Below are positions 1 to 64,000 of a stretch of DNA of 64,000 nucleotides, one piece after another. This DNA comes from Polytrichum commune. Its lineage: Eukaryota > Streptophyta > Polytrichopsida > Polytrichales > Polytrichaceae. The notes under the pieces were generated by a model, which saw only the letters and a program-made list of their open reading frames with translations, ran no database searches and had not been told where the DNA came from. Both the position numbers and the translations under genes were made by a program. The DNA lies in contig OX485804.1 of the NCBI GenBank assembly GCA_950295325.1, positions 32,304,001 to 32,368,000 of the forward strand, read 5' to 3'. Each line of letters begins with the position of its first letter. Position 1 is the stretch's first letter.

Positions 1-1460
1 TGCGGATCTCTGTTTTCGGGGTATTGTCTGATTGGCTTGCCCTTGGGGTTTAACTCCAACAGAGTCATGAGGTTTGGGACTTGTTCTCCCGATCCCACGT
101 CTCCAAGGCTTCTCCGTCTTGGAACCCCCAACCCCTGCGTCTTCCATGACTTAGACTTCTTCTGATTGTATGTGTCGACAACAATTGCAGGTTCAGCTAG
201 CAGGATTCAAATAGCAACCGAAATAGCTCAATTCCTTTACAACAATCTAAACTTCAACTCATGTGGAGCTGGACGAAGCTGTATACCCATGTTGCTCATC
301 AAGCGATAAATTCCTCAAGATCTCAGGCTGTCTGTTTCTTATAAGAAAACTGTCGCTATTCTGAGGCGCTTGAACTTCGAGATCCCGAAACTACCTACAA
401 CATGCTATTTCGCACTCAATGCAATCCACTCTCATCTGAAAATTCACAGAAAACTGGATTTGGATTGGTCCAAATGAGCTTGAAGTGGGAGCTGCTCCAT
501 CGTCAGGCTGTCTTAATTGCTGCGTTCGCAACAATTCCGAAACTCGCTAATTCACACTTCATTCGCTCTCTCAAGAAATACAGGGAAGGGAACTTGGATT
601 AGGTTTCGATTTTGTCATGTAACTTAGCTAATCTTGAATGCGCAGGAGAGATCATACCGACATTAACACTGCGAATTAGTGAGTGCATCGAAGAATGCGC
701 CGCCAAGCAATTATTATAGCTTACTTATCAGGCGCTTCAAGTTCTGCTCTGATTGCACCGCCAATCCAGACATCAATATAGGATACTTAAAATTTTCATC
801 TAATTGTCTTTTAATTGAAACTGCAAAATCCTGGCGAGACTCAATCGGTTGATTCGTTGATACCGAGCTCTTTCATATTTTCCGATAAAATGTGAAATAA
901 TCGTGAATTTCTAAGGTCAGTCTATTAAGTGAGTAGGTAGACCTAGACCAATATTTAAATGAATGCGAAGTGTCATTTCAGAATCTCTATAGTTAAGTAG
1001 GCAGTTTAGTGATCTTCGTTACCAGGATGTTTGCTACAATGACAATTAACTTGACTTAGTTTCGACATTACTTGTGACCTAAGGTACGTACGTCATTCAT
1101 TTATGCTATTTTCCATTGTAACATTTTCATTCACGCTTTGCTTGCTTCTTCAACAAGCCGACGTTTTTGTCTATTCTATTCTAACATGGAGTTTAAATTA
1201 TAGTGGGTCACGATATTCTCGATTTGATGACGATGACCTCTACGACGCATGATTTTATTTTGACATAGCAGGTTCTTGAACACAAGTGTCAACTTGCCAA
1301 CTAGTACACAAAATGCACATAATAATGTGGACATTTGTCGCTACAGAAGTCCCACACGACAGATTGAGGTCACGGTAATAGATTTCTCCTTCTCGATTTC
1401 GTTTCTAAGATTTTATCAATACCTTCAGTTTCATGTCAGCTTGGATGTGAACTACCATCA
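1..1460. other. no recognisable gene
   Basis: AT-rich sequence with only short, unconvincing reading frames. A polypyrimidine/CAG acceptor-like site near 190 could be the border of a gene that lies to the left, but no protein family is visible in either strand. Confidence 0.4.
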
Positions 1461-1463
1461 ATA

Positions 1464-2090
1464 GTCAAGGTGAGGAAGTCTTAGAAGATTTAAGTGACTT
1501 GGCTGTGTGTGCGTTCAGATGAGTATACAGACAGTCACTGTTTATTTCACTCGTATGTGGACTTCTTCAGCTCTTCACCTGTGCTTTCCCCGTGTGGAAC
1601 ATTTCCAGAAATGTCGTGCTCTACTTCTTGAATGATAGCGCCTAACGATGCTACCGTGAGTACGTACAAGGGATGAATCGACGATGACCTACACCGCAGT
1701 CGATGGCCACCAGCTTACGCAGTAGATCGTTGCACGCAAAATTGTGTCACATTGACAATTTGCTTTGGGAAATTCCTTGTACAACCTAGCATACAATATT
1801 GTAATTACAGTGCAGAGAAACTAGATTTGTAGCTGCGGTGACGTCACCGAACCTGGCCAGTTGCCACCATCTTCACGTCGTGTGGAATTCATGTCTTCTT
1901 ATTGAAAACAGATGTTCTTGATTCTTCTACATGTGGTGAAATCCACAAATAAATATTTACGCTCTTGAATCAAACATTCACTTTATGCAGATTTCATCTC
2001 CATATGTACTACAATTCTTGCGAGGATGCTTACCCTCTTGTGCCCTATAGAGTTTTTAAATTGCTGGATACTCTTTGCCGGATCCGCTTC
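1464..2090 (-). pseudogene. duplicated 3' end of the WSD gene (fragment)
   Basis: About 1500-2090 is a diverged direct repeat of about 4110-4650, which holds the last codons and 3' flank of the WSD gene. Around 2045-2085 (- strand) the last dozen or so codons are still readable (RQR, then SS/SG, then LK and a stop), matching the terminal RQRGSGKLKAL of the gene. Upstream coding sequence is absent, so this is a 3'-end fragment rather than a gene copy. Confidence 0.55.
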
Positions 2091-2194
2091 TGAATCCTCT
2101 GTTGCTCCTGCTCGAATTCGCTTGTGAGATTGTGTCATATCATGAGTTAAATAAATTTGTCCAAATCACAAGATCTGAGTTAAAAATGGACAGT

Positions 2195-2360
2195 CAAGGT
2201 GAGGAAAAATTGGGTCAAGCCGAGCGTCTCTAAGCGTGTCAGACTAGTAATTCTTTTAGTTGTGAGTTTGGGTTCAGGTTAGAGGTAAAAGACTTTTGTT
2301 GTGTTTGCGTCCAGATGAGTATAAAAACAGTCGATGTTTTCACTCGTATTTGGACTTCAA
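2195..2360. repeat. second copy of the 1464-1575 segment
   Basis: The segments 1464-1575 and 2195-2360 share a start (GTCAAGGTGAGGAA) and a later block (CAGATGAGTATA...CAGTC, then TTTCACTCGTAT.TGGACTTC) with an insertion between them. This is a direct repeat with a spacing of about 740-780 bp. Confidence 0.5.
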
Positions 2361-2861
2361 GAAAGCTAAGGATCTCAAAGACCGAAGATTGATAATCTCT
2401 CTTCCTCGCTATACTGTTGAAATTTCTCAATGTCCAAAACTCTCATTTGGTTATTTAATGTACATATAAATTGTTGCAATTGTTTCTCCCTTCTGTTACG
2501 ATGTCAGCGAGCATGTGCGTGAGTCTGGATTCAATGCAACGGTAATGCGAAAAGTGAGCATGACGCCTAAGGTTGAGGTCATTTGAGAGCTTCTTATAAA
2601 GGCATAAGATATGACATCTCTGCTGCAACATCTCCGAAAAGCCCACCGCGCCAACAGACGTCAAACGACTTTGTGGTGATGAGGTTTTGTAAGCTCTCAA
2701 AGGTGTTGAATCAAGAGCTCAGGTGCTTCCACCCGCAGAATCGTCCTCAGTCCAGATGCTTAGGCATTCTTTTGGGTCCACAACGCAGCAAGGAGGTCAG
2801 TAGCCCTCAGAGACATCTTCCAGAGCTCCCTCCTGAAGATGTTCATTGTGATCCTATGCGA

Positions 2862-3510
2862 AGACATCACATCACAAAGGTGGTCCAAACGAAGAATTGC
2901 CGGGGAAAAGATAATCCTCATAAGATCAAAAGTATCACATACATATCTACAGCATTAAACAAGCTCCCCTTAAAAAAACAAATGAACAATCACAACTGTA
3001 GCCTCCACACACATTAAATTTGAAATCCCCAGTGCCCACAACGCCTTCACTTGGGATCACAAATGCCTGCATTGTCTCCATACTTTCAGTAATACACTCG
3101 CATACATAAAGAACAGAGTGGGACAGTGACAGTAACAATTCTACAGATGCTCTTCGAACTACATCAACTACTCCTATGCCCTAGTTCTAATCTTCACGTA
3201 ATGACTTCATATAAAGACATCACAAATTAGGTCCAAACAAAGAAGAGCCGGGGGAAAGATGATAACCCTCATACGATCACAAGTATCATGTACACATCTA
3301 CAACATCAAAAAAAGCTCAAACAAACAAATGGTAAATACTGCTCAGGTAGCCTCCACACATTTGCAATCCCCCCAACGTCTTCACTCGAGATCACAAGTA
3401 CCTATATTGTCTCCATCCTTTCAGCAATACTGTGGGATACATAAATAATAGAGGAGGATAATGACTGTAACAGTTTTACAGATCCTCTTGAATTTGCATA
3501 AATTACTCTT
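2862..3510. repeat. tandem duplication, about 350-bp unit, two copies
   Basis: 2862-3190 and 3212-3510 align along their whole length (shared blocks: ACATCACA..., GGTCCAAAC.AAGAA, TAGCCTCCACACA, ATTGTCTCCAT.CTTTCAG, TACAGAT.CTCTT). The right copy contains the 3' end of the Cys-rich membrane gene (3421-4026, -). The left copy therefore duplicates that gene's last codons and 3' flank. Confidence 0.6.
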
Positions 3511-4026
3511 GCCCTTGTCGTCGTCGTTGTCGTCCATGGCTTCGTTTACGACGACTGACAAGACTTCGTACAACCAAAAGATAATGGCCGCCATGCCGAC
3601 AAGACAGACCGTGATTGCCGCAATCACGGTCCCGCCCCAGTCTCCAGCGGCATGACAAGAACAGGCACCTGTTGAACATGCGTGACCATGGCACGAGCAT
3701 CTTCCGGTTGAACCTCTCCGAAGGCTGTCAAACAGAGCACTAACAGTGGCATCTGCATACTTCCAGCAGGTTGTAAACTACCAGGTGGTAATTAGGGCTA
3801 TGCGCCATGAGATGTCCACCAGGTGCAAAATACTCACAGACAGGTCCAAGACACGATAGTGTTCCTCGGCATCCTGCGGGATCGCCACATTTTTCACCGC
3901 GATGCCCGCTTGTACATCATTCCCGTCCTCCCCTTGGTCACCTTGACCTACTTTCTCCGCCCGGAGATAGAAGCCGTTGAGCCTCCTCCCCTCCGGATGC
4001 CAAACCTCGGCAACCTCCACAATCAA
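3421..4026 (-). pseudogene. possible Cys-rich single-pass membrane protein, 5' end broken or missing
   Basis: Two blocks in one phase are joined by a plausible intron: about 4026-3838 (donor GTGAGT) and 3759-3421 (acceptor GGAAG). The first encodes a hydrophilic stretch containing VAEVWHPEGRRLNGFYLRAE. The second has a Cys cluster (CSCHGHAC...CSC), one hydrophobic helix (GTVIAAITVCLVGMAAIIFW), an acidic tail (DDNDDDK) and a short hydrophobic end before a stop. Upstream, frame one stops at TGA near 4036, while an adjacent frame runs from an ATG near 4078, so the 5' end is frameshifted or belongs to an unseen exon. The family is not recognised. GC is higher than in the flanks, which favours former coding sequence. 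It lies just downstream of the WSD gene on the same strand. Confidence 0.4.
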
Positions 4027-4625
4027 ATAGTGATATATAGATCATACTCTCGCACTAGCGTCTGGGCTAATGGCATCTTGTAGATACACAGGCTCATCAC
4101 ACATGCGGTGCACATCTTTAGCTATGCACCTGGGCTGACTCGTGTGGAAATGTTCCGGCAACTTCTCGTTCTTCTTCTTAAATGCTAGCGAGTACATGAT
4201 GCTAACGTGAGTGCAAGGATGGTTCGACGATGACCGACACCGCGTTCGACGGCCACCAGCCTATGCCGCAGATTGTTGCATGCTAAATTGTGCCACATCG
4301 GTAATTTGCTTGGGAAATTTTCTCCTTATACAAACTAGAGTGCCGATTCTTTCAGTCGGTAGTCTAGCATAGAAATCTAATACTTACATTGCAGGTAACC
4401 TCAAATTGTAGCTGCGGCGCCGACACCAAACCTGGCCAAGTTGCCACCATCGTCAAGTCGTGCGGAATTCAGGTTATAATTGAGAAGTCTTCTTATGGAA
4501 GCCGAAGGTTCGTGATTCTTTACCGATTTGTGATTATGAACATTCTTAAATCAAATGTTCATCTAACGCGAATTTCATCACCATATGGACGATGATTCCT
4601 GCGAAAATGCTTAAGCCCGTATGGC

Positions 4626-7600
4626 CTACAGAGCTTTTAGCTTGCCGGATCCTCTTTGCCTGGCTGATTTCACCATATCCTTCAGGGAGTCGACACAATG
4701 TTGACAAATAACCTCGGGATCGGGAATAACATGTTCGGCTGTCGTGCAAACCAAGCTTGCTTTTCCCATGTAGCTCTGCAAATATATGGCTAGTGACTGC
4801 ACATTGCAAAAAAGATGATCAGAAGGGGACACTCGTGACCTTCGCCTGAACTGACTCTTACAACTCGCAACTAGAAGGAAAAGACACTGTGTATTAAATT
4901 AAATCTTGTTGTGGAGATTCTAAAAATGGCAACCAAACGTCTGACAGAAGGGTAACGGAACAAGCTTACATTGAAGACATTACAGAGACCAAAAATTATG
5001 TCTGTGTTGACATCAAGCACGTTGAGATCATTTAAAACTATCTTGAAGCATCGTGTTGCCATGCATAACAATATTGAGTTGAATTCTCACCGCTGGGTGT
5101 CCAACACCGGTCGGATAAATGCTGACAATAGGGTTCCCACTGAACATCACAGGTTCGGTTGGCCCAGGCACATTCGAAACCGACAGTGTAGTTTGCAGAG
5201 CAATTCGTCTAGTGAGCATCATTGCCGGCTTGAATTTCAATGCGAAAAAGGCACACAGTCGGTAAGAAAACAATGCATGTCACATAACGCTAGAAACCTC
5301 TGGAGAAATGTTTCCCAAACACGAAATTATTCAAACGCGTTGGAAAGATATGGATGGACAAGAACTCCAACAGCTGTAGCAAAGAATTATCATCGTTATC
5401 ATCTTTGCTAATTATGGGAATTAGCGTGGGCTCTATAAATGGTCATATTGCCCGCCTCCCCCCCCTCACCCAAATTATGTTGAGCCTATAATGGTTTTCA
5501 TGTTTTGAGCACGTAGTCCAACATCTTCTAAACACATGTGTTTTTTGGGATTCGTTTTTGGAGCCACACCATACCACATACCACTCAAATATAGTTGTTC
5601 TAATAAGAATAGTATTAACCAAATAAAGGTTGTCTACCTTAAGGTCAAAACTACGCAAATAGATGTGAGGAGTCTTTAATGGGTTGCAATAGATGTCCAA
5701 CCCACCAAGCCGGAGTAAAGGCGAGCAAGGTTGCATATTGCACCCAACACAAACATGTGCAATGGCCATCACAATCACTAGCCCCACCCCCAAATGTATA
5801 CATGATGCACATTTGACAAGTGTGATAGGCAATTGATGGGTTTGTAACAGGTGCAAAAAGCAACCCTAGCGGTGAGGTAGGAACTTGGTGACTACTACAA
5901 CCAATGGTAGGCCAACACATGTTCAATACACATCGGCGAAAGAGGGATTGGGTGACTACTACAGCCAATGATAGGACGACATGGACGCTACCCATTCTCT
6001 ACACTGACTATCCCAATTAGTGCGTGTTACTATTCAAATTACAGAGTGCAATAGCGTCTTACTCGGGAGTTTAATTTTTACAAACAAAAGTTGCAATAGG
6101 TCATTCAAACATTATAAAACATAAATGACTTTGCTTGGTAAAATATGACATTCTCTTTAAATACTTATAGCATTGCATAACTCGGGTTTTTGTCCTCACA
6201 ATTGGGCCTGTAATCCCCATAAGTAGTGCTCCACTCCGATACGTGAAGATGCCCTCGAGGGATGCCTTCTTCCTGTCACCGATTTTCTTTGCTTCCAGGA
6301 CATGATCGAGTGGGTCTTCTTGGTGCTTCATAGGAATTCGGATTAGCAGATAACCCAGGTGATTCCCCCACCGCATTTGAGGGCCACCCTCCATCATTGA
6401 GACCAGCTCCTGCAATTACCAGCAATTAACACCTAGGGTTATTACTCCAGGCAACAACAGTGGAATAGAAGATATTAAAGAAGTAGGCCATCCTCAATTA
6501 TTTTCCAAAGCCCATGCTCTTCGTATACAAGACGACGGGAGCATTAAATGCCTGTTAAGAGGAATAGTATCATTCATAAGTTCCAGCTTACATGGAATAA
6601 AACAATATAGCACGAGTCGACCTACATCAAACAATTGAATCAAATGGCATAGGCCTCTCATAATACCTGCAAGCCTGGTGATCCTCTTGTGTTCAATAAG
6701 GTGAGTGCACGAATTCGTAAATTCTCTACATTGGAATTGGAGTCCTTTTTAGTTCCTCCATGGTTTTCCCCATCTGTCCATTGAGGCTCCAATCCACTTG
6801 ATTTAGTTGTATGTACAAACGATCTCATTTATTTGGTAGGTATCTATACTCGAAAGTCTAAAGACTAAAGCACGGTGACCCAGCAAAACTTTGGCGCTTT
6901 GCTTAACAGAATGAAGGAATTTACTCCCAAAAAGTTGTGCTTGATTGTTTTTCTCAACTTACCAGCAGACTTGATGGGAGAAGGTTTCACAGACTTATTC
7001 TCCAAGTATCGGAGAAGGCCAGCTCCAACCATGCCCATAAGGACATCATTGATTGTCTGTTGTCACTGAGCGTAGTGTTAGTTACAACAACAGCATCCGA
7101 TAGTACCAGTATCAGCATATATGGCAATATTATAGTCAGAGTCCTTCGAAAACATAGGTAGCCAGAAATCACGTTGCAAACATCCACATTGGCTGAATTA
7201 GTGTGAACTTTAAAGCCTAACCAATCATGCATCTTTTACATCTACATCTTCTACTATGACTAGTATAAGGTTCATACTGTCACTGTTAACACCTGAATAT
7301 AGGTAATAGAGTTCACAGGGAGCCACCACTCTCAAATATCTCTTGTCAGCAGGATGCCCGTACCTTTACAAGGACACTTATACATTGTTAATAGAGAAAA
7401 TTTAAGACTCTCTGCTACTGCACGCATGCACTAGTCCTGAATTTTGCTTCCCAATAAACACCTGACTTTGTCAAAGTCTGCCTTAAGAGTGGAGACCACA
7501 TCACTAAATCACAAGGAACTTCGGTCGATTAACCACCTAGTAGGGTAGACAACCTTTGTTCAGTTACACCTATATTTGAGTGGTATGTGGTTTGGTGTGG

Positions 7601-10600
7601 TTCTAAGGGTCGGTTTACACTATGGACCATGACGTCAGACCATGGAAGAGGGCCTTTTTCAATGGTCCGAGTTCATGGTCCAACTTCTTAAAAAAATCGA
7701 TTTTGGAAGTCTTGGGCCCCTCACTAAGTGTAAACCAAATGTGGACCAAGAAGAATGACCATGCACCAAAAAGTGATTATGCAACAAACAAAAAAGTTAA
7801 TATATGTCCAAAAAGGGCATTTTTGAAAAAAAAATCAAGTTTGCTCATTCTCTTGTCTTCCCTTGGGCTTTACTTGTCTTCACTTCTTGTTAAATGGGTC
7901 GAAGATGTGGTTTGCAAATCTTGTCACAATAATTTTTACAAAAAAAGTGAGCGATTTAATATGTACATGTTCAATGTAATTTACATGTGACATGTACATA
8001 CCTTGTGTTGTCCATTGAGCATTATTTGCAACCGCTTCACCATGTGCACTCAAATTCTTGAGTTCTAAATGTCCCACACTGTTTGATGGAACGTGTGGGA
8101 GCAAGTTTGAGGGGTAGGGCATGGAATAATTGGTATGCCTCATGGGCTATGATACGATCTAGGCACATAAAGGATGGACTTACTTCTCAAGATTCATTAC
8201 ATCATATAGATGATGAAAATTATGTCTTGTGAGCCTTACCTAGTGGGAAGAGTTGTATATAAAGCCACCCAAAAAAAAATTCATTAAAAAGGTATTATAA
8301 CAACATTTCTCTGTCATGAGCCCTTGCCTTTTCTTACCATACCCTCTCTCGTGCCTCTCTCACTGCAAAGCCTGTTGGACCATGTCAATGTATTAATTAG
8401 GCCTTAAAATATGTCTTTTGGAGACCGAGACCTCCATGATCACTCTGCCATTTTTTCCTTGGTGTAAACCGAAGTGGTCCCCATGACAAGTTCTCACCGC
8501 AAAGCCTGTTGGACCATGTCAATGTATTAATTAGGCCTTAAAATATGTATTTTGGAGACCTCGACCTCCATGATCACTCTGCCATTTTTTCCTTGGTGTG
8601 AACCGAAGTGGTCCCCGTGACAAGTTCAACAACCAATCAACGCTCTTACAACACCCTGGAACAATTTCTTGGTCCATAGTGTAAACCGACCCTAGAACAG
8701 ACACCAAAAGGACATCCGTTTCAAAGAGATTGGATTGCGTGCTCAAAATATGATAATCACGAACTCTAGGTACTCGAACCAACATATGCGGGGGGGAAAC
8801 CATATGACCATTTAATGTCAAGCACAAGTATCTTCACTTTAATATTGAATAACACATTATTCATATGAGCTCCAAAACTTATGAGGAAAGTGGCTACAAC
8901 TTTGATTTGGGGTTTGCTAACCATCATGTACTAATCGCGTGTTTCATAGCCTAGGAAAAGTGGGCAAGTCAGAAAAAAGGTAACCATTTAAGACCCATCT
9001 ACCTTAGTGAAACATGTTGTAAAGTGGACAAAACCTGGGTGAATGGAAGAAGCTACCCAAAAATTCATGTGACCAACTCACCCCGTTCACAGCATCCTTG
9101 ACAACACGCATATCATCGATATCAAAGATCTGGTAAACAATCTTCTTCTTCATCTTCTCCACACCTTCGTGGCCTTTCAGAGCACTGTCGCTGTCTTTCA
9201 GCCAGATCCCAGTCGAAGTGAAGACAAAAATCCCCACCAATGTGTTCCAAAATAAGATGACCGTGGACAAAATCCAACAAAGTTTCGAGTTTCCCTTCAT
9301 CTCTCTCTTCCTCCTCTTTGCCTCCGGAATGGAGGGGAGCTCATCAGGTTTACCCAAACGCCGTGTACAAGCCAGCAGCAGAGACATAAGTGAAGTTCCG
9401 TCCCCGAGAGAGTGATGGATTCGGACCACCATGTGAGACTTTGCAATTCCAGATGTCCCGTTTAGTATGTGACACTCCCACAGTGGACGGGATGCATCGA
9501 TAGGTGGGGCACTCGCAAGGTCACTTAAATAATCCTCAACAAATCGAGGAGCTGCCCTAATCTCTGGCTCGGTGTAGCCAGTCGGCTCAAACACATGGGC
9601 ATTTATATCAATTGTTACTGGAACCCACACATCCGTCCCCTTGCTGTCCTTGCTCTGCAACATGTAAGGGTCTCAAGTTAGTGAATCATCGACGGAAACC
9701 ACGAGCTTGCAACCGACTCCATTGCAAATTGTTCTGTGTTGTAGCCGATACAGATTCGGTCAACGCCTACCAGAGGGTTTAAATTAGTAATTGAAGGCAA
9801 CAGGAAGATTAGACAAATGTAAATCGACTAAGGTATGTGCGGACACTCTTCTTTATTGGAGTGGTATTATATGGCAAAGCTTGCAGGTTAGAACAGACAC
9901 CCAAACATCATGAGTCGCAGAGGAATTGGACTATGTGCTCAAACTATAGACACCATTTTAGGTCCGAAAGTGAGCACTGTTGGGAGGGCCTATTTGATCA
10001 GTTATAAAGAAAGAGAATCTTCACTTCCAGCTCCTATGACTTTCGTATTTGAACACCGATTCTGGAACACCGATTCTGTGCGCATTTGTCTCTAAAAACG
10101 TTACAAAACCAAAACCAAAACATGTTATGCAAAGCATTCTTGAGCGTGTGTAAGGACGTTCTCATTCTATGCTAAAATCGAGAATAAATTCAGCAATCGA
10201 GGTCCTTGATTAGATGCACGAATGATGCCAAGCATAGTCTATTGGCAATCTCTCATTAGTGGACACCTCATGTTACATATCTTCGGACAAATCCTTCTCC
10301 TATCAACGAAAAATTCGTTTTAAAGAACTTGCCGAAAAGGATCTCACCAAGGTTATATTCTCCAAGATTCTTACTCGATTCTTATTCAGGAAGAATACAC
10401 ACTACACCACTTAAGAATGCTTAAAAATGCTATATGTGTAGTAGCCAGAACAACTTGGTCAACTCCTCACAGAAGGTAATTAGAAAACTGAAGGCAGGAG
10501 GAACACTAGACCAATGATCGGGGAGAACCGGCAGTTAGTTACAAATGAACCGGTTGCGTTTGAGAGAGAACCGGTTGAAGTTCAAGACTGCAGGATATTT

Positions 10601-11156
10601 ATCAATCATTTTAGAGGAATTCATAGAATATACCCCAATTTAATAAAGGAAAACCGGAAGATGTCAACATGTAACCGGTTGGACTTGCAAACACTAGGAT
10701 CTCAACCGATTATGACCAAAAATCTCCCCGATCACTGCACTAGACAAATGTAGGTCCAAATTTAAGCAATAATGAAGAAGACACCGAATCTGAATATTCA
10801 ACTACAGTAGCCTGACACTCCAGGTTCGATAGGGGAAAAGAATTCTCTGTTGCAGTGTTAAGCAAGAAAATGGTTGCAAGAAATTGAAAGATACGTACGA
10901 TGATGCTGTGAAACCGTTCATGCTTTGCCAGTGTTTCCGACAAAGTCGTCTTGAAGTCGCAGATGTTAATTGGATTTTCAAATCCCAGGGTGCATAGAAT
11001 GTAGAGGTTGAGATTTGGTTGCAGAAATAGTCTTCCTGCTGGAGTCACTGGCTCCAGCTCCACCTCTCCGGCTCTTGGTGATTCTGTTGTCAATTTTTGT
11101 TTTATGTTGATTTTCGGTAGCCCCAAGTCAGGGATTGCTAATCTCTCAGACCCCAT
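4626..11156 (-). CDS. wax ester synthase/diacylglycerol acyltransferase, WSD1-like
   Basis: Seven exons keep one open frame: 11156-10899, 9654-9082, 7056-6963, 6773-6667, 6409-6200, 5228-5091, 4796-4626 (about 516 aa, the usual size). All introns are GT-AG. The WES acyltransferase domain covers roughly residues 20-280 and carries the catalytic HHxxxDG as HHSLGDG at about 166-172. A hydrophobic segment at about 215-240 suits an ER membrane anchor. Later blocks are typical of the family: TINDVLMGMVGAGL (exon 3), LNTRGSPG (exon 4), RWGNHLG and DRKKASLEGIFT (exon 5), and the DUF1298 part with SVSNVPGPTEP, QSYMGKASL and IPDPE (exons 6-7). Members esterify fatty alcohols or diacylglycerol with acyl-CoA to make cuticular wax esters or storage lipid. 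ATG 11156 follows an in-frame GTG at 11165; ATG is chosen. Introns 1, 2 and 5 contain repeats. A short diverged copy of the 3' end lies at 1.5-2.1 kb. Confidence 0.9.
5455..5645 (-). repeat. AAGGTA-family dispersed repeat in WSD intron 5
   Basis: On the - strand it reads TAAGGTAGACAACC, then ATTTGAGTGGTATGTGG, then GTGTGGCTCC, blocks shared with copies at 7.5, 31.5/32.9, 44.7, 45.6, 46.9 and 57.8 kb. It sits inside intron 5 of the WSD gene. Confidence 0.6.
7607..8692. mobile_element. PIF/Harbinger (Tourist-like) non-autonomous element, copy 1
   Basis: The terminal inverted repeats are perfect for 23 bp (GGGTCGGTTTACACTATGG... and its complement at the right end). Flanks are TAA on the left and TAG on the right, consistent with a 3-bp TAA-type target duplication with one change. 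A GGG(T/C) start and TWA target fit PIF/Harbinger. It holds a tandem duplication of about 135 bp (8364-8630) and no convincing transposase, so it is non-autonomous. It interrupts the repeat described at 7541-9006. Confidence 0.75.
8364..8630. repeat. 135-bp tandem duplication inside Harbinger MITE copy 1
   Basis: The block beginning GCAAAGCCTGTTGGACCATG and ending at CATGACAAGTTC or CGTGACAAGTTC occurs twice in succession with only a few differences. MITE copy 2 at 23.8 kb has it once, so this is a duplication private to copy 1. Confidence 0.8.
10512..10692 (+). repeat. AACCGGTT-rich repeat, copy 1 (WSD intron 1)
   Basis: It matches the reverse complement of 30821-31000 over about 180 bp, including GAGAACCGGCAGTTAGTT, repeated AACCGGTT palindromes and GATGTCAACATGTAACCGG. 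It is non-coding and lies in intron 1 of the WSD gene. Confidence 0.65.
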
Positions 11157-13300
11157 TCTAACCACCAGGAAGGAAACTTCCTTCGTCTCACCAGTAGGAA
11201 AATTGCTCGATTACTGCAGGAATGCCAACTTAGTCCCACTTAGTGCATGTCAAGGATGAAATTCAGCCACTTCTACACACACGGATCATGCACCATCACC
11301 AAGAGCTCTGGTTACATGCATTCTACCATTATGATTATGGAGCATGTTCTTCTTTTCTGCCTAAACTCCGGCTTAATTATGAACGAAAGAAAACTCGAAG
11401 CCACAAAACCAATCCCTCATCACACCACCACCATGCCCCTAACCCATAACAAAACCCCATAAATGCATCCGCCGCAGCCAAGTCTCTCACTCTCTGAACT
11501 CGGGGGTAAAGGATTGCAATTAATTACGGAGAACAAGGTCTAACGGAATCCGAACCCAAACCTCTGCCACCATCACCTCTCAATCTGACGCAAGAGCGCA
11601 TACACATCCAGGGTGACCACTAGCTTCATCCACTTTCCTTTTAAAAGCCACACCACTCTGGACACTCAACACCGAAGTGCTCACCTCCGAAAGGGGCCAG
11701 TAGCCTGCGAACGAAGAGGCTCTTCATTCATACTTGCTCCCTAGGGAGCCGGCGTTTACTATATGTATCTGCCTAGATGCTAAAGATAAGGAACTTTGCC
11801 TCCATTCAGCAGATTTTGTCCACTCTACCACATGATGTTTCCCAAAAACTGAACTTGCAGTGATCCTTGTCATAGCTACTGTCAAACTTTTGGATAACGC
11901 TTCAAATACTTTGAATATTAGCAATGAAGCTACACTGTCATCGTCGACGAAGTAGGTACGATTTGTGCAAGTGCAAAATGTATATGTGCAATAAAGGTCA
12001 TGAATGTGCGACAAATTTGAAATTTCCACTTGCATCTCAGAAATTGTTTAGTGGATACAATAAAATGCATAACTGCAGCAGATTCTGACTTTGTCCTAAT
12101 ATGCAACACCATATCAAAATATCTCCCTCAAACATCCGTTGAGCATCATAAAATCTCACAGCAAGTTTCTTAAACCCTCTCCACACTCCTCAACATTTCC
12201 TCAGCTCCAAAAAAAACCCGTAGAGCATAGGATGCTTGGCCGCGAATTGAATTCTTGAGACATAGGAACCTCCCTTGTGGATCAGGACAGTAAGAAAATT
12301 ATTCGACAGTAAGAGAATAAACCCCTGCTATTATACACGGTCCATATTCGTCCAAGGGAAGGAGGCAACAGATTCTCCTATACTAGCAAATGGCATTTGA
12401 AAATGACTAAGGCGAAAAAATTCTGCTAGTTCCGAACATAGTCGATTGCCTTGATTTTTATTGCAGACTCAATCTCCACCTCACAACACCCCACAACACG
12501 AATCACATCAACAGGCTTCGTCGACTAGAAAAATCTCGCTCGCCATGAGAATCACGCCACAAAAGCAGAATTTCTACTAGCTATCTATCATCACAGCTTT
12601 TGTCTAATTTCCTCAGACGTGATTCGACTCTCGACGAATTTCAATCTCTACTGTTGTACTCTTTGGCTCTGGGAATAGCATGAAAAAACCCCACAAACAC
12701 CGATGGTTGAGTGGTTTTACATAAAGAATCGGGCGTCACTACAAGCACGCACGCAAATCCAAGTTCGATGCTTGTAACTCAGTTCCTCTCCACTACTTTG
12801 AAAAAAAATTCTGGGAAAAAAACTACCGCCCTGGTGAATCGTTTCTCTCCTGCCACCACTGGCCTGAGCTCCTCGAGTCACTTAGATTTAAGCGCAGATG
12901 GTGCAAAACAGAGAACTCAAAATTAGCTCCCCGCTGGTGAATCACGCATGCTGCTTCCGGATGGGGACTAAGAAAGGATAAATCTCGAGAGTTGATTGGA
13001 GTCTCGTTGGATGGAGTGAGTGGGGGAGTCATACGAAGGTAGAGTGTAGAATCAAACTGGAGAGTTCGAATCCAACTGGATGCATGACTAGAGAGAGAGA
13101 GACGTGATCTGGCACACTTCTAAATAGACAGATTTATTTCATTGGTTTTAAAAAATGCAACCATCCATCACACTATCGGGAAGAAAAGCAAGGGAACTGC
13201 AACTAAGGAGTGACACGTGCTTTCTGGGTCTGGTTTTGCGATTGAGTTTGGAATTTTGTGTGGTACATATGGAATGCGAAGAGATCACCATGGTCGAAAA
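11157..13300. other. WSD upstream region, no gene seen
   Basis: Pyrimidine-rich stretches around 11270-11560 and 12430-12560 could hold the WSD promoter and 5' UTR. A (GA)n tract lies near 13090. Reading frames here show no family signature or consistent splicing. Confidence 0.4.
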
Positions 13301-14102
13301 GTTAGGTATGAGTGGGAAATTTTGCTAAGTCTTTTGTGAAGTGCTTCAAAGTTCCCAAGAGGTGATGGGAGCTTGGAAACAAATTCATGGATTCCTCCTC
13401 GGATGTCATCCACGCTACTTTATATCAAGATGGTAAGGTATGAGTGAGAATTTTGGCTAAGTGCACGGAGAACAATGCTTCAAAGTTTCCAAGAGGTGAT
13501 GGGAGCTTGAAGGGAGTCCCCCTCGGGTGTCATCTACCCTTTTGCGTCATGATGGTAAGGTACGTAATTGATAAGGCACTAAGGCCAGAGCATTCCATGA
13601 ACAAGGGCCTTTCCGAGGGCCACCCGTATTCATGCAAGGGTTTTATTTAGCATAAAGCCCACGATGGAGAATATGTTCAACTGGCGGCTCAGGGCCACTT
13701 AACACACGAAACTGAGAGCCCGTGACCATTACACTTCAAGCACTCTCGTTGGTGAAAAAGGGGGAGACGGTCCAAGTTCGCTTCACAAGTTCACACTACG
13801 CTTGGGGGACCAACGGAGTATGTGAATGCAAGATGGATGTAAAGTCTACATGGATTCCTACATGACATCGAATGGATCATGTTTCATGGTCACTTGGACT
13901 ATTTTCAAAAACCACCCTTTGAAGGTAGGCCTAACACAAAACCGGGAGACCATGGCACTCCAAACGTTCATAAGCGTTGTTTTATTCTATTTTATCATGG
14001 GTTGAAGACTTGCATGAATAGAAATTCATCGACATAGCATTTGGTTGATGGGCCTGGTCACATATAACTTCACACTACACTCGAGGGTCCGTGACCACAC
14101 TA

Positions 14103-14549
14103 CAGTCCATCCTCTATAAATGTTACACCTATAAGTGTTAACCCTCTCTAAATGTTAACTTTCTTCTACTCCCCACATATTGCACACTATAAATGTTAAA
14201 CTTGTTAACTGTTAACAAAATGGTACTCCCTTCTTTGTAAATTTGACTCTATAAATGTTAACAAATGAAATACAACCATAATATGGATGATAAAAACTAC
14301 ACATCCAGTTACATTCCTCTCTCTCTCACCCGTGATCTGTAAACTTGATATTGAATAAAGTTTTGATTGGGTTTGCAATTTTATGAATGGTATTCTCTCA
14401 CAAGGACTCTTCACAATTGCTTATATTTATAAATGTTAAGATTTGTATATTACTCAAAAAAATAATTTTATAATTGTTAACTGTTAACACCTCTATAAAT
14501 GTTAACTTTGATCCACTCCCGAGGGTTAACATTTATAGAGGGTAGAGTG
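14103..14549. mobile_element. pogo/Emigrant-like MITE (Tc1/mariner superfamily)
   Basis: It is 447 bp with TA on both sides (14101-14102 and 14550-14551). The ends read CAGTCCATCCTCTATAAATG and, complemented, CACTCTACCCTCTATAAATG. CTCTATAAATGTTAAC-like subterminal units recur internally on both sides. A CA(G/C)T start, TA target and iterated CTATAAAT(T) units are the hallmark of Emigrant/pogo MITEs in plants. There is no coding capacity. Confidence 0.75.
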
Positions 14550-15012
14550 TACATGATTTTGGAGGTGTGTTGGGACGGCCTTTGGACACTCTTCTTTTGG
14601 GCTCTCACAATTTCATGATCACGGCTCTTGGCTCGTGTGTGAAGTGGCCCTCAGGGTCGGTGATATCAAGGAAACCCTCATGGGTTTCACAAAAGCGATT
14701 ATGTGGTGTAATGAGCCTGCATTTTACACCACACAATTTGCTGGAGGGCCTTATAACGAGTGAGAAATTTGGCTAAAGTGTGTGCAAGTGTGTGGAGCAG
14801 GATGCTTCAAAGCTCCCAAGAGAGGTGATGGGAGCTTGGAAGGGTTCCTCCTCGGGTTATCGAGAGTATAGCCCGACCGCACGATTGAGAATATGATCAA
14901 CGACTCAGGGTCAGTGATGCCAAGAAACCCTCCTGATCCCACGACAAGTGGTTATGCAGAGTAATGCGCTTGCCTTTTACACTACACAATTCACTGGAGG
15001 GCGGGCTTTATA

Positions 15013-15495
15013 CACTCTAAACTCTGTAGTATCACACCTGTGGCAACCAAAGTGCACGTGATATTACAGAGTTTTGTAGTGTTAACATGGTTGCGTGATA
15101 TTATAGAATTAGTGTAGCATGTGACATTATGGAATAACACAAAGGAGATGTGAAGACATTTTGAATTCGTATCCTGTCACCTAAGTTAATGTGGTCCACT
15201 CCACTTGACCTTTGTAGACGATGTGACAAACACATGCACCAACATTCAACAAATGGCATAAGAAGAATAAGAAGAAGAATAAGAAGATGACACTCCATAT
15301 GTTGACACATGGCGCAATGTGAGGGTGTGAGTTGACTTCTTTGGTGGTTTGTATTAATGACAAATTTCGTGATATACGGGAGAGAAATGTGACAATAAGG
15401 AGTGAGATTTAAACTACGAACATCCGTTCCCTAGGGTTTCAGGATATTAGAGAATGCATGACATTATGGGGGTTGATATTACGGAGTTTAGGGTG
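15013..15495. mobile_element. TA-flanked MITE, family B, copy 1
   Basis: It is 483 bp bounded by TA (15011-15012, 15496-15497). The left end is CACTCTAAACTCTGTAGTAT and the complemented right end CACCCTAAACTCCGTAATAT. The interior (GTGGCAACCAAAGTGCA, GCATGTGACATTATGGAATA) matches copy 2 at 31066-31407. The structure is again Tc1/mariner-like. Confidence 0.72.
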
Positions 15496-15609
15496 TATCG
15501 GGTGAGAAATTTGGCTGTGTGTGTAGAGAACAGTGTTTCAAAGTCCCCAAAGGTGATGGGGAGCTTGGAAGGATTCCTCCTCGGATGTCATCCACCAACC
15601 TTCATCTTG

Positions 15610-17065
15610 ATAAAGGTGCCTTACGAGTGAGGGGGCAATTCTCCATGCCCTTCCCGGTCACCAGCCAGCTGTCAACGGGTTACGGGCTTTCACATTTGGC
15701 AGTTGTTTGGTTAGTCATCGTCTTCCCTTCCTGCCCTTCCTTCCTTCTCCACTTCGACCTCTCCACTTTCAGTTGTTGCGATGATCGAGCACTCCTCCGA
15801 GAGCAAATGTGGTGATTCTCTCTTTCGCTTCTGTTCTTATGAGGCAAGTTGTGTGGAATTCGCTTACTTCGGCATTACTTCCAACTGGCTTGTTGTTGGA
15901 AGGAGGTAGGAGCTTCTCAACATCATCTTTGTCATCGACATTCAGTAGATTCGGTTAGAGGCGTAAATCGTACACGTTTTGAACTTCGTCTACTTGAATA
16001 GGATAACACCAGCTGCATGTAAGAAGAAGATCTCGGAATGTGGGATCGCTGATTTGAGAACTCCTCTCAAGCCTCCATTTCCTGCCTAATTACCCGAGTA
16101 GGTCTGGTTTATGATGAAATGTACCTTAGTCGTCTCTCACATCTTTGTCCTTGTAAGGCAGGTCTTCAAGAATTTTCCATTTTGGTATGGACCTTCAATG
16201 ATGAGGGAGGAGGCAATGTTCGTATCGTTTTATAATACTAAAGCTGAATGCTACTCGTCGTAGTAGGTAGGGCTTTTGAAGCACAAGCACACTGAAAAAT
16301 CAGTGGAACCAAACAGATGGTTGTCTTTTGCTGCAATCGACTTGTAGTATGGTGGGGCTTTATGAAATCTATTCATGGTAAACATAGTCACTGCTTGAGG
16401 CCCTTATGCAGAGCGTGTCTGAGACCGTAGTAGACAAGGTGTATGTCGTTCACTGGAAGTGTTGACGAAGAGCTCACAGGAACTGAGGAGTCATTATGTG
16501 TTGCATTTGAAAACTGCATTGCTTTATGTGTGGCAGGAAGGTTTGCCACCAAGTATGACAGAGAAACAAAGAGGAAAACAGGAAATCAGTTGGGACCTAT
16601 GTGTCCCTATCAGATGGAAGTATATTCACAGTGGACGAAAATGCTTTGTGATTGTACTCTCCTAAATTTCTGCACATTGTTGCTTTGTTGTGCTTTTTAG
16701 GTTTTCCGGTTTCTTGATGTTCGGACTTTGACAAGTGCTCTCGATTCACCTCGAACGTATGTATCTATCAGCTTGAGAGCTTTGAAATTCTCTGAAAGCA
16801 AGATGTTTCATAGTTGATCTAATTAGCAGTTCAGAGGACAGCTCTTGTCTCCTTGGATCTTTAGGGATTAAAGTCTTGCGCTTGAATCTTTGAGAATTTC
16901 CTTTCTGCGTAAGGGTTTCTGATTTCATCCTTTGAAATGTTGCAGGACATTTGCTATAGAAGATGGATCATCGCAGTTTTTCTCATAAAATGTGGCTCAT
17001 ATTAACCTCGAACAATTTCAAGGAATTTGGAATTTAGGAGTAAAGAGCATTTTGCCTCAGAGGTC
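15610..17065 (+). other. ASI1-like promoter and 5' UTR region
   Basis: A pyrimidine-rich stretch at 15640-15830 precedes several acceptor-like sites (about 16945 and 17036), so the 5' UTR is probably spliced. Short frames at 16443-16700 have no family signature and are not called as genes. Confidence 0.4.
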
Positions 17066-20000
17066 ATGGGCTCTGAGATGCAGGATGGATCAGGGGGACA
17101 GGATATGCTTCCTGTCAAAGCTGAAGATGGAGCTAAAGATGAAGTTCAGGAGGACAAAATAGTTTGGGGACAAAAGATGGCTGGTGGCAACTTCAGGACT
17201 GTAAAAATATCGGGTGAAGAGTATTCTCTCTATGACTGCATTCGATGCCACTCAGGGTCTGACTTAGACCATGTTGGGAAGATCATGAGAATGTGGCAGA
17301 CAGAGGATGGGAAGCTCTGCAATATCCGGTGGTTCTTCAGGCCTTCCGAATTGCCACCATTAATCAAAGGGTTGGACTATTTACCAGACAGAAAAGAACT
17401 TTTTTTTGCTTCTGGGAAGGTGAAAGGAGTGGAGGATGAGAATTTTCTGGTAAGCAGTAACATAGGCAGTGTTCGGGACATCCGTACTGTGGAGAATGAT
17501 ATCTTCTTGGTAAACAGTGCTCACAAATTTAAACCTATATATCAATGTCAAAAAAATATATGTATAAGAGTACATGTCTAATAATAATATTAGAAGTAAA
17601 GTACTGCATGCAGTGGATGCAGATGCTTTAGGCATGTGAAGCAATGAAACACATGCTTTCTATACGAATACATTGAACATATCCTTTCCTTGGTAACAGT
17701 CTTCTTGAGGGTAAACTGCTAGTTGATGGTTTTAGCTGCTGTCGAATATGCAGCTGTTGATTGCTATAGACAATTACCAATTGACAACACAAGAGCCCCC
17801 CAAATTTGTGCTTAGGGTAATGTAGTCTGGTAGTTCAGGTTTGGTCCAATAATATCAAACACCTATAAAGCGATAGTAATATATGAGGTGCCTGGTTCAC
17901 CTGCAGTATGCGCTCATGGCTGAGCATCTTCCCTATACAATCCAGATGCACTTGTAACACTGTGTTTTGGCATTGCATTTCTTAGTGTTTACACATTAAT
18001 TAAGCTGCAAAGGTTTTCATATTCTGTTTGTTTCTTTAATTTTTAATGTCTACTGATTTAAGGTTTGTGCATAAGTGCTTGAGGGCTGTACTGAATCCCT
18101 ATTCCCACCAGGTCTACGATTTTTCCAAAATTTAATCTGCTACCTGTTATCTTTGCTTAGAACTATGTGAATTTTCATGTGTTGTATGCAGGAAGTAATC
18201 GTTGGGAAGTGCAGAGTTTTGTGCACTGCAGAGGATGATTACAATAAATTGCCTTCCAGTCAGCAACTACAGGTTGCTGACTTCTTCTTCAATAAAGCCT
18301 TCGATTGTGATGCAATGGAAATTACTGGACTTGACATTCTGTCCGAAGATATTGGGGGTATTCACTTAGAACCTATTTTAACATGTATTTGAATATGCCA
18401 AGTTCTACTTCTGCTATCAAATAATTAAGGTGCTGCAGGCTGCCATTCGCCAAAATTCTGCCTTCTTTTGGATTCCTTCATGTGATGTGGGGGAAAAATT
18501 TGCAGGCTGTGGTAGTTTGTGGTGTAAGTTGATTGTAATACGACCCTTTCACTTGCTTGGTAGATCTGAGTAGGGATTTGTGTCCAAGCTGATTTAAGGT
18601 TGTTTTGTCATTTATTGGTGGTCTGCAGCTCAAAAAGTATTCAACAAGACAGAGTGGTTGATAAACAAGTCTCCAGGATTTGCCACCTCCCAGGTTACTT
18701 ATACTAGTCTTTGTACCAGTTTGCTTTACATTTTGTCATTTGTACTCTCTTGTTTTTCATAGGAACTTGTTGTAATTTCTTGGGGGGTTGCATATCACTT
18801 GAGCTGGTACAATCTCATTTTTGTTTATGATACTTCTCTATCTGGTATTGCAAGTAGTCCTTGGATGTATTCAATTCATCTACTGTACTTCAACATTTTC
18901 CTGCTTCTACCTTTGTGATTTTCTGAGTAGCGTTCAACCTGTTCAGGTATCATCTCCAAGACTACATTGCCAGTCTTCTGGCTCAGGGGCTTCACCAATA
19001 CTTGAGGACCCTACACAAGTGCCACTGCAATCAGGTCAGAACGTTCCAGCAAAGTTGAAGGTGGAAGATGTAAGGACTTTGAAGGTGAGCAAGAAGCGGA
19101 GAAGGGATGAAACTAAGGGTTCACCAGTACCAATTACAGAGAACAAAAGGGGCAGAGCATCACCTGATTTCAAAAAGCCTAAAGTGGTAGTTGACAGAAG
19201 CTCTCCATTAATAGTGCCTGGTGAGGAACATGATGAACTTATGCTTGAGTCAAGGAAGAGTATGATACACACTTCTGATGCACGACCACAGAGTGTTGGC
19301 AATACAGGACTTGAGGCTTCTTGTGTCAAGAACGGCCCACAGATTGCCTCCCAAGAAATCAGATCAGAACCTGTCCCAAGTGCTGGGAAAGGAGGGGTCC
19401 TAAAAAGTCCTGCAACTGCAGTCCCTCAATTACAAACCAAAACAGTGCTCAAAGGGGAAGGAGTACATCCTAATCATAGTGAAAATCCTACCAGTGGAAT
19501 TGCCAACAAAATTGCTTCAAGGCCCTTAAGAAGGACTGAGCTCTCGGCTGGAAAGGAGAACCCCAGGAAACTTGAAAAGAAGCCTGAGAAAGGAAAGATG
19601 GGAAATCTTAGGCAAGGTGCCGGTCCTGTTAAGGGAGGTAGCAATATGTGTGATGAATCCAATCTATCCAAGAAACCTGGTCTTGCCAGTAAAAGGAAGG
19701 ATGATGGAAAAACTGTGACGGCCATGACCATGCCACTTGAGAAAAAGTTGCCACCATCTGCAAAATCAAACGCCACTAAGGAAATTGGGAAAAATCAAAG
19801 TGAAGGATATAGAGAACAATCTGAACATGGAGGAAGGAATAGCCTACTGATATCTGGTTCTCTACCTTCAGGAAAGGTTGACATACATGGAGTGGTATCT
19901 AAAAGGAAGGAAGATCCACCGCAGATAGTTACATTGGAACCAGAAACTACAGCACCCATTGGAAAGGTAGACAGTGTGATTGTTGTGGACAGGGACCACC

Positions 20001-22550
20001 TTGGAAAATTTGAAGAACAGGAACCTCAACAGGTGATGATGTCCTTCATTGTGAATTAGATGTTGAGGAATGCTTGTCTTTGTCATTTCAACTTGTCAGC
20101 ATCTCTGATGTGGAACCATGCTAGTATTAGCCCACATGACTCAAGTAATATGGAGTTGCAAATATTATTCTATCACAATAAACTCCAAACACTAATTCTC
20201 TGGTAGTTCATTGCTTATTGCCAAATAGGTTATTCTTCTATGAACCGACTAAAACAAAGTTGGTTCTGGTCTATGATGGTGCAGATTCCTCGGAGGCCTC
20301 TATTCAAAGTCAATTTGGAAGTAAGTAACAAACAACTTACATCATATATTTTTATTCTAAGCTTCTCTCTTGTGGAATTTGTCTGACAAACTACTATCCA
20401 CTCCACTTCAACTGGTATGATATTTTTTCAAAGAAAATGGATGGCTATGTTTTTCAACTTAGATCACAGCTGAATGTGTTGTAATGGCTGGGGCTGGACA
20501 GGTGTGGGAAGATTCCATAGAAAGAGCTGTCAGAGCTAAAAGAGTACTACTTCTGAAGAATGTGGACCCAACAGTCCATTCTAAGGACTTGGAGGTCTCT
20601 TCCTTCACAATTTGCCCTTTGGAAATATCTGGATTTGTGTCAATTGATTGGCATGGCAAACTCTGATGTCCATCAACTTTTTGTATGTGCTCTGGAGTAT
20701 TGCAACTTTGCAGGAGGTTCTCACCTGGTTACCATACAAAATGCAGGAATCACTTACTCAATTTTTCAAAACAAGATGTGAAGTGCGAAAGGCACCAGGG
20801 CTGACTTTCAACTATTATGATAGTGGTATGTATCTTTCTCAACTGCGACTAAAGTCGCTTGTAAGCACATCTATGGGAAGCTAAAAATATAGAAATGAAG
20901 GATGTACTAGTTTTCATGTCACTAAACATGTTGTGCTACTATCTGTTGTGGAAGTAGCTGCAGCTTTGCTGAAATTATCTACCCCTAAAAAAGCTGAGGA
21001 GATCTTGCAAAGTATGGAAGACAATTGTTTAGTGTTGGGAGACAGGTATGATCTCTTCTAAGTTAACAAGCTATAGTAAAGAATCAAACTGATTTCATTG
21101 GATGGTAACATGTAACTTCTCTATTCTGCTTGCTTTGAATGTTTCACGAAGTGTTCACAAGTTTTTCTATATGGGCATACTTTATTTTTGCACACATCCA
21201 GATATATCTGGAAGCAGATTTCAAATTTTTGAAGGACAGTATGTACAACCCAATGACTTTGTGAATTCCCTTTGATGGTTCCTGCAGGCCAATAATTGCA
21301 ACCTTGTTTGAATGTACTCAATTTCTGAAAGAATTCCCCAAGTTCCCAGGCCATCTTGACATCCAACAGAAACGTGACCGGGAGGATCATGTATAATTAG
21401 ACATACTATACAGCTCATGAATGCTTCATGTTCAGCAATTTGCTTAAAGTTCAATTTGATAGTCAAGCCTGCAATAGAGGAACTTGTACTTGCAAGTTGC
21501 CTATCCATGTTCATTCATGTTTTGTTATGTAAAACATTCTAAAATCTCTATGTTTGTCACTCATCCACATCTCCACATCTTTGCAGAAGAATGCATTGGC
21601 AACATCACATGCTGCTCAAGGTAACACAATTGAGTTCACTTATGGACAACCATGGCGATTGCTACAAGAGCAGCATGATATGCAGTGGAACATTCTTAGA
21701 GAGGTAAGCTTTATAAAATCCTAGTGCAAAAGTTTTTATGATTGTTGATTGCAAGTGAAAATGCATTTCCAATGCTTTTCTGAACCACGTGTTATTTCTT
21801 TACTTTGATTGTTCTTGCATTATTCAACAGACTTTCTGAATTTTAGCTGAGAATGAATGATGAACCCATCCCTACAATATTCCCTGGGTGATAGAAAATG
21901 CCCATTTATGCAAGAGTACTCAAACGAATATTCTTATTGATGGCTCGTGTCTTCCTCTCCTATCCAGATCCAACTTTTATCTGCCATTAATTCAACAATA
22001 CAATAGGGTTTAAAATTTTTAATCAATGGGACTTTTTGTTGTGAGTTGGTCCCTATGATTTTCCATTGATTGTTTTACATACAATATGAATAAATCCTTT
22101 CCATTTGTGCTGCATGCTTGGAGATAGTGTTTGAATTTGAATATAGAGCAACCTATTTTGGTTCATTGAGGGCTAAACTCATCTTAGCACCCCTTGGGAT
22201 GCTGAAATGACATTTACCTTTATGAACCAAAATAGGTTGCTCTGTATTCAAATTCACACACTACCTTCAAGCATACCAAACATGGAAAGTTGTTGTAGGC
22301 AAAACAACCAACCCCCAACCAAAAGTTATGTTGAGTTAAGAGGAATACTTTAATCTTCTAAATATGGATGTTCATCATCCATGTATTTTAACTTGAGGCT
22401 CCTATACACAAAGAAGTTACATATCATTTTCACGTTATTCAATTAATATGTAATTTTCATACTGCAGTTACATTCTAAGGCATGTCAATGTTTGTACTGC
22501 AGCTACATCAGAAGGAATTGAGCATGTTTGACAAGGAGCAGTTTCGCTGA
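17066..22550 (+). CDS. ASI1/IBM2 (SG1)-like BAH and RRM protein
   Basis: Eleven exons: 17066-17449, 18192-18357, 18629-18693, 18947-20032, 20285-20320, 20463-20594, 20714-20825, 20955 (or 20964)-21045, 21288-21390, 21587-21703, 22503-22550. Phases agree throughout and give about 779 aa. A BAH domain spans residues about 48-170 (SLYDCIRC, VGKIMRMW, IRWFFRPSE, VGKCRVLCT). A long Lys/Ser/Pro-rich disordered part comes mainly from exon 4 (about 206-567). A degenerate RRM begins at VLLLKNVDP (about 607) and runs to LVLGDRP, followed by a conserved tail (SHAAQGNTIEFTYG, WRLLQEQHDMQW). This order is that of Arabidopsis ASI1/IBM2/SG1, a nuclear chromatin reader that lets full-length transcripts pass through heterochromatic introns and controls polyadenylation choice. 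A conserved role here is inference. The phrase GTGGAG..GA and its GGTAA donor recur at 17495-17520, offering an alternative end for exon 1. Confidence 0.88.
22097..22289 (+). repeat. long near-perfect hairpin in ASI1-like last intron
   Basis: The arms 22097-22166 and 22222-22289 pair over nearly 70 bp with a loop of about 55 nt. The inner 40 bp (from GAATTTGAATA to TATTTTGGTTCAT) carries only one or two mismatches, some of them G:U pairs in RNA. It may be a small MITE or an inverted duplication able to form a pre-miRNA-like or siRNA-producing fold when transcribed with the host gene. Confidence 0.75.
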
Positions 22551-23797
22551 AGAGGCTTCCTTCCAAGAGCAGGTATTGGTGCACCAATATTAACCCAGGT
22601 GATGAAACAAACTGTAATCAGGAGTGTTACTTGAAATTTAGATCTGGTCCTCATATTTGTTGTGGCCGATATAGATGTTGTAGTTTTCCTGTAACACATG
22701 TAAAAGTGTCTTTTAACCTATCACATATCTCAAGACAACCTTGTACATATAGGACTTTTTTAACCCATCACATACCTATGCATTCTCTTTACACAGGGCA
22801 TTGTGATATTCTTGGCAGATTCTGAGGATTGATGCTTGGAAAAGCTATTGATGGCTTATTCAATTTTGTCTTTTGAGGAGGGTTCACAAGCACAAGCAGC
22901 TTTGAGATCCTTTATGTACAAGGTCATCTTGAGAATAGAGAAACCTTTTGAGATACGTGTGATGTTAAAATAGCTGAATTCTCCATACCTATTCTACAGG
23001 CATAAATAACAAGCCCGCTTTTGCTAGTGTAATTAGAGGGCACATGTCTGAGAACATGCAGGCAAGTGGATGATAGAATTAGGTAGAGAACTATTTTGTC
23101 TTCCTAACGCACCCTTTTCAAGTTCAGTTGGATGCTTTAGCTCCGATGGATGAGATTGTTTGTGTTGAATAGATGACCATTGCTTCAATTGGATGGATGA
23201 ATGTTTCTCAATGTTGAATGGATGGAAACAAATTGCACTCTAGATTTACCTCCAGATGAGTACCATAGGTTTGTATATAAGACTATAAATGAGAGATGGA
23301 AGTACAGAATTGGATGTCTTGGACTAACCCCTAAACGCTCAAGCCTTCGCATTCCATTTTCGGGCATTTCCAGCTCTAGTGCTGAAAACTTCTGTTCTAT
23401 ATTAATCCATCCTTAGGCAGCTTGACCTTGGAGTTCCCATGAGTTCCCATGGGATCTAGGTTAAGGCCTTGGGGTGTAAGCTGCACCTACACAAGATCAC
23501 CCAAGGTATGTTGTCCTATTACCGAGGGGTTCCCTTTCATTGAGCTCAAGGGAACAAATTAAAATCCTAGGATCCTAGGGAACAATGAGGGAGGGTCCGA
23601 GGTGTCAGAGTTCGGTGCAAGCCATCTAACAATTGTGAATTCTTGTGATGTGTTAAATCGAGCTCGAATTACTTTGTGATTGTGAAAATTTGAATGTGCT
23701 TGGGAAACTTGAGGCATGTTACAATTTGGTAGTAGAGCCCAAGCTTACACTTTTACAGTGTAATAAACTATGTATTAGGCATTATAAGCAAGACTAA
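22551..23797. other. ASI1-like 3' flank, no gene
   Basis: 3' UTR and intergenic sequence. A 12-bp direct repeat (GAGTTCCCATG twice near 23432-23455) is the only clear structure. No protein family is seen. Confidence 0.4.
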
Positions 23798-24378
23798 GGG
23801 CTGGTTTACACCATGGACCATGAAATCGGACCATGGAAGATGGCCTTTTCCATGGTCCGACTTGATGATCCAACATGCATGGTCCGATTTCTAAAAAAAT
23901 AAATTTACAAAGCCTTTGGGCCCCTCACTAGGTGTAAACTGAATGTGGATCAAGAGGAATGACCATGCACCAAAAGTGAATGTGCTGATTTTTTTTTTAG
24001 TATATGCCTAAATAGGGCAGTTTTGAAAAACAAAAAAATTTAGGTTTGACCATTCTCTTGTTTTCTCTTGTCTTCATCTTCTCTTCCGTAAAAAGGATGT
24101 TTTATATAAAAATTATTCTAACATCATTTCTCTGCCATGGACCCCTGCCTTTTTCTACAAGAGCATCTCTTTTGTCTCTCCCACTGCAAAACTTGTTGGA
24201 CCATGTCTATGGATAATGTAGGCCTTAAAATATGTCTTTCGGGGACCTCAAACTCCATGGTCACTTTGCCATTTTTTCCTTGGTGTAAAACAAACTGGTC
24301 CTGGGATAAGTTCAACAAACAATCACAAATTTAACAAGGCCTTGGGACAACTTCATGGTCCATGATGTAAACATCCCC
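23798..24378. mobile_element. PIF/Harbinger (Tourist-like) MITE, copy 2
   Basis: It is 581 bp with TAA on both sides (23795-23797 and 24379-24381). The ends are GGGCTGGTTTACACCATGGA and, complemented, GGGGATGTTTACATCATGGA. The interior matches copy 1 at 7607-8692 (for example TTGGACCATGTC, GGCCTTAAAATATGTCTTT, GCCATTTTTTCCTTGGTGTA) but has one rather than two copies of the 135-bp block. Confidence 0.8.
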
Positions 24379-24381
24379 TAA

Positions 24382-25135
24382 TATTGGCATATTAGTTGTG
24401 GTGCCACGTTCTCCCAATTGTGGGGTCATAGATGAAGAACTCAAATCAAGACAACACTTCATCCCATACAAAAGTTGGGGCATGACCTCGATGAATAGCA
24501 CAAACAAGTGACCCAATATGAACACAATGAGTTTTGAATCATTTGGACATAGAAATTCCGTTACAAACTCAAACTTTATATAAATATCTTCAACCGCACG
24601 CTAGGCTTTCAAATCCACTATGAAGCAGCTAATCCAATGTTAAGCTAATCAACATATGATTGAGTGATAAAAGCCATGCCACAATCTTGTAAGGTATGTG
24701 CGCCTAAAGTGGACACTTCCAACAATAATAACAGACGCAAGAATTGGGAAGCCCAAAAAATCAAATTACACAAAAATTCGAACTACACACGAATCCAAAG
24801 TGAAAACATGAGAGTCGAGCTTGCCATTCTGGGAGTCAAAGTGAACACTTTTTGAATTCTTCAAGCGATGGTACCAATTTTTTTCCTTTTTGAAATGGCT
24901 TTCTTTTGGACATTGTGAACCTTTCAAACTTGAATATATCATATGTAATTATATCCTAGAACCCATTCTAGGCCACTGGCCACTGTGCACCTACACAGCT
25001 TACCTTGCTCTATACAAAATGTACATATCGAGATCAGTGTCCTGGAGCGAATTCATGACAACCAGGACCATGATTTCATACCTCACGGCAAGAGATAGTT
25101 TACAAGCTCTTCACAGGCACCAAGATGCATGACGA
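24382..25135. other. intergenic, no gene
   Basis: AT-rich. TAAGGTATGTGCGCC near 24690 resembles the left end of the small element at 52.4 kb, but a matching right end was not found with confidence. Confidence 0.35.
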
Positions 25136-25450
25136 CTACATCCAATTGAGAAGTATGGCCAATCTTGCATTGCCAGCCCGTTCCATGTCCGCAAATGCAA
25201 TGAAGCTCCATACAATCAGCCAGTGCCATTTGGATATCTCAAACAGATAGAAATCACCCTTTTGATGTCGTGACACCAGCTGACCACATCGGCCAAGAGT
25301 ATGAAGGCAATGTCGTCGAAGCATGTGGCGTTAACATTATTGACGATTGATAGGTATGTGGCCATGGAGGGTCACGACCCCGAGTTGCCTTGAACTCCTG
25401 TCACTTCCAGTCATCTGGAAATATCCTTCAAAAACATCCAAGTATGGTGA
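25136..25450 (-). pseudogene. decayed partial copy of the adjacent membrane-protein gene
   Basis: 25145-25280 aligns with about 25655-25780, and 25365-25440 aligns with about 25930-26025 of the neighbouring gene (shared GACCCCGAGTTGCC, then CCAGTC.TC.GGAAATAT). The order is kept with a deletion between the blocks. It is a truncated direct duplicate of the gene's 3' half and has no intact frame. Confidence 0.6.
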
Positions 25451-25721
25451 TTCCTGGAAGTTTGAGCTTGATGGTCTGGCAAGAATGAAGATGATGATGG
25501 AAAGGAGATGACGCGAACGGCTTGTGTTGGCGTGAATGAGGGACGCTTCACATCGATTAGAGTCATGAGTTCATATGTGTACTTGAAATAGGTTCACAGG
25601 GGTAGGACTATGAAAGCAGTGTGAATGATGATGAATATATGAATGTCTGACCTAAAGGGTATGAATGATCTTGCATTTCCAATGCCTTCCGTGTTTGCAA
25701 ATACAAGGGACGTCCACAAAA

Positions 25722-27996
25722 TCATGGGTTGACATGGTTGGAGGATAAATTTTTGAAAGATACGAATTGGTTGCCATGGGCGCAAATGTGAATAGTGGAG
25801 CGGAAGCCCACGACCGCTGTAACGCCCGCCGACCATATGCATGCCACAACGACGGCGGCCAACAATATGCTAGCCATGTTGTCCATACCTGCGCCACTAT
25901 CGTCATCCACAAAAGACAAATATGTGCCCATGAGAATCAAGACCCCGAGTTGCCCAAACACCCTTTGCCACCTCCAGTCGTCGGAAATATCTTTCAATGA
26001 CCGCCAAATGTGGTGGTCCTTAAAGGTTTCGTTGGGGTGGTGGTCCAAGTTTGGGGAATCTATAGGCAACCAACAATAGGCACATTGACGAAGAAGGGAG
26101 GAAATGATGGCAAACAATGTCAAGTAAGTATAGATCACTCCCGCGTTGTACATGACAGCCGGTCTCCACCTGTGAAGATCACTATGGCCAATGGCTTCTA
26201 TCATACAATACCCCACCAACACTAACAAGCCCAAGTGGATCAAGTCGGAGGAAAAGTCCCCCCATTTTAATGTGCAGAACCAACCTTTGATCATTTCAAA
26301 CGCTACTTTCCAATGCCTCCTTGTGCATGATTTGTAAGCCCACATTATGATGACCAACCCAACCACTGCGACCTGTAGGATGCCAATGGTGACAACTGCT
26401 GTAATGGATGCCTTGGTCATTGTTCTTCGCCAAAACCTACCAAGTGACAAATATGAAAAAAATGTTAACCTTTTAATATAAACTAATCAAGCTTTGGAGA
26501 AAAGAAAAGTGAAATTTGATTGGTAATAGTTACTTCATTGTTAGTCACTCAATCTTAGAAAAGTAAGTAACGCTAATTTAGGCCTTCTTGATGAAATAAA
26601 TTAATACTTCTAATGAAGTTTGATTCAATTGAAGAAATAAGATGAATGAGGTGCATATATGCTAAGTACATCACATGTAAGTATATCACACATGATGGCA
26701 TTCAAATGTAGTTGATTCAATATCTAGTATTTTGAGCCACGACTTCTATCTTGCAAACAACACATGGCGTACATCAACTACCTTGTTTTGAGCCTAACGG
26801 TACAGATTTGATGAAACATTACATTGCAATGTTGAACTGTAAATTGTATATATTTGAAATCTAAGAATTTTGACATATCAAGATGTCAAAGTTACCTTTC
26901 AATCATATGGATATAGTCTTTAAGTGGACACTAGGCTTGACCTTTAAGGTGTATCATCATTATAACAATGTGACCCAGAGGCGGTTACAAGCACGATGCA
27001 CTGTAAAGGATAATAGAGCCGATCAAACTACTAAGGAATCAATTCACAATTGGACGCCTGTTGAATTACCTAAGGCATGTGGGTGTTATTCGGTTCGTTT
27101 TCATGTTCTCCACCTTCTACCAATTAGATTTACACAACAAAACTCATGCTACATTAGCAAATCTATAATCATGTTACATTACAAAAATCGGATTGAAAAT
27201 TGAACTTCTCTTGATTTAGTTATGGTTATTGGAAGTGCATGTTTGTTGATTTCTTAATTGGATACATAGGCCCTTTCAATTGTGTTCTCTATAAGATGTA
27301 AAGTGATTATTTATATCTAAAGACGTAGTTTAATTTTTTTTAAACATGTGTCCTTATGATGTTTACTTTGCGATCCTCACCGAAGCACGTACCAATCAAA
27401 TATAGGGGCCAGATTAAGAAAACAAGCCACTCTAGACCCCATCGACCTTACAGTGGGCAGAATGCAATAAGATCACAGAAATAGCAATAATGACGTAAGG
27501 CCAGTAGGTACCTGTGGACATAGAGTCCATGGATGTCCGTGTATTCGCAATAAATAGGATATGACAATTGCTTCGCGTTCACTTGCCAAAACCTCCAGTT
27601 CATGTAGTAAGGCTCATAGAGGTTCACTGTGCCAAGATCGAAATAAGGCCGTGGGTCCAACTTCCCTTCGAATTTGGTGTAGGTGAAATTACTCAATGTC
27701 AAATTAGTAGTCCCATCTTGGCAGAAGTAGATGAATTTGAAGCCGGTCTCAGTCTCGTTTTCCGGCCAAATGTCAAAGTAACCTTTGACTGAATCGTTGC
27801 GGAATAGAGTGGCACTTAACGTGTCATTCCAAGGCCCCTGGATGCCAGGCACAGACTCTAGCGTGAGGTTCGGGTCTCTCAATGCCGAACAGGTCCCAGA
27901 AATGCACAAGAGGATGAGTATTATAGCAACCATACAGGCTACAATCGCAGTGGTACTTCCGCCTCTGTGTTGCAGAGGATGATTAGGAGACCCCAT
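25722..27996 (-). CDS. unrecognised six-helix membrane protein with N-terminal ectodomain
   Basis: Two exons, 27996-27512 (donor GTACCT) and 26436-25722 (acceptor TTGGTAG), join in phase across a 1.08-kb intron to give 399 aa. Residues about 15-37 form a signal-anchor helix (IVACMVAIILILLCISG). About 38-160 is an ectodomain rich in N-glycosylation sequons (NLT, NDT, NDS, NET, NFT) and aromatic residues. Exon 2 encodes about five more helices (ITAVVTIGILQVAVVGLVII, LIHLGLLVLVGYCMIEAI, VIYTYLTLFAIISSLL, QLGVLILMGTYLSFV, ILLAAVVVACIWSAGVTAVV) separated by His/Trp-rich loops. I do not recognise the family. The phase match and hydrophobic pattern argue for one real gene. The intron holds a MITE-like element (27071-27450). 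A decayed partial copy lies immediately downstream. A secretory-pathway or plasma-membrane location is inferred. Confidence 0.6.
27071..27450 (-). mobile_element. AAGGTA-family MITE-like element, intact copy (380 bp)
   Basis: It starts TAAGGCATGTGGGTGTTATT and ends CCCCATCGACCTTA. It aligns along its whole length with 46478-46849 and, inverted, with 56005-56365 (shared GCATGTTTGTTGATTTCTT and the ACCAATCAAAT block). It lies in the intron of the membrane-protein gene. Confidence 0.6.
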
Positions 27997-28394
27997 GGTT
28001 GAGTATTGCTTCTGGAACAGCTTGTCAACACCAACCTTCCTGAGAGGTTAATCAATTGCTGGAGTGGAACGCTCTTGTTGGCAATAATTAGCTGCAACAC
28101 ATTCAGGTATCAGTGTCTTTACCCGAACACCTATTAGGAAACCCCTCTCTATCCGGATTCACCCTTTTCACCTTTCGGTATGGACTACTCCGAAATCAGG
28201 TGGTGGATGTAGATACCTTCTTGGCTTGAACAAACACCAGGCTCAACCTAAAGGCTCAAATACTCGACTAGTACTGCATTCTTAACAAAGAGTTGAGATG
28301 ACTTGGCTGACTTCATTACGTTGAGTTGTAAGTTGGCACCGAATATTACAACTGGAGACCCTTTGGTTTAATTTGTTCCACGTCTTCCACCAGT
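27997..28394. other. upstream region of the membrane-protein gene
   Basis: Presumed promoter and 5' UTR of the - strand gene that starts at 27996. No other feature is seen. Confidence 0.35.
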
Positions 28395-29640
28395 TTGACG
28401 CACCCAGTACCAACATCCATGGAGTTCAACATCTCCTACCGCCCGAATCCTTTCGCCGCATGCATCAAAAAAATGTATGACCCAAAACAATGGTTCATCA
28501 CCGACAACAGCATTTCTGACGTCAAACAACATTTCGGTGCATGTCGATCAGTTCAGGGAGACTTCTCCCTTAACGGACTAAGCTCTCTTCAACTATCCAC
28601 CTCGGACCACTTCCCAAAACCTCCCAAAAACCCCAGGCCACATTACTTAAACGTAACTTACCTCCTTGGCACTACTAATAAGTTTACACTTGAGACTTCA
28701 TGTGGCAGGAAAATGCTTCACTTCTCTCACGTCGTGACGTAGATCCCGTCTGCTAAATCTTTGTGGCATGGGAGAGGGGCACCAGTGCTAATGAATGTAG
28801 GGAACCCTTGCTGTCTGTCCCACTGTTCGATCATGGTGCTCAACACCTACCGCCCGAATCCTTCTCGATCCGTCGCCACTTACCATATATCTATATATAT
28901 ATATATACATTTTGACGCATCACAAGTATACCCCAAATTAACAATCACTCCCGAACACGACCACCGACAACAAATTTTAGACGACTGTGAATGTCGATGA
29001 ATTCGGGACTCCCTTCTTGACGTATAATCTCTTTTCAAATTTCCACGTAACCTCACCTCCTAAAACCTCCCAAAACCTCCCACATTACCAAAACGCAACT
29101 CGCCTCTTCAAGAGGACTGCTCCTTTCCTCTAGTGCAACCACCACCAGTTTGCACTTGCGCTATCATGTGGCCGAGGAATGCTTCATTTAGACTGTCACA
29201 TGGTACCCATGGACCCTTCTGCTCAATCTTTTTGGGATGGAAGAGGGGTTACTAATGCTAATGAAATCAGGGCACCCTTGCTGTCTGTTCCACATGTTCA
29301 AACACTTTGACACGTCCACTTACCAACATGGAGCTCAACACCTCCTACCACCCGACTCCTTCTCCTCTGAAACCCCCTCCCTAGCTACCTAGTATATACA
29401 TATTCATTTTGACGCATCACAATATACACCCAAACAATGATTCCCATACACGACCACTACGGACACCGACATTTTTGGCGTCTGTGCGTCTCGATCAGTT
29501 CCACACTCTCATATATCCACTTCGAATCATGTCCCGAAACATTCCCAAAAACCGTCCAAAAAGCCTCTCACATTACAAAAACGCATCATCCAGCCACTCA
29601 CCTCTTCCCACCTGCTGCTGTCGGCAGAAAGCAAGGACGT
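28395..29640 (+). repeat. three diverged tandem units of about 410-500 bp
   Basis: The anchor block CTACC(G/A)CCCGAATCCTT(T/C) (ACCACCCGACTCCTTCTC in the third unit) starts near 28440, 28849 and 29349. Each unit continues with similar CCCAAAACCTCCCA and GGAATGCTTCA-like stretches, then GCATGGGAGAGGGG/GGATGGAAGAGGGG and CCCTTGCTGTCTGT.CCAC. A (TA)n tract lies near 28885. Open frames in it are not conserved between units. Confidence 0.6.
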
Positions 29641-31060
29641 CCTCCGCGACTCGATCGAATGTCAAAATCTCCTTCCTCACCCGCATCCCAAAGATCGAGT
29701 CGTCGGCGAATGCCCTTCCAGTGTATGACGAACATCAGCTCTACATTGGACGACGACTTGTAGGAGACCAGCACCCGATGATGGTGTTGAAGAAGACACC
29801 ACAACAACTTTGTTTGCCGCGACCACCTTCGACTTGGGTCGCCCACCTCCGTTTTGTACAGGTGGGTGCAGACAAGCATCCGCTAGACAAGCAGGACCTC
29901 GAATCACAGCAGGCTGCGTTCAGGAAGCTTCCAATCTCCCCGACAACTAATTTCGTATGATGGTCGTCCAGGCTGCCTTCTTCGAAGCAACTTGGCAACT
30001 TCGTGGGACTACTCTCGGTCGCCGCTTCGTGACAGACTCGTCGCGAGCGAGCGACCCACTCGGCCCGCCTGGGGACGAGTCTCGCGTCACGCGGAAGCCA
30101 CGACGACTTCTGTGAGGGATTCGCTGGGCCGTCGATCGCTCTGCCGACACGCACTTAGCCGTCCGATGTTGGCTCTTGGCTCTGACGCAAGATTCCCTTC
30201 CTTTAATAGTTTCACACACCGCATAATTAAGGTGGATAGGTCGACTATTGCAGTGGCCCATTTCTGTGATGGGGAGAGTTTTGGGCATCATCGGAACAGC
30301 CTCCCCTGCCGGCCAACCTGTTATGAGAGGAAAATACGTGGACAGATGGTATTTGGACAGTATGTAGGTGCAATCCTCTAGAACTACCAGATACGATAGT
30401 AAAGGGGATTCATATGTATAAAATTAATAAAATAATGTATGCGCCATGTGTCACCATTTGTATGCACCTTTGTGCTGGTCATACCTACCTAGGTTGATGC
30501 CCTCGGGATAACCGGGGTTAATTGTCTCTAATACTGATTAACAGTCCTATACCCTCGGGATACCCGGGGAGGCTACTGTAGTGTTAAGCTCTAACTCTAC
30601 TGATACCCGGGATATGTCCAGGGTTTACTTACTAACTTAATACTCTGGACCAGGGTATCTACCCTAACTCTCAAATGGTTTCTACACCCTAAGCTTGAAA
30701 TGGCTTCTTCTCAAATACATCATATTGTTCTTGATTTTAATCTTCTAACACAACCGGGGGGGGGGGGGGGGCTCTTGGCAGTCTGCCAGGCGGAGGCGGG
30801 CCGTTGCCATGTGCTCAGGTTGTAAGTCCAACCGGTTACATGTTGACATCCCACGGTATTCCTATATTAATTTGAGGTATATTCCATAAATTCCTTTAAA
30901 GTGATTGGTAATTCTCTTGAAGTTTCGAACTTCAACCGGTTATTTTTCAAACTCCACCGGTTCATCTGCAACTAACTGCCGGTTCTCCCCAATCATAGGC
31001 CCATTTTAGGTTTCCCTAAGACATGAAGCACGCCATTACTACAAGACGGTTAGCAAATCC
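29641..31060. other. GC-rich stretch, low-complexity tracts, no recognised gene
   Basis: 29640-30310 is markedly richer in GC than its surroundings, with overlapping frames on both strands but no recognisable domain; it may be a fragment of a mobile element or an unknown exon. 30480-30670 has a cluster of (A)TACCCGGG-like words. A run of 16 G lies at 30756-30771. Confidence 0.35.
30821..31000 (-). repeat. AACCGGTT-rich repeat, copy 2
   Basis: The reverse complement of this stretch aligns with 10512-10692 over about 180 bp, with several AACCGGTT or ACCGGTT palindromes kept. It is non-coding. Confidence 0.65.
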
Positions 31061-31065
31061 TAATA

Positions 31066-31407
31066 CACTCTAACCTCCATGATATCACACTTGTGGCAAC
31101 CAAAGTGCATGTGATATTAAGAAGGTTTGTAGGGTTAACATGGATGTGTGATAATAGAGATTCAATGCAGCATGTGACATTATGGAATAATTTAAAGTGC
31201 AACATTGTAGTAAAGACAATAATGACAATGATGATAAGGAGATATGTAGAGTGTGTGGATTGAATTCTTTGGTGGATTATTCAATGTTGGAACTTGTGAT
31301 ATGTGGGAGGAAAATGTGACAACAAGGAGGGAGATTTAAATTGAGCACATTTGTTCCCTACGGTTTGGGAATAAAAGAGAGGGAGTGACATTACAAAGGT
31401 TAGGATG
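31066..31407. mobile_element. TA-flanked MITE, family B, copy 2
   Basis: It is 342 bp with TA at 31064-31065 and 31408-31409. The ends are CACTCTAACCTCCATGATAT and, complemented, CATCCTAACCTTTGTAATGT. The interior matches copy 1 at 15013-15495 (GTGGCAACCAAAGTGCATGT, GCATGTGACATTATGGAATAA, then GTGACAACAAGGAG). Confidence 0.7.
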
Positions 31408-31514
31408 TAGAGTCCATAGAAACTTTCCTCATGATTGTTTGAGCTTTGATTGAATATCTTATTCACTGTCAAAGTAAAGATTCTCACAGTCAATTTTATA
31501 ATCATATAGGTCCC

Positions 31515-32991
31515 CCCCCCAATTATGTTGACTTTAGAGCTCAGAATGGTTATTATAACTTAAGCACATAATGTAGTCTATTTTAAACGGATTGTCTATT
31601 TAGTATGTGTTCTTGGAGCCACACCTGTCGCAACCCTTGCTAGTTTTCCTTAACTTAGCTTGACTACCTCCCAACTCTAGCAAGTGCCACGAGCGTTAAC
31701 CTGCACATCTCACGCACATGCATGGTTAGCTCCCAAAACCGCGGATCTTCAAGCTCATGGCTTGGTCGCCAAACCCTCCTACACATGCATTCGGGACTCT
31801 CCCCTTAGTAGGTAGCCAATGGCTAAGGTGGACTTCCATCCATGAAAGTCCACTCTTGAGTTGATCATTTTGTTGCTAAAACAACACTACAACTACCCGG
31901 AGCAAATTGCCAAGTATGCTCCAGGGAGGTCGGTTAGCTAAGCCGCCTCACCTTTAGCCGATGGGGCTAGAACCCCCCAATAGCTTCAAACCATCATAAC
32001 TTCTACATATGATGTTTGATGCTATCAAGCAACCACTCTATCATTATCTACTCTTTGCATAGATGCCGGTGAACCCCCCCCCCCCCACTTGTCCCATTTA
32101 GGCAAGTATTGAGGAAATTATGCTTGTTCAAACCTAAGCAATCCTCAACGCCACTCCCATATCACTGCTGCCCAGGGTGTTTGTCACGGTATGCGGCATC
32201 GGCGGCCACATCTTATCCATTGGGTTTCATTCATTTAGATTTGGATGGATGAATCTTAGTTGTGGAGAGGAAGGCTCCTAAGTGAGGAGCCTCCTCATTG
32301 GCTTGGCATTCTTGCCAAGTCAAGTCTTGTGAGTGAGTGTGTAAAGAGAACTTGTGTGAGGTGAAGATTGCATGTGTTTGCAATAAATCTTGAGTTATTT
32401 TCTCATTTCTTACACTCTTGGATTCTCTCGTGGTGGAGTGAGAGATAGTTTGATTCATTGTGTGCATTTGAAGAGAAATTAGAGTTCTTATGAATGTTTG
32501 ACTCTCTTCTTTCTGTGTCGAGGTGTGTTGTTTATGTGTGACTTTGCTATATTTTAGTGTTGTTTGTTAGTAGTGGTTGATACTCGAGCTGCAATGACAC
32601 ACGATCGCTATTTATACAACATGTTGTCCCGGGACATTGCTCCACTCAAATTGCCATATCTCCTAGCTCACACCTCCGATTGAGGTGTTTTTTAGCATTT
32701 TAGAATTCTACCGCGATAAGCTACTCATAACTCGTTGGCTTACCCTTGTGACTCTTGGTATCCATGGGTGGAAGGCGTTATCAACATCCGGGGCCCTCAC
32801 CCACACTATAATCATTTGGGCCCTCTTACCAATGACGCCACAAGTCATGGGTGTCACTCCGGGATCCCCCTTATGCCTAGGGTGTTGCGGGCACTCCTCA
32901 TCGAGAGGTTGCACGACAACACCAAACCACATACCATTTAAGTATAGGTGTCTTGATAAGAAAATTAAACGAATAAGGGTTATCTACCTTA
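31515..32991 (-). repeat. AAGGTA-family dispersed repeat split by an LTR
   Basis: 31515-31620 and 32919-32991 are two halves of one dispersed repeat: GTGTTCTTGGAGCCACACC, then ACCAAACCACATACC and TATCTACCTTA. The solo LTR at 31626-32918 lies exactly between them. Confidence 0.65.
31626..32918 (+). mobile_element. solo LTR of an LTR retrotransposon (1293 bp)
   Basis: It starts TGTCGCAACCC and ends GCACGACA, the TG...CA of an LTR. It is flanked by a perfect 5-bp duplication ACACC (31621-31625 and 32919-32923). The insertion breaks a known repeat, so both ends are defined independently. No primer-binding site, gag or pol is seen, and a second LTR-like copy lies inverted at about 33480-34322, so a solo LTR is the simplest reading. 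A run of 13 C lies near 32074. Confidence 0.78.
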
Positions 32992-33479
32992 TGTGTAGGA
33001 TTTATATGCTTGGTCACCACGAGTTGTCACCATAATTGGCTTATTACAATAATAGGAACCCAAGGATGACCTTAGTTTATTAAATTCTTGCTTAAACTGA
33101 ACATGATTTGAACATGTGAGTATATTGTCATTTTTATCTTTTATAGGTGTCAATAATTTAAATAATGAGAAACTACAACAGCTCATTTGTATGCTGTCCA
33201 AAAGTACAATTATGTCATGCTAAGATTGATGGGTTGAAAATGAACTCTTTGGATTACCAATTGTCAAAATTTTAATATAATCTAGTAGTTATAATTATGT
33301 GCACAAGTAGATGTAGTTACTTGACACACAAGATTCTTGGCATGTATAAAGGTATGCAGAGTTATTGTAACAATTGCACTTAGTTAAGTGGACCTAAAAC
33401 AATACCTTCTCCAATTATCCCATTTCCCCTTAGCATATCAAACACACAATTAGTACATGATGAGAAGCAAATTTAAAGA

Positions 33480-34322
33480 TTCAAGACTGTAGTCATGTTT
33501 ATCATAATGTGATCCACGGAGATTATGAGGCACAAGGGTAAGGCTATAAGCTATCCATAGCATATGGCGTGCTAATTGTAGAATGCCCAAGAACACCTCA
33601 ATTGGAGGTGTGAGCTAGGAGATATGATAATTTGAGTGGGGCGCTCTGGTACAGCAGTGGCCTAGGAATGGCTCCTGGGATTGCCAAGGTTTGAATAAGT
33701 ATAACTTTCTCAATTTCTTGTCCGATTGGGGCAAGTGAAGAGTTCATTGGCATCTACGTGAAGCGTAGATTATGATGGAGTGGTCGTTTGTTAGCATCCA
33801 AAATCATACAAGGAAGTTATGGTGTTTTGAAGCTATTGTAGGCTTCTAGGCCCAGCGCCTAAGGGGAAATGTCTACTTGGCCCCAACTCTTGGTTGAGAG
33901 ACAAAAGGTTTCTTGACGGTGGGGTAGGGGCCCTGCCAAAAGTCCTAGAGGCTTATATGGGTGAGGTGGTGTGGCCGAACCCACTCGAGGCCGAATGGCA
34001 CGGCCTCCATGGGCATTGGCCTAATGTGAGGGTATAGTTGCTTTATATGATTCGGGTTGTTGTTGTATTGCTCCGGCAACGCGATAATTAACATAAGATT
34101 GGACTTTCATGGATGAAAGTCCACATTTAAGAATGAGTTACCGATTAAGGGGTGAGTCCTGAAAGCAAAGTAGGAGGATTGGTTCCCCTCTTATAAACTA
34201 TAAGGTCTGCGGTATGCTAGCTAACCATTAGCATGGCGGAATGTGAAGGGTTAGTGCTCGTAACCCTTGCTAGAAATAAAAATAACCAAGTTAGTTAAGG
34301 GCGGCTAGCGAGGGTTGTAACA
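33480..34322 (-). mobile_element. related LTR copy, inverted, probably truncated
   Basis: Read on the - strand from 34322 it begins TGTTACAACCCTCGCTAG and then follows the LTR at 31626 (GGCATCTA..., TAGAGTGGT, AGCATC, GAAGCTATTG, ATATCTCCTAGCTCACACCT, ATTGAGGTGTT, CTTACCCTTGTG). The similarity fades near 33480, before the expected ...ACGACA end. Confidence 0.65.
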
Positions 34323-34530
34323 ATTCATGTGTGACAGTGCTCAAACCAATTTTAATGTAGTTCGCATTGTATATGGGACATGATATTTATCCGTTCTAAT
34401 GATGGACCGTGAAAGGACTTGTTTATTCCACTGGGCAACAAGCATGCACAAGCATACAGAAAAACTCATTGCCAAATAATTCCAAAACCAACATATTCGA
34501 CTCTACATGCAATATAAGGATGCAACTTTG

Positions 34531-36157
34531 ATGTCTGAGGCGGACAAAATGTACCAAGAAATCAAAGCTTGGTGGTACTCCTCTAGAATTGCATCAGGTT
34601 TAGCAATTCCTAAACTCGAAGATCGGCTCGCATTTTGGCATTTTCGGTGCGGTCAGTGGGGTGGATTCATAGAAATGGTATGACCTTTGCCATTTTTGTG
34701 CCTTCTGTTGTTTCTTATTATAAAAGTTAATCTCTAAATCGCTTCCATGATGTCTACATTCATCATCTTTGTAGAAACTCATAACAGAGGAATTGGTGGA
34801 CATCCCAACTTGCAACCTAGCATAAACAATGCACAACAAATGGATGCAGGCTTCAGGTAAACGCGGGTCCAACTTGTTTGTTGCCACATGTGATGATTGG
34901 GTTCGAACCTTCATGCAAATGACCAACTATAGAGCTTATCTTTGTAGGGGCCCTTCCGGTAAAGGCCTTTCTAAACATGATTTGAAACTGAAAAGAGCTA
35001 TGGCATGTGGAAACGAAAAGATAATTGCCGAAGCACTCAGTGAGATGCCTGGCGCATAAGACATCTGCACTCAAATTCCACACTTGGATGGGGAAGAGGT
35101 ATTTGGTTCCATCAAAAGGAAAATGGATCTTCCGATTGGTTGTGAAGGTGATTATCATTGCCCTGAGAAGGTTAATTTCTCTCATCCCCATGTTCAAATT
35201 AGATATGCCACTATTAGAGTGCAACTAAGAGCTATTGTTGAGGAGTTCAACTATGTCATGCCCCATATTCAAATTGTGGTGGAAACAAATTGTGATACAT
35301 TGGAATGGCACATAGCAAGAATCTCGCACAAATCAAAGAAACGATGTCATGCCATTCATAAACACACACAAACCAAATGCAAGTTGTTGGTTGTTAGGCA
35401 TGGAAAACCCACTATTGCCCCTACTTACGAAGGGCAGAAACGTGAGTATCAGGGCACACCAATTGAAATTGAGAAGTTTTGGTTTTGTCCGGACCAAATT
35501 GCATGTTGCATCATGGGACCTAAGCATTCCCATGTTCTTACACGACCCGAAATCTGTGAAGTTTGGCTTGTTCTTACTGGTACCAACCTTACTTGTAACG
35601 AAGTCATTGAACTTGGGTTTCACCTAAAATCAAGCGTGCCCATTTCCCCTCAACGACTTCTCTCCTTGTCTAGGGTATTTCAACATGCTTTGTGGACTCA
35701 TCCTCGACCAACACATGTGGAAAGAATCCCTTCTCTTCGGAATGGCAAACAAGTTCGTCAAAGTTGTAAGGCACCCACCGAAAATCACCGCAATCTGTGT
35801 GAGAGTGCAAGGAATGTAACTAGAATTATTACCGGGGTGAACCTCCTTCCTTACTCTAAACTTGGTGCTATTATCACGCTTTCGTCCAAGACTGCCTCTA
35901 ACGAGAAAGTTTATAACATCACACTTTGTAATTTTCCATCTTGTACTTGTCCCCATTATGGAATCATGAACGACACATCCATTGGAAAGCGTGGCATGTA
36001 CATAAACTACAAACACCTTTATTACATCTTCCGTTACTTATGCAAACTGGATTACAAGAAAGACACATTCATCCATGCTCCTACCCTCAGTTGGGATGAA
36101 GTTAAGCAAGTGTTTGTTGCTGCTGAAATCCGACATGTGAGTGAGCAAGTTAGTTGA
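34531..36157 (+). pseudogene. SWIM-type zinc-finger protein relic (possibly transposase-derived)
   Basis: Two exons, 34531 or slightly upstream to 34677 (donor GTATGA) and 34775-36157 (acceptor TTTGTAG), share a phase and would encode about 510 residues. The frame is broken twice by TAA, at 34826 and 35057, then stays open for about 365 codons. Near the C-terminus YNITLCNFPSCTCPHY, about 20 residues, then YKHLYYIFRYL, looks like a SWIM finger (CxC...CxH), but the third Cys is Tyr. SWIM fingers occur in MULE transposases and in plant proteins derived from them. Both stops could come from CAA to TAA changes and the lost Cys from TGC to TAC, the pattern of cytosine-deamination decay. Family membership beyond SWIM is inference. 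Confidence 0.62.
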
Positions 36158-38015
36158 TAGATATTAGACTGCTATCATGTAGATATATCATACCGATATA
36201 TTATATTCAAATAGCCAAATTCCAATAGCCAAATATTATATTTATAACCCAATATGTATCCCTTTCTATAATATAATAATATTTAATTATGTAAACGATG
36301 TTCCACATCCTATGGTGTTTTCACAACGTTTGCTCCCTCTCATCCTCAAAATTGCCTTTAAATTATTTGTACTTTGGCTTGGTCAACCCACTTTGGGATG
36401 GCCTCCCTAAACATGATATGAATTTTAAAACAGGCAATAGCATCACCTTGCAAGGTTTATTTAATCTAAAATCCACAGTGATGGGTATTTTTAATTGAAA
36501 AAACGTTAATTTTTTATTTGTTAACCAATTCTTTTAAGAAATTACATCCTACAATCGTTGTGGGCTCATACAATCCCTGCTCACGCTCACATCCTCACAT
36601 CCTAGAGTCGTTGAGAGTTTTTGCGTCAGATTTCCAAATTAATTATGAATCTTTGAGGCTTAGAATTTTCATGTTTGCGCCAAATGTGATTTTTGAGAGC
36701 CCTTGCAATGTGTATGACTCCATTTTACATCCAATCTTACATGATATTCCAAAGTAACTTCAGAAACTCCAAATACCAATCTCAACGATAGGTATCTGAA
36801 ACATTAAATAAAATAAATTATCAAATAAATGTATAGCTTTCCAAGTAGATGTGAGTGTTTTTCCCCTATCTGACACATTTCTTAGTGTGTTCTAAGGTTT
36901 AGTCCAAAAGTTACAGAAATTGGGCACTAGATGACTTTTAAAAATTCCACAACATTGAGGTTTAGTCCAAATTCGTTGGAATTTAAGGCATTGGATGAAT
37001 TATGAAATTTAGATATGCTCACAAAATTTCCACCTACATCCAAAAAAGTTAAAGGTCTTATTGAAAACAAAAACCATAAAAAAATTGGTCATTTTGGTTC
37101 TCTCAAGGATTTAGGGGTTAAAGGTAGTGGGATTTGGAGGCCTTCTAGTACACCATTTATGGTATTTAGTGTCACATGCGCAATAGTGTCACTTACCCTG
37201 ATTTGAGGCGTATGCTAGGATACACTAATGATCAACAACTTCACCATTAGTGCCACCTCATGACACTTGGCGTTCAATTGCGCATACTAATATCTTGGCA
37301 TGAGTACGTTCAATAGTGTTATGAAGTGTATGCCTATGTTACACAATGGTCTTGAAGTTGATTAAAGTGTACACAAATGACATGTGGCATGAATATGCTC
37401 AAGAATATCTTCCTCTTGCATACTAAAATGTAAATAATTGACACTTGCCAATAGTGTGCTCAATAGTATCTTCCCATGGCATACTAAAATTCAAAACTAT
37501 CATGTCAAGTATCCCATGGGGAACACTAAATATCGCCATGTAAATTATTTTTCACTTGAAAAAGATATTTATGTTAATGAATAGTATCATATTGGCAATT
37601 AGTGAACGTGACAGTTTGACACCTCTAGGCATCTAGTGCAGGCCCTCTCACAAATAGTGTTCGTGACACACAAAAAATATTGAAATTGGTGTAGTTCTAT
37701 CCTTCTTGTGTACATGGCACCTCTTACCTTGGTTGTGATGACTTTGAAGGGATACACTTTTCCACCCTTGTGTTGTAATTGGTTCTATTAAGGGATTGTG
37801 TTTGTCATGTTTGTGTTTGGTGGCTTGGTCAATATATCTATCATGTATAACGTGAATTTGATAATTTAGATGGTGAGATCAAGAGTGGGAATTAGTGGTC
37901 TTGTGAATTCCATGGCAACTCCCTTAATGTAGACAAAATTTGGGCATAAGTTTGCAAGGCATGTCAAGCACCATGTGACAATACAAATGCAGCTTAGGAT
38001 CCATGGTGGATTGTG
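36158..38015. other. AT-rich intergenic sequence, no gene
   Basis: Contains many short repeats of the type AATAGTGT / ACACTAAT between 37140 and 37680, suggestive of decayed mobile DNA with no defined ends. A short frame near 36388 (GLPKHDM) faintly recalls GLSKHDL of the SWIM relic. Confidence 0.35.
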
Positions 38016-39545
38016 TTATCTTGGGGATAATTGATAAGTGTCAACGTTGGTGAGCATGAAATGTTGTGCATTTATGCACACCTTTAGGAGGTTGGTGATT
38101 TGGTGAGTGGCCACATTATGACATGCAATTTCAAGTTCTTTGAGAATTTTTTTGTTATAGGGGGATAGTAGGTGTGGCCAAGTGTCTTTATCATGATTAG
38201 AGCATAGTGTGTAATTTGGGTTGGTATATATGTGGGGCCAATTTTTTTTGTGTTTTTCCATTTTATTGGACAATCTAAATTTTAGTAGTTGTGTTATTTG
38301 GGCATGGGTAGTTTGTTGTATTTTTCACAAGCGATTAGATAATTTATGGCTAATTTGATTGTTTGAGACCCATTTTTCCATGTATTTATATTGTGTGGTT
38401 TTTTTCGATCGTATGTTTATTATGTTAATCTTTGATGTAGGCCATTAAGCTTGTAATTATGCATGCTAGATTAGTACTTGAGGGTGGTTTTGCTAGTCTA
38501 CATGAGATGGTGTGGGGAGTGGGGGTGATGGTTCCTTTGGCAATACCATCATTTGCTAATGTGTTTGCTAAGTCATTCCCTATGATGCCCATGTGGGCTT
38601 GAACTTTTAGTTTGGTACTATTGTGAGGAAACCGATTTATATGGTGTACTATGGATACTATTAGGAGTTTGCATGGGTGATTGTGTTGGGATGAGGGGCG
38701 TCCTACATGGTTGTTGATTAGGTAGATGTTATTTTGGATATGTGGAAATATGTGTATGTTGCATGAGATTTGTTGGATGTTGGTGAGTGCCAATAAGATG
38801 ACATAAAATTTGGCTTTGTGGATATTTTGGAATGCGGGGAGTCTTTTGGCTATTTCCATCATGTTGATTATGCTATATACCCCTAATCATGTGAGATTGT
38901 TGTTGCCCTTGCCATTTAGGGGGAGGGTGTAAAGAAATCATATGTGAATATGCATTAGGTTGGATGTATTTTTGAAGCTTTTGGGGTAAACTAGTCTATT
39001 AGTATTGGTAGGGTTGGTAGATTGGGGATTGAGTATGTTAATTTTGGGGAGCGTTCACACTTTGCAAGGGTGTTTACTTTGTATTGTTCTATGGTGATTG
39101 TTGGGTTATATGTTGGATTTTTTATGTTGTGAGCATTTGGAATGACTTTGTATAGAATATGTGACTCGTGGGCACAATGTTTCAATTGTGTATGAAAATG
39201 ATTGATGTAGTGATGTGTCATGTTGGTTGTAATATGAGGGCATCGAGGAGCGAAGGGATATCAGTAGGCATTGGGTGGGACATTTGTAAAGATGTGGATG
39301 TCTTGGTGTGATATTAGGTCTAGCTTTTGTGGTCCAATCATTATGGTTGAGAGTCATTATGGTAATGTTGTCGAGGTCTTCTTTGGCTGCCATTCTAGCC
39401 CAGTGTATAGATTCAACCATGGTGTGGTGGTCAATGGGGTTTGTGTATTTGGAGCCAATCCATTGCAAAGATATGGCATTTTCATGTAAGCCAAATATGG
39501 GATCTCTTTGGTAGGGGGGGGTATTGTTTTAGGGTGGTAGGACAT
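38016..39545 (-). pseudogene. LINE-like RNase H and C-terminal region, decayed
   Basis: The - strand fragments read in order: an upstream block (VESIHWARMAAKEDLDNIT), an RNase H domain at about 38862-38500 (AKFYVILLALTNI, NIHIFPHIQNNIYLINNH, AHMGIIGNDLANTLAN), then a C-terminal piece at 38273-38016 with a Cys/His motif (CSNHDKDTWPHLL). RNase H followed by a Cys/His tail is the end of ORF2 in plant and fungal-type LINEs. The Asp expected in HIFTDSQ-like context is replaced (HIFPHIQ), and the usual NDLADxLA reads NDLANTLAN, so it is catalytically dead. Frameshifts separate the blocks. Confidence 0.6.
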
Positions 39546-40521
39546 GTGAATGGTTAGAGAATATACAAATGGACTATGTTGAAGTGAATTAGGAGGTTAG
39601 TGATTATTGGATGCATGCATTGGTGTGTGTTTATGGGTAGGATGCTTTTAGGTTTTTTTTCTTTCTTTCTTTTTCTCCTTGAAAGGATGGAGACGTAACG
39701 ATTTACTAGCCAAACTACTTTGGTTGCAAAGTCCTATGATGGTGGGTTGAAGGTAGGGAGGTAAGGAGCAGGTTGGCTTCATTTTGTGGTATCTTTGCAG
39801 AGCCATCTAATTCTGTCCAGAGTTGTTGTGGTCATGTAGGGTCCAGTGTAGTCAAATATAACGCATTTTCTAGTTGGTTTATTGATACACTCTGGGATTG
39901 TATCTTAAGCCTACATAGGGTACATGGAAGAGTTTAAACTAACAAATCCAGATGCTATAACACCAGGGTTGATACCCACTTGAGATTGGCATGTGTACCA
40001 TTGTGAAATTCCATATTATTACTTATTATATGCCCTTTGAGATTTCATGGAAAATTTGAAAACCACGACCCGCCAGGTATCAAAGCTTAAATTTTCATCA
40101 TTCCCTTATCCACTGGATTATACAAAAAATGAGACCTGCACAACACTTGTACTAATGAATGTCGGATGGGTATAGAGGTGAATGCATGCTATCAAGACAC
40201 AGTATCAATATAGGTACAAAAGAACCTAACCAACTAGTATCAAAATTGTTAAACTTGATACATATTGATACTTGATGGGTATCACAAGAGAGAATAATTG
40301 TACACCCGATTTTATTATCTAGGTCAATAACATCCTAATACCTCATTAATACTAGGCAGTTTTACCTAGATATGACGGTTCTTGCATGAGATATGAAAAC
40401 AATATATCCTCAAGTACACTACTTGTACCCTGTGGGTATCAAAAAAAAATCTAATAACTCTTTATATATACCAGAGCAATAGCCCAAAAAAAGGTGATAC
40501 CAACCCAACAATGGTATCAAC
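39546..40521. repeat. region with recurrent TGATACC/GGTATCA words
   Basis: Between about 39885 and 40520 at least nine words related to TGATAC(C/A) or GGTATCA occur on both strands (near 39885, 39970, 40078, 40200, 40241, 40257, 40268, 40280, 40435, 40495, 40512). No gene is seen. The array lies immediately 3' of the PRG-repeat gene. Confidence 0.45.
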
Positions 40522-42208
40522 CTACTCCACATTCTCTGAGCCATCTTGAGGCCCACATTCATCAACTTCGCTCCCATGTCCCTGGATTGGCATCCCGCGG
40601 GGATTGCGAATGCTGACACCACGTGGATCGTGTAATTGAGGCAGATGAGGAATGTGAGCTTGAGGACCCAATGTTAACCCTGGATCCCCATTGGGAGAAA
40701 TTCCAACCCCTCTTGGGTTGTGAAAGTGCGGCAGGCCATGTCCAAACTTGGAGTGACTGTTGACCTGTTGCGAAGCTACTGTGTCTTGTGTTTGTGTTGC
40801 AGGGTCAGACTCTCCTACCTCCGGTTGCATTGAAATTCCAGCCCCTCTGGGATTCCGGATTTGAAGAGGAAGATGCACAAAATGGGGTTTCTCATCACCT
40901 TCGGATCGCACGCCTACTCCTCGGGGATCGTGAAGCTCTTGTGGTAAATGCACAAACTGCGGCTGTGTTGAATCTTCGGGTTGAGAGGGACTGGATCCCA
41001 CCCCATCAGTAAGCTGCCAAAAACCATCATATACAAAAAGAAAAAAGTTATATCCTCCTTCACACCCAACGGAGATAAGATTATATGCCTCGAACCCTAA
41101 AACCCTAAACCCCAAACCCTAAATTTGGTTCATCTGGCAAGTGTTGCACCATGTACTAGTAAAAGTTCAACATGAAAGACTATGAAAGTATGCTTCATAC
41201 AGACACTTAAAGAAAAGAGATGGTCTCCTGCATCACAATATACAGATGTTTATCGTTTCACGACTACCTCAGGTACTAGAGATGCAAGAAGTTGAATTCG
41301 ACCAACAACCACTTGTGATATAAATACAAGCGACTTTCTCTTAGTGCCTACCATGCGATACCACGTATCTATTCACCATTCACCATGAAATTCTGAGAGT
41401 ACCTATGGAATTTCTAGCCAGACTCGGACCCATCCTGATTATTTCCTCGTCGACGATCCTGGTAAAATGCCCTACATTTGTACAACCCAGGTCACCAACC
41501 TGACCTCCCATGGGCTCTCTCTATGCTCATTGAACATTACTCCGCGATGAATATATCTTATCACTAAGCTTCACGACATTGAAACTCACCAGAAAGACCA
41601 TAAATGCACAAGAAAGAGCTACCAGTTTGTTCTTAATCATCATCTGTCATCAAAGATCCCAATACAGTTAGTTGAAACTACAGCCAAACCCCAGCATCCT
41701 CGACTCATTCTCAATGATGCGATCCAGGCATGTTAGATGTACTAGTCTCTCCAAAACCGTACAAATTGCTAACCCCGACATTGAGTCTAAGAATTGAGTG
41801 GCTTATGATAAACATTATTTGTGAAGAAACTAATATAGTGCTTGGTGAGTTTACTCCATTAATGTTCAGTCAAACCCTAAACCAATGTTTGCTCACTGAA
41901 CGACCTAACTGATCGAGGTTTGAGCTGGTTCTAGTGAAGTTCAAATTGTAAGAAGTGATTCATGATTCATTGAAGTAAATAAAAATGAAGCATTAATCCG
42001 TTCTCGGGCTCCTAGGGCCTGTTTGAAACTAAATTACATGCAGTGCATTGACGAGATTTCAACCACATCCACAAGCATACTAACAACACGTAGATTAAAA
42101 AATATATACTTTAATATTATTGTAGGTGACACTTCATAATTAAGCTGCAGAAAACTAGCACCATACCTCGGCATTGTTGGTCATTGGTTTGCTTCCTTCA
42201 TCCGCCAT
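40522..42208 (-). CDS. unrecognised 177-aa protein with repeated PRG-centred motifs
   Basis: Two exons, 42208-42167 (14 codons, donor GTATGG) and 41013-40522 (acceptor TTTTTGGCAG), join in phase. The product is hydrophilic, without signal peptide or membrane helix. Exon 2 repeats a core (H/R)(D/N)PRG(V/A)(G/S)(I/V): LHDPRGVGVR, IRNPRGAGIS, FHNPRGVGIS, LHDPRGVSIR, then NPRGMPI. Three or four are preceded by a HLP element (FVHLPQ, FVHLPL, PHLPQ; GLPHF in one). Spacers are acidic and Gln/Ser-rich. I know no family with this pattern. It could be a repeated binding motif or an intrinsically disordered scaffold; a peptide precursor is less likely without a signal sequence. The 1.15-kb intron holds a telomere-like tract. 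The start ATG 42208 gives MADEGSK. Confidence 0.65.
41092..41123. repeat. short interstitial telomere-like tract (CCCTAAA type)
   Basis: AACCCTAAAACCCTAAACC continues with one more degenerate unit, ending CCCTAAA. It lies in the intron of the PRG-repeat gene, about 80 bp upstream of its exon 2. It may be a telo-box regulatory motif or chance. Confidence 0.6.
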
Positions 42209-43640
42209 AGCTACTGAACAAAGCACCTCCTCGATCACATAAAATCTGGACACTCACAAATCAAGAGCTGGTAGTATCAATGCTCCCTGACTACAGTACT
42301 TTCATTTCACATGCGCTTGCTTCAGATTTGAGCAAATACCTACTAGAGCTCCGACATTCATCATGTCATAGGAAATGAGTCTAATGAACTCAACAGCTAT
42401 CAACCTACCTCACAGGATGTGACAAATGCTCTCCACATTGCAGAATCTAATCCGCAACCACTTGAAACGCTACACAAATTTATACAAAACCTACTTTCAA
42501 TTAAAGCTTGCAAACGTTTTTGCTAGATGAGAAAAACCTTCTATGTGATATACAAGAAGAATGAATCAAGCAACGAACAACCAACACGTGGCCAGGTCAC
42601 TCGGTACAGAGAACTTCAACAAATCTCCATGGATCTCCTCCTCCGACTCTGCAACCCTGTGTTCTGCGAAAACTCTGGAAACTCTAATTTGATTTGGAGA
42701 ACTTCAAATATAAAGGCCAAGCTGTGAAGCGTACCTCACAAACTCGCAATGGCCACCTCGAACACAGCTTCAACTATAGAAAGACCGAAAACTACCGCTA
42801 ATAGATCTTTTCGTTTCTGCGTCTGCTTGCTTCCGGATTCATCCGCAGGCTGCAGTTTAATAGGCTTTCATGCTTTGGAAGCACTCGTCGTTGGTTGCAA
42901 GCAAGAGAGGTGTGACTGCGAGAAGAGAGAGTGTCAGGAAGGGGACATCGCATGTGCATTATGGAAGAAGGCAGCCACGTCATCCCTCCTAGGTGGCACA
43001 ATTACATCCATCTGCTGGAATACTCTCATCCACTCTTCATCCGGACTCTGACTTCAATAAGGAAGAGCATGATCACACGTTGTACACCAAACGCTAAGAC
43101 AAAGAGGTGTTAAATCGGGTAACATTATTTTAGAGGGGAGTAGTCTCATTATACGTTTAACACGTTCACTCTATAATGAGCTTCATACACTATTGCTCCC
43201 ATGATCAATTTCTAATATCTTACAATACTCAAGATTTTATATATAAAAATATTAACTAAAGCTAGTATTCTATTTGGTCAAATAATTTGAGGTATTAATA
43301 GTTGGTTATCTTATAGAGGAGTAGAAAGTTGAGCCACAATATACTAAAGCCATCTTTCTTCGGAAAGGCTTTCTAGGCCCCGCCAATGAAAATTATAGCG
43401 ATTAGGCCTATGTGTGGGTTCAGCTCACATGCTAAACCCAACACTCTTCCGTTTCGGGGATGTTGTATGAAGAACCAGTGAACATGCTCTAAGTGATGGC
43501 GAGAGGGAAGTAGGTGTGATCCCATACGAGCGTACTACCTCTCATTCATCCAACATTAAAGCCTTGGAATTAGAATGTAATATGAAAGTTTTTATTTTTT
43601 ACCATTTCAATTGACATCGGAATTGCTTTCAAAATTTTCA
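42209..43640. other. PRG-repeat gene upstream region; no convincing gene
   Basis: The promoter of the - strand gene is expected here. A 100-codon + strand frame at 42749-43051 starts MATSNTAS and has several Cys, but no family signature and no conserved splice context; it is recorded only as a possibility. Confidence 0.35.
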
Positions 43641-44712
43641 TGTCCTCTAGTTGCCACCCAGAGATTGCCAAGTCATTTACGTTGATTGATGACAAATATC
43701 TAGCATGGCCTACACTAGCATATGTATAGTGTAGTGTACTTCACATTGTTTGTACCTATTTAGGTGTGTAACGTTTTTCATCATTCTTGGATTGATATCA
43801 AAGCCTACGTGGTCACTTCATGAGACATTGCTTTGATGCTACATGACAAGTCATGCCACTCAAATCAAAATTCCACATCAATCTTAATGCCATCCTAAAC
43901 CATATATGTGGTGTACTTAATTACCTAAACTAGAGTGCTTCATGCAATATTATATGTCTAATTTAGTGTAGCATTGGAATTCATGCACCATCTTGATTAG
44001 AGTGCCATCTTGCATGACTTCTCATTTAACAACAAGTGACCAAGGTTACCTTTTTTGGTTGCCACGCAACAATTGCCAAATCATTTACGTGGGTTCACAA
44101 TGAATACCTAGTGTGGCCACACTAATTGAGATATATAGTGTAGTGTGTACTTTCATTGTTTTGTAAATACTGAAGTTTGCAAAGGTTCTCACACATAATG
44201 GGATTGATGCCAAAGCCTATGTGGGTTTCAACCCTCTTGGTTTGCTACAACAATATAAAGCATGGATGCCACTGTAATCAACACTGCACATCAATTTTAA
44301 AGTCACATTATCATAGAAAGATAGATAGTGCACTTACCTTAACGCCAGTGCCGTAAGGCATGGCCTAGGTTGTTCTATGAACAGACACTTTATTCACTCC
44401 GGCCTCCTCCGGAGACCGGAGTTCTTCTTCTTCTTCTGCACTTACCTAGAGAGCTTCGTGCTACAATTAATGTTTATCTAATTTAGTGTGCATTTAACAT
44501 TGATGTGCATGCCATGTCAAATAGCATGGCTTGCATGACGTGTCCCGTAAAAACAAGTGTCTCAAACCACCTTCTTTGGTTGCCACCCCACAAGCACCCA
44601 ACACCTGCCATATCATTTACTACATGGGTGTGCCGTGTATAAGCACCTTGTGTGGCCCACACTAATTCACATGCATAGTGTAAGCACCGTGTACTTTACA
44701 TCATTTTGTACC
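43640..44712 (+). repeat. three diverged tandem units of about 400-520 bp
   Basis: Blocks beginning TTGCCAC and containing AT(C/A)ATTTAC, then TG(T)GGCC.ACACTA and TAGTGTA...GTGTACTT occur near 43650, 44060 and 44578. The 44060 unit is lengthened by the 97-bp SINE-like insertion at 44340. No coding frame is conserved between units. Confidence 0.6.
44340..44436 (+). mobile_element. 97-bp SINE-like insertion with 11-bp target duplication
   Basis: TGCACTTACCT occurs exactly at 44329-44339 and 44437-44447, flanking a 97-bp insert. The insert ends in (TTC)n after a GC-rich inverted word (CTCCGGCCTCC TCCGGAG). A parallel tandem unit near 43912 lacks it (GTACTTAATTACCT then AGAGTGCTTC), showing the empty site. 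Long duplication and 3' simple tail suggest LINE-machinery retroposition. No clear pol III box is seen. Confidence 0.6.
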
Positions 44713-45446
44713 TAAGGTAGACAACCTTAAAATTTTACTTTTCTTATTAGGACACCTATATTTGAGTGGTACGTGGTTCAGTGTGGCTCCAAGAACACGT
44801 ATTTAAAAAAAATGTGTTTTAAGGAGATTGGATTTTATGCTCATATTATGATAATCATTCTAGATTCAATAGGCAACATAATAAAGGGGACTAGAGTAGA
44901 GGCACCCATAACCGATCACTTAAGATATTTAGCACTAGATTTGGAGAAGTATAGAGTGGTGCAAATTTTTCCAGTGTAGGAATATAGAAATCACACGGAT
45001 TGCAATTTGTTTGGTAATTTTATTCCTTCAATTCAATATATTGTGAAGATTTGAAGCCAAAAGTTGGTTCAAACATTTTATCAATGTGTGCAATATGCCA
45101 TAACCACTCATTCCTCCTCACTTTAGAGATCAAAACTAGGACATGTGCCATGGCATTATTGGTTCCAGCTTGATTGAAATTCAACCTCATATTGATCAAA
45201 ATTCTGGTACCCTATAGATTATCGATGGGGTCCTCATGAGGAATAAATGCCTCTACTATATGTGACAATTTAGTAGGTATGAGAATCTCTCACTTTGATA
45301 ATGAGAAGATATTCACACAAGGTCCAGCAATTAAGGGGAAAGTGGCTACAGCCTTGATAAGTTTGGATTTGCCCACCATCTTGTACTAATTGCATGCTCA
45401 TATTGCTAGTTGGACAAAGTAACCATTTAAAGACCCATCTACCCTA
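44713..45446 (+). repeat. AAGGTA-family repeat, long copy (734 bp)
   Basis: It starts TAAGGTAGACAACC and ends AGACCCATCTACCCTA. It shares ATTTGAGTGGTACGTGG, GTGTGGCTCCAAGAACAC, GAGATTGGATT and GGGGAAAGTGGCTACA with the WSD intron-2 copy. It is longer than the 360-380 bp copies. A frame at 44773-44979 inside it is not conserved in the other copies. Confidence 0.55.
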
Positions 45447-46477
45447 TTCAAGTTCGCAAAGTTTTTCACAATGCTTGGAGTGATGCTAGAGCCTACTTAC
45501 GAACATGGTCACATTGGTCAATGGTCCCTCATGTACTTTACTGAAGATAATTTAAGGTGTAAGTCCAGCTAGCAATAATCTAGACACCTATATTTGAGTG
45601 GTACGTTGTTATGTGTGGATCTAATAACAAACACCAAGGAAATATATGTTTAGAATAGGCTCGACTATGTGCTCAAAGTGTGTTAACTATTATAGGATCA
45701 ACAATCAACATGATTGAGGGGATGTATACGACCACTTTATCAATAGTGTGTTTTCACATGCATTGCCCAAATAACCATGATAGGTGGTGACAAGGAAGAG
45801 GTGAGACAACCCATACATTGGTACCTTGGAGACGTGGGTTGCAGTCATCCAACGAGGAATCATTGTATGGGTTGGTTCGCCTTCCCTGGAGCACGATAAC
45901 CTTTACTTTGATAATGAACAAGGTATTCATGTAACCTCAAAAGAGTTACAATATGACACAAATGGCTATTGGGCACGGCTGGGATTTGCCAATCATCTCA
46001 CACAAAGGTGGATATTGGAAAATGATGAAAATTAGTTGATTCAGCCCAAAATAGTGGCTTAAAATTTGTGCAATATTTTTTCAGAAATGGAATAGAGGAA
46101 ATGATGAGGCAAGTTGATTCAAACATTTTATTTATGTAAAATATTGGTTACATTTTCTCAAAGAGGCAAGTAGGTCTAAACCCCTACTTGTATAGTAGAG
46201 TCTCCCTAATTTGAGCATCAAAATATCCTCCTATGCATACAAATGCACATAAAATGGTTAACCCAAAAGTGGCACCCAAAAGTGATCGCAAGTGGTATGA
46301 AGTAACACCTATTTGGCAAATCACTACATCCTTTTCGGGCCACCACTTTTACAATTAACCATTTTGGGTCCACACAAGAACCATCCTACCCCTAGTCTAG
46401 TGCACTAGTAGTGGTCATTCACCATTTTCGGTTTTTCTACCTTAATTACGTGTTTCATGCCCTACAAGAAGTGGGTG
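45447..46477. repeat. further AAGGTA-family debris, no gene
   Basis: 45575-45700 repeats GACACCTATATTTGAGTGG and a GTGTGGATCTAATAACA block of the same family. The rest is AT-rich with short frames only (for example 45826-46035), none of them recognisable. Confidence 0.45.
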
Positions 46478-46849
46478 TAAGGTACGTGGGTGTTATTTGG
46501 TTTGTTTTTCATGTTCTCCAACTTCTACTGGATTGGATGTACATAACAAAACTCGTGTTGCATTAGCAAGTCTACAATGAAACATCTACAAAAACCATAC
46601 CAAAGACCTCCCTTGGTTTAGTTATACTTTAAGAAATGCATGTTTGTTGATTTCTTTACTGAATACACAAGTCCTCCCAATCATGTTCATTGTTGAGTGT
46701 AGAGTAGTTATTAATATTTGAAAACGTAGTCCAATCTCTTCCAAACATGTGTCTCTATGATGCTTGCTGTTTGATCCTCACCGAACCACATACCAATCAA
46801 ATTCAGGGTCTGATTAAAGAAAACGAGCCACTTAAGACCCATCTACCTA
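46478..46849 (-). mobile_element. AAGGTA-family MITE-like element, intact copy (372 bp)
   Basis: It starts TAAGGTACGTGGGTGTTATT and ends AGACCCATCTACCTA, with the interior matching 27071-27450 and the inverse of 56005-56365. A fragment of the related longer repeat follows at 46895-47035. Confidence 0.6.
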
Positions 46850-46894
46850 GAGAGAAGAGTACTGAAATTAAAGACGCCTAAACTAGCTTATACA

Positions 46895-47063
46895 ATATTA
46901 GCACATAGTCCAACCTAGTTTTCAACACATATTTTGTGGTGTCCATTCTTGGATCCACACACAACCACAACCACTCAAATATAGGTGTCCAAATTACTGC
47001 TATGTTGGAATTAGGCACGTCTACCTTAACTTACCTTAGCACATTGTGCGGTGGACTCGGCCG

Positions 47064-47096
<33 letters not shown>

Positions 47097-47531
47097 AGAG
47101 CCAGTGAGGTTGGAATCGCTGCGTAGGAAGAGTTGGAATAAGCTTAAGTAAGGAAGGGAGGATGGTGAAGTGGTGACAATCTGCTCCCTGTCCCTCGGGA
47201 GGATATGCTCTGGACTTGGTCAACAATCTTGGCCCCCACCAGCTGCTGCTGCTGCTGCTTTGCTCTTGCTTCGTTTGTTTCAAGCCATCCATTCATTGGC
47301 TCACTCCAGTCTCTCGCAACGAACGATATAAGAGCTTAGTCTAAGCTAAGCCAGCTTTGTTGTTCCACGATGCGCAAGGTGTGTGTGGTGCAAGAGAGAC
47401 GAGGGAGTGGAGGCACGTGAATCCAAAGGTTTGGTGTTTGCGGGAAGCTCCGGAGGGAGGGATTGGAGTGGAGTAGTTTGGTTTGGTTTGGTTTGGATTG
47501 GATTAGGGTTTGAGCTCGGAGATTCGACGTG
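46895..47531 (+). promoter_or_regulatory. 5' flank and 5' UTR region of DCN1-like gene A
   Basis: 46895-47035 is AAGGTA-family debris (ACTCAAATATAGGTGTCC, CTACCTTAA). A (CT)n tract of about 24 bp at 47068-47091 and a (GCT)n tract near 47240 precede an ATATAAGAG word near 47327 that may be the TATA element. No gene other than the DCN1-like one is seen. Confidence 0.4.
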
Positions 47532-50414
47532 ATGCACAGCGCGATGATGCGAAAACCGTCCGCGAGGAGAACAGGAGTTCTTCCGGCCGCGGTGGCATCT
47601 GCAGGTCTTTCAGTTTGGCCTGATTCCTGTGCAATTTATTTGTGTGCAATTTTGATTTGTTGTTTGGAAATTGCGGTGTTCATGTGGTGAGAGTTCTAGT
47701 TCCGTGGACAAGGAGAACAGGAGTTCTCCCGGCAGTGGCGGCATCTCCAGATCTTTAGTTTGGCCCGATTCGTGTGCAATTCGTACTCTGAGGTTTGCTG
47801 TCTTGATTGTAATTTGCCGAGTCCGTGTGGTGTAAGCCCTAATTCGGTGGACAAGGAGAACAGGAGTTCTTCCGGCCGCGGTGTCATCTGCAGGTCTTTA
47901 GTTTGGCCCGGTTCGTGTGCAATTTGTTGTGTGAATTTTGCTGTCTTGGTTGCAAACTGCTGAGTCCGTGTGGTGTGAGCCCTATTTCCATGCTCTGGGC
48001 CCTGGTGGTTGTAAACCGTGTGTAAGAGACAGGAAGGAAAGTGCCAGAACGAAATCCTGTGCAGTTTCTGTCATCGTCGTCATGGATGTTCTGCGATCTC
48101 CTAAACTTTGAGTCGTGGAGGTATGGAGTGTGGGATGTTCAGAGAGCCCCTTGTTGTTTGTTTGTTTGCAGGTACAGGAAGTAAGGCGGCTGCCAAGGAA
48201 TTGGAGAAAATTGATGCTCTCTTCTTTCATTATGCTGATAGGCTTGAAGACAATTGCATAGGGTGAATGCTATTTTCCGCAACTCTTTCCTTCGTAGTCC
48301 CATGTGCTTGTCAGGTGTACTGTATAGCTTTGGAGGATGCTTGTGTCTGAGTGACATCTGAAGATGGGGCCAAGTGCTTACGACACTAAATTCCATCGCA
48401 CTTTTTCAAAGAGACAATATTCTAGACCAAAAGAGAACACACTAAACTGTATTTCTCACACTTCCCCTTTGCTTGATCAGGCCGGATGGAGTAGAAACTT
48501 TGTGTCAAGATCTTGGCATTGCAACGTCAGATGTCAGAATTCTGCTACTAGCATGGTATGCGGAATCTCATTCACTTAACTCTTGCAGCACCAGTAGTTT
48601 TATTGGACTGGTTGCTGCTTCAATGCATACTCAGTAGGTGAATTGTATCCAGTCTCATGGAAGTTTGAGTATCCTGTGATTTGTACCTGAGCTGAAACCA
48701 ATTACCTTGTCTTGAAGTACTACACTATGTAAATTAATGAATCGATGACTACTGTACAAGGGCGTTCATCATCAAGAGGCAATCCAATAAATCAAATTTT
48801 AGTGTGCATGTGAGTAGCATGGTTCAAATTCTTGATATTATTTACAATGAGAATCTAATTGAACAACTTCTGAGTTATTACTATGGCAGGAAGTTGCAGG
48901 CTTCACGACAGGGATATTTTTCTTTGGTAAGTTAATATTGATGCAGTTGTCATCTTCGTTTGGTTGTTGTGGTGTTCCATATGTTAACATAATCCAACAC
49001 TCCCAAGATTTATATTTGACTATGCAATAGTTAATCTAACATTGTTGGGACTCCTCATCTGCTATGCAACTTTCCAGGAGGAATGGAGGAGAGGTTTGAA
49101 ATCCATGCGGGTGGATAGTATAGACAAGCTGAAGAAGGCTTTCCCTGCTCTACAGCAAGAGGTGCAGAAATCGTTACATGAGAACCGTCTTTTTATAATG
49201 ACTTGTTGATTATCTGATGTGTCTGCAAAATTTATTTTTTCTGACAATAGGAGTTCTTTGGAGAAGGTGGTTCTGAATGTACTGTGACATATGTAGACCT
49301 TGAAGCATTTGATGTTTTGAACAAATATCAGGTGGCTAGCCAGTACCTTTTCAGGGACTTCTACACATTCTCTTTTCAATACTGCCTCACAGGTATACAA
49401 TCATTACATCTCGAGTCTTTTGTTCTGAACAATGTGTCACAAAGTAGAAGCTAACCTATTTTGATGGAAAGATGAGCTATGCTCATGTGTTATTCCTCTG
49501 ACTTAATATCTGTTATACTTATAACATGAGTTGTTGACCATCACATGCATATTGACCTTGTTGTGGACATGTCTGTTATTCCACTAACCAGCTTGTGCTT
49601 TGCCCTCACAGAGCCTAGGCAGAAAACTCTAGATTTGGAGACTTCATGTCAGATGCTGGAGTTAGTGCTTGGTCAGCGGCCACTTGTGCTATCATTTATC
49701 CAGTTTTTGGAGGTCCTCACTCTTTTCATTGGAAGTTTGTGACTATTTGTTTGTTCTTTAAACCTGTTGTGATGAAACAAGGTGATGAAAGTCTGTGAAT
49801 ACATCTTGGCCTTTGATATCATCAGGTTATGGTCCTCAGGGTCTGCAACAAACTTGTTGCTTGAATACCAGCTGCATGTGAGAAGCATGTGCATGTCATA
49901 ACAAGCACAGCTCACTTACCTCTTGTGACTTTGCAGGAGCAATCTGAGTACAAAGCAATGAACCTGGACCAGTGGACTGCTTTCCTCAGACTTTGTGACG
50001 AGGTAATAATCTTGAATCTGGTTTCACCAGTTTATAAACCCTCTATATATCGTAGAGACGTACAAGTACATGGATGGTAGGCAACATGACTATGGCAAAA
50101 CAACATCCATCAATTACTTTGAACTCCAAGTAACTCCTGTATTGTGCCAAGTGCCAAATTTGGCAGTCTGCTGTATCAATGGTAGATAAATTTTGGGGAA
50201 GTTATATTTAGGGCGTCTCTCTCTTTGAATCTGTTACATCTTCTTTGACCTGTTGTGAGCCAGTTCTTATTTTCTATTTGCTAATTCATCCTGGTAACTT
50301 TTGCAGCTTAAATCTGATTTCAGCAACTATGATGAGAATCAAGCATGGCCACTGCTCTTGGACAACTTTGTAGAGTGGGCCAAGATGCGCGTGCAAAACC
50401 CATCATACACATGA
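47532..50414 (+). CDS. DCN1-like protein A (cullin neddylation co-factor)
   Basis: Nine exons: 47532-47604, 48172-48262, 48481-48555, 48890-48926, 49078-49161, 49332-49392, 49612-49712, 49937-50002, 50307-50414, giving 207 aa. Motifs of the cullin-binding (PONY) domain are clear: [82 protein letters not shown] and C-terminal [14 protein letters not shown]. There is no UBA domain, matching the short plant class (At1g15860-like) and animal DCUN1D4/5. DCN1 proteins bind cullin WHB and the N-acetylated Nedd8 E2 and speed NEDD8 transfer, activating cullin-RING ligases. Starts at 47544 or 47547 are also possible. Intron 1 holds two extra copies of the end of exon 1. Gene B on the opposite strand is its duplicate. 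Confidence 0.93.
47556..47995 (+). repeat. triplicated end of exon 1 plus donor, about 145-bp unit
   Basis: GAGAACAGGAGTTCT starts at 47567, 47713 and 47856. Each copy continues with CCGGC.G.GG.G.CATCT.CAG, then (G/A)TCTTT.AGTTTGGCC and ...TCCGTGTGGTG. The first copy is coding exon 1 with its GT donor, the third retains the CAG|GT donor, and the second has lost it (CCAGATCT). Confidence 0.85.
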
Positions 50415-52199
50415 TGCAAGCAAGGCATGAATACTACTCTGTAGTGGTAGGCTCTATGCCTATGCTTTTAATGTCCATATGAATGCAGTCAATATCCCAC
50501 CTGCCTGTGGTGGATGGGATGGGTTTGTACCTGCGCCCGGAAAGCACCTGATGCTTTAGCCAACGCAGAGAAATTTTATACAACTGGTCGCAGTGACACC
50601 ACACAACATCCAATGTGGCTGAACTAAGTATGTCAATCATGGCAATCTATTCAAATGTCAGCTGGGATATGAGGCCCATGTGTAAACAGCTTTACTGCCA
50701 AGGATGCATTGAATGCACCAATGCATCCTTGAATACAAATGTAGGCCAATATGACTGGGAAATTGATCTACATAGTTCGAACTTCAGGAAATCAAAGTGG
50801 CGATATAGCTTGAAATGAAATAGTAGAACATTGTTAAGCCAGTGTACATGTGTCACCTGACTCAATAAACATAGATTGGTCCTCAAATTATTTCGGACAA
50901 ATTCTAATGTTCCCACATCCTCAATCGGTTCTGCTAAATGGGAGAGTGTTTTCCTCCCAGTGCATGAATCTCCTTGTAAGGGGTAAGATTTTACTGTCAA
51001 CATCTCTTTCTAACAAATTTTCAGGTATATATAACGGAGATTTCAGTTTTTGGATATCAGTCGTTTAAGAGTATTTTTATTTCGGATATCATACCAGTTT
51101 ATTCCTATACCATTCAAAAATCTTCAGATCTGGGTAAGATTACCCTAGTAGCAATATGGTGTTGACCCGAACACTAACTCGAGCATTCAAATACTTTTTC
51201 ATCTCTTAATTCAATTTCGGTACTGGTCCAATATTGATTTTGTATATTGATAATATGCATTCACTTCTATACCAGTGCAACACTGGCCAACACATGATGC
51301 TTCATCCCAGCGCTGCAATAACAATTCAAGGCTTAATTGATATTACAATGGTTCAGGCCATTTTGTGGTTTGCAAACTTTCTTCACATGAAATGCCATTT
51401 GCATTTCAAGTGCAACAAGTTTTCATGGCATTTATGGTAAACTCATCCTGGACACAATAGAGTTGGATTAACCAACAAATTGAGATACATGACAGTATGC
51501 AACAATTCGCTCTGGCAAATTGTAGATGTGCAAAAATCCTTGTAAGCACCTGTTATAGAAGTTAAAAAGGAGATTAGTATCCGTCTACATCTTCATCCTT
51601 CTGTCATCATTGTTTTGTCGGCATGTTCATCCAAAAATGAAACAAAATGCCCACAGAAATAGAACAAACTCAGGATTCCTTGTTTAACATTACAGTCATC
51701 TTATGACTTTCTTCTAACTATCAGATATTATGAAATCCTTTGAAGCTGCAAGAAAAAGCACTCTGTCACAATTGTCTACAACTCTTATTCCAAAGGGCCA
51801 CATAATTTTGCTATATGTAATCCAATTGGATAAACATCAGCACAATTCTGAGCTTACAGGAATGGACCGATTCTTAGCCAAGATAGATCTATGCATAATC
51901 AGGCCAACAAAAAGGAAGTATCCATTCAAGATGGAATATCACTGCATCTCCGTGTGCATTCTCTCAAATTCTCTGCAACCTCAACTCATCTCGGGCAGGT
52001 ACAAATCTGTAGACTAGAGGGTTAGACAATGATGGTGACAGGGACACTAAACCTGTGAATAGACCCATTACTCCAAAGCAGCAATTCTGCCTTGCAGAGT
52101 AAGATAATTCTGTTCATGGCAAGGGTCAAGAGCTTGCTACAACTCTAAATTATACCAGACTTTATATTTCCAGTCTGGTTCTCCATGCATTAACCTTGA
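50415..52199. other. convergent intergenic region between the DCN1-like genes
   Basis: It contains the two 3' UTRs. An AATAAA word lies near 50861. No other gene, and no long repeat, is recognised. Confidence 0.4.
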
Positions 52200-55100
52200 C
52201 TACCAAGATGAAGGTGACATTCGCTTCTTAGCCCACTCGACATAGTTGTCCAAGAGCAGTGGCCATGCTTGACTATCATCGTAGTTGCTAAGATCAGATT
52301 TAATCTGCACAAAAGAACAATAAACTATTTAAACCCACTGACATGAGATACATTGTGAGATTACAAGGTGCATTCTACAACACTTAAGGTATGTGCACCT
52401 ATTGTGGGCAGTGTACCTATAACAGAGACAATCCAGGATAGTTTTCATCTCACGTCTAGAATCTAGGAAAATCATAGATTGTGTCCAGTTTAGGTACGCT
52501 GTCCATAATAGGTGGATGTACCTTACGTGTGACTTCTGTAGAACTAATTCTATGAGAAGAATAAAGGAGATTGTAGCTAACCCCCTATATCACATATAAG
52601 AAGATTGGGCCTAAAGAAAGCCTCAGAAGGATGATCACATATAAAAAGGTCGCTTGTCATGACAACAAATGATAAAATTGTCAACACAATTTAATGTGAC
52701 CTAACTATGGTGTGTATGGGTTTTCAAGGCAACAAAGTCAGATATGTGGTCAAACCTCATCACAAAATCGGAGGAATGCAGTCCACTGGTCCATGTTCAT
52801 TGCTTTGTACTCAGATTGTTCCTGAAGTAAGACCACAGGGACAAAAGATAAAGGAATGACTTGTAATGCGAGTATCTTGCATCACAAAAGTAGAAAGTTG
52901 GATTCAAATGGCATCCTGAAAGTAAACATGTGGAAACGGATACCTACAAGAATCAGAAGTTCCAAAGATAGTAATTCACAGCTTATCTCTGAATCAAATG
53001 TAATACTCAAGTCAAAGAAAATAAGTACCTCCAAAAATTTGAGGAAGGAGAGGACATGTGGACGAGGACCTAACACCAACTCCAGCATCTGACATGCAGT
53101 CTCAAGATCTAGAGTCTTTTGCCGTGGCTCTAAAAGAAAAAGAAAGCACTGGTTGGTATGAGGTTCAACAGAGACATGCATGCCAAGGGAAATTTTATAT
53201 TGGTCCAAATCAAGCACATAGTATCCAGAGAAAGCTTTGAATTTTTGCTCAAAAGTCCAGAGTTTGTGTGGGCTTAATTGTATTGAATGTCTTGTAACAG
53301 ATATTCCAGTTGCCTAGTTCTCATTTGTTTAGAGCATGTCTCCCTCTGCTTGATTTAGACTTTTAAAAAGCTCCCCTTAATGCTAGGTACCTCCGACTTT
53401 AGCCATAAAGCCTGATGTACATGACTGCATACCTGTAAGACAATACTGGAAAGAAAATGCATAGAAATCCTTAAAAAGGTACTGGTTGACCACCTGATGA
53501 ATGTCCAACAAACACTGTTAGAAGCACATCACAAAGTTGGTGAGTCCAATATACAAGAGTCATATTCAGATTTACGGTAACCATAGTACCTGAAACTACC
53601 AATAGTACAAAGTTAAACCCAGTGTTCAATTACTGTGTTTCCTGTAAATCAAGAGAACAAGTTGATCGCAAGAACAAGTGAACTGCATGACTGTGACCTT
53701 ATACCTCTTGTTGTAAAGCAGGCAGTGCCTTCTTGAGCTTGTCAATGCTATCCACACGCATAGACTTCAAACCTTTCCTCCACTCCTCCTGCAGAAATAG
53801 AACAGACTACAGCAAATTAGCACCCAGAGTGCTTTACCTAGCAGTTGTAAAACCTATCTGCCTAAACCGAAAGGTCTGCATCTGCATCTGCATCAGGAAG
53901 GCATCCAAATTTGCTTTCAGATCATCAGCTGAGATGAAGAACATGACACCCTAATAATATCTCACGTACCAAAGAGAAATACCCCTGCCGTCTGGCCTGC
54001 AATTTCCTGCAACCTCAATACAGCAGATATAAGTCCAAAATTTGGTCATGCAAACACATATGGTAGGAACACTCGTACTATTCATTGCTCCTTGACAAAG
54101 ATTTTCTCAAACAAAGGAGACAAATATACAAATTACAGTGTACAATTAAAACAATTCATAAACATGTTCTACATACGTCCACCTGTACATTTAAAAATCA
54201 CTGTCTTGCAATTAGCTCGATTTAATTAAGGTTCCTTGACTTTAGGGTTTTAAGAATTGACTTCACCTACCATGCTAGGAGCAATATTCTGATATCTGAA
54301 GTTGCAATGCCCAGATCTTGACACAAAGATTCTATTCCATCTGGCCTGCCCAAGGAAAGAACATGTGACATTGAAGATCAATATTTCTTTTCTGCTCCAA
54401 AATCACAAGTCATATAAATCTGGCGCAATCCAAAAGGAATAAAGCTTCAGGAGAACAGTAAACCAATTCAAAAGTTACAACAGGATATCCTGTTGCAAGA
54501 ATACAAGGAGATGGATGTAAAGTCGAGGACAAAACTGAAGGTACATAGAAAAGAGGTCATCACGAGCGAACAAGATAGTAATGGGACCCACATATCTCCT
54601 CTAGACAGGACCTGATACTCACCCTATGCAGTTATCTTCCATCTTATCAACATACTGAACAAAGAGAGCATCAATTTTCTCCAGTTCTTTGACTGCAGCT
54701 TTGGTCCCTGTGCCTTTTGAGGAACACAAAAGGTAACACTCAGTTGCGCATATTCCATCAAACGTGGACACAAAACGTGTGAGTTTTCCAATAACATGTA
54801 GCTTATAGTGTTCAGGAAATGGAGGTAGTTCTGTTTCAGCCTAAGACCAAGTAGTGCTCGTCACGGAGGCCAACATGGAAGTGCGCAGAACTCCAAACAC
54901 AAATGGAAGGTGACCTCAAACTAAGCTGAAGACACATGATACTAGACCAACTCCTGTGCAAACAAATCTCAGAATGCGAGCATTCCCATTACACATTCCA
55001 GAATTGAACAACTAAACCCATGTCTACATGCCCCGTACGGTTTGAGAGAGAAACAAGGTGCTACTACTGCCCTCTCCCGACTCCCATTCCTCTCGGATCA

Positions 55101-55332
55101 GAAGAATTTCCACTGAACCCCGTGACATAAATGATAGAACTGAAAGTCGAAGCAGGAAGACAGAATACGACAACGAAAGCACGAGATGTTTCGCAATTGA
55201 GACACCACAATTAACTTCTGCGAGGACCGAATTGCGGCGAGAATACTCGGAAAACGTACCGGCAGATGCAGTGGCTGTGGCGGGGAGAATCCCCGTCCTC
55301 CTGGTATTGTGCACCTTCCGCATCGACGCCAT
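52200..55332 (-). CDS. DCN1-like protein B (cullin neddylation co-factor)
   Basis: Nine exons: 55332-55260, 54713-54623, 54345-54271, 54006-53970, 53788-53705, 53493-53433, 53129-53029, 52821-52756, 52304-52200, giving 206 aa. Exon lengths 73, 91, 75, 37, 84, 61, 101 and 66 are identical to those of gene A; only the last differs (105 versus 108). Domain motifs are conserved: [85 protein letters not shown]. Differences cluster in the N-terminus ([14 protein letters not shown]) and the last ten residues. The start is the first ATG of MASM; an internal ATG three codons on is the alternative. Intron 8 carries a 141-bp MITE-like element. It probably has the same role as A, with expression differences unknown. 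Confidence 0.93.
52385..52525. mobile_element. 141-bp MITE-like hairpin in DCN1-B intron 8
   Basis: The left arm TAAGGTATGTGCACCTATTG and the complemented right arm TAAGGTACATCCACCTATTA continue for about 45 bp (GGGCAGTGTACCTA / GGACAGCGTACCTA). The ends resemble the TAAGGTA(C/T)GT start of the larger dispersed family. The element is TA-bounded or nearly so. Confidence 0.65.
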
Positions 55333-56004
55333 CTCTCACCTCCAAATTCTTCAAACCCTAACCCCACGAGGACGTTACTCTTACTCCCACTCTTCTGTCT
55401 GTCTGTCTCTCTCTCTCGCTCTCGTTTCTTTCTTACGCAACTCCACAATTCCGCTACACCAGATCTCCACCACGAACAACACATAGACACATGCTTACCA
55501 TATCGGCCACCTCCCACCCTCCCTCCCGCTCCGAACCAAACCGAAACGGAGCAATTAGGGATCCACGAGGAAAAGAACCTTGGAGGCAATCACGAGAGGG
55601 AAACGGTGAAGAAAGGTTTTAAATTAACCACCTTTCGCACCTGAGCTCTCTAAGTTAACTTATTTTGTGAGTAATCGAGCGAGCGAGCAACTCGGTGGGA
55701 GGGAAGAGTGATAGTGAAATTTCCTCGAGTGTACTTCAACAAAATGGCAAGTTCGAAGTGAAGTCCTCGAATCGACGCAAATTATAGGGGAATAGAATTG
55801 TGGAGTTTGAGCTATGATGGCGATCATCGATTTGGGCTCTTCCTCCTCACTCTCTCGGAGATGACGGTAGGTCGGTGGGTGGGTAGGTAGGTTGATTGGT
55901 GGGTAGGTGGGTAGGTAGGTAGGTAGGTGAGGCGCCTCTCCTAGGCATGTGGGTTCAAAAATATTCCAACCATTTAGAGCCATTCCAAATGACATGAAGT
56001 GAGG
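55333..56004 (-). promoter_or_regulatory. 5' flank of DCN1-like gene B
   Basis: Contains (CTGT)n and (CT)n tracts at 55395-55425, a mirror of the CT-rich 5' flank of gene A, and a GGTA/GGTG minisatellite at 55865-55930. No other gene is seen. Confidence 0.4.
55865..55930. repeat. GGTA/GGTG-type minisatellite
   Basis: Successive GGTAGGT, GGTGGGT and GGTAGGTAGGT units without interruption longer than a few bases. A short open frame on the complement (YPTYPP-like) is only a consequence of the repeat. Confidence 0.8.
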
Positions 56005-56365
56005 TAAGGTACGTAGATGGGTCTTAAGTAGCTCCTTCACTTAGTTGGACCCTCTAGATTTGAGTGGTATGTGTTTGGTGACGATCAAAGAGCAAGCATC
56101 ATACATACACGTGTTTAAAAGAGATTGGATTACGTCTTCAAATTTTAATCATTTCTATAGCCAACGTTGTATTCAATTAAGAAATCGATAAACTTGCACT
56201 TCCAATACCATAACTAAATCGAGGGAGGTTCAATTTTCGATCTCGTTCTTGCATATGTTTCATCCTATGTTTGCTAATATATGCAACACGAGTTTTGTTG
56301 TAAAAAATTAATCAGTAGAAGTTGGAGAACATGGAAAACAAATTAAATAACACCCACATACCTTA
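56005..56365 (+). mobile_element. AAGGTA-family MITE-like element, intact copy (361 bp, inverted)
   Basis: TA lies at each border; the ends are AAGGTACGTAGATGGGTCTT and, complemented, AAGGTATGTGGGTGTTATTT. It aligns inverted with 46478-46849 and 27071-27450 over its whole length. Confidence 0.65.
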
Positions 56366-56377
56366 GATGGGATCTTA

Positions 56378-57810
56378 GGGCCAGTTTGGAGTACAGTGAA
56401 GTAATTAATGCATTGGTCAAGAACTCTTGGCAACATGGTTGGCTGTAAAATGGGTTCTTCACCAGTTGGGGCTTACACCATGGTCAAGACTTCTCAAGTG
56501 ACGAACTTCAAGCATGGACGAAAAATGGACATGGTTGCCAACATGGCAACACTTTTTGCTAGGGAAGTTCTCAAGAGGTCAAGTTTCTTGAATAATCTTG
56601 TGATTGCTTTAGGCTACAATGAAGAAGTTCACCAATCGGTTGAGAATTTATGCCCCAAGGTAGTGCCAGGCATGGTGGATAAGATGGAAAATGTGTTTTT
56701 TTAAAATAATTAAATAATTTAAAGCTTAAAGTTGGAGTTCTCCAGAGATCAAGTTTCTTGTATGAGGGTTTGAGGTTGCCCGAGAAACTTCTTCCAAGGA
56801 CTAGGTGAGTTGAGTTAACCAAACCAAAAACACTAAACTACATTCAATCATATATGCATAACATTCTTCAATCTCGTGAACTTGATCTCCTTCCAATAAG
56901 AATATGTACCTACCTAGTAGATGAACAATTTATCCATAAAATAGAAAATTTCTCCACATATTGAGACATTGTTAGAAATATGGGGTCTTAGCACCAACTA
57001 TTTTCATTGGTGCATATAAATATTACTTCCATCATCATTTCATTTCATATCGGATTACATTGCATATCCACATCCTAGCCTCACGATCCACACATCAATG
57101 TGCATAATATATACTCGTGTCCAATGATACTAATTACCCAAGACTAAAGGTCACGTGAGCCCCTTGATCCCTTGAGGGTTGAAATGATAGATGAATTGAG
57201 GAAGATGCATCATAGTGGAAAAAGGTAATGTAGGATGAGTTTTGTCCTTCAAAGTGGCCACACCTTGAACCATCCATATTTGACATTGGATTTTCAAGCT
57301 TTTGTGTGTCTCTCCTCCAACATCCATCATGTTTTAAAGGCCGGTTCACACGGGGTCCCAAGTCATAAGTCCTAATTTCACTTAGAAGTTAATTTGTGCA
57401 ATCTTAGTCATTAAGAGCACAAAAGTTAGGACTCACAAAACATGAACAATGACACCCTGACCAATTTTTTGTCATCCCAAAGTGCTTCCACATCATCATG
57501 ACATTGTGCCTGCCATTTGATTCATCAAATGCGCCTTCATACCTATGAGCAACTTTAACGAACCCTAACTGAACAAGGATGAGCGTTCCTTCACTAGAAA
57601 AACTTGAAACCAATCCCATAACTTCTTCATCTTGTCCTGCTAAAATGACTACATTGGTTGTTGACATGAAGGGTTGACAAAGTGAACGAACCCTAGGTCT
57701 GAAAAACTCACTGAATATATATTATTTATTTTTAATATTTCGTTATTTATTTTTTCTTCAACCAATGACCTTTGACAATCTTTTGTCCAAGCACACATCT
57801 AAACTGAGCC
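56378..57810. mobile_element. candidate third PIF/Harbinger-like element (1433 bp)
   Basis: TTA flanks both borders (56375-56377 and 57811-57813). The ends GGGCCAGTTTGGA and, complemented, GGCTCAGTTTAGA agree at 10 of 13 bases. The inside holds another Tourist-like start (GGCCGGTTCACAC at 57340), so nesting is possible. Frames of about 90-100 codons inside (56408-56704 +, 57404-57667 -) are not recognisable as transposase. Confidence 0.4.
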
Positions 57811-58642
57811 TTAGAGCCAGAACCTACCCACACATCACTCAAATATAGGTGTCCAATTAAGGGAAATGGCCGAATTACCTTGACAACCAAGTGAAGGAGG
57901 ATGAATGACTCAAAAGTCACAGTTCTTCATCCATGCATCCATGTCGCCTCTCGCTGGGTCACCCATCCAGCCCATCTTCTGCCCTTCGCCGATGACGGGC
58001 GCTGACGGGTCCATCCCACCCCATCTCATCCCATCCTTCCCTTCCCTCCCCTTGAATGCTCATCTCCGCCACTCACTCAATTTCGTTTCCTCCCAACTTC
58101 TGGCTCCACTTCGCCCAATCCGTCGCCTCACATCCAAATTCTCCTTTCTACTGACGCGCAGTCACAGCCAGCGTGGTGCAAACACCAATCTCCAGAAAGT
58201 TTGTGCGATTGATTTGATCAAAGGCAATGCGAGCATTCATGCTGTGAGTAAGGAGGGCCGTTTCGTTTTGTAGTTGCATTTTGTAGTCACGGTGGGAATG
58301 GGCGAGAAGGGAGAGGAAGGAGGGTGAGGATCAATGGTGGCAGCCCTGTATGGCAGTGACAAGTGGAGAGGATGCTGCTGGCCCGCCTCCTCACAAGTGC
58401 TCCCGTCGCCACTCCTCCTCCACAATTTGTTATGGCGGGATTGGAAGAGGGATTGGAGGAAGGAGAGCCTAGGATTGCTGCAGCAATCTCGCCTCTCTTT
58501 GATCGCGGGCTCGAGCTTGCTCTCCGGGCGCACAGCGTCGTACTCTCACTCCAAGCATTGCTCCTCCCGTGCACCAGGGGAATGCGGGGGCAGTCACATT
58601 GGAGCTTTCTGTTGTGACCGGGGTTACCGAGAGAGTGTGGCG
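57811..58642 (+). promoter_or_regulatory. PPR gene 5' region, CpG-rich; AAGGTA-family debris at the left
   Basis: 57815-57890 is a fragment of the dispersed family (ATCACTCAAATATAGGTGTCC). 57930-58640 is C/T- then G-rich with long overlapping frames on both strands, typical of a plant gene's promoter and 5' UTR. A frame open from ATG 58334 is in phase with the called start. Confidence 0.4.
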
Positions 58643-61600
58643 ATGATGGGAGGGTTAACCATAACGCACGGGCTGCAGCAGGCCAGCTCAATTGCGTTGG
58701 CGTCGACGAAGAAGGAGGGGAGGAGAATTTCGTCGTCTTTCCTCGTCGGAGAGGATGTGGGATTGAGCGGCAGTCGCTTGGGGTTCAGGCGCAAGGTCGT
58801 GAATTTTGAGAGAGTTTCACTAGGGTTTTCCTGCGGGGGGTCGGGGCGTGTCGTAGTCGTCAGTGCCGCGCGGTTGCGGGCGACGGAGAGCGCGGAGACC
58901 TCGGCTCCAGAGGCAGGTTCGTTGCAGTATTGTTTTTATCCCCTTTCCTCGCGTACTTGACAGGTGGAATAGGAGGGTTTAAGAGACCGTATAAACACCT
59001 TCGATTAATCTCGTGACCTTGTGCTTTGGCAATGTGCTCAGTGTCTAATTGAGTGTAATTTTTTGGTGCACTTGAGAGGTGGATTACGAGGTTTTAAGTG
59101 CTCATGTAAAATATCTCAATCAATCCTGTGTCCTTCTCATCTGGCAACGTGCTCAATGAGGAATCGAGTGTGGGAGTTCTGGTGCACTTGAGAGGTGGAA
59201 TAGGAGTATTGAAGTGCTCGTGTAATGAATTTCGACTAATCCTTGTGACCTTGTGGTTTAGCAATGTGCTTAGTGTGTAATTGGAATAGAAGGGTTTAAG
59301 CGCTCATATAAATGTTTTGATCAATTCTGTGAGCTTCTGGTTGCTCCATATGTAATTGAGTGTGGATTTTCTGGTGGACTTGAGAGGTGGACTAGAAGGG
59401 TTTAAGTCCTCATAGAAATGTTTCAATCAGTTGTGTGACCTTTTGCTTTAGCAATGTGGTCAGATTGTAATTGAGTATCCACAAATAGAACACTCATGGA
59501 GTGAGAATTACGTAGGATGATATTATGCTGCGGAAAGCCCAGTGGAACTCCTCCGCAAACCTGTAGGAGCTGGTCAGTTCAGTGATTGTTTTTTAGGACG
59601 TGGTACAGTGGCTCTAGAACTAGCGAATCCGGAAGCCGGCAGCCTCCTGGGATAGTTTAAAGGGCCTGGAATGAGCTGGGGTAGCCGTTCCTAGATTTAG
59701 ACATGCATCTCTGAATGATTTGGCAATCATAGACTAAACAGATACTTCATTCACGTGAATTGAGACTGGCTACACCAATCTTAGTACCAAAAATTAGACA
59801 AAAGTGTGTGACCTAGTGGGCAGTGCTCCCTGCAATATCTGAGAAAATGTTATACATGAGTTCGTCGTCCCTGTCTATGAATTTCAAGGAGACTCTAGCT
59901 ATGCAGGTAAACTTCAAAGACTGGAAAAGTGAAAATGCTAGAGTTTTCGAAATGAAATGATTCTTTAGCATGTGGGCATAATATTTTAGCAGAGTACAGG
60001 TGTTCTCTTTTCAGAGAATACAAGCCTGGATTATTCCCATGGAACACTCAAGATTCTACAATTTTCGACCTGAATCTGTAACTTATCATGCACTATCTAC
60101 ATTTTGATTCTTTCAAGATGTGGTCCGTCTAATAAGATTTTTTATGTGAGAAGAGGATTGCAGCATGTGTTTGGAAGTCTTGGTTGAACTGTTTCTGATG
60201 TTTCATAATCACGAGGAGAACACCTGCTGCCTGCTTAGTATTGTTGTGGGTTTACATGGTTTTGGGCTTATTGCTAATGTATAACCATCATCTGCAAAAT
60301 GTATCTGCAAAATCATTGTCCATGAGATCCCTTTCTCAAGTACCATTGGTGGTATGAAGTGTGGGAATTGGAGTAAGGTGAAGGTCTTGATGACAGATTT
60401 GGTTCGGGATGACAAGCAGCCATCAATCAAACGGACTGCTGGAGCCAAGGGTAATGAAGGGAAGAAGAGCGAGGGGAACAAAAGCAAGGGGAGACCCAAG
60501 ACTCGTGCAAAGAAGGTTTCACCAAAAAAAGCTGAAGAACAATTACCTCCAGCTCCAGCTCCCACTCCAGCTCCAGCTCCAGCTCCAGCTCCATCCAAAG
60601 ATGAGACTAAGAGACCCAGACAGGTCAAGACCCCCGCCAATCCAATTGCATCCAGTACGTCTTCTTCCGGTTTATTGTCCAGTCTGGATCTTGCCGATAT
60701 TAAGGCACCTCTGCTCCTACTTTAATCTGCATGAGACTTCGTGGGTGTTGTGATGTTGTGATTTCTTTGTATGGATCCTCCATGAGATTTGGATCAGCTT
60801 CACAATTTGATAGATTCCGGTTTTGTTAAGTGCCATTGAGCACATCATAGCGTTTTGATGGTGGATTGTAAAATCATTGTTGAAACGAATTACAAAATTT
60901 GATCTCTGGTGACCTCAAAAAGGGTTGCAAAATAACATTCTGGAATTAAAATTGGCAAAGAGTTTTTTCAACCAGTACCCTTTCATATTTCCAGCAAGAA
61001 GACTATATTATCCTGTCTAGAGGTTCAATATTTACAAAACTGTGAGCAGATACCCTTACTAACCATTGGTACGCTGTGTGCATTAGCCTCATGTTTTGAC
61101 AGTTTTGAGCAACCTGCAAAGAAAACAAACATGCTGACAAGCATATTAACTAACAGACTAATTAAAACTTTATGTCGTTATTAATCCCAGCTGGAGTGGT
61201 TGGCGTTCTTGTCCACCTTGCAAGTGGTGTGAGTTCCATTATCCATTGAGCCATATCTTGGATCATATCTTGCATGACTCAAATTGCCAGTAGATTCCAG
61301 GTCAGAGCAACAAATATATCTGTAAATATTTAAAAGCAACATGAATTTCCTCAGGCATTAAGGCCACATTGAAGTTCCAATTGCAGAAATCCCAACACAT
61401 GTGGGTGAGGAAAATGGGCACCTGGATCATGCTAAAGAGACCACAAGGGATGTAAAACTCACAATCCAAAGAGTGCTTGAAGCTCGTGCACTTTTGGCGA
61501 GCAAGCTCCAAGATGCAGAAGGCAAGCCCTCAAGTTCTGGTGATGCTGCTCAGAAGGACCTGACCAATGAAAACACTATAAGTATGGCACGTGAGGTACT

Positions 61601-63850
61601 GGCCGGGTACAGGAAAGGATCAAAAGAGAAAGGGCGTCTTTTTGAAGGGAGAACTGTGGTTGAGGGGGATGGCGTTCAGGACTGGGGTGCTAGCCTTTCA
61701 CGGAGTGGCCTCCTCAAACCTTTGGCTCGGAAGGGAAGTTTGTGGAGGCGGGACCTAGGGACTCTTAATGACCACCAGAATTTGCCTGAGCAATCTGATA
61801 TTGTGCGAAAGGTATCTTTGAACTTCATCTGTTTCTGGTTTATGGTTTGTGTGATGTTGGCACATTCATCCTAGTGTACTATGTATTGTTTCCTAGCTAT
61901 CCCTACTTTAAATTTGTATGAAGCTGGACAAAAAATTACACCTAAGGTCTTCCTGTTGAACCTGGTATTCTGTGAATGAGCTGATTGTAGATGGCAATAT
62001 TGTCACTAAAATCTTCGTTTACTGAGTTTGTTTGTTCAGGTTGTGGGAGCCCTGTCAGGGATTCGTAACAGCACTGCAGTTACAACTATCATGAATGATT
62101 TTGTTGGAAGGGTGACAATGGCTGACCTAAAGCAAGTGTTGTATGCACTTGGAGTGGCAAAAGAGTGGCTCACTGCTCTGCAGGTCCACCAACTGCTACC
62201 TTTCAATAGATGACTTTTTGCACGGGATCACCACTTTGTCGTTGAAGTAAATAATTGGGGTCACTTGGGTGGTGGATATGAAGCACAGCAATTCTTCAAG
62301 TGAAATGATGAAACTGCAAGGTCGGGGTTTAGCCATGGTTGAAAATTTACCTATGTGAAGGAGTTTATAAAAATCGTCCATGTGGTTCAAATCGGCATTG
62401 GATCTCTTAGGCTCTCACAAATCACAAGCTTTGGGTTATGAAAGCCAATTTCTGCTAGCTTAGATCATAATGGTAAAATCAAGAGATGGCAGGGACTTGT
62501 GTGAATGAGTTCTAGCTGGCACACAAGTTCTGAAATGTTTTGGCATATAACTTCAGTGCTTTGGCATGAAGGTGAATGTTTGATATTGATTTTCTAAAGC
62601 GGTTTTTGGGTCTTAATACAGGTTTTTGAGTGGATGCAAACAATGCCTGACTACAAACCCGATGAACCTGTTTACCGCACCATGATCATTCTTTTGACAA
62701 ATTGCCGAAGAATGGATGTTGCTGAAGCCACTTTTGAGGATTTTTTAAAGCTAGACAGGGGGCCAGGATATGAGGACTATGTTGTCCTTATCTCTGGCTT
62801 TGTTAAGTCTGGCAGCTTACAACGGGCCTTAGCAATCCTAGCAAAAATGAGAGATGCTGGTGTTCGCCCACAACTCTCTGCATACAATGTTCTTCTTGAT
62901 GGATGCACAAAGTCTTCAAAAGGTGTGTGTGTGTGTGTGTGTCCCTGCACTAAGGCATTGATATGTGTTCATGCAGTAGTTGTTGTCAGCTTCTTCTAAT
63001 AATACGACGGGCATATTAGGAATAATGGTGAACTATGAATGTTGCAATGGAGTGCACATGCAGGGCAATATGCTCCTCTGCTTGCTTCTGCATCTAAATG
63101 TGATAACCTTTTGTAATTGACCACAATAGAATTTTCTAGAGTTTTCTTAGAATTGCATCTTGCATGTTCTTAGAGTTTGACTTTCTTGAGTATTATGAAT
63201 ATTATGAACATGGCTATTATGAATATGACCGTGGTGTCAGTCATACCTGGATCCGATTTGAGATGCCTACCTTAAGAGTTGCAGAGAGTATGATGCACAA
63301 TGCAATTACCTACTTGATCTGTAATGGCCATTCGGACATGGGTGATGCCCATACCAGAGCCAAGCTTAAAGCATGCTTTTCTGAATCGTCTTTGTCTCCT
63401 CTTTGGTTATTTGTTGATGAGAAGAGTGTTCACTTTTGTGTGAAGCTTCAGATCCTACAGGTGACCTTTGTCATGGTAGGGCAGAGCTCTTGTGTGATTA
63501 TCTATTTGTTTCTTATTTTATCTGAGAGCTTGCAGCGAACAGCTTGGAAGATTTTTATTTTTATTATTATTATTATTTTTGCATCATTAACAACTTCTGC
63601 AAACAATGTTTACAAATCACATCCTTGTGATGCGGTTGTGTAGGATTGGAGGTCGCAGCTGAGCTTTTAAAGCAAATGAAGCAGGAAAATGTAACTCCAG
63701 ATCGTGCTGCTTACATTTATATGATAATCATGTACAGTCGCAAGGGCCGGCACCAACAAACTGTCCAGATGTTTGAGAATATGCGTCTGAGCAGCTGCGT
63801 TCCAGATAAGGCGACCTACAACACAGTTTTAACTGCGTACAGTAAATTAG
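58643..63850 (+). CDS. P-class PPR protein, probably plastid-targeted (3' end beyond window)
   Basis: Exons supported by phase: 58643-58916, 60397-60654, 61363-61811, 62040-62183, 62622-62922, 63644-63850, then a donor, so the gene continues past the window. The N-terminus (MMGGLTITHGLQQASSIALA, then Arg/Ser-rich) resembles a plastid transit peptide. Exon 2 is Lys-rich with a PAPAP run. From exon 4 come helical repeats: DLKQVLYALGVAKEWLTALQ, VYRTMIILLTNCRRMDVAEA, then canonical 35-residue PPRs beginning YEDYVVLISGFVKSGSLQRA, LSAYNVLLDGCTKSSK and RAAYIYMIIMYSRKGRHQQT, and the start of another, KATYNTVLTAYSKLG. PPR proteins bind organellar RNA. The exact orthologue is not recognised. An in-frame ATG at 58334 could add 103 residues. 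The junction of exons 1-2 is the least certain, and an exon could be missing in that 1.5-kb intron. Confidence 0.83.
58955..59480 (+). repeat. about five tandem 95-115 bp units in PPR intron 1
   Basis: Units begin with (GAGA/GACA)GGTGGA.TA.GAGGGTTTAAG near 58961, 59075, 59192, 59284 (partial) and 59380, and continue with TGTGACCTT.TG.TTTAGCAATGTG and TGTAATTGAGTG. The array starts about 40 bp after exon 1. Confidence 0.75.
62921..62942 (+). repeat. (GT)n microsatellite beginning at a PPR splice donor
   Basis: Exon 5 ends ...TCAAAAG and the intron starts directly with GTGTGTGTGTGTGTGTGTGT, so the donor is the first unit of the microsatellite. Confidence 0.8.
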
Positions 63851-64000
63851 GTACATTTTTTTCTCATGTCTTTTATATTGCTCCCTAATATCGGCACTTA
63901 AGGTTTTTGTAAACAAGTTTTTTGGTTGTTATTGGTGATTTGGTTGGTTAGAAAATGGTTAAAGCATACATGTATGTGATGAAGACTTTGGAGTTTTTGG

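Follow-up and report, generated by a model that had tools for sequence, protein, structure and literature searches.

The putative gene described here lies on the minus strand of the window (the whole 64,000-nucleotide stretch of DNA that was analysed) and is centred on one open exon that contains five short units with the tripeptide PRG at their core. Its features are listed below, with a slash marking the border between exon and intron in the donor sites.

40522..41013, minus strand: exon 2, 163 codons followed by TAG, with all five PRG units inside
40594..40602, minus strand: PRG core 5, RNPRGMPI, CCC CGC GGG
40618..40626, minus strand: PRG core 4, HDPRGVSI, CCA CGT GGT
40708..40716, minus strand: PRG core 3, HNPRGVGI, CCA AGA GGG
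40843..40851, minus strand: PRG core 2, RNPRGAGI, CCC AGA GGG
40918..40926, minus strand: PRG core 1, HDPRGVGV, CCC CGA GGA
41014..42166, minus strand: intron of the preferred model, 1153 nt, GC 0.39, phase 0, GTATGG...TTTTTGGCAG, with a pyrimidine-rich acceptor
41590..41643, minus strand: rival first exon, MMIKNKLVALSCAFMVFL, donor CTG/GTGAGT, signal-peptide-like, with a poor start context
42167..42208, minus strand: preferred first exon, MADEGSKPMTNNAE (MADEG...), donor GAG/GTATGG
42409..42438, minus strand: third possible first exon, MWRAFVTSCE, donor GAG/GTAGGT, coding score -0.83 nats
42478..42484, minus strand: TATA-like site (a consensus match only), 276 nt before the preferred ATG

Exon 2 has a GC content of 0.52, higher than that of the intron (0.39) and of the flanks (0.35 and 0.42); by codon position it is 0.71/0.46/0.40. 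Upstream of the exon the open frame continues through intron sequence to 41118 with no ATG on the way, and the first ATG within the exon (at the residues ISM) is downstream of the second PRG unit, so that a protein which starts at an ATG and contains all five units requires an upstream exon. When exon 2 is joined to the exon at 42167-42208 the spliced product is 177 residues long, with GT...AG borders and phase 0 kept. The earlier note had put forward a two-exon model with clean splice signals and phase, and the preferred model does fit that description. However, three other ATG exons within 3.2 kb upstream have a phase-0 donor scoring above 7.5 and could be spliced to the same acceptor, and to present a single clean gene model was too strong. 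The observation of the PRG repeats is sound and the locus is probably a real orphan gene. For the start of the protein, and hence for its intracellular or secreted fate, there are two predicted readings, of which we favour the MADEG start. The intron also contains telomere-like AAACCCTA motifs, at 41100-41121 and 41872-41879, which are three of the 9 in the window.

The coding potential of exon 2 was scored against codon usage trained on 34 segments (12,778 codons) from kinase, HSP70 and PPR exons of the same genome. Neighbouring or overlapping PPR loci (L029, L030, L033, L034, L035 and L040) were left out of the 40 training loci, and near-identical gene copies were kept, which makes the set partly redundant. 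The sense frame of exon 2 scores highest among the six frames at -0.012, with another sense frame at -0.043 and an antisense frame at -0.072 close to it. When every tile in the window is scored in whichever frame suits it best, 54 of 1271 are as high as exon 2; tiles above a cut-off of -0.02 form 11 clusters, which comprise exon 2, an acyltransferase exon, a BAH-like gene, repeat-type frames and several others. Among the training tiles one of 85 is as low as exon 2, in what is an in-sample comparison. The synonymous codon choice suits the genes of this genome more closely than its base composition would lead one to expect (4 of 2000 nucleotide shuffles were as good), and GC3, at 0.40, is lower than the 0.48-0.66 of the training groups. 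The codon evidence gives moderate support to a real gene that is not highly expressed, and the coding exon is probably real.

Other parts of the window also carry genes or their fragments. An exon of a wax ester synthase/diacylglycerol acyltransferase is found at 9007-9672 on the minus strand (PF03007, E 1.5e-10), and a PPR-repeat exon at 62598-62996 on the plus strand (PF13041, E 4.5e-10). At 17006-20056 a BAH-like exon (17066-17578, below the cut-off), which has one diverged relative (45%) on contig C1, is followed by a long charged frame. Elsewhere in the same genome there are fourteen equal-scoring light-harvesting (PF00504) matches on both strands within 95 kb (C5:1751760-1846160, loci L042-L045), which form a local gene cluster. 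Among the best 60 of 78 PDB matches to a light-harvesting exon of this genome, entries 7xqp and 8htu, which are Physcomitrium complexes, are closer than the seed-plant entries, in keeping with a moss-like plant; the match that ranks first is 9vfj, a 620-residue chain.

It is conceivable that there is no protein gene at this locus, and that exon 2 is a chance open frame or a decayed old exon beside transposon debris. Exon 2 scores near the bottom of the range of the training genes for codon usage, and the 3′ side is repeat-rich, with at least 43 genome matches for 38400-40521, itself included, when the best 40 of 1213 candidates were scored. Exon 2 itself, however, has one genome match, and the bias between codon positions, the fit of the synonymous codons, the five recoded repeats and the intact frame with its splice signals all argue for a gene, making a chance or decayed frame improbable. 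An accessory frame of a transposon was rejected, as the exon has this one match whereas the 3′ flank is repeated. In that flank an RNase H-like frame on the minus strand (38428-38886; PF00075, E 0.0086) is degenerate and below the cut-off and is therefore probably transposon debris, while 40158-40394 is a dispersed element of ~230 bp with many genome matches, most at 73-76% identity.

The five units in exon 2 follow the pattern [HR][DN]PRG[VAM]x[IV], with PRG at residues 44, 69, 114, 144 and 152 of the 177-residue product. HLP stands before three of them and GLP before another, and the fifth has neither, in agreement with the earlier description of five (D/N)PRG(V/A/M) repeats, several of them with HLP before. 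The repetition of PRG is not chance. Any tripeptide was seen at least five times in 27 of 100,000 shuffles of the protein, and the 8-residue repeat score, calculated as a seed plus its four best non-overlapping matches, is 136, a value reached by none of 5000 shuffles (mean 66.4, maximum 99). Among the 59 open frames of at least 100 residues in the window, four have a tripeptide at least five times, and the three others share a low-complexity stretch at 60212-60750. The units are alike as protein and differ in their synonymous codons, as expected from the claim that the repeats vary in sequence with the core kept, and the five PRG cores have five distinct codon triplet spellings, which bears out the view that there was no recent duplication of the DNA. 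A recent tandem DNA array was rejected given these differing codons and the unequal spacings between the cores (25, 45, 30 and 8 codons).

For the full units of 8 codons, pN is 0.26 and pS 0.72. Because the PRG core had itself drawn attention it was left out of the pN/pS test, and for the five non-core codons pN/pS is 0.52, with 49 of 2000 neutral star-tree simulations equally low, a ratio that rests on few sites with the synonymous differences near saturation. The same non-core test on four copies gives 0.44, with 86 of 2000 simulations equally low. There is some circularity in the test, since the units were picked by their common residues, and dropping the core lessens this and does not abolish it. 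There is modest support for selection acting outside the PRG core as well; the earlier suggestion of selection on the repeats is upheld by the non-core ratio, though at modest strength only.

Using the protein, the DNA and a 32-residue piece as queries, one match only was found in the 408-Mb genome (64 contigs, of which seven of 42 to 78 Mb contain about 406 Mb). The gene looks single-copy in its own genome; as these searches were rough, a diverged paralogue could still be present. Upstream of the gene, a 390-bp stretch (42480-42869) recurs at 89% on contig C7 (32323190-32323579), and in both copies TATAAAGG and an ATGGCC start are kept on the plus strand, the ATG in the window being at 42749. 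The C7 locus was rejected as a paralogue by position: nothing else from 39000-46000 of the window matches in 9.5 kb there, and its two PRG strings are isolated.

The earlier note had recognised no known family, and the protein databases agree. Pfam, searched up to E 10, gave nothing at all, PHROGs gave no match for the protein, the PDB sequences contain no relative, and NCBIfam returned two antiporter models alone (E 0.043 and 0.17), which are far below the cut-offs and were taken as chance. Rfam gave no result over 39900-43500. In one scan of prokaryote genomes 15 stretches fitted a pattern, and in one scan of viral contigs two did, with none confirmed in either; the scans are sensitive to close relatives only, because the six peptide patterns were taken from outside the PRG cores. 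A literature search with the motif strings found no paper, and the phrases ‘PRG motif/repeat’ led only to work that is unrelated by its titles and the opening lines of its abstracts. Over its own genome and the prokaryote and viral scans, the gene would seem probably lineage-restricted.

In the 3.2 kb upstream of exon 2 there are 29 phase-0 combinations of an ATG and a donor scoring above 3, with four distinct exon ends above 7.5; the donor weights come from general knowledge and may not be those of this genome. Over both strands of the window, 70 first-exon candidates have a donor of at least 7.5, nested ATGs included. The MADEG exon alone among these combines a purine at -3 with G at +4 and also C at +5, giving it the best start context, and its coding score of 4.1 nats without the ATG ranks fifth. 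Matches to the TATA-like consensus number 80 in the window, counting both strands. On start context and coding score the MADEG exon (42208-42167) is reasonably likely to be the true first exon.

The rival exon is within the supposed intron of the preferred model and has a strong donor. If transcription were to start nearer and exon 1 were 41643-41590, the product would be a secreted precursor of several peptides: the signal peptide would be removed, the units cut from their spacers and the peptides recognised by a surface receptor. Judged by hydropathy, the MMIKNKLVALSCAFMVFL exon is the sole signal-peptide-like phase-0 ATG exon (up to 45 residues) with a donor of at least 7 on both strands of the window (128 kb), which comes to about 0.009 such exons per 1153-nt intron at this donor limit, with the MMIKNKLVALSCAFMVFL exon itself counted. 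This rarity is overstated because the filter was composed after that exon was seen, and when the limits are relaxed to donor 4 and hydrophobicity 1.6 the window has 12 signal-peptide-like exon ends, of which this intron contains two. The arrangement of like units of ~15-18 residues between unlike spacers is the layout of multi-motif precursors, such as CEP9 with its five motifs (excerpt of PMC4526919), and the unit end NPRGVGI loosely recalls the GxGH end common to PIP and CEP. GxGH itself, on the other hand, is in none of the five units. The coding score of the MMIKNKLVALSCAFMVFL exon is 1.16 nats as against 4.44 for the MADEG exon, and the poor context of its start is accompanied by an overlapping out-of-frame ATG 7 nt upstream. 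The IDA and PIP families are reported as missing from moss in the excerpt of PMC4526919, and PIP as missing from non-vascular plants in that of PMC13091385. The rival form, of 181 residues, has no dibasic pair, no N-glycosylation sequon and no tyrosine. It would seem unlikely that the MMIKNKLVALSCAFMVFL exon (41643-41590) is the true first exon, and just as unlikely that the protein is a secreted precursor. That a moss-like plant has here a peptide hormone precursor of a new kind, with four to five HLP...[DN]PRGVGI peptides per secreted protein, is slightly more doubtful again. If the secreted form were true, this would be a multi-copy peptide precursor in a moss-like plant, where the loosely similar PIP is reported absent (excerpts of PMC4526919 and PMC13091385). 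Alternative use of 41643-41590 and 42208-42167 as first exons might also decide whether the same set of repeats is secreted or stays inside the cell.

The 177-residue product contains 12.4% glycine, 12.4% proline and 1.7% lysine, with no tyrosine and no tryptophan, and has a net charge of -12, a FoldIndex of -0.10 and a best 15-residue hydropathy of 0.17. It had been described as hydrophilic, which its GRAVY of -0.887 confirms. AlphaFold2, which had been suggested as a check for a repeated binding motif, was run on the 163-residue exon-2 part as a single sequence and gave a low-confidence model (mean pLDDT 45.8) with no helix of 4 and no strand of 3 residues. The model agrees with disorder but is weak evidence for it, as a single-sequence fold cannot prove disorder.

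Like short units on unlike flexible spacers are typical of multivalent docking proteins and equally of multi-copy peptide precursors. With the MADEG start, docking in the cytosol or nucleus is preferred, and with the MMIKNKLVALSCAFMVFL start, secretion and cleavage. In the preferred, docking reading a single-copy nuclear gene would be expressed as an acidic, intrinsically disordered protein of ~177 residues, synthesised in the cytosol and active in that compartment or in the nucleus. The HLP-x(3,4)-[DN]PRG-[VAM]-x-[IV] units would be old internal duplicates, each retained as a short linear motif, and the flexible spacers that keep them 8 to 45 residues apart are mutually unlike. The whole would most likely be a strand for multivalent docking, on which four to five sites of low affinity are offered to one putative partner or to several copies of it. 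Taken in full, as a single-copy and probably lineage-restricted gene for a disordered cytosolic or nuclear multivalent docking protein, we consider this reading evenly balanced between right and wrong.

A glycine content of 12.4%, an acidic character, the absence of a confident fold and a moss-like genome would also suit a desiccation protectant similar to LEA proteins or hydrophilins, in which a disordered glycine-rich chain shields other proteins and the motif is incidental. The hydrophilicity of 0.887, however, is under the limit of 1, Pfam gives no match at E up to 10 and the units appear to be retained more precisely than bulk shielding should require, and we think such a role improbable. 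If the gene is transcribed and conserved in relatives, its orphan plant protein would provide a short linear motif that is defined and can be tested. Orphan plant proteins usually give no handle, and the PRG motif would be one.

Comparison with known families shows partial likenesses. According to the excerpt of PMC4526919, the CEP, PIP and IDA families first appear in seed plants; that of PMC13091385 reports sequences resembling CEP and IDA from several further lineages of eukaryotes, and PIP from no non-vascular plant. In at least one of the CEP precursors, CEP9, a short Pro/Gly motif is present several times, but the C-terminal SPG(I/V)GH of the family is in none of the five units (excerpt of PMC4526919). 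The N-terminal signal peptide of CEP precursors has no counterpart in the preferred model, and the rival exon has something resembling one by hydropathy only. The same excerpt gives PIP/PIPL peptides a spaced proline and glycine, as at the end of our units, and tandem motifs in three members, whereas their SGPS and GxGH are both missing from the protein. It gives SGPS followed by (R/K)(R/K)HN for IDA/IDL; this is absent here, and the rival 181-residue form has no dibasic pair. PSY peptides differ through the sulfated tyrosine indicated by the family name (excerpt of PMC13091385), there being no tyrosine in either the preferred or the rival form. Hydrophilins are defined by glycine of at least 6% and a hydrophilicity index above 1 (excerpt of PMC5384071). 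The protein resembles them and the LEA proteins in being glycine-rich and hydrophilic with no confident fold, and its 12.4% glycine is above the first limit, but its index of 0.887 (GRAVY with the sign changed) falls short of the second and it has no Pfam match. The letters PRG are shared with AT-hook proteins. The AT-hook core is GRP between basic residues, with RGRP as its second half; RGRP is missing in all five units, there is no GRP anywhere in the protein, and the protein is acidic (net charge -12). Orphan, or lineage-specific, small disordered proteins are a known kind in plants. The product of this gene resembles them in the one copy found, the absence of a recognisable relative, its short length and its biased composition, and differs from them in having a regular internal motif.
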